DNA of 33,681 nucleotides from Lachnospiraceae bacterium (GTDB lineage Bacteria; Bacillota; Clostridia; Lachnospirales; Lachnospiraceae): assembly GCA_029008035.1 (NCBI GenBank), contig JAQXIY010000078.1, positions 1 through 33,681 of the forward strand, given 5' to 3'. Numbering within the stretch: position 1 is the first letter of the stretch; each line of letters starts with the position of its first letter. Position numbers and translations under genes: made by a program. Below the pieces are notes generated by a model, which had not been told where the DNA came from, made no database searches, and worked only from the letters and a program-made list of their open reading frames with translations. Positions 1-33,681 of this stretch are shown one piece after another.

Positions 1-2
1 CC

Positions 3-374
3 GAGCAAGACGAGCAGGTTGAGGCAACCGCCCAGAATGTTTCCATGCTAATTATTGACAAGAAGCGTATGAAGATGAAGGATTCCGGCCTTCCGGAAGC
101 TGTGATTGCACAGACACCTTTCTACGCTCGCATGTCTAAGGTGCCTATCGTTAAGGCTAAGGTTGGTCCTAAGGTTATGTCGCTTATTTGTGACGCAACC
201 ATCTTTGATGAAATTCCTGTAAAGAAGGAAGTCAAGGCCAGAGTTAGCGGATTATATATCACCAGTGTTCGCGGATTGCACGGCAAGACTGAAGACCCTA
301 ACGCCGGCAAGAAGAAAAAAGGCTTGCGCGCCTGGGCTTTGAGAAAGCAGAAGGAATTAAACGCAAGCAAGTAA
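3..374 (+). CDS. C-terminal part of an uncharacterised protein, truncated by the window edge
   Basis: The frame stays open upstream of the listed ORF (EQDEQVEATAQNVS-MLIIDKKR...) to the window start, stops at 374, and is followed by a terminator hairpin. No family recognised. Confidence 0.7.
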   Translation, partial: EQDEQVEATAQNVSMLIIDKKRMKMKDSGLPEAVIAQTPFYARMSKVPIVKAKVGPKVMSLICDATIFDEIPVKKEVKARVSGLYITSVRGLHGKTEDPNAGKKKKGLRAWALRKQKELNASK

Positions 375-400
375 TGCTATTTTTTGTTTGTATACCAGAA

Positions 401-433
401 ACGGACAACCTTTTGAGGTTGTCCGTTTTTTTG
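401..433 (+). terminator. Rho-independent terminator of the first ORF
   Basis: acggacaacc-ttttga-ggttgtccgt stem-loop followed by a T run. Confidence 0.85.
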
Positions 434-438
434 CAGAT

Positions 439-861
439 CTACTTCACCTTCACACAAATCTCCAACTGGTTCTCAGCAATTTTATCCTCCCCACTATACA
501 GGTAATATTTCAATACCACCTGCATATGCTTTGTGTCTTGGCCAATCACATCCAATCTATAACTGTTTGTATGTACACCAAACTCCAACTCTCCCACTGG
601 AAGCATCAGCTTGGTCCGTGTTCTCTTTCCGGGAATAAAATCCATGGTCCGCTGCATGGCACCGCTCATCTCCATAAGGCAACCATCCGGTCTCAATTCC
701 AACTTCACCAAGGACTTCTGCCCCTGATTTTCTTCCACATATTGAAGGATTGCCACATCATTCTTAATATCGCAACGGCCTGCATATGTCTGCACACTCA
801 CATCCCGCTGGTCATCCACCACCTGGGTGGTTGTCATTTCTATGGTAACTGCATTACTCAT
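439..861 (-). CDS. DUF1934 / YwiB-like beta-barrel protein
   Basis: 140 aa ORF; 'MSNAVTIEMTTTQ...ILQYVEE...VKLELRPDGCLMEMSGAMQRTMDFIPGKRTRTKLMLPVGELEFGVHTNSYRLD' resembles the DUF1934 family. Confidence 0.75.
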   Translation of the reverse strand: MSNAVTIEMTTTQVVDDQRDVSVQTYAGRCDIKNDVAILQYVEENQGQKSLVKLELRPDGCLMEMSGAMQRTMDFIPGKRTRTKLMLPVGELEFGVHTNSYRLDVIGQDTKHMQVVLKYYLYSGEDKIAENQLEICVKVK

Positions 862-890
862 TGCAAAGCCTCTCTTTCGTGATTGTTCTC

Positions 891-1508
891 TTAGTATAAC
901 TTATCTTCCAGCTTTGTGAAATATTTAAAATGGATTTCCTTATCCGGGCTCTCAATCAATTTCTTATACTCATACACGGTAAAGACCTGATACATCTGCT
1001 TCTTTTCTTTACCTTCCACCACCTCATAGGTATTCCCGGCAAAGCACATATTGGGATACATGACGCACCACCAATTCTTACCCTTGGCCCGGCCTATCCG
1101 AACCTGCAAGGAAGTATACACTCCTGCCGGCATATGATATGGGCCGTAAGCTTTCACCGGAAAATCCACCTGCTCAATCTTTGCACTCACGTCATAATCT
1201 TTCCCCTGCTTTACAATTTCCTCCTTTGCCACTTCCTCAATCTGCGGCAAATGTGCAGAAATCACCTCCAAAGTCTCATCCTTACTCTCCACTCCCTGAA
1301 GAAGGTCGCCCACATAAGTGCCCACCTGATTGCGCACTTGCAGCTTCAACTCCTGATCCGCCTCACTGTCACTGTTGGCCAACACGTGGAACCGCACCAC
1401 CTCACCGGCATAACTTTCCTGTAAGTGATTTCCCTGTCCCCACAGCACAGCAAATGCAGTCACACTCAAGGCTCCTATCACCATCCACAATCTTCTATTA
1501 TGTATCAT
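891..1508 (-). CDS. spoIIR: Stage II sporulation protein R
   Basis: N-terminal TM segment then 'VVRFHVLANSDSEADQELKLQVRNQV', typical of SpoIIR; GGAGG ribosome-binding site upstream. Confidence 0.9.
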   Translation of the reverse strand: MIHNRRLWMVIGALSVTAFAVLWGQGNHLQESYAGEVVRFHVLANSDSEADQELKLQVRNQVGTYVGDLLQGVESKDETLEVISAHLPQIEEVAKEEIVKQGKDYDVSAKIEQVDFPVKAYGPYHMPAGVYTSLQVRIGRAKGKNWWCVMYPNMCFAGNTYEVVEGKEKKQMYQVFTVYEYKKLIESPDKEIHFKYFTKLEDKLY

Positions 1509-1545
1509 CTCTCATCCTCCAATTACTTTTCACTTCGTTTCGGCA

Positions 1546-1634
1546 AGCCGCCCCTCACCGCTCCCGCCCACCCGTAGCTTCCCACGCCCTTTAAGGCTGT
1601 GGGAAGCCGCTATAAAATGCGGTGAGGGGCGGCT
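1546..1634. repeat. Nested inverted-repeat element (two concentric stems)
   Basis: Outer 16-bp perfect arms agccgcccctcaccgc (1546-1561) / gcggtgaggggcggct (1619-1634). Inner stem gcttcccac-gcc (1577-1588) / ggc-t-gtgggaagc (1595-1607). Confidence 0.9.
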
Positions 1635-1671
1635 GCCTTTCTTACTATCAGTATGGTAGGGACGGAAAAAC

Positions 1672-3747
1672 TTATTCAACGAAGTGGAAATTTGTGGTGA
1701 TGTCCAGTTGTAGATCGTCACAGTACGCCGGATAGTCGTCTTGGTACTTTTCCCACAGATCTCTGTCGTGGCATTGGAGGTGGTAGTAGCTATTGGTCAG
1801 GTCCACATCTGCATTGGACCAAAGATTTTGAATGCCGCCTACGAAGAAACTTTTTGCCCGGAGTTTGCAGAGGGTTTCATCGGTGACGGTACTCTCTGAT
1901 GTTACAATATCTCCGGAGATATTGATGTGGCACAAAAGATAGGCGTTGGAGCGACTGTATTCATAGGAGACTTTTACGTTTTCCATATGAATACGCCCTT
2001 CGTCTACCACAATGTCTAAAGCGTTGGCTTCCCCGTCACAAAGGTTAGCAATGAGACCATCCTCCTCTGAGATTTCACAGATGCGATAGTCCTCCCCCAG
2101 TCTGCCTGTCTGCAACAGGTAGTATCCCTTCACCACCGGCATATCATCCTGAATGCCAAGCTTAGGCAAAATGGTGTTGCCGTTTCTGTTGTACCAGTCA
2201 CAGATAAGATTTTTAAAGGCAGTGCCACCGGAATTTTTATAGTTGGGATTCCCCTCCATGAGTTCCTCCAGATAGCTTCCCAGGTCATCATCCATGCTCT
2301 CCTGTAATTTTTCGATTTTGCTGTTGTCCTCCGCCACAAACACCAACATATTCCCCGGAAGTTCAATACCTCCGTTCCCCTTCTCCACCAGTTCCTGCAT
2401 CAATTTCGGCTGTTCCAGCAAACTTTCCTCAAGGAGAAGAACTTTTAGATGATTTAAATCCAGAACTTTGCCACTTTTCATATCCATCTCATAGAGGGCT
2501 GCTGACACAGAGGACGCCTCCACCGACAATTGATTATTCCCCTGTCTCGACTTCTCCTTATCAGACACCCGGGATAAATCCATATATTGATAACGCAGTT
2601 CACACCCCTCCTTCCCTTTCGAAAGGGAGATTACCATTGGAAAACTACGATTTTCCAGCTCTTTTACAGAGCATCCCGTTGTAGCAAGAAACAAGCCACA
2701 CAACAGCACCAAAGCCACGGGCTTTCTCGCTTTTTTCCCAATGGCCAAAAGAAAAGGCAAACATAGTGCCACCGGGGAAATCCAGAGAAGCAATCGCCCC
2801 ACACCTCCCGACAATGTGCTGTAGTTGTATTCCCATTGTGCCGTAAAAAACAGCACTGCCACCGCCACCGGTGTCATCCACTTGCTATCCTTAATCTCCT
2901 TCAAGCACAGGGTGCCATAGGAAAACCCGCTCCCTACAAATGCCATCAGAGCCACAAAACAGACACCGGCAATCAAAGCCTCCTGCCGCCGAAGAAATCC
3001 TCCCGGCACCACAATGTTACTGGTGTAAATCATAATAGGAGTTCTGGCGTGGGATAGGGCATCTGTTCCAAAAGAGCCCAGTAGCAGTTCATAGATGGCT
3101 CCCAAAAATAACAGTCCCAGAAAAATTGCTCCGGTGGCTCCCCGACGAAGTTGCCCCGGGGTGACACCATCCTCCATATAAACCGGAAGAAAAAAAGCGA
3201 TTTGTGCCACAGAACACAGTAAGAATCCCATATAGCATCCCTTGCCGAAGCCCCATCCATCCGCCTCAATGGGCCATAAATTCTGTGGTTCCGTGCCCGG
3301 AAGCCCCAGCACAAACAAAAATACCAACAGTCCCACCAATGGCCAAAACAGTACCTCATAGACTCTTGCCCTGCCCTCAAGTCCTCCATTTTTCCCGTAC
3401 AATACCAGGAGCAACAACAAAACAAGTAAAAGCCAGAAGGGTTTATCCGGCAGAAGAAATCTTTTAATTAAATCTCCCAGCAAAAACAGCCCAAATCCAC
3501 TGGCCAAAAGGAGATAGAATCCGTAGATTCCAAACAGCCACCGACTCCCCTTCTTTCCACTTTTCATCACCGGCACCAAAAGCCATAGATATCCTGCGAA
3601 CAGAATCCCTCCCACCAAAAGAGCCGCGATGCCTGCAGTGCCCGCCGTCCCCGCCAAAAAATCCGGTGCAGCAACCAGTCCCAGGCCAAGAATATCAAAA
3701 AACAGCAAACGCTTCATTTGGCGCAAGGAAATTTTCCCATTATTCAT
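1672..3747 (-). CDS. Fused spore germination protein: GerAB-type permease plus GerAC-type lipoprotein domain
   Basis: One continuous ORF. The N-terminal half is a polytopic permease (MNNGKISLRQ... many TMs). The C-terminal half starts with the lipoprotein-signal-like KKARKPVALVLLCGLFLATTGC followed by Ger(x)C-like sequence. ATGAATAA overlap with the upstream gerA-type stop. Confidence 0.85.
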   Translation of the reverse strand: MNNGKISLRQMKRLLFFDILGLGLVAAPDFLAGTAGTAGIAALLVGGILFAGYLWLLVPVMKSGKKGSRWLFGIYGFYLLLASGFGLFLLGDLIKRFLLPDKPFWLLLVLLLLLVLYGKNGGLEGRARVYEVLFWPLVGLLVFLFVLGLPGTEPQNLWPIEADGWGFGKGCYMGFLLCSVAQIAFFLPVYMEDGVTPGQLRRGATGAIFLGLLFLGAIYELLLGSFGTDALSHARTPIMIYTSNIVVPGGFLRRQEALIAGVCFVALMAFVGSGFSYGTLCLKEIKDSKWMTPVAVAVLFFTAQWEYNYSTLSGGVGRLLLWISPVALCLPFLLAIGKKARKPVALVLLCGLFLATTGCSVKELENRSFPMVISLSKGKEGCELRYQYMDLSRVSDKEKSRQGNNQLSVEASSVSAALYEMDMKSGKVLDLNHLKVLLLEESLLEQPKLMQELVEKGNGGIELPGNMLVFVAEDNSKIEKLQESMDDDLGSYLEELMEGNPNYKNSGGTAFKNLICDWYNRNGNTILPKLGIQDDMPVVKGYYLLQTGRLGEDYRICEISEEDGLIANLCDGEANALDIVVDEGRIHMENVKVSYEYSRSNAYLLCHINISGDIVTSESTVTDETLCKLRAKSFFVGGIQNLWSNADVDLTNSYYHLQCHDRDLWEKYQDDYPAYCDDLQLDITTNFHFVE

Positions 3748-5239
3748 CCCACGCTTTTTCCTTTCCTCGAAATTTTCGCTTCTGGGTATCTTTTGCATGG
3801 ATGGAACGATAAATCAGGCTGCGCAGGGGAAAGCGCACCACAGAATCCTTTCGACGCTCCTGCCTATCTCCCTTGATACCTACAAAGGGAATCAGATAGG
3901 GATGCCCATAACTTTTCAGCAGGGCCAGATGGGTCAGGATAGCAAGCATTGCCCAAAGAAAGCCGAAAAATCCAAGCCAGGCACTGAGGGCGATGATAAA
4001 AAACTTTAAGAGTCGAAAAGCACCTGCAAACTCCTCATTGGGAATGCAGAAGGAACACAGCGCCGTAAAGGCCACCACAATCACCACGATGGGACTGACA
4101 ATATTGGCCTCCACCGCCGCCTGTCCGATAATCAAGCCCCCCACAATACCAATGGTATTTCCCATAGCTCCGGGCAGCCGCACCCCCGCTTCCCGCAACA
4201 ATTCAAAGGACAATTCCATAAGAATCACCTCCACCACAGCCGGAAAAGGAACGCCCTGTCTGGCAGCCGCAAAAGATAGTAGCAGCGTGGTGGGCAAAAT
4301 CCCTGTCTGAAAATTTGTCACTGCAAGATACAGTCCCGGCAGGCTCATGGCAAAAAAAGATGCCACATAGCGAATCAGCCGGGCAAAGGAAGCAATCCAG
4401 GGCCGCTGATAGTAATCGTCTGTAGTCTGAATAAATGAGTTATAATCTGTGGGCATAATGAGAGCTGCGGGGGAATTATTGCAAAGCACCACCACCTTAC
4501 CGTCCAGCACCTCCATCACTGCCCTATCCGGACGCAAGGTGGATTGTATCTGGGGAAAGGGGGAAAGCCAGGTGTCCTCTGTCAACTGCTCCGTCATTCC
4601 CCCGTCCAAAATCCCGTCAATTTCAAAACTATCCAGCCGCTCCTTCACCCGGGCAATCAGCTCCGGTTTTACAATTCCATCCATATATGCAATGTTAACA
4701 AGGGTCCGGGTCCGCCGTCCCAGAATCATCTCTTCCACCTTAAAGTCCAGAGAGCGCAAACGCTTTCGCATCAGGGCTGTGTTCATTTTGACATTTTCAT
4801 TAAATCCCTCATTGGAGCCCTTCAGCACCTTTTCCGTGTCCGTATCCTTGATGGTCTCCCCGGGATATCCCTTGTCGGGAATTTTCATTGCCATAGGGAA
4901 GCCGTCCACCAACAAAATGGCATCCCCCGTCAGCAAGCCATCCCCCGCCTCCTCCGCTGTCTCGTAGAGCATCACGTCCGAAAGACCCATACCATTCTCC
5001 CAAAGGATTTCCGGAATCTGCTCCTCCGGCATTTCTGAAAGTCTTGCCAGAAAATTCCCGAGAGCCGTGGTGCGAAGCATAACAGAAGACAAAGTCACCT
5101 CAACGTATATGAGAAAGCAGGAGATTCCCTTGTTTTTCCCAATCTTCATCTCCTTTTTCTTAATATCTGCACAGTTTGTAAAAAGGGCCACCATGGCCGC
5201 CTCGTCCTCCCTTAAATTCCCGGAAAATTCATATCCCAT
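3740..5239 (-). CDS. Spore germination protein, GerA/GerKA family
   Basis: 'TALGNFLARL', 'EEMILGRRTRTLVNIAYMDGIVKPELIARVKERL', 'LPGLYLAVTNFQTGILPTTLLLSFAAARQGVPFPAVVEVILMELSFELLREAGVRLPGAMGNTIGIVGGLIIGQAAVEANIVSP' are hallmark GerA sequences. Start chosen at MGYEFSGN behind AGGAG. Confidence 0.95.
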   Translation of the reverse strand: MGYEFSGNLREDEAAMVALFTNCADIKKKEMKIGKNKGISCFLIYVEVTLSSVMLRTTALGNFLARLSEMPEEQIPEILWENGMGLSDVMLYETAEEAGDGLLTGDAILLVDGFPMAMKIPDKGYPGETIKDTDTEKVLKGSNEGFNENVKMNTALMRKRLRSLDFKVEEMILGRRTRTLVNIAYMDGIVKPELIARVKERLDSFEIDGILDGGMTEQLTEDTWLSPFPQIQSTLRPDRAVMEVLDGKVVVLCNNSPAALIMPTDYNSFIQTTDDYYQRPWIASFARLIRYVASFFAMSLPGLYLAVTNFQTGILPTTLLLSFAAARQGVPFPAVVEVILMELSFELLREAGVRLPGAMGNTIGIVGGLIIGQAAVEANIVSPIVVIVVAFTALCSFCIPNEEFAGAFRLLKFFIIALSAWLGFFGFLWAMLAILTHLALLKSYGHPYLIPFVGIKGDRQERRKDSVVRFPLRSLIYRSIHAKDTQKRKFRGKEKAWDE

Positions 5240-5277
5240 AACAGCTCCTTTCCGCCACCATCTTCCCAATATAATAA

Positions 5278-5306
5278 AAGAGACAGGCGTATCACCTGTC
5301 TCTTAG
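5278..5306 (-). terminator. Terminator downstream of the GntR-family gene
   Basis: AAGAGACAGG-TGATACG-CCTGTCTCTT then TTATT on the minus strand. Confidence 0.75.
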
Positions 5307-5327
5307 TATGCTTCTATTTGATTTGGA

Positions 5328-6002
5328 TTATTCTTGCCCCTGAATCACCCGCCGAACTGCCTCAATCTGATTTTCCAGATGGGTGTGCATTATCTTTTTC
5401 ACATATTCCGCATCCTTGCGTTCAAAGCCCTCAATGATGGCGGCATGCTCCTGCACCAGCTGACTGTAAATACTATTACCCTTGATATATTCATAGCGAT
5501 ATCGATACATCTGCTCCCGAAGATTGTTCACAATAGTTTCCAGCTTCGGATTATCTGCCATCTTGTAAATCACATTGTGAAATGCCTCGTCCGCCTCGCA
5601 GATTTTGCGCACGTTCCGCCCCTTGGTAGCCAGTTCAAAATCCTTCATGGCGCTCTTTAACTCTTTCAACTGCTCTTCTGTCATGCGTTCACAAGCCATA
5701 CTTACCGCTAACTCGTCCAGAGAATCACGTATTTCCAACACATCCTGCAGATCCTTCTCTGTCATCTTGGCCACCTGAGCACCTTTTCTCGGGATGGTTA
5801 CAGCCAGCCCCTCCTGCTCCAACATACGAATGGCCTCTCGCACCGGGGTACGACTCACCCCCAACTTGTTAGCCAGATGCATTTCCATGAGACGTTCTCC
5901 CGGCTTCATATCGCCTCTTAAAATGGCATTGCGCAAGGTATTGAACACCACATCTCGAAGTGGTAGGTAAGAATTCATATCCAGTTGCAAATCTTCACTC
6001 AT
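5328..6002 (-). CDS. GntR family transcriptional regulator, FadR/FCD type
   Basis: N-terminal wHTH 'LRDVVFNTLRNAILRGDMKPGERLMEMHLANKLGVSRTPVREAIRMLEQEGL' plus FCD domain 'EADEAFHNVIYKMADNPKL'. Start set at MSEDLQLD (6002). Confidence 0.92.
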   Translation of the reverse strand: MSEDLQLDMNSYLPLRDVVFNTLRNAILRGDMKPGERLMEMHLANKLGVSRTPVREAIRMLEQEGLAVTIPRKGAQVAKMTEKDLQDVLEIRDSLDELAVSMACERMTEEQLKELKSAMKDFELATKGRNVRKICEADEAFHNVIYKMADNPKLETIVNNLREQMYRYRYEYIKGNSIYSQLVQEHAAIIEGFERKDAEYVKKIMHTHLENQIEAVRRVIQGQE

Positions 6003-6030
6003 TGTTTCTCTCCTGTCTGTTTCAAATTCA

Positions 6031-6897
6031 TCAGCGACCCACAATGGTGGTGGCCTCCACTCGTTCCGCAAGACCCGACGCCTCCAGAACCGCTTTTGCC
6101 TCCCGCAGGGAAGCATCATTTTCAAAAAATCCAAAGACGGTGGGCCCGCTACCGCTCATCATGGAAATTACCGCACCGTGCTCTGTCATCTCTTGCTTTA
6201 TCTGTTCAATCACCGGATATTTCTCCACGGTGACACTCTCTAATATGTTACCCATATGACTTGCCAATTCATGCAAATCCTGCTGCCGAATGCCCTCAAT
6301 CATAGCGTCAATATCAGGATGAGGTGGATGAACCAGTGCATCCAATTGCTCATAGACATATTTGGTGGAAACACCGATTGGTGGCTTTGCAATGAGAACC
6401 GGATAGTCCATCATCTTGGGTAATGGTGTCAGTTTCTCTCCTATACCTTCCGCCAGCGCAGTGCCGCCCATAAGACAATATGGCACATCTGCGCCAATAT
6501 GAACAGCTCGCTCCATCAACTGCTCTGTGGAAAGTCCTAACTGGAAAATCCCATTCACGCCCTGTAGCACCGCTGCGGCGTCCGTACTTCCCCCGGCCAT
6601 ACCTGCCGCCACGGGAATATTCTTTTCCAGATGAATGCCTATTCCCTCTGTAATGTGAAACTCATCTGCCAACAATTTGGCAGCCTTCACACAGAGGTTG
6701 TCCTCATCTACCGGCAAAGACGCGTCATTGGTGGTCATATGGATACCGTTCTCCCCATGCTTTGACACGGTAACCACATCGTGAAGACCTATGGTCTGCA
6801 TAATCATGCGAACCAGATGATATCCGTCATCCCGTCGCCCTGTCACATCCAAACCGATATTGATTTTGGCCAATGCCATCAACGTAATCTCGTTCAT
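6031..6897 (-). CDS. ispE: 4-diphosphocytidyl-2-C-methyl-D-erythritol kinase
   Basis: 'ALAKINIGLDVTGRRDDGYHLVRMIMQTI', 'KNIPVAAGMAGGSTDAAAVL', 'SGSGPTVFGFF' GHMP-kinase motifs of IspE. Confidence 0.95.
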   Translation of the reverse strand: MNEITLMALAKINIGLDVTGRRDDGYHLVRMIMQTIGLHDVVTVSKHGENGIHMTTNDASLPVDEDNLCVKAAKLLADEFHITEGIGIHLEKNIPVAAGMAGGSTDAAAVLQGVNGIFQLGLSTEQLMERAVHIGADVPYCLMGGTALAEGIGEKLTPLPKMMDYPVLIAKPPIGVSTKYVYEQLDALVHPPHPDIDAMIEGIRQQDLHELASHMGNILESVTVEKYPVIEQIKQEMTEHGAVISMMSGSGPTVFGFFENDASLREAKAVLEASGLAERVEATTIVGR

Positions 6898-6944
6898 AAG
6901 CGCCCCGCCCATCTTAACTATTGTATTTATTTAAGTACAATCTT

Positions 6945-6973
6945 ATTCTATCATTCCCAAAAACAATCTTCAA
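6945..6973 (-). promoter_or_regulatory. Candidate sigma-A promoter for ispE-gntR
   Basis: Minus strand TTGAAG-17 nt-TAGAAT. Confidence 0.5.
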
Positions 6974-7003
6974 GGGTATTTTGTATTCAAAAAACAACAA
7001 AAT

Positions 7004-7035
7004 ACAAAAAGAGTCGAGGAATGCTCCCCGACTCT
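7004..7035 (-). terminator. Terminator of the small alarmone synthetase gene
   Basis: GAGTCGGGGAGCATTCCTCGACTC then TTTTTG on the minus strand. Confidence 0.85.
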
Positions 7036-7041
7036 CGCTCA

Positions 7042-7686
7042 TCAATTCTCCTGTTCTCTCTTTGCCTCCAAAATAGCTTCATTCAAAGATAGCATCTTTT
7101 CGTCCAACTCAGACACAATCTTAGAGCACTCCTGCAAATCATGGCTGATATATTCAGGAGCATTTCCCTCGAATTTATAATAAATCTTGTGTTCCAGGCT
7201 GGCCCAGAAATCCATGGCGATGGTTCGAATCTGAATCTCCACCTTGGTCTCAGCCACTCGATCCGAAAGAAAAATCGGAATGGACACAATCATGTGATAA
7301 CTCTTGTATCCGCTGGCCTTGGGATTCTTTATGTAATCCTTCACGGAAATTACCGTAATATCATTCTGACGGCCGATCATATCTGCTAAGCGGTAAATAT
7401 CTGAGGTAAAAGAGCACACAATCCGAATGCCTGCAATATCATTGCAGTACTCCATCATATTGGGAATGGATGTTTCGTACCCATATCTCTTTAATTTCTT
7501 TACAATACTCTCCGGAGACTTCAGTCTCTTTTTCACATACTCGATGGGGTTGTACTGGTGTACATGCTGAAATTCATCATTTAAAATCTCAAGCTTTGTT
7601 CCCATCTCCTTCAATGCCGAGTTGTACATCAGCATGGCTGTGTTCCATGACTCTACAGACTCGTCCAACATGATTTGATTCTCCAT
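7042..7686 (-). CDS. Small alarmone synthetase / GTP pyrophosphokinase (RelQ-like)
   Basis: 'YNPIEYVKKRLKSPESIVKKLKRYGYE', 'DIAGIRIVCSF', 'NPKASGYKSYHMIVSIPI', 'VEIQIRTIAMDFWASLEHKIYYK' synthetase motifs; no HD or TGS domains. Confidence 0.93.
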   Translation of the reverse strand: MENQIMLDESVESWNTAMLMYNSALKEMGTKLEILNDEFQHVHQYNPIEYVKKRLKSPESIVKKLKRYGYETSIPNMMEYCNDIAGIRIVCSFTSDIYRLADMIGRQNDITVISVKDYIKNPKASGYKSYHMIVSIPIFLSDRVAETKVEIQIRTIAMDFWASLEHKIYYKFEGNAPEYISHDLQECSKIVSELDEKMLSLNEAILEAKREQEN

Positions 7687-7714
7687 CTGTTAATCCCCCT
7701 GTTATCTAATCCTT

Positions 7715-7978
7715 CTAGTCTTCTTCCAATACTTCTATTTCTAAATAGTCAAACGGTACTTCTTCCATAAAACAATCTCTTGTGAATCTGGCTTTGGCGT
7801 GCTGTTTAAAATCCCGAATGGTCACATCCAACCACAAGGGTCTTGCCAAATCCATATCGTAGCAGGCCTGCTCCAAAGCCCCAAATACCTTATGGGTTCT
7901 GGTCTCATCCGAGTTATCCTCCACCACAAAATCCCGCAGCATCTTGCTATCCTTCCATTGTTTGAACCAAATGCGCAA
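7715..7978 (-). CDS. Conserved hypothetical protein, 87 aa
   Basis: ORF starts 3 nt after the end of the trmH-like gene, same strand; no family recognised. Confidence 0.65.
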   Translation of the reverse strand: MRIWFKQWKDSKMLRDFVVEDNSDETRTHKVFGALEQACYDMDLARPLWLDVTIRDFKQHAKARFTRDCFMEEVPFDYLEIEVLEED

Positions 7979-7980
7979 TC

Positions 7981-8751
7981 CTAATATCCTCCAAATTCTT
8001 TCCTTCTCTGCCGATTTGCCTCATACATAAGAATTCCTGCTGCCATAGCCGCATTGAGAGATTCCAGTCTTCCCTCCATGGGAATGCGAAGCAATTCATC
8101 TGCCATGGCTGATGTAGCCTCTGTGAGTCCATTTCCCTCATTTCCCACAAAAAATCCACAACTCCCGGTGTAGTCAAAGGTATCATACATCTTAGTCCCC
8201 CCCAAGTGTGCCGCATAAAGTGTCACCCCTGCGTGGGAAATCTCTGAGATAGTTTTCTTCCAATCCTCAGCAATGATAAAAGGCACCCGGTAAATACTTC
8301 CCATAGTAGAACGTACTGTCTTGGGATGGAACAAGTCCACTGTGGTCTTGTGCATCACAATGCCCGTCACCCCTGCACCTTCCCCGGTGCGAAACATAGT
8401 GCCAAGATTTCCGGGATCCTGCACTCCCTCCACCAAGAGAAGATGAGCCGGTGATTGCAACAGTTGTGTCAAATGATAGTGGGGCTTTTGCACCACAGCC
8501 AGCACTCCTTGGGGTGTAGTGGTATCTGACATAACCTTCATCACAGCATCGGATACCATCTCCCCCTTGGGACCCTGCCACTTATCACCTAAAGACTCCG
8601 AAACATAAAGCTCCTGCAGCAACTCCGGCGGGGTCTCTGACACCATCTTAGGCCCTTCCACCACAAAAACATTTTCCTGATTCCGAAGCTTTGCCTTTTT
8701 TTGTAATTGCACAATGTGCTTTACCTGTTTATTGCTTGTGCTTGTTATCAT
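7981..8751 (-). CDS. TrmH/SpoU family RNA 2'-O-methyltransferase
   Basis: 'LLLVEGVQDPGNLGTMFRTGEGAGVTGIVMHKTTVDLFHPKTVRSTMGSIYRVPF', 'FVGNEGNGL', 'IPMEGRLESLNAAMAAGILMYEANRQR' SPOUT motifs 1-3. Confidence 0.95.
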   Translation of the reverse strand: MITSTSNKQVKHIVQLQKKAKLRNQENVFVVEGPKMVSETPPELLQELYVSESLGDKWQGPKGEMVSDAVMKVMSDTTTPQGVLAVVQKPHYHLTQLLQSPAHLLLVEGVQDPGNLGTMFRTGEGAGVTGIVMHKTTVDLFHPKTVRSTMGSIYRVPFIIAEDWKKTISEISHAGVTLYAAHLGGTKMYDTFDYTGSCGFFVGNEGNGLTEATSAMADELLRIPMEGRLESLNAAMAAGILMYEANRQRRKEFGGY

Positions 8752-8783
8752 ACTCTTCCCTATCTCTGTCTGACGCGCATAAA

Positions 8784-8809
8784 AATGGCGCTCTTATCAG
8801 GGCGCCATT
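8784..8809 (-). terminator. Terminator of pfkA
   Basis: AATGGCGC-CCTGATAAGA-GCGCCATT followed by TTT on the minus strand. Confidence 0.8.
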
Positions 8810-8829
8810 GTCACATTCATCTCTTCCGT

Positions 8830-9807
8830 TTATGAAACATTCAAGGAATTACAAATCTCGTACTGGTATTCATCAATACCCTTGGTCATAGCCAGTGCCT
8901 CATTGATATCGAAATCAACGAATTCTCCGTGGCGATATCCAACTACACGATTTGTGGCTCCCTGACACAACAAATCTACTGCCATAGCTCCCATGGTTGA
9001 GGCATAGACACGGTCTTTACAGGTAGGGCTTCCGCCACGCTGCATGTGACCTAAAATAGTAGCTCTTGTCTCAATACCGGTAGCCGCCTCAATTCGCTTT
9101 GCCATAGATGCGGAATGTCCAATACCCTCTGCATTGACAATAATGTGATGCTGCTTGCCCTTGCGCTTGCCCTCAATAATGTGATTTACCAATGCCTGCT
9201 CATCATAATTGTATCTCTCCGGAAGCAACACATCCTCAGCACCGTTAGCGATACCACACCAAAGTGCTATGTATCCGGCACCGCGGCCCATTACCTCGAT
9301 AATGGAGCAACGCTCATGAGATGTGGACGTATCACGAACCTTGTCAATAGCTTCCATAGCTGTATTCACCGCTGTATCAAAACCGATGGTGTACTCTGTA
9401 CATGCAATATCCAAGTCAATGGTTCCCGGCAAACCAATGGTGTTAATGCCAAGGTTAGCCAACTTCTGTGCACCCTTGAAAGAACCGTCTCCGCCGATAA
9501 CTACCAAGCCATCAATGCCATGCTTCTTACAAATCTCTGCACCCTTCTTCTGCACCTCGGGTTCCACAAACTCCAAACATCTGGCTGTCTGAAGAATCGT
9601 ACCACCGCGCTGGATAATCTCCGAAACGCTGTGTGCATCCATATCTATAATCTCCTCCTGAAGCAATCCTGCGTATCCACGCTTGATTCCTTTCACCTTT
9701 TTCCCTCTGGCAATTGCCTGACGAACAACTGCACGGATGGCTGCATTCATTCCTGGAGCATCTCCACCACTTGTCAAAACTCCGATTGTCTGTACTTCCT
9801 TTGCCAT
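8830..9807 (-). CDS. pfkA: 6-phosphofructokinase
   Basis: 'IGVLTSGGDAPGMNAAIRAVVR', 'VIGGDGSFKGA', 'GLPGTIDLDI', 'VMGRGAGYIA', 'LGHMQRGGSPTCKDRV'. Confidence 0.96.
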   Translation of the reverse strand: MAKEVQTIGVLTSGGDAPGMNAAIRAVVRQAIARGKKVKGIKRGYAGLLQEEIIDMDAHSVSEIIQRGGTILQTARCLEFVEPEVQKKGAEICKKHGIDGLVVIGGDGSFKGAQKLANLGINTIGLPGTIDLDIACTEYTIGFDTAVNTAMEAIDKVRDTSTSHERCSIIEVMGRGAGYIALWCGIANGAEDVLLPERYNYDEQALVNHIIEGKRKGKQHHIIVNAEGIGHSASMAKRIEAATGIETRATILGHMQRGGSPTCKDRVYASTMGAMAVDLLCQGATNRVVGYRHGEFVDFDINEALAMTKGIDEYQYEICNSLNVS

Positions 9808-9851
9808 CGAAACTTCCTCCTCTAACTAATCACATTCACTCGTCTACTATT

Positions 9852-12800
9852 CTAATATCTTTTGTCTTGAAATTCAATATTCTTTTCTACAACTTTCACA
9901 TTTTTGTCGCCAAATATGTCTTGTAACTTTCGTACTGTTTGGTCATTGACGACAATGTTCCAATTGTCAGGCAATCGTTTCATAGCTTTTGGGGATGCAA
10001 TATAGATGACCACACTATCCTCCCCATCCATATCAGAAATGGCATCGAAGAGTTCCTGCTGCCTCTGTTCAAAGTCCTCCTTGGTGGGAAACTGTATCCA
10101 CATTTCCTTTTTGGTCTCATCAAATCCATGAATCTCAGAGCAAATCAATTTGGCATCCTTTTCCTCCTCCACCTGGGCCCGACCTCGAATCAGTACCTTG
10201 GCATCCTGCTCAATGTATTGCCGATACTTCTCATAGTCTCTGGGGAATACGATTACCTCGATGGTGCCAAACAAATCCTCCAGTGTAAGAAACGCCATCA
10301 TCTGATTGTTCTTGGTATACTTGATGGTCTTGTCCACAATCATACCGCCGCAAATCACCATTTTCCCGTCCGGTACAGCAGATTTCCCAGTCTCATCATC
10401 CAATGCAAATTCCTTGGAATACGCAGTTACATTCTTCTCAATCACAGACAGATAGCCTTCCAGAGGATGGCCGCTGATGTAGACTCCCAGCACTTCCTTT
10501 TCCTGTGCCAGCAGTTCTTCCTTGTCAAATTCATCTACCTTGGGCATCTTAATCTCAAAGGATTCCTTCACATCTTCGGTAGCGATATCAAACAGCGTCA
10601 TCTGTCCTGCCATGGACTTTTTCTTCTCACTGTTTACATTGTCCATAATGGATGGATACACAATACACATCTGACGGCGGTTGCCGTCCAAACTATCCAT
10701 GGCTCCCGCTTTGATGAGATTTTCCACGGCGCGCTTGTTGATTTCCCGGCCGTTGGCTCTGGTGAGAAAATCCTCCAAGGTCTTATAGAAGCCCCGTTCC
10801 CTGCGCTCCTGCAAAATGAAATCCACAACAGGTCGACCGATACTCTTAATGGCATACATACCATAGCGAATCTGTCCCTCCGACACGGCAAACTTGCCCT
10901 GTCCCTGGTTAATATCAGGAGGTAGAACAGCGATTCCCATATCACGGCACACCATGATATACTCAGCAACTTTGCCGGAGTTATCCAGCACGGAGGTCAT
11001 CAAGGCTGCCATAAATTCCACCGGATAATAATGCTTCAAGTATGCAGTCTGATAAGCCACCACTGCATAGGCTGCGGCATGTGATTTATTAAAGGCATAC
11101 TTGGCAAAATCCGTCATATCGTCGTAAATCTTGTTGGCCACCTGTTCATCAATGCCATTGGCTACGCATCCGGCCACCCCTTCTTCCGGGTTACCGTAGA
11201 CAAAATTCTGACGCTCCTTGGCCATCACGTCTGTCTTCTTCTTTGACATGGCACGACGCACCAAATCGCTTCGTCCCATGGAGTATCCTGCCAGATCCCG
11301 CACAATCTGCATAACCTGCTCCTGGTATACGATACAGCCGTAAGTCGGAGCAAGAATCGGCTCCAGTTGCGGGCAGTCGTAAGTGATGGACTCCTTGTCA
11401 TTTTTACCCTTGATGTATGCAGGTATAAAGTCCATAGGGCCCGGACGGTACAGGGAAATCCCCGCGATAATATCCTCCAGACTCTCCGGCTTTAATTCCT
11501 TCATAAAGCTCTTCATTCCGGCGCTCTCCAACTGGAAAATGCCCTCAGTCTTACCGGAACTGATCAAATCCAAAACGCCTTTATCATTGTAGTCAATGGC
11601 GTCCATATTCAGAGAAACGCTGTGATTCTCTTTTACCAGTTTCACTGCATCGTCAATCACCGTCAGGGTTCGCAGACCCAAGAAGTCCATTTTCAAAAGG
11701 CCAAGTTCCTCAATGGTGGTCATGACAAACTGCGTGGTGATGGTGCCGTCTCCGCCTCGGGAAAGGGGCACATATTCGTCCATTGGCTTCTGGGAAATTA
11801 CCACCCCGGCTGCGTGCATTCCCGTATGTCTGGGCAGACCTTCCAAACGCTGTGCCGTGTCAATGAGCTTTTTCACCTCCGGGTCATCCTCATACATTTT
11901 TCGCAAGTCAGGGCTCATCTGCAGTGCCGCCTCTAAGGTAATATTCAGTTCATCCGGCACTGCCTTGGCAATGGAATCCACGTAGTTATAAGGCAAATCC
12001 AAAACACGGCCCACGTCTCGAATAACCCCCTTAGCCTTCAGTGTTCCAAAGGTGACAATCTGGGTCACGCAATCTTTGCCGTATTTATCCACCACATAAT
12101 CAATAACTTCTCCACGGCGATTGAAGCAGAAGTCAATATCAATATCCGGCATGGACACACGCTCCGGGTTAAGGAAACGCTCAAAAAGAAGGTTGTAGCG
12201 GATAGGATCAATATTGGTGATGCCTGTGGTGTAGGACACCAGACTTCCCGCCGCACTGCCTCGTCCCGGCCCCACAGGAATGTCGTGGGTTCTGGCGTAA
12301 TTGATAAAATCCCACACAATCAGGAAATAATCCACATACCCCATCTTGCGGATGGTGTTAAGTTCGTACTCCAATCTGGGCTTTAGCTGCTCTGCTTCGT
12401 CCCCATATCGCTCCTGCAAGCCGTCGTAGCAAAGCTTGTTCAGATACGTCCAGGAATCGTATCCCTCCGGCACCTGGTAGTGAGGCAACTTGGTGACGCC
12501 AAACTCAATGGTCACGTTACAACGGTCTGCAATCTTCTGAGTATTCTCCAAGGCTTGGGGAGCATAGGGGAACAAATCCCTCATTTCCTCTTCGGACTTT
12601 ACATAATACTGCCCGCCCTCGTAACGCATACGATCCTCATCGGCAAGCTTTTTCCCTGTCTGAATACAGAGAAGCACATCATGAGGCTGGGCATCCTCAG
12701 CATAGGTATAATGGATATCGTTGGTACACACAAGCTCAATCCCCGTCTCCTTGCTCATGCGAACCAACTCCTGATTCACATACTCCTGGGCCTCAATGCC

Positions 12801-13334
12801 GTGATTCTGCAATTCCAGGAAATAATTATCCGGGCCAAAAATATCTTGAAAATGAAGGGCAATCTCCTTTGCCTCCTCATACATACCACGCTGCAAATAG
12901 CGGGGCACTTCTCCTGCCAGGCAGGCAGACAGTGCAATTAATCCCTTGTGATATTTTTGCAAAACTTCCATATCAATACGAGGCTTGTAATAATATCCGT
13001 CCACAAATCCAATAGAAACCAACTTCATCAGATTCTGATATCCCTGGTTGTTCTCCGCCAACAGCACCAGGTGGTAATAACGGTCCTCCCCGTGGCTGGT
13101 CTCCCGGTCAAATCTTGAGCCCGGTGCCACATACACCTCACACCCCAAAATAGGCCGAATTCCCTGCTTGTGGCATTCCTTATAGAAATCAATAACACCG
13201 TACATCACGCCATGATCAGTGATGGCCGCCGCATTCATTCCCAGTTCTTTCACACGGGCAACATATTCTTTTATCTTGTTTGACCCATCCAGCAAACTAT
13301 ACTCCGTATGGGTGTGCAAATGTGCAAATGCCAC
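9852..13334 (-). CDS. dnaE: DNA polymerase III subunit alpha (GTG start)
   Basis: PHP domain 'FAHLHTHTEYSLLDG'; polymerase motif 'VGPGRGSAAGSLVSYTTGITNIDPIRYNLLFERFLNPERVSMPDIDIDFC'; 1160 aa. Start codon is GTG (cac at 13332-13334) behind AGAGGAG. Confidence 0.98.
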   Translation of the reverse strand: MAFAHLHTHTEYSLLDGSNKIKEYVARVKELGMNAAAITDHGVMYGVIDFYKECHKQGIRPILGCEVYVAPGSRFDRETSHGEDRYYHLVLLAENNQGYQNLMKLVSIGFVDGYYYKPRIDMEVLQKYHKGLIALSACLAGEVPRYLQRGMYEEAKEIALHFQDIFGPDNYFLELQNHGIEAQEYVNQELVRMSKETGIELVCTNDIHYTYAEDAQPHDVLLCIQTGKKLADEDRMRYEGGQYYVKSEEEMRDLFPYAPQALENTQKIADRCNVTIEFGVTKLPHYQVPEGYDSWTYLNKLCYDGLQERYGDEAEQLKPRLEYELNTIRKMGYVDYFLIVWDFINYARTHDIPVGPGRGSAAGSLVSYTTGITNIDPIRYNLLFERFLNPERVSMPDIDIDFCFNRRGEVIDYVVDKYGKDCVTQIVTFGTLKAKGVIRDVGRVLDLPYNYVDSIAKAVPDELNITLEAALQMSPDLRKMYEDDPEVKKLIDTAQRLEGLPRHTGMHAAGVVISQKPMDEYVPLSRGGDGTITTQFVMTTIEELGLLKMDFLGLRTLTVIDDAVKLVKENHSVSLNMDAIDYNDKGVLDLISSGKTEGIFQLESAGMKSFMKELKPESLEDIIAGISLYRPGPMDFIPAYIKGKNDKESITYDCPQLEPILAPTYGCIVYQEQVMQIVRDLAGYSMGRSDLVRRAMSKKKTDVMAKERQNFVYGNPEEGVAGCVANGIDEQVANKIYDDMTDFAKYAFNKSHAAAYAVVAYQTAYLKHYYPVEFMAALMTSVLDNSGKVAEYIMVCRDMGIAVLPPDINQGQGKFAVSEGQIRYGMYAIKSIGRPVVDFILQERRERGFYKTLEDFLTRANGREINKRAVENLIKAGAMDSLDGNRRQMCIVYPSIMDNVNSEKKKSMAGQMTLFDIATEDVKESFEIKMPKVDEFDKEELLAQEKEVLGVYISGHPLEGYLSVIEKNVTAYSKEFALDDETGKSAVPDGKMVICGGMIVDKTIKYTKNNQMMAFLTLEDLFGTIEVIVFPRDYEKYRQYIEQDAKVLIRGRAQVEEEKDAKLICSEIHGFDETKKEMWIQFPTKEDFEQRQQELFDAISDMDGEDSVVIYIASPKAMKRLPDNWNIVVNDQTVRKLQDIFGDKNVKVVEKNIEFQDKRY

Positions 13335-13352
13335 GTCACTTCTCCTCTTCTT

Positions 13353-13381
13353 GAGCCATTAGGGACAGTCCCTAATGGCTC
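13353..13381. repeat. REP-like palindrome (a), downstream flank of the RAYT gene
   Basis: gagccattagggac-a-gtccctaatggctc; perfect 14-bp arms, 1-nt spacer. Contains the RAYT stop codon (13372-13374). Confidence 0.95.
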
Positions 13382-14130
13382 CTAATACTGCATAATTTTT
13401 GTCTAGATATCCCGGTCAGGCGACTTAATTGTCTGACAGAAAAGCCTATGTCCAGTAGTCGCTGTAGGGCGGAATCTCTATCTTCTATATCTAAATGTTG
13501 AAAATCTGATAGCGAAACACAGCCTGTCATTTGTGCGATGACCTTTAACGACTCCTCATCCGACAATGTCCGAGGAGTATAATCCTCCATACACATATCA
13601 CGAGTATCGCGATTTACAAAATCAAGAAGTTCCTCTCGGCTATCAAAGTACGACATCATATCTTCTACATCCGTAAGAATTGCCACTTCATCCTCATACT
13701 CCCGATAACTGCTCCAGAGATATGTTTCTCCAATCTCTTTCTCCAGACCCGCACGCTTTGGATTTTGATGAATATAGCGAAATACCGTTAGAAAATACCT
13801 CTCCGTTTCCACTGGTTCGCTCTTATATCTCTCCTGAAACAAATGTCCAATTCGCTGATATTTTTCATTGTACCATTTTACAAAAGTCACTTCAATTTTT
13901 TTCATCACATCTCCAATGTCCATCTTATTCTCTCGAATCAGTAAGTGGATGTGATTACTCATCAGGCAGTATGCATACAAGCCAAAATCGCATTTCTTCC
14001 TGTAATGCTCAAGTACACTGATAAAAGTCCGAAAATCGTCTGAATCTTCGAAAATAATTTGTTTGTTAATTCCACGTAAAATAATGTGATAAACTCCTGT
14101 TGCACTTTTTCTTCGTGCCTTTCTTGGCAT
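13372..14130 (-). CDS. REP-associated tyrosine transposase (RAYT; Y1/HUH transposase, IS200-like)
   Basis: 'MPRKARRKSATGVYHIILRGINKQIIF', HUH motif 'SNHIHLLI' (His codons 13951-13953 and 13945-13947), 'FRYIHQNPKRAGL' with probable catalytic Tyr (13774-13776), C-terminal HTH 'GFSVRQLSRLTGISRQKL'. AAGGAGG just upstream. Confidence 0.93.
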   Translation of the reverse strand: MPRKARRKSATGVYHIILRGINKQIIFEDSDDFRTFISVLEHYRKKCDFGLYAYCLMSNHIHLLIRENKMDIGDVMKKIEVTFVKWYNEKYQRIGHLFQERYKSEPVETERYFLTVFRYIHQNPKRAGLEKEIGETYLWSSYREYEDEVAILTDVEDMMSYFDSREELLDFVNRDTRDMCMEDYTPRTLSDEESLKVIAQMTGCVSLSDFQHLDIEDRDSALQRLLDIGFSVRQLSRLTGISRQKLCSIRSH

Positions 14131-14258
14131 AGGCATGTCCTCCTTATAAATCATTTGTCAAAATAGTATGGGGATGTTCGTTGAACGAGAATGTCCAACA
14201 ATTGATGTTGATTCATAAATGATACATCAGGTCAAAAGAAAATGCAACCAAAAAGTAA

Positions 14259-14293
14259 ATTGAGCCATTAGGGACTGTCCCTAATGGCTCAAT
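14259..14293. repeat. REP-like palindrome (b), upstream flank of the RAYT gene
   Basis: attgagccattagggac-t-gtccctaatggctcaat; perfect 17-bp arms, 1-nt spacer. Confidence 0.95.
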
Positions 14294-14310
14294 CATGGTT
14301 CAGGCCACAC

Positions 14311-15393
14311 CTACATAGCAAGGTCTACGTGTTGAATCGTACCAACCTCTCCGGATTCCATAAGAAAAATTCCGCTACAACGAATGGCACCATTTAACTG
14401 TTGCTCCTGGCCTCGCAGAGAGAACTCCGTGGAAACATTTTGCAGGCAAATGGCTCCTACACCCTCTTCTTTCAGTTTATAACAGGTGCCGGTTCCATCT
14501 TCCGAAGGCACCCAAATCTGAAGACGCTCAAATATTTCATCAGCTTCGTCAATCCAACCGTTCCCGTCCAAATCGTATTGAGACAAATCATAGAACCCAT
14601 TACCGGATTTTGTCCCAAACAATTCGGAACCATCATTGATTTTTCCATCTCCATTGATGTCCAACGCCAAAAAGCCACTGCCTTCACCTAGCATAGAGAT
14701 TTCATCTTCTTCGCCGTCGCAATCCAGGTCGAAGAAGAACTTCTGGTCAGATACATTTGCCACATCACCATCCAGATTTATCACCAAAGGATCACACATG
14801 ACAGGAGACAGACCCACACTTTTTTGATACACCTCCTGATAAAAGCTTCGACTCATACCAACCTCAATTCCAAAATCAATTTCTCGCCCGTCTGCTGTCA
14901 CCACTTTACCTTGGGTAGAAAATGTGGTGGTTTCCGTTTCTCCGTATGTATACAACTGTTCCGAACTTACCACCTGCCAGCTTGGTCCAACCCCTTCCAG
15001 AAGTGTGGTTTTGGATTCAAGGACATTTTGTAGTTCATCTCGAAAATCCCTTTTCCCTTTCATAAAAAATATGTGAAGAAGGTAGTTTAACGTCTCGAAT
15101 TGAATTCTTGCTGAACTTAGCATGGAATCTTCACCCACACCGGAAATACCCTCTGTCTTAGTATCTCTTTTTACGCCACTATCACTGGGCATATCCTCAG
15201 ATACAAGTTTCCCGGATGCGTCTAAATAATAGTTTAGCGTTCCCAGAAAATTTCCATTTCCTGATACACCGGCAGCCAAGTTGTGCAAACCATTCTGGCC
15301 TAATGGTTTCCCGGTCTGTTGAAATGTGACTGTTGCATTCTGTTTATAGCTCCTCTTCCCCTGCATTGAAATATCTTGTGATTGAATAATCAT
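14311..15393 (-). CDS. Uncharacterised protein with EF-hand-like calcium-binding repeats
   Basis: 'CDPLVINLDGDV...FFFDLDCDGEEDEI...LALDINGDGKINDGSELFG...YDLDGNGWIDEADEIFERLQIW' acidic DxDxDG-like loops; no obvious signal peptide. Confidence 0.75.
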   Translation of the reverse strand: MIIQSQDISMQGKRSYKQNATVTFQQTGKPLGQNGLHNLAAGVSGNGNFLGTLNYYLDASGKLVSEDMPSDSGVKRDTKTEGISGVGEDSMLSSARIQFETLNYLLHIFFMKGKRDFRDELQNVLESKTTLLEGVGPSWQVVSSEQLYTYGETETTTFSTQGKVVTADGREIDFGIEVGMSRSFYQEVYQKSVGLSPVMCDPLVINLDGDVANVSDQKFFFDLDCDGEEDEISMLGEGSGFLALDINGDGKINDGSELFGTKSGNGFYDLSQYDLDGNGWIDEADEIFERLQIWVPSEDGTGTCYKLKEEGVGAICLQNVSTEFSLRGQEQQLNGAIRCSGIFLMESGEVGTIQHVDLAM

Positions 15394-15451
15394 AACGTTC
15401 CTCCCTTTGTTCTATTCACCTACTTCATTCACGAAATCCCTTTCCTAGAAC

Positions 15452-15499
15452 AAAAAAGACGGCATATTTTTGGAAATCCTCTCCTAAAAACACGCCGTC
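15452..15499 (-). terminator. Terminator downstream of the CPBP protease gene
   Basis: GACGGCGTGTTTTT...AAAAATATGCCGTC then TTTTTT on the minus strand; the two arm differences are G-U compatible. Confidence 0.75.
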
Positions 15500-15606
15500 C
15501 CTGGTATTCTCTCACAGTCAATTCATTGCGCAATTAACGCTGTGAAATAGTTATCGGAACATTTATTATCATTGTTAACCCCATGGGTAGAATCACATTT
15601 GAAGAT

Positions 15607-15631
15607 GCCATTAGGGACAGTCCCTAATGGC
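15607..15631. repeat. REP-like palindrome (c)
   Basis: gccattagggac-a-gtccctaatggc; perfect 12-bp arms, same core as (a) and (b). Contains the stop codon of the CPBP gene (15611-15613). Confidence 0.95.
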
Positions 15632-16468
15632 TCTCTTGAGGAGAATAATGCCGAAGTAGGTGGCAACCATAGCTCCGAAGAGAATGGCAAAGGCCTGCAT
15701 CTGATTATTGCCGGAGACAATCAACGAATCGCCCAGCGCCCCGGCAGCATTAAATGCTATATGAAGCACAATACCTGTCATAAGGCTTCCCGATTTGTGA
15801 ACAAAGTAGCCCAACATAAGTCCTATAAAGAAGGTGTAAAAACTCTGTAGCGGATTCAAATGAAGTCCGGCGAAGAGTACCGCCTGAATCACATTGGCAA
15901 CCCAGAAAGGTGCAAATCGCTTGGCAAATCCCATGGTCAATCCACGGTAAGCAATTTCCTCGCAAATAGGGCCCAGAATCACCACGTAAAGTACCAGTGG
16001 CAATGTTACCTCCTCTGTCAGTCCAATGGATTCCATCACCTTTTCGTAATTGGCCAGCCACTGGGGGAATAACATAGCAAGGAAGTTCATGGCATACATG
16101 CAAAGATATTGTGCACCAAAGGCAATGGCGACCACCCCGGCCCCAAAATGCAATGGCTTATTTGTAATGGCGGAAAGCTTCCATCTGCCTTTTTCCTCCC
16201 GGCCAAATTCCTTTTTGAACCATACGCCTAACAGCATCAATGCAATTACCGCATAGGTCAGAAGCACCGCCAGATTAAAATCTGCTGAGAGCATGGCGTT
16301 CATACAATCCTTCATAAAATCAAAATATCCGCCGCTCTCGTAATCATATGCCTTCTTGCAAATCAGAAGAAATCCCATAGCCATAGACAAAAACGTCTGC
16401 AACACCAGAATAAAAATGGTTGGCACCAGCGCTTTAAAAAAATAGCTTACTTTGTTTTCCATAATCAA
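15611..16468 (-). CDS. CPBP family intramembrane glutamic endopeptidase (CAAX-type/Abi)
   Basis: 'GPICEEIAYRGLTMGF' (EExxxR), 'VLFAGLHLNPLQSFYTFFIGLMLGYFV', 'GIVLHIAFNA' motifs; multiple TMs. Confidence 0.93.
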   Translation of the reverse strand: MIMENKVSYFFKALVPTIFILVLQTFLSMAMGFLLICKKAYDYESGGYFDFMKDCMNAMLSADFNLAVLLTYAVIALMLLGVWFKKEFGREEKGRWKLSAITNKPLHFGAGVVAIAFGAQYLCMYAMNFLAMLFPQWLANYEKVMESIGLTEEVTLPLVLYVVILGPICEEIAYRGLTMGFAKRFAPFWVANVIQAVLFAGLHLNPLQSFYTFFIGLMLGYFVHKSGSLMTGIVLHIAFNAAGALGDSLIVSGNNQMQAFAILFGAMVATYFGIILLKRAIRDCP

Positions 16469-16481
16469 AAATCTTTCTCTT

Positions 16482-18941
16482 TTATTTATTTACTGTAATC
16501 TTATCCAACTTCCAGATGTCATCCACATACTCTTGAATGGTTCTATCAGATGAGAACTTACCCACGTTTGCCACATTCAAGATGGCTTTTTTCGCCCAGC
16601 CTGCTTCATCCATATAGGCTTCCATCACACGTCTTTGAGCATCTGCATAGGAGCGGAAATCAGCCAGCACAAAGTAGGTGTCCGCATACTGTGTGCACTG
16701 GGTATTCAACAATGAGTTATACAAATCACGGAACAGTTCCGGATCATTTGCACTATAGAATCCGTTTACAAGTTGAGTCAAAACCTTGCGAATATCCATA
16801 TCGTTGTTGAAGATATCCATAGGATTATAATCCCTGTTGTTCTCGTGAGCAATCACCTCATCCGCACTCATACCGAAGATAAAGGCATTCTCTTCACCCA
16901 TCTCTTCCACCATTTCCACGTTGGCACCATCCATCGTTCCGATGGTCACAGCACCATTTAGCATAAACTTCATATTGCCGGTTCCGGATGCCTCCTTGCT
17001 GGCGGTGGAAATCTGCTCAGACACATCTGCCGCTGCAAAAATCCATTCTGCGTTGGACACTTTGTAGTCCTCGATAAATACCACTTTGATCTTGCCATCA
17101 ATGCTTCTGTCATTGTTAATCACAGAAGCCACATTATTAATCAGCTTAATGGTAAGCTTGGCATTCTTGTATCCTGCTGCAGCCTTTGCGCCAAAGATAA
17201 AAGTTCTTGGATAGAATTCCATCTCCGGATGCTCTTTGATCTGGTTGTACAGATACATCACATGTAAAATATTCAAAAGCTGACGCTTGTACTCGTGAAG
17301 ACGCTTTACCTGTACGTCAAAGATAGACCGAGGGTCAACCTCAATTCCGTTATGCTCCTTGATGTATTCTGCCAGACGTAACTTGTTCTGATACTTGATG
17401 TTCATAAACTCGTGCTGTGCCTTGACATCCTCAGCGTAAAGTTCCAACTTCTTCATCTGAGACAAATCCGTAATCCACTCTTTTCCGATGTGCTCTGTCA
17501 CCCAAGCAGCCAAAAGCTGGTTGCCGTGTAACAGGAATCGTCTCTGGGTGATACCGTTTGTCTTGTTGTTAAACTTCTCCGGATACAAATCGTAGAAGTC
17601 CTTCAAGGACTGATTCTTCAAAATCTCTGTGTGAAGTCTTGCCACACCATTGACAGAATAGCCTGCCGCAATGGCAAGGTGTGCCATCTTCACCTGACCG
17701 TCACGGATGATTCCCATACGGGCAACCTTGCCCTCATCCCCAGGGAAGCGCTCGCGAATCTCCATCTCAAAGCGGCGATTAATCTCCTCCACAATCTGGT
17801 AAACTCTAGGCAAAAGGCGGGAGAAAATCTCGATTGGCCACTTCTCCAGAGCTTCCGACATAATGGTGTGGTTTGTGTAAGCACAGGTCTTTGTTGTCAC
17901 TTCCCATGCCTCATCCCAGGTAAGGCCTTCCTCATCCAGCAAAAGTCGCATCAACTCTGCCACCGCCAAGGTCGGGTGGGTATCGTTCATCTGAATTGCC
18001 ACTTTCTCGTACAGCTTTGTGATATCATCATGATGCTTCTTATAGCGGCAAAGAATTCTCTGCAGGCTGGCAGACACAAAGAAATATTGCTGCTTCAAGC
18101 GCAGTTCTTTACCATAAATATGATTGTCGTTGGGATACAATACCTCAACAAGGTTGCGGGCCAAATTTTCTTCCTGTACCGCCTTGTTGTACTCGCCCTT
18201 ATCAAAGGAATCCAGGCTGAATACCTCCTTTGGTTCAGCATCCCAAATCATCAGGGTATTTACCATATTGTTGTCGTATCCTACGATTGGCATGTCATAA
18301 GGCACAGCGATGACGGAACTGTATCCCTCATGGATAAATCTTGTTCTGCCATCCTCCCCCATCTCGCTTCGCACATAACCGCCGAAGCGAACCTCGTGGG
18401 TATACTCAGGGCGCTTGATTTCAAACGGGTATCCATTTTTCAGCCAATTGTCCGGCACCTCCTTCTGATAACCGTCTTCAATCTTCTGCTTAAACATTCC
18501 GTAACGATAGCGGATACCACATCCGTAAGCAGGATAGCCCAACGTTGACAAGGACTCCATAAAACATGCTGCCAAACGACCCAAACCACCGTTTCCCAAT
18601 GCAGGATCCGGCTCCTCATCCTCAATGGCATTCATATTGAATCCCAATTCGTCCAGGCATTCTTTCACCTTGTCATAGGTGCAAAGATTAATCATGTTGT
18701 TGCCCAAAGCTCTACCCATAAGAAACTCCATGGACATATAGTAAACCGTCTTTGGATCCTTCTTTTCCATGGTTTTCTGGGTCGCCAGCCAGTTGTCAAT
18801 CACTTCGTCCTTAATGGCCAGAGCAACTGCTTGGTAAACCTCCTGGTTGCTGGCCTCCTCAAACTCCTTGCGATATAGGTTCTTAACATTTTCCTTAATC
18901 TGTTTCTTAAACTCTTTTTTATCAAATGACTGTGCTTTCAT
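16482..18941 (-). CDS. glgP: Glycogen/starch/alpha-glucan phosphorylase
   Basis: 'YYMSMEFLMGRALGNN', 'ALGNGGLGRLAACFMESLSTLGYPAYGCGIRYRYGMFKQ', 'EASGTGNMKFMLNGAVTIGTMDGANVE'. Start placed at MKAQSFDKK behind GGGAG. Confidence 0.96.
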   Translation of the reverse strand: MKAQSFDKKEFKKQIKENVKNLYRKEFEEASNQEVYQAVALAIKDEVIDNWLATQKTMEKKDPKTVYYMSMEFLMGRALGNNMINLCTYDKVKECLDELGFNMNAIEDEEPDPALGNGGLGRLAACFMESLSTLGYPAYGCGIRYRYGMFKQKIEDGYQKEVPDNWLKNGYPFEIKRPEYTHEVRFGGYVRSEMGEDGRTRFIHEGYSSVIAVPYDMPIVGYDNNMVNTLMIWDAEPKEVFSLDSFDKGEYNKAVQEENLARNLVEVLYPNDNHIYGKELRLKQQYFFVSASLQRILCRYKKHHDDITKLYEKVAIQMNDTHPTLAVAELMRLLLDEEGLTWDEAWEVTTKTCAYTNHTIMSEALEKWPIEIFSRLLPRVYQIVEEINRRFEMEIRERFPGDEGKVARMGIIRDGQVKMAHLAIAAGYSVNGVARLHTEILKNQSLKDFYDLYPEKFNNKTNGITQRRFLLHGNQLLAAWVTEHIGKEWITDLSQMKKLELYAEDVKAQHEFMNIKYQNKLRLAEYIKEHNGIEVDPRSIFDVQVKRLHEYKRQLLNILHVMYLYNQIKEHPEMEFYPRTFIFGAKAAAGYKNAKLTIKLINNVASVINNDRSIDGKIKVVFIEDYKVSNAEWIFAAADVSEQISTASKEASGTGNMKFMLNGAVTIGTMDGANVEMVEEMGEENAFIFGMSADEVIAHENNRDYNPMDIFNNDMDIRKVLTQLVNGFYSANDPELFRDLYNSLLNTQCTQYADTYFVLADFRSYADAQRRVMEAYMDEAGWAKKAILNVANVGKFSSDRTIQEYVDDIWKLDKITVNK

Positions 18942-18978
18942 AAGATACTCCCTTCTATCTTTTCTAAGTCTCTGTCGT

Positions 18979-21900
18979 CTATTGTTTTGTAACACCAAGA
19001 GAAACCTTTTCTCCATTGATATTCCATTCCTTTACATATTCGCCTTCGGCAGATGCGCTTACAGATACTGCTAAAACTTCCTTGCTGATGGCATCTCCAT
19101 TTCTCTCAAAGATGCCTGCCACCTTATCACTTCCCTGGTAGGTCACGGCAATTTGATCCATAACCTCAAAGCCAGCCTCTTTACGCATAGTCTGAATCTT
19201 ACTTACCAATTCTCTCACAAAACCTTCCTCAAGGAGTTCCTCTGTCAAATTGGTATCCAGTACCACAGTCACATCCTGGTCACTCTCTGTGATATATCCC
19301 TCCATCTGAGTCATGGTGATAAGCAAATCTTCCTCTGTGAGTTCAACGCTCTCATCCACTTCCGCAAGTTTGATCGCCCCATTTGCCTTCAATTCAGCCA
19401 TTGCCTTATTGCCATCGATGCTTGCCAGTGCCTCCTGGATTCCCTTTAGGAATTTGCCATACTTTGGTCCCACAGTACGAAGCTGTGGCTTGAAGGTGTA
19501 TGTGGTGAAGGACGATACATCCTCAGTAAAATCAGCTTTCTTCACATTCAACTCGTCTGCAATAATCTCAACAAAATACTCCGGCAAAGCCTTTTCTGCC
19601 TTGATGTACATCTGTCCGATTGGCTGACGATTCTTGATGTTTGCCGCATTACGACATGCACGCCCCATCACAACAATCTTCAAAAGCTCAGCCATATTAG
19701 CCTCCAGCTCCTTGTCGATGTACTTCTCCTCTACCACAGGGAAGTCGCACAAATGGATACTCTCCGGTGCACTTGCATCGCTGCTTCTCACCAGATTCTG
19801 GTAAATATCCTCTGTCATAAACGGAATCATAGGCGCTGCTGCCTTGCTGATAGTGACAAGTGCGGTGTACAGAGTCATGTAAGCGTTAATCTTATCCTGC
19901 TCCATACCCTTTGCCCAGAAACGCTCACGGCTGCGGCGTACATACCAGTTGCTCAAATCGTCCACAAAGGACTCTAACGCCTTTGCCGCTTCCGGAATGC
20001 GGTAATTTGCCAAGTTGTCATCCACCGCTGCTACAGCAGAGTTGAGACGGGACAATACCCATTTATCCATAACGGAAAGCTTATCGTAATCCAAGGTGTA
20101 CTTGGTGGCGTCAAATTCGTCAATGTTGGCATACAATACAAAGAATGCGTAGGTATTCCACAGAGTTCCCATAAATTTACGCTGTCCTTCCTGCACCAGT
20201 TTGCCGGAAAAACGCTTTGGAATCCATGGTGCACTTGCAGTGTAGAAATACCAGCGGATAGCATCGGCGCCATAAGTCTCAAGAGCCTCAAATGGATCAA
20301 CCGCATTGCCCTTGGACTTGGACATTTTCTGTCCGTTCTCATCCTGAACATGCCCCAAAACAATAACATTCTCATAAGGTGCCTTGTTGAAAAGCAAGGT
20401 AGACTCTGCCATAAGAGAGTGGAACCATCCACGGGTCTGGTCCACAGCCTCTGAGATAAACTGCGCCGGGAACTGCTGCTCGAACAATTCCTTGTTCTCA
20501 AATGGATAGTGATGCTGTGCAAAAGGCATGGCTCCTGAGTCAAACCAGCAGTCCACAACCTCCGGTACACGGTGCATAGTCTTTCCGCAGTCCGGACAGG
20601 TGAAGGTAACCTCATCGATATAAGGTCTGTGCAACTCAACCTCTGCCGCCTTGGGGTCTCCTGCTCGCTCAGCCAATTCCGCACGGCTGCCGATACATTC
20701 CTGATGACCACACTCGCACTCCCAGATGTTAAGTGGTGTTCCCCAATAACGATTACGGGAAATTGCCCAGTCCTGAATATTTTCCAACCAGTTACCGAAA
20801 CGACCGGAACCGATAGACTCAGGAATCCAGTTTACTGTGTTGTTGTTTCGAATCAAATCATCCTTAACTGCTGTCTCCTTGATATACCAAGACTCACGTG
20901 CATAGTAAATCAATGGTGTATCACACCTCCAGCAGTGTGGATAGTCATGTTCAAACTTAGGCGCATCGAAAAGCTTGCCCTCTTTGTCAAGGTCAACCAG
21001 CACATCCTTGTCTGCATCCTTTACAAACTTGCCGGCATATGGAGTTTCCTCTGTCATCTCACCCTTGCTGTCAACAAACTGTACAAATGGCAAATCATAC
21101 TTGCGCCCTACATTGGCATCATCCTCACCAAATGCAGGAGCAATGTGTACAATACCGGTACCATCAGACATGGTTACATAACTGTCACAAGTAACAAAAT
21201 GAGCCTTTTTATTCTGCTTCTTTGCAGACTCTGCCGCGCACCGGAACAAGGCCTCGTATTCCTTATACTCTAGATCTTTCCCCTGATAGGTCTCTAAGAT
21301 ATCATATGCACTCCGGCCTTCCTCTGCCAATTTACCCAAAACCTTATCCAAAAGGGCCTCCGCCATATAATAGGTATATCCGTCTGCTGCCTTTACCTTG
21401 CAATAAGTTTCATCCGGATTCACACAGAGGGCCACGTTAGATGGCAATGTCCAAGGTGTTGTTGTCCAAGCAAGGAAATATGCATCCTCGCCTACCACCT
21501 TGAAGCGGACGATGGCAGAACGCTCCTTAACGGACTTATAGCCCTGAGCCACCTCCTGTGAGGAAAGAGGTGTACCGCAACGTGGGCAGTAAGGAACAAT
21601 CTTGAAGCCTTTATATAGAAGATTCTTGTTCCAAATCTCCTTCAGCGCCCACCACTCTGACTCAATAAAGTTGTCATCATAGGTAACATATGGATTATCC
21701 ATATCAGCCCAGAAACCAACGGTTCCGGAGAAATCTTCCCACATGCCCTTATATTTCCATACGGATTCCTTACACTGCTTGATGAAAGGTTCCATACCGT
21801 ACTCTTCGATCTGGTCCTTTCCGTCTAAGCCAAGAAGTTTCTCCACCTCAATCTCCACCGGCAGGCCGTGGGTGTCCCATCCGGCTTTACGGGGCACATA

Positions 21901-22131
21901 CTTTCCCTTCATGGTCTGGTAACGGGGAATCATATCCTTGATGGTACGTGTCTCCACGTGACCGATATGAGGCTTTCCGTTGGCAGTCGGAGGTCCGTCG
22001 TAGAAGGTATAAGTCTCCCCTTCCTTTCTGGCATCCATACTCTTCTGGAAAATGTCATTGTCCTTCCAAAACTGTTCTGTTGCCTTCTCTCTTTCAACAA
22101 AATTGAGATCCGTTGTAACTTTCTTGTACAT
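18979..22131 (-). CDS. ileS: Isoleucyl-tRNA synthetase, apparently type 2 (eukaryote-like)
   Basis: 'FYDGPPTANGKPHIGHVETRTIKDMIPRYQTMKGKYVPRKAGWDTHGLPVEIEVEK' (HIGH) and 'GQKMSKSKGNAVDPFEALETYGADAIRWYF' (KMSKS). Confidence 0.97.
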   Translation of the reverse strand: MYKKVTTDLNFVEREKATEQFWKDNDIFQKSMDARKEGETYTFYDGPPTANGKPHIGHVETRTIKDMIPRYQTMKGKYVPRKAGWDTHGLPVEIEVEKLLGLDGKDQIEEYGMEPFIKQCKESVWKYKGMWEDFSGTVGFWADMDNPYVTYDDNFIESEWWALKEIWNKNLLYKGFKIVPYCPRCGTPLSSQEVAQGYKSVKERSAIVRFKVVGEDAYFLAWTTTPWTLPSNVALCVNPDETYCKVKAADGYTYYMAEALLDKVLGKLAEEGRSAYDILETYQGKDLEYKEYEALFRCAAESAKKQNKKAHFVTCDSYVTMSDGTGIVHIAPAFGEDDANVGRKYDLPFVQFVDSKGEMTEETPYAGKFVKDADKDVLVDLDKEGKLFDAPKFEHDYPHCWRCDTPLIYYARESWYIKETAVKDDLIRNNNTVNWIPESIGSGRFGNWLENIQDWAISRNRYWGTPLNIWECECGHQECIGSRAELAERAGDPKAAEVELHRPYIDEVTFTCPDCGKTMHRVPEVVDCWFDSGAMPFAQHHYPFENKELFEQQFPAQFISEAVDQTRGWFHSLMAESTLLFNKAPYENVIVLGHVQDENGQKMSKSKGNAVDPFEALETYGADAIRWYFYTASAPWIPKRFSGKLVQEGQRKFMGTLWNTYAFFVLYANIDEFDATKYTLDYDKLSVMDKWVLSRLNSAVAAVDDNLANYRIPEAAKALESFVDDLSNWYVRRSRERFWAKGMEQDKINAYMTLYTALVTISKAAAPMIPFMTEDIYQNLVRSSDASAPESIHLCDFPVVEEKYIDKELEANMAELLKIVVMGRACRNAANIKNRQPIGQMYIKAEKALPEYFVEIIADELNVKKADFTEDVSSFTTYTFKPQLRTVGPKYGKFLKGIQEALASIDGNKAMAELKANGAIKLAEVDESVELTEEDLLITMTQMEGYITESDQDVTVVLDTNLTEELLEEGFVRELVSKIQTMRKEAGFEVMDQIAVTYQGSDKVAGIFERNGDAISKEVLAVSVSASAEGEYVKEWNINGEKVSLGVTKQ

Positions 22132-22159
22132 ATTGCTTTCCTTTCTAATGCTGAGGATA

Positions 22160-22415
22160 AAAAAAGAGCCTTCGTCCGCCTAGGACGAAAACTCTGTTTC
22201 GCTTAACCACCTATAACGCTGTACTTAAGGCACGCCTTGCATACATGTCCTCTGTAACGTAGAGAATTACGGCTTTCCTACTAGGTTCCCCGTTCAGTCT
22301 GCTGCTAAGAAGTGATATTCTTCAGGGGACTACTCCTGCCGGCTCCCACCATACCCGGCTCGCTGATTTTTCATCTCTCCTGCGTACTGTCTTCCTCAAC
22401 GCATTTGCATTTATT
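22160..22415 (-). ncRNA. T-box leader of ileS (tRNA-Ile responsive)
   Basis: Minus strand: Stem I-like GAGGAAGACAGTACGC...GAGCCGGGTATGGTGGGAGCCGGC...GAAGAATATCACTTC (AUC specifier at 22314-22316), T-box-like ATAGGTGGTTAAGCG, then terminator AGAGTTTTCGTCC-TAGGC-GGACGAAGGCTCT-TTTTTTT. Confidence 0.88.
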
Positions 22416-22424
22416 TCACAAGAG

Positions 22425-22453
22425 ATTATACTGACAAAGCCAGATTTTGTCAA
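22425..22453 (-). promoter_or_regulatory. Consensus sigma-A promoter driving the ileS T-box transcript
   Basis: Minus strand TTGACA-17 nt-TATAAT, just upstream of the leader. Confidence 0.88.
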
Positions 22454-22465
22454 GGAAACCGGCTT

Positions 22466-23227
22466 TTACATTTTCATTTTTTTCACGTAGTCTCCCACAG
22501 GCTCTGCCGAGGCTTTGCCATACTGGGCAATGAGTTTCACAATGGCGGAACCCACAATGACACCATCGGCGTAGGAATACATCTTTTTCGCCTGTTCCGG
22601 GGTGGAAATACCAAACCCAATGGCACAGGGAATGTCTGTATTTTGTCGCACAATATCAACGATAGACTGCAAATCTGTTGTTATCTCACTCCGAACCCCT
22701 GTCACCCCCAAGCTGGAGACAATGTAGAGAAACCCTTGCGCTTCCTTTGCAATCATAGCAATGCGTTGGTGGGAAGTCGGGGCTATGAGTGAAATCAAAT
22801 CCACATTATATTTTTCACACAATGGTTGAAACTCCTCTTTTTCCTCAAAAGGAAGATCCGGGAGAATCAAGCCGTCAATTCCGATTTCATTGCAGGTAGC
22901 AATAAATTTTTCTGCCCCGTAGGAAAACACCACATTCGCATAGGTCATAAACACCAACGGAATGGTCACATCCTTGCGAAGTTCCCTGACAAAGGCAAAA
23001 ATGTCATCTGTGGTAATCCCACCTGCAAGAGCCCGAATATTTGCCTCCTGAATCACCGGCCCCTCTGCTGTAGGGTCAGAAAAGGGAATTCCCAATTCAA
23101 TCAGGTCAGCACCATTTTCCACCGCAGCCCGCACCACTTTACTGGTTGTCTCCAAATCCGGGTCACCGCAGGTAATAAAAGGAATAAATGCTTTCCCGTT
23201 CTCAAATGCTGATTTTATTTTACTCAT
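22466..23227 (-). CDS. trpA: Tryptophan synthase subunit alpha
   Basis: '[57 protein letters not shown]', '[11 protein letters not shown]'. Start overlaps the trpB stop. Confidence 0.97.
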
Positions 23228-24410
23228 GGATATCCTCCCCTCTGTAGCGGGCAATTGCCGCACAATCTTTATCGCCTCTGCCGGAAATGGTAATCACAAT
23301 CACCTGATCCTTTGTCATAGTGGGGGCCAGTTTCATTCCGTATGCCACCGCATGCGCCGATTCGATGGCCGGAATAATACCCTCGGTTCGGGACAGAAAT
23401 TCAAATGCCTCCACTGCCTCCTCATCTGTTATGGGCACGTACTCTGCCCGCCCCAGATCATGTAAATGTGCATGCTCCGGCCCCACTCCGGGATAATCCA
23501 GACCTGCCGAAATAGAATATACCGGTGCAATTTGTCCGTAGGAGTCCTGGCAGAAATAGGATTTCATCCCGTGGAAGATGCCGATTCGTCCCGTATTGAC
23601 CGTAGCTGCCGTCTCGAAGGTGTCAATTCCCCGGCCCGCCGCTTCGCAGCCAATAAGCCGCACCTGCTCATCCTCAATAAAGTGATAAAAGCTTCCAATG
23701 GCATTGGAACCGCCGCCCACACAGGCGATCACCGCATCCGGAAGCCGGTGTTCCATCTCCATAATCTGCGCCTTTGTCTCCCGAGAAATCACAGACTGGA
23801 AATCCCGGACAATGGTTGGGAAGGGATGTGGTCCCATAACAGATCCCAGACAGTAATGGGTATCATCAATCCGAGAAGTCCACTCCCTCATCGCCTCTGA
23901 TACTGCATCCTTCAAGGTGGCGGTTCCGCTGGTCACGGGAATCACCTCTGCCCCAAGGAGTCGCATGCGGTACACATTCAGGGCCTGACGCTTTGTATCC
24001 TCCTCTCCCATGAAAACAACACATTCCATATCCAGCAGTGCAGCGGCTGTGGCAGTTGCCACGCCATGTTGTCCTGCTCCTGTTTCCGCAATCAATCTGG
24101 TCTTACCCATCTTTTTTGCCAGCAGGGCCTGGCCTAACACATTGTTGATTTTATGAGACCCGGTGTGATTCAAATCCTCCCGTTTGAGATAAATCTTAGC
24201 CCCTCCCAAAACCTCTGTCATTTTCTTGGCATAATACAATCCTGACGGGCGATTGGCATACTCATCCAACAGTTGCGTCAATTCCCGGTTGAATTCCGGG
24301 TCGTCCTTGTAATGATTGTAAGCCTCTTCCAACTCTATCACTGCATTCATCAGTGTTTCCGGAATATACTGTCCTCCGTGTACACCAAATCTTCCCTTTT
24401 TTTCACTCAT
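23220..24410 (-). CDS. trpB: Tryptophan synthase subunit beta
   Basis: '[50 protein letters not shown]', '[10 protein letters not shown]'. Confidence 0.98.
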
Positions 24411-24413
24411 ATT

Positions 24414-25022
24414 CTACGCATCCTTTCCATTTCGTACCGCATTCACAAATGCCGCCATCTTTGCGGGATCCTTATACCCATCTGTCTCCAGAGACGAACT
24501 GGCATCCACCCCAAAAGGTTGCCATCTGTCCACCACGTCCCTTACATTTTCAGGGGTCAGCCCACCTGCCAGAAAGTAAGGTCTCTTCATCCCCTTCAGC
24601 AGTTCCCAGTCAAAAGTCTTCCCGGAGCCCTTGCCGGAATCCAGAAGAACAAAATCTGCCGGAGATTCATTTGCCGCCTCTATATCCTCAGAAGAACCTA
24701 TACAGAATGCCTTGATTACCGGACACCCGGTTTTTTCTTGCAGTTTGAGAATATCCTTCTCTGACTCCTGTCCGTGCAACTGGGCCACTGCAATAATGTC
24801 TCTGCTTAGCAAATCCGCAATCGCTTTTGGTTCCTCATCCACAAAGACTCCCACGGGAATGATCCCCTGGTCCAACTGCTTTCGCAAAAGAGCTGCCTCC
24901 TCAGCCGAGACATAGCGACTGCTTTTTTTTGCAAAAACAAATCCCACATACTCCGGCAACAGCATATTGGCATATCGGATATCATCGGGGCGTCTCAGAC
25001 CGCACAGCTTGATGTTTGTCAT
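24414..25022 (-). CDS. trpF: Phosphoribosylanthranilate isomerase
   Basis: 'IKLCGLRRPDDIRYANMLLPEYVGFVFAKKSSRYVS', 'LAGGLTPENVRDVV', 'GVDASSSLETDGYKDPAKM'. Confidence 0.95.
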   Translation of the reverse strand: MTNIKLCGLRRPDDIRYANMLLPEYVGFVFAKKSSRYVSAEEAALLRKQLDQGIIPVGVFVDEEPKAIADLLSRDIIAVAQLHGQESEKDILKLQEKTGCPVIKAFCIGSSEDIEAANESPADFVLLDSGKGSGKTFDWELLKGMKRPYFLAGGLTPENVRDVVDRWQPFGVDASSSLETDGYKDPAKMAAFVNAVRNGKDA

Positions 25023-25801
25023 AGGTCACCTCGCAATTCCCGCAGCTTTGCACTTTTGTCATTTGCCCGCATCAGGGCCTCTCCGATGAGCACTGCGTTC
25101 ACCCCTGCAGCCCGCAGAGCTTGAACGTCCTCACCACTTTGCACACCGCTCTCCGATACAAAGCAAATTTCCGGCGGCACCAGGCTTCGCAACCGGCGGC
25201 TATTTGCTGTATCCACGGTAAAGTCCTTGAGATTGCGATTGTTGACACCAATCACCCGGGCTCCTGCACTGACTGCTGACTGTATCTCTTCCTCACTGTG
25301 GGCTTCCACCAACGCGGTCATCCCAAGTTCATCACAAATAGCAATATATTCTGCAATCTGCTCTGTGGATAAAATGGAGCAGATGAGAAGCACCGCCTGG
25401 GCTCCCAACACCTTAGCTTCATAAATCATATATTCATCCACCAAAAAGTCTTTGCGCAGGCAGGGGATTTGAACAGTTTTCGATATTTTCTCAAGATACT
25501 CATCTCTTCCCAAAAACCACTTGGGTTCCGTCAAAACAGAAACGCAATCCGCCCCGGCTTTCTCATAGTCCCGGGCAATTTCCAGATAGGGAAAATCTTC
25601 TGCGATGATGCCCTTGGATGGGGAAGCCTTTTTGCACTCGCAGATAAAGGCCATCTCATCTTTATTTAATGCTTTTTCAAATGCAAAAGTCCCCCTTGGC
25701 AAATCATATGCCTCCCGGCGAATGTTCTCTAAAGAAACCTGCCCTTTTGCCTGCTCTGTGCGCAACTTGGCATGTTGCGCCAATTCTTCCAATATGGTCA
25801 T
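25019..25801 (-). CDS. trpC: Indole-3-glycerol phosphate synthase
   Basis: 'FICECKKASPSKGIIAEDFPYLEIARDYEKAGADCVSVLTEPKWFLG', 'IGVNNRNLKDF', 'SESGVQSGEDV'. ATGA-type overlap with trpF. Confidence 0.97.
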   Translation of the reverse strand: MTILEELAQHAKLRTEQAKGQVSLENIRREAYDLPRGTFAFEKALNKDEMAFICECKKASPSKGIIAEDFPYLEIARDYEKAGADCVSVLTEPKWFLGRDEYLEKISKTVQIPCLRKDFLVDEYMIYEAKVLGAQAVLLICSILSTEQIAEYIAICDELGMTALVEAHSEEEIQSAVSAGARVIGVNNRNLKDFTVDTANSRRLRSLVPPEICFVSESGVQSGEDVQALRAAGVNAVLIGEALMRANDKSAKLRELRGDL

Positions 25802-25803
25802 AC

Positions 25804-26829
25804 TTACGCCTCTTTCCGGTTGCTCACCTCAATAAACTTCTCCAAAGTTTCATATGCCTTTCCGGTGTCAATCAACTCTGCCGCCAGTTTGATTCCCTCT
25901 GACATACTATCTGCCTTGCCGCCTATGTAAAGGGCTGCTCCTGCATTCATCAGGACTGCATCTCTCTTATGACCTTTTTTCCCCTGTAAAATATCTCGTG
26001 TAATCTGAGCGTTCTCCTGTGGGGTTCCTCCCACCAAATCTTCTTTGCTGCAACGTTCAAGTCCAAAGTCTTCCGGTGTAATAATGGAGGTGCGGAACCA
26101 CCCATCCTGAAACTCACAGATTTTTGTAGGTGCACTGAGAGATATTTCATCCAATTTATCCATGCCATAGACAACCATTCCCCGTTTCACGCCCAAATCA
26201 ATGAGAACCTGTGCCAGCGGTTCAACAAGATACTCATCATATACCCCCAAAAGTTGCATCTTTGGGCTTCCCGGATTGGTCAATGGTCCCAAAATATTAA
26301 AGACGGTGCGAAAACCCAATTCTTTTCGAATGGCCCCCACATATTTCATGGACGTGTGATATTTCTGGGCAAAGAAGAAACACATGCCCACGTCTTTTAA
26401 CAGTTTTCTGCATTGCTCCGGGCTTTGTTCAATATTTACCCCCAAAGCCTCCAGACAGTCTGCCGTTCCACACTTGGATGAGGCTGCACGGTTGCCGTGT
26501 TTTGCCACCTTCACGCCGCCGGCTGCGGCCACCAAAGCAGATGTGGTTGAAATATTAAAGCTTTGGGCGTTGTCGCCTCCCGTACCTACAATCTCAAATA
26601 AATCCATATCCGTTTCCACAGGGATGGCATGATCTCTCATGGCCGCAGCACATCCCGCAATCTCATCCGTAGTCTCCGCTTTTGCACTCTTTGTAGAAAG
26701 CGCCGCCAAAAATGCTGCATTCTGGGTGGGAGTGGTCTCACCGCTCATAATCTCATTCATAACCGTGTAGGCTTCCTGATAAGTCAAATCTTCCTTATTT
26801 ACGATTTTTACAATTGCTTCCTTAATCAT
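25804..26829 (-). CDS. trpD: Anthranilate phosphoribosyltransferase
   Basis: '[56 protein letters not shown]', '[13 protein letters not shown]'. Confidence 0.97.
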
Positions 26830-26844
26830 CGCTTTGCTCCTCCT

Positions 26845-27411
26845 TTATCCGCGAATAAAATTGTCTAACATCTTTTTTCCATCCGGGGTCATAATGGATT
26901 CCGGGTGGAACTGTACGCCATATATTTTGTAATGCTTATGGGCCACCGCCATGACTTCACCATCCTCCGTTCTTGCTGTGACTTCCAATTCCTCCGGCAG
27001 GGTTTTCTCATCCACTGCCAGGGAATGATACCGGGCCACCGGCACATTTCCGGGGCAACCTGAAAAAAGGGGACACGACAAATCCAGTTCTGTCTCCGAC
27101 TGCTTGCCATGCATCAGTTCCTTGGCATAGGTTACCGTAGCGCCAAAAGCGGCACATATGGCCTGGTGCCCCAGGCAAACTCCAAGGATGGGTATTTCAC
27201 CCCCCAAGGCTTTCACCACATCTATGATGACACCTGCATCCTCCGGTCTGCCCGGCCCCGGCGAAAGAATGATACGTTCCGGGTGTAGCTGTCGTATTTC
27301 ATCCACCGTCATCTCATCGTTTCGGATCACCTTGATGTCAGGGGATATTTCTCCAATCATTTGAAACAGGTTATAGGAAAAACTGTCATAATTGTCAATC
27401 AGCAAAATCAT
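26845..27411 (-). CDS. trpG: Anthranilate synthase glutamine amidotransferase component
   Basis: 'MILLIDNYDSFSYNLFQMIGE', 'ILSPGPGRPEDAG', 'ILGVCLGHQAI', 'GVQFHPESIMTPDG'. Start at 27411 overlaps the trpE stop. Confidence 0.96.
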   Translation of the reverse strand: MILLIDNYDSFSYNLFQMIGEISPDIKVIRNDEMTVDEIRQLHPERIILSPGPGRPEDAGVIIDVVKALGGEIPILGVCLGHQAICAAFGATVTYAKELMHGKQSETELDLSCPLFSGCPGNVPVARYHSLAVDEKTLPEELEVTARTEDGEVMAVAHKHYKIYGVQFHPESIMTPDGKKMLDNFIRG

Positions 27412-28874
27412 TCTTCCACCTCCTCTGCCATCTTGAGGGCATTTACCACTGCTTTCGCTTTGTTGATGCATTCCTGATATTCCTTTTCCGGAACGGAATC
27501 TGCCACAATTCCGGCACCACTTTGCACAAATACCTTTCCATTCTTCTTGTAGGCAATGCGGATGGCGATACAGGTATCCATATTTCCTGTAAAGTCGATG
27601 TATCCTATGGCCCCGCCATAAATTCCACGTTTACACTTTTCCAGGTCGCCGATAATCTGACACGCTCGAAGCTTTGGTGCCCCGGAAAGAGTTCCTGCCG
27701 GGAGCACTGCCTCAATGGCATCAAGGGCATCTTTTTCAGCAGAAATCTCCCCTCGAACAGTGGAGCCAATGTGCATCACGTGGGAATAGCGCTCAATAGA
27801 ATGGAATTTTTCCACTGAGACGGTTCCAAATTTTGAGATTTTTCCCAAATCGTTTCGTCCCAAATCCACCAACATATTGTGCTCCGCGATTTCCTTTTCG
27901 TCAGCCAACAGTTCTCTTTCCAGGGCTATGTCCTCTTCCTCATTTTTCCCTCTGGGCCTTGTTCCCGCCAGCGGAAAGGTATGCAAAACCCCGTCTTCTA
28001 ATTTTACCAAGGTTTCCGGGGAAGCTCCTGCAACCTCCACATCCGTTCCCGAAAAATAAAACATATAGGGGGACGGATTTAAGGTGCGCAGCACACGATA
28101 GGTATTTAGCAGGCTTCCCTCAAAGGGAGCACTCATCCGATTGGACAAAACAATTTGAAAAATGTCCCCTTCAAAAATGTGGTGCTTGGCTGTTTCCACC
28201 ATTTTGCAGTAGGTTTCTTTGTCGCACATAGGAACCATTTCCCCAAGCAAATGCCCTGTATCTTCCGTCTTTTGAATACCACGAGTCAGCAATTCCCGCA
28301 GTTGTTTCAGTTCCATAATCGCCTTGTTATACCCCGTCTGCGGTTCGGACAGGGACATATTCACAATGAGAATCATCTTCTGGCGGAAGTTGTCAAAGGC
28401 AATCACCTTGTCAAACAGCATCAAATCTACATCCTTAAATGCCTCCTCATCCTCCGTGACACTTCTCACTGTGGGCTCACTGTATCCTAAATAGTCGTAG
28501 GAGAAATATCCTACCAGTCCTCCGGCGAAGGGAGGAAGATAATCGAATCGGGGGCTGCGGTGCTCTGACAGAATTTGTCGGAGATACGCCGACGGGTCCG
28601 CTGTCTCAAACCGGATGTTCCCCGCCCTCATCTGTCCATCCACACAAGTAATTTCCAATTTGGGGTCAAATCCAAGAAACGTGTATTGCCCCCACTTTTC
28701 TTTTTCTGCCACAGACTCCAACAGATAGCAGTGGGTAGATACGTTTTTTAAAATTTTCAGTGCCTCTATGGGAGTGCAGATATCTGATAATATCTCACAG
28801 CTCACCGGGAGAATATCATACTTTCCCGTTGCCGCAATTTCCTGTACTGTTTCAAAATCCGGTAAAATTTTCAT
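27408..28874 (-). CDS. trpE: Anthranilate synthase component I
   Basis: LLES motif in 'CYLLESVAEKEKWGQYTFLGFDP', 'DIFQIVLSNRMSAPF', 'PLAGTRPRGKNEEED', 'GTLSGAPKLRA', 'VQSGAGIVADSVPEKEY'. Confidence 0.97.
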   Translation of the reverse strand: MKILPDFETVQEIAATGKYDILPVSCEILSDICTPIEALKILKNVSTHCYLLESVAEKEKWGQYTFLGFDPKLEITCVDGQMRAGNIRFETADPSAYLRQILSEHRSPRFDYLPPFAGGLVGYFSYDYLGYSEPTVRSVTEDEEAFKDVDLMLFDKVIAFDNFRQKMILIVNMSLSEPQTGYNKAIMELKQLRELLTRGIQKTEDTGHLLGEMVPMCDKETYCKMVETAKHHIFEGDIFQIVLSNRMSAPFEGSLLNTYRVLRTLNPSPYMFYFSGTDVEVAGASPETLVKLEDGVLHTFPLAGTRPRGKNEEEDIALERELLADEKEIAEHNMLVDLGRNDLGKISKFGTVSVEKFHSIERYSHVMHIGSTVRGEISAEKDALDAIEAVLPAGTLSGAPKLRACQIIGDLEKCKRGIYGGAIGYIDFTGNMDTCIAIRIAYKKNGKVFVQSGAGIVADSVPEKEYQECINKAKAVVNALKMAEEVEE

Positions 28875-28897
28875 GCTCTAACCTCCTGATTTGACAA

Positions 28898-29200
28898 TAA
28901 AAAAACGCCCTTGACAGAATATCATCATCTGTCAAGGACGAATAAATCACTATCCGCGGTGCCACCTTGATTTGTAGTCTGATACTACACACTTTACAGG
29001 ATACCATCATATCCCCGGCAACTGACGTATGCCCTCACGTCGCAGAATACTCTGGCCATGCATAATAACCATTTGACTGCGCCCTCCGCGGTCCATTTGA
29101 TAATCTGGGGTCTGCCCACTCTCAGCAACGTGGGCTCTCTGTGAGATCATAATTACCGTTATCTCCGCATCAACGGTTTGTCATTTCTCTATCGCTTTAA
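28898..29200 (-). ncRNA. T-box leader of the trp operon (tRNA-Trp responsive)
   Basis: Minus strand contains CAAGGTGGCACCGCGGA (28950-28970), a UGG specifier in ATCAAATGGACCGCGG (29093-29095), and terminator CCTTGACAGA-TGATGATAT-TCTGTCAAGG-GCGTTTTTTT. Confidence 0.93.
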
Positions 29201-29203
29201 TTC

Positions 29204-29232
29204 ATTAAAGCACTGTAGTGAAGTTTTGTCAA
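29204..29232 (-). promoter_or_regulatory. Sigma-A promoter of the trp operon
   Basis: Minus strand TTGACA-17 nt-TTTAAT directly upstream of the T-box leader. Confidence 0.8.
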
Positions 29233-29239
29233 GATTTTT

Positions 29240-29722
29240 TTATAACATATCTTCCATGTCGTAGTTGTACTCTTCCATAAACTCATAAATATCGCGCTGG
29301 TCGAATCCATTTCCCATCTCATCCTCCACCATCCTCATAAAGGAAGCGTTGGAAAGCAGAAGCCCGTAACAGGTCACAAACAAAATGATGGATATGGTAG
29401 CGGTAACAATTCCTCCAATTGCCATTCCTTTGTTCTCATAGGAAACAATCTGGATGATACCAAAAATAATGGCAAGAATCGCCAATATAATATTAATGCA
29501 GGTGCAAAAGCACAGCAGGGATACGATTCCAAGAACCAGGGACGCAATGCCAAATCCCAGGCCGATTTTCTTACCTGCGGGGCTGTACTGTGGCTCATTG
29601 GGGGCACTGTATGGGTTGCCCTGTTGATCTCCCTCCCCATTCTCTTGCTTATTACTGTATACATGATCCTGTGGATTGCCATATGGATTCGCATTTTCAT
29701 CCACAAACATATCGTCGTTCAT
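29240..29722 (-). CDS. DUF4190-type small membrane protein
   Basis: Asn/Gln/Pro-rich N-terminus (NPYGNPQDHVY...NPYSAPNEPQYSP) then two hydrophobic helices 'GFGIASLVLGIVSLLCFCTCINIILAILAIIFGIIQI' and 'GMAIGGIVTATISIILFV'. Start set at MNDDMFVDE. Confidence 0.8.
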   Translation of the reverse strand: MNDDMFVDENANPYGNPQDHVYSNKQENGEGDQQGNPYSAPNEPQYSPAGKKIGLGFGIASLVLGIVSLLCFCTCINIILAILAIIFGIIQIVSYENKGMAIGGIVTATISIILFVTCYGLLLSNASFMRMVEDEMGNGFDQRDIYEFMEEYNYDMEDML

Positions 29723-29849
29723 TGTGTTCCTCCTCTCGATGCAAAAAACAAATTTTCTACATATTACCACGAATTCTTTTATTTTGCTATAGAAAGGATT
29801 ATAATGGTTACACTATTTTTACTTGGGGAAAGGAAGATTAAGGCAACAG

Positions 29850-31298
29850 ATGAGCACATTAAATTTAACCCTGCTGACGGATTTGTACGAAATGACCATG
29901 ATGCAGGGATATTTCAAGAGCAACAAGCAAAGCACCGTAATTTTTGATGCTTTTTATCGCAACAATCCATCGGACGGGGGATATGCCATCTGCGCCGGAG
30001 TGGAGCAGGTGATTGACTATATTGAGCATCTTCATTTTGACGAGAGTGACATTGCATATCTGCGCTCTCTGGGGATTTTTGAAGAGGACTTTTTAGAGTA
30101 TCTGTCTAACTTTAAATTTTCCGGAGACATCTACGCCATCCCGGATGGAAGCGTGATTTTTCCCCGAGAACCACTGATTAAGGTAATTGCTCCTATCATG
30201 GAGGCGCAACTGATTGAGACCGCCATCTTAAATATCATGAATCATCAGTGCCTCATTGCCACCAAAGCCTCCCGGGTGTGTTACGCCGCTGAGGGAGACG
30301 GGGTGATGGAATTCGGCCTCCGCCGGGCACAGGGACCGGATTCCGGCACTTACGGTGCAAGAGCCGCCGTCATTGGCGGTTGCAAGGGCACTTCCAATGT
30401 TCTGGCCGGACAGTTATTTGACGTACCGGTGTTGGGAACCCATGCCCATAGCTGGATTATGAGTTTTCCCGACGAGTACACCGCCTTCAAGACATATGCC
30501 AGACTTTACCCCTCTGCCTGCACTCTGCTGGTAGATACCTATGACACTTTAAAATCCGGCATCCCCAATGCCATTCGGGTCTTTACGGAGATGCGTCAGG
30601 AGGGAATTCCTCTGACCCATTATGGCATTCGCATGGACAGCGGGGATTTGGCTTATCTCTCCAAGGAAGCAAGGAAAATGCTGGATGAGGCAGGATTTAC
30701 AGACGCTGTCATTTCTGCCTCCAACGATTTGGATGAATATTTGATTCAGAGTCTGAAGAGTCAAGGGGCCGCCATCACATCCTGGGGTGTGGGAACCCAC
30801 CTGATAACCTCCAAGGATTGCCCTGCCTTCGGCGGAGTGTACAAACTGGCAGCCATCCGGTCCGCTGACGGAAGTTTTATTCCCAAGATCAAGCTTTCCG
30901 AAAATACCGAGAAGGTGACAAACCCCGGAAATAAAATTATCTATCGCATCTATGACAACGCAACAAATAAAATAAAAGCAGATTTAATTTGTCTTGATGG
31001 CGAGGTTTTTGATGAGAAGCAGGACATGCGTCTTTTTGATCCAAACGAGCCCTGGAAGAAGACCACATTGCCCGGGGGCTCCTATCATTTGAAAGAGTTA
31101 TTGGTGAAAGTAATTGAGAATGGTCGTCGAGTTTACACGTCTCCCTCCGTATTGGAAATCAGAGACTACTGTGACCGAGAGAAAGAAACTCTCTGGGAAG
31201 AGAACAAGCGCTTCGTAAACCCTTCCCAGGTTCATGTGGATTTGTCTCAAAAGCTCTATGATATGAAACAGGAATTGTTACATCAGATGAGCCAATAG
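29850..31298 (+). CDS. pncB: Nicotinate phosphoribosyltransferase
   Basis: 'LLTDLYEMTMMQGYF', 'EFGLRRAQGPDSGTYGARAAVIGGCKGTSNVLAG', 'GTHAHSWIMSF', 'YGIRMDSGDLAYLS', 'GVGTHLITS'. Stop codon lies in the REP-like hairpin (d). Confidence 0.97.
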   Translation: MSTLNLTLLTDLYEMTMMQGYFKSNKQSTVIFDAFYRNNPSDGGYAICAGVEQVIDYIEHLHFDESDIAYLRSLGIFEEDFLEYLSNFKFSGDIYAIPDGSVIFPREPLIKVIAPIMEAQLIETAILNIMNHQCLIATKASRVCYAAEGDGVMEFGLRRAQGPDSGTYGARAAVIGGCKGTSNVLAGQLFDVPVLGTHAHSWIMSFPDEYTAFKTYARLYPSACTLLVDTYDTLKSGIPNAIRVFTEMRQEGIPLTHYGIRMDSGDLAYLSKEARKMLDEAGFTDAVISASNDLDEYLIQSLKSQGAAITSWGVGTHLITSKDCPAFGGVYKLAAIRSADGSFIPKIKLSENTEKVTNPGNKIIYRIYDNATNKIKADLICLDGEVFDEKQDMRLFDPNEPWKKTTLPGGSYHLKELLVKVIENGRRVYTSPSVLEIRDYCDREKETLWEENKRFVNPSQVHVDLSQKLYDMKQELLHQMSQ

Positions 31299-31334
31299 GG
31301 ACGGATACCAATGGCACCCATCCCTATTGGCTCA
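31288..31334. repeat. REP-like hairpin (d) between convergent pncB and GT2 genes
   Basis: tgagccaataggga...tccctattggctca; perfect 14-bp outer arms. On the minus strand the stem extends to 22 bp around a 3-nt loop, with three G-U pairs. Confidence 0.92.
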
Positions 31335-32351
31335 CTAATTGAAGCCCATGAATTTCTGAGAAATGTGGTACGCCTTCTTGGAGAGATAGCGACCGAATCT
31401 GCCGGGAAGATTCATCGCATTTCCCAGCACACCCCACCGCAGATGGTGATAGGTGCGAATATCTTTTTCCTTGATGTAGTGCCATAGTTCCTTGACCTTG
31501 GCAATGTTCTCCGGGTCGTCGGATATGTATGCAAGCGATGTGGACACCACGGTGATGGTCTCTAAGAAAGAGAGCATGTACTCCCGAAGATGAACCTCCG
31601 GAATCTCCCACACATCATAGGCATCTAACAGTCTCCGATTTACGTAGAGTTGTTGGTCTAACCGCTTTATCATGGTCTGCTCCGCCACAGATTGTCCATC
31701 TCTTCCTATGAAGTAACGATAAAAATCCACATTGAGATAGTACAATGTCTTTACATAGGGAAGCGGCTCATATACAAACACATTGTCCACATAAAATGTA
31801 TGCTTGGGCAACTGCAGTTTGCATTGACGCAGCATTTCGGTGCGATAGGTCACAGAGTGCATTAGGATCGAGAATCCCTTAATATTGCGCTTCATCTCTG
31901 ACCAAGTCATGATCCTGCCGGATTCAAACAAAAGAGAATAAATCATCCTGCGCTGACGATTTTCGGACACCTTCTCGTAGACATAGTTGGTAAGCAACAT
32001 ATCTACTTCCTGCCCCTCTTCCACAAATTGCTGCAAAGTGGCGAGCACTTCCATATAGGCGTCTGCGTCCACCCAATCGTCGCTATCTACAACCTTAAAA
32101 TATCTTCCGGTGGCGTTGGCAAGACCGGTGTTTACAGCCCATCCATGGCCCCCGTTTTCCTGATGAATCACCTTGATAATATCCGGATACTCTGCAACGT
32201 ATCGCTCCGCAATCTCAGCGGTGCCATCGGTAGAGCCGTCATCCACAATAATAATCTCCACATCCTCGCCTCCGGGCAACAGAGACTCAATGCACTTGTC
32301 CATATATTCTTCCGAGTTATAACAGGGAATGGCAAATGTTACTAATTTCAT
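31335..32351 (-). CDS. Glycosyltransferase family 2
   Basis: 'VTFAIPCYNSEEYMDKCIESLL...VEIIIVDDGSTDGTAEIAERYV...IKVIHQENGGHGWAVNTGLANATGRYFKVVDSDDWVD' GT-A fold with DDG and DSDD motifs. Confidence 0.95.
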   Translation of the reverse strand: MKLVTFAIPCYNSEEYMDKCIESLLPGGEDVEIIIVDDGSTDGTAEIAERYVAEYPDIIKVIHQENGGHGWAVNTGLANATGRYFKVVDSDDWVDADAYMEVLATLQQFVEEGQEVDMLLTNYVYEKVSENRQRRMIYSLLFESGRIMTWSEMKRNIKGFSILMHSVTYRTEMLRQCKLQLPKHTFYVDNVFVYEPLPYVKTLYYLNVDFYRYFIGRDGQSVAEQTMIKRLDQQLYVNRRLLDAYDVWEIPEVHLREYMLSFLETITVVSTSLAYISDDPENIAKVKELWHYIKEKDIRTYHHLRWGVLGNAMNLPGRFGRYLSKKAYHISQKFMGFN

Positions 32352-32412
32352 CTTAATTCTCCTTATCAGATGCCAGATGCACCTTGTATATTATACACAT
32401 TTTTTCAAGAAT

Positions 32413-33519
32413 TTAGAAAGTATTTTTTTCGGGCCCCAATTTCAGACTAACAAATTCCACGTATTTTTCGAAGGCTGTGGGAATGGCATATTCCCGCTGC
32501 ACCTGATCCAAATCCACCAGAAGACAATCCGAAGGCAGACATCCCTCTGCTGTGGCATGATAACTGTCAACATCAGCCACCTGAACCATATAGCCTATCA
32601 TATGCCACTCTATATGAGAAAAGATGTGCTTCGCTTCCGGCAATTTTTCAATATGAAGAGGCATCAATCCCTGAGCCTTGGCAAATTCCAATATTTCCTC
32701 TTCCTTTCTATGCCCTGTCAAATTGGGCAGTTCATACAATCCTGCCAAAAGTCCCTTTGCAGGTCGCTTTCCCAGCAATATCCTCTGTCCGTCTCGAATG
32801 AGAAGAACCGTTCTCTCCTCAATGCGCCTTGCCTTGGCCTTGGTCTTTACCGGCAACCTGTCATAGCTTTGGTGGGCGTATGCCTCACAACAAAATTGCC
32901 ACGGACACTGCTGACACTTTGGCTCTCCATTGGGGATGCAAACCAGAGCTCCAATCTCCATCAGCGCCTGATTAAAATCCCCTGCCGCCTCGGGCATAAT
33001 CCTCTGCAGCGCTGCCGTCACGCTTTTCTTGGTACTCTCCTTTAGGATATCCCTGTCATCCTCAGCCACTCGGGATAGAATGCGAAGTACATTTCCGTCC
33101 ACCGCCGGCACCTTTTCTCCAAAAGCAATGGAGGCAATAGCCCCCGCGGTGTAAGGCCCAATCCCGGGTAGGGAAACAATCCGTTGATATGTGCCCGGCA
33201 TCTCTCCGCCGTACTCCTCCACGATAACCCGAGCTGCCTTTTGCATATTTCGCACACGGTTGTAATACCCCAGGCCCTCCCACAGCTTGAGCAGTCGGTC
33301 CTCCGGGCACTTTGCCAAAGCCTCTATATCAGGCAAAGCCTCCATAAAGCGTTGATAATAAGGAATTACTGCCTCCACTCTGGTTTGCTGAAGCATAATC
33401 TCCGATACCCATATGCCGTAAGGGTTCCTACCCTGCCGCCAGGGCAAGTCTCTTTTATTTTCGTAGAACCACTTAAGTGCCGGCTCTACTAAAATATTCA
33501 AATCAAATGTATCAATCAT
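32413..33519 (-). CDS. mutY: A/G-specific adenine glycosylase
   Basis: 'RDLPWRQGRNPYGIWVSEIMLQQTRVEAVIPYYQRFM', HhH 'SLPGIGPYTAGAIASIAFGEKVPAVDGNVLRILSR', Fe-S cysteines 'CIPNGEPKCQQCPWQFCC', C-terminal NUDIX-like domain. Confidence 0.97.
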   Translation of the reverse strand: MIDTFDLNILVEPALKWFYENKRDLPWRQGRNPYGIWVSEIMLQQTRVEAVIPYYQRFMEALPDIEALAKCPEDRLLKLWEGLGYYNRVRNMQKAARVIVEEYGGEMPGTYQRIVSLPGIGPYTAGAIASIAFGEKVPAVDGNVLRILSRVAEDDRDILKESTKKSVTAALQRIMPEAAGDFNQALMEIGALVCIPNGEPKCQQCPWQFCCEAYAHQSYDRLPVKTKAKARRIEERTVLLIRDGQRILLGKRPAKGLLAGLYELPNLTGHRKEEEILEFAKAQGLMPLHIEKLPEAKHIFSHIEWHMIGYMVQVADVDSYHATAEGCLPSDCLLVDLDQVQREYAIPTAFEKYVEFVSLKLGPEKNTF

Positions 33520-33681
33520 TTATTTTCTTCTCCATCAATTCAAAACACCCTTTTCTCCAATGGGCATATCCTCTTGTAATGTATCCATTATGATGATATA
33601 GATTCAGGGCATACGGATTTTGGGTAAATGCATCTAATCGAATGGTTTCATATCCCATTGCCTGTACCTGCGCTTCTATAT
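33512..33681 (-). CDS. C-terminal part of a GNAT-family N-acetyltransferase (window edge)
   Basis: Minus-strand translation IEAQVQAMGYETIRLDAFTQNPYALNLYHHNGYITRGYAHWRKGCFELMEKKIND*, typical GNAT C-terminus; stop overlaps the mutY start. Confidence 0.8.
   Translation of the reverse strand, partial: IEAQVQAMGYETIRLDAFTQNPYALNLYHHNGYITRGYAHWRKGCFELMEKKIND

Follow-up and report, generated by a model that had tools for sequence, protein, structure and literature searches.

A RAYT-like transposase gene bracketed by inverted GGGAC hairpins in a Lachnospiraceae bacterium: a candidate REP/RAYT module with a tag other than GTAG

Introduction

The DNA analysed here, a stretch of 33,681 nucleotides from a Lachnospiraceae bacterium (the window, in what follows), contains a gene for an HUH/Y1 transposase enclosed by two palindromes. 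The question raised by this arrangement is whether it represents an insertion sequence (IS) or a REP/RAYT module, and, in the latter case, which signal the protein would recognise in hairpins that have no GTAG beside them.

The TnpAREP protein of E. coli cleaves single-stranded REPs and requires their GTAG foot (PMC8266576), and the residues that contact this foot have been reported (PMC6006769). The survey of Quentin et al. (2018; PMC6006769), in which subclass 2.1 ranks second in size among the subclasses of these proteins (group 1 among the RAYT groups of Bertels et al. 2017, as cited through that survey), obtained no REP-like sequences near the genes of this subclass by either automatic or manual searches, and the substrate of the group was therefore open. 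Most of the TIRYTs were assigned to the same subclass by those authors. According to the parts of Di Nocera et al. (2013; PMC3733652) drawn upon here, the TIRYT, or TIRtron, consists of a RAYT-like tyrosine transposase with inverted repeats that are unrelated to the GTAG REPs and carry the motif GGGGWSAS; some of these repeats are self-complementary, some are moderately repeated in the genome, and some overlap the 3' end of the transposase gene.

The hairpins of the window

An earlier note on this DNA had described the transposase reading frame between the two palindromes, together with a third copy nearby and a variant some 17 kb away, all of which were found again:

13353..13381, plus strand, cognate hairpin downstream of the RAYT, with centre A; its GGGACAG tag is on the plus strand, with GGGAC at 13362-13366
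14259..14293, minus strand, cognate hairpin upstream of the RAYT, a perfect 35-bp palindrome, with the tag inverted relative to the other flank
15605..15633, plus strand, third hairpin copy, with two mismatches in one arm, inside the 3'-terminal part of a CPBP-like gene
31289..31333, plus strand, dimer-type variant, GAGCCAATAGGGACGGATACCAATGGCACCCATCCCTATTGGCTC

The stem of these hairpins is GAGCCATTAG/CTAATGGCTC and the tag reads AGGGACAG, and the upstream copy has its GAGCCATTAGGGAC-N-GTCCCTAATGGCTC core at 14262-14290, with T as the central base. Folded as single-stranded DNA, the downstream hairpin reaches -14.1 kcal/mol (z -7.3), and it also contains the stop codon of the RAYT gene (TAG, 13372-13374), as is the case in two related species. 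When the 14-mer arm is searched with up to three mismatches, it has 10 matches in the window, whereas 2.7 would be expected and 100 shuffles gave no more than 6.

The third copy supplies the stop codon of the CPBP-like gene (15611-16468), the ortholog of which in a relative (G004) has no element and has a longer C-terminus (...SSDNHFTA). In the carriers, DNA that matches this old tail can still be recognised downstream of the element; the excision of the third copy in silico did not restore the old reading frame, and just the remnant tail is recognisable.

The RAYT-like protein

The features of the gene, all of them on the minus strand, are as follows:

13372..14154, minus strand, gene for a RAYT-like single-domain transposase of the HUH/Y1 type (260 aa; Y1_Tnp, E=2e-15)
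13945..13953, minus strand, HUH motif H68-I-H70, invariant in the 61-sequence alignment
13762..13776, minus strand, catalytic residues Tyr127 and Asn131, in the Y---NP signature of class 2, invariant in 61 sequences
13378..13488, minus strand, C-terminal three-helix domain of the helix-turn-helix type (residues 223-259), in the AlphaFold model

As H68, H70, Y127, N131 and P132 are all invariant in the 61 sequences, the protein has both the HUH and the Y---NP motifs by which RAYT / TnpAREP class 2 is defined, and its closest homologs are mostly from Clostridia. Against NF047646 (REP_Tyr_transpos, the NCBI model of the REP-associated tyrosine transposases) it scores 67 bits, below the cut-off of 80. 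The nearest solved structure by fold is 4er8 (E=1.3e-7), the E. coli TnpAREP with a bound REP hairpin, which was also found by a profile search of the PDB (E=1.5e-6); a single-sequence search of the PDB gave no match. In the profile alignment, Tyr127 and Asn131 correspond to Y115 and N119 of 4er8.

The AlphaFold model (mean pLDDT 91) presents an HUH core followed by the C-terminal three-helix domain, with helices at residues 223-236, 240-247 and 251-259 and pLDDT values there of mostly about 90. HTH_7, HTH_23 and HTH_28 of Pfam match several of the homologs, and the protein of the window (P0001) itself has a weak HTH_23 match only (E=0.016). Both the predicted structure and the matches of the homologs thus indicate the C-terminal helix-turn-helix extension that characterises subclass 2.1 / RAYT group 1. 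The E. coli residues that contact GTAG are for the most part replaced: W94, E100, H101 and R104 align with F106, S112, E113 and E116, and Q95 alone is retained, as Q107.

Copies across the host genome and their build

The presence of the palindromes elsewhere in the genome had been set beforehand as a test of the earlier reading, and they are abundant: the 29-mer, with up to three mismatches, is found at 29 genomic places, against 0 for the reversed control, and the relaxed core GCCANTAG-N3-25-CTANTGGC has 46 matches, against 0 for the control. When clustered, these amount to at least 53 elements in the 2.1 Mb of the host genome, a lower bound taken from the genome stretches around pattern matches, versus one RAYT. 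Two host contigs, C22 (L067) and C33 (L071), have clusters of about 8 elements per 19 kb and 7 per 11 kb, well above the genome average.

The core lengths are nearly always 25, 47 or 69 bp, that is, a hairpin plus zero, one or two direct 22-bp units. Given that the 25-bp monomers have exactly one GGGAC[AG] in all 25 cases and that 20 of the 22 47-bp forms have one tag on each strand, the monomer and the inverted pair are taken as the basic forms, as are the REP and the REPIN elsewhere. The opposite orientation of the two flanking copies, judged in the earlier note by the central base only, is consequently real, and the inverted, gene-facing layout is also the rule in the homologs.

The same note had called the REP unusually symmetric, and this holds in part: perfect symmetry is found in one subtype, but it is not a defining trait, since many copies are asymmetric, with GGGAC in one arm and GTATC or GTGAC in the other. 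In the copies of highest symmetry GGGAC is partly base-paired, so that its position in the loop is strictly true for the asymmetric copies only. A GTAG or GTGG foot, the absence of which from any fixed place beside the hairpins had been remarked upon before, is indeed lacking as a rule, with just 5 of the 53 elements having a GT[AG]G at 8 nt or less beyond the hairpin. Outside the elements there is no conserved target sequence beyond the GA...TC ends.

RAYT and repeat within the genus

Five draft genomes of the genus, 83-87% complete, were compared. Three of them (G000, G001 and G003) contain both the RAYT, at 70-100% identity to that of the window, and the repeat, the strict pattern being matched 33, 10 and 2 times, respectively; the other two (G002 and G004) contain neither, and the expectation that close relatives with no RAYT would lack the palindromes is thereby borne out. 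The repeat is also absent from all of 74 further relatives.

The RAYT occupies the same locus in the three species: the gene lies between dnaE and the P0002 gene, flanked on either side by the unit, in inverted copies or in arrays, and a repeat unit provides its stop codon in all three (AGC CAT TAG, AGC CAA TAG and GGT CAA TAG). In G004, dnaE and P0002 are adjacent, about 90 bp apart, and there is neither a RAYT nor a palindrome between them. In the related species, the flanks of the RAYT are arrays of 21-24-bp GGGAC units (L032, 1427-1500 and 2402-2495; L033, 1391-1505 and 2402-2520) that exceed in length the window's single hairpins, and the number of units thus varies at orthologous sites.

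This locus could be read as a degenerate IS200-like IS, a TIRtron that moves as a whole, the dispersed hairpins being MITE-like remnants or solo ends. The inverted repeats do bracket the gene, at about 20 bp or less from the neighbouring genes, the site is empty in G004, and a pair of genomes from one genus (G059 and G077) has seven or eight RAYT homologs in each. However, the RAYT is a single copy in its own genome (one match in a 2.13 Mb draft, 85% complete), where an IS200/IS605 element would have multiple identical whole-element copies; the same locus is occupied in three species whose RAYT proteins differ by 25-31%; and the dispersed copies follow the 25/47/69-bp grammar of their own and are not truncated cassettes. 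An IS is thus considered unlikely. A single-copy, non-mobile gene with flanking inverted repeats that are dispersed over the genome is, by contrast, the arrangement by which RAYT / TnpAREP class 2 is recognised.

Position of the elements relative to genes

Once the elements had been removed in silico and the genes predicted with a simple ORF caller, 24 of 49 insertion points were found to lie less than 50 bp from the 3' end of a gene. The corresponding share is 8% for random points and 20% for random intergenic ones. When the elements are left where they are, 32 of the 51 gene 3' ends next to them overlap an element, many at the same TAG.

This preference, like the predicted helix-turn-helix of the protein, would be expected if the hairpins served the host, as stabilisers of mRNA 3' ends, as terminators or as sites to which the helix-turn-helix binds, and if the protein regulated rather than mobilised them. 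This possibility is nevertheless improbable, and more so than that of an IS, given that the active-site HUH, Tyr and Asn are invariant in the 61 sequences, that one element disrupts a coding end (that of the CPBP-like gene), that there are relatives with no elements at all, and that an Rfam search with the hairpin element returned no family match.

The hairpin signal around homologous genes

The flanks of 80 sampled homologs (38-48% identity; mostly Firmicutes, with a few Bacteroidota and others) were analysed for the same signal. In the 400-bp flanks of these loci, GGGGAC facing the gene occurs 159 times, where the far flanks would predict 19.6, while the opposite orientation is seen 37 times; the gene-facing form is present on both sides at 44 of the 70 loci with complete flanks, versus 6 for the wrong orientation. 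Over all registers, the best stem has six base pairs around N2-GGGAC-N8. At least one GGGAC hairpin lies within 400 bp at 66 of the 80 loci, and on both sides at 43, while shuffles of the arms give a mean of 11.9 and a maximum of 17.

The stems vary by lineage (GAAGCA, GAGTCA, GACACA, GTGGCA, GACTCA and others) and mostly end in CA/TG, as does that of the window, GAGCCA, albeit with one additional base on each side. All six pairs show two-sided changes, with 169 double-changed cells in 73 elements versus 41 in shuffles; as these 73 elements were picked for pairing, it is the count of hairpins at the 80 loci that constitutes the unbiased test. The resulting consensus is G-N3-CA-N2-3-GGGAC-[AG]-N7-8-TG-N3-C, with a covarying stem. 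The base that follows GGGGAC at the homologous loci is mostly G, and the WSAS part of the TIRYT motif GGGGWSAS fits the GGGGACAG/C copies only.

The earlier proposal, of a RAYT/REP module of clostridial type whose recognition signal may differ, is supported by the two checks described above, and GGGAC[AG] hairpins recur at 66 of the 80 loci. This recurrence, with the lineage-specific stems and the fixed gene-facing orientation, largely refutes the notion, very improbable in our view, that another agent had spread the repeats and the RAYT then inserted among them by chance, in the manner of ISPpu9, which inserts into REPs, even though there are orphan hairpins in genomes that have no RAYT.

RAYT and hairpin number across the order

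A loose fixed pattern (CANGGGGACN8TG), applied to 196 genomes of the order, had too high a background per genome, although most of the strongest outliers were RAYT-positive, and a covariance model (R1) was adopted for this reason. At E<=0.1, three or more matches were found in 28 of the 57 genomes with a RAYT and in 12 of the 139 without one (p=1.3e-9, in a statistic that ignores kinship), with means of 8.5 and 1.3 matches, respectively.

About half of the RAYT-positive genomes have fewer than three R1 matches. Part of this shortfall comes from the model itself, which finds a single match in the genome of the window, where the spacing on each side is one base different; the rest of the low counts need not all be failures of the model.

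The 12 hairpin carriers with no RAYT indicate that the repeats can exist without the gene. No diverged RAYT was found in them by profile, in a search run without a positive-control genome, and they are probably orphans that followed the loss of the gene, as reported for the GTAG REPs. Two genomes of one genus (G106 and G136) have at least 20 hairpin copies each and no RAYT by sequence or profile; such orphan populations would lend themselves to measuring how the repeats decay once the gene is lost.

Comparison with known systems

The GTAG REP/RAYT systems (groups 2 and 3; E. coli, Pseudomonas and Stenotrophomonas) resemble the present one in the single-copy RAYT with inverted flanking REPs, in the dispersed monomers and inverted pairs (REPIN/BIME-like) located at 3' ends, and in the patchy loss of the RAYT that leaves orphan REPs (PMC8266576, PMC3116915). 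The present elements, on the other hand, have no GTAG foot, and it is the top of the hairpin that bears their conserved tag, GGGAC. The TnpA of IS200/IS605 shares the HUH/Y1 fold and the subterminal hairpins, but the protein of the window has Y---NP rather than Y---Q, a single copy, a conserved location and an extra C-terminal domain.

RAYT group 1, which is TnpAY1 subclass 2.1 (PMC6006769), has the same HUH and Y---NP motifs and the same C-terminal helix-turn-helix extension, and is likewise not an IS; the difference lies in the REP-like hairpins, seen here at most of the loci and not found in that survey. The TIRYT is the nearest description in the literature consulted, as inverted non-GTAG repeats flank a RAYT-like gene in both cases. 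Judging by the parts of that paper cited above (PMC3733652), what differs here is that GGGGAC[AG] stands in a hairpin whose stem is lineage-specific and covaries, that the hosts are mostly Firmicutes, and that the copy number tracks the gene; the 22-bp ladder of the present elements is likewise not described in those parts. The protein is not of the E. coli GTAG type and probably belongs with RAYT group 1 / subclass 2.1 / TIRYT, an assignment made by domain layout and motif rather than with the profiles of those authors.

Interpretation and proposed mechanism

The anatomy of the locus, the copy number of the hairpin, its occurrence together with the RAYT, the RAYT site that is empty in a relative, and the loop motif found throughout the family, on stems that covary, were all directly observed. 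They argue for a REPtron-like module, in which a domesticated protein of the IS200-type HUH/Y1 family with a C-terminal helix-turn-helix has its own substrate on either side in inverted copies; we would give this reading a probability of roughly three in four. On the evidence of the sequences, the RAYT-like protein has probably scattered the hairpin about fifty times over the genome, and the signal that it recognises is most likely the GGGAC[AG] of the upper hairpin, which is common to 66 of the 80 homologous loci. We judge this to be a REP/RAYT system that has a different, loop-borne tag instead of GTAG.

The substrate would be the 29-nt hairpin, with its lineage-specific stem and GGGAC[AG] on the loop side. 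The HUH domain may read this single-stranded hairpin through the GGGAC loop, which would replace the GTAG foot, perhaps assisted by the helix-turn-helix. By cutting and rejoining the hairpin, the protein could then copy monomers and inverted pairs to new sites, where the insertions that survive would be mainly those at the 3' ends of genes, the element often providing the stop codon there, while the RAYT gene itself would be immobile and inherited vertically.

In broader terms, we lean towards a second, largely Firmicutes class of REPs, which would have GGGGAC in the loop and no GTAG foot, and would be made and maintained through loop recognition by the RAYTs that bear a helix-turn-helix (group 1 / subclass 2.1). 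If so, the role of GTAG can pass to another tag at the opposite end of the hairpin. A concrete consensus makes both binding and cleavage directly testable, and it also offers a way to annotate the repeats in many Firmicutes genomes.

Other occurrences of RAYT homologs

The two genomes of one genus mentioned above (8 homologs in G059 and 7 in G077; loci L040, L041, L054 and L055) have inverted repeats GGTTCCTTCTTTTTAGGAACTGTCCCC at some of their copies, and these homologs, unlike the usual single copy, may be mobile. A search of phages for RAYT homologs gave a single, distant match with 24% identity, at 1185-1916 of MT835484.1, the record of an uncharacterised human faecal phage. Finally, in the flanks of two further loci (L150 and L177), the RAYT lies between perfect palindromes of large size, composed of two GGGGACGGTTCT tags placed head to head.
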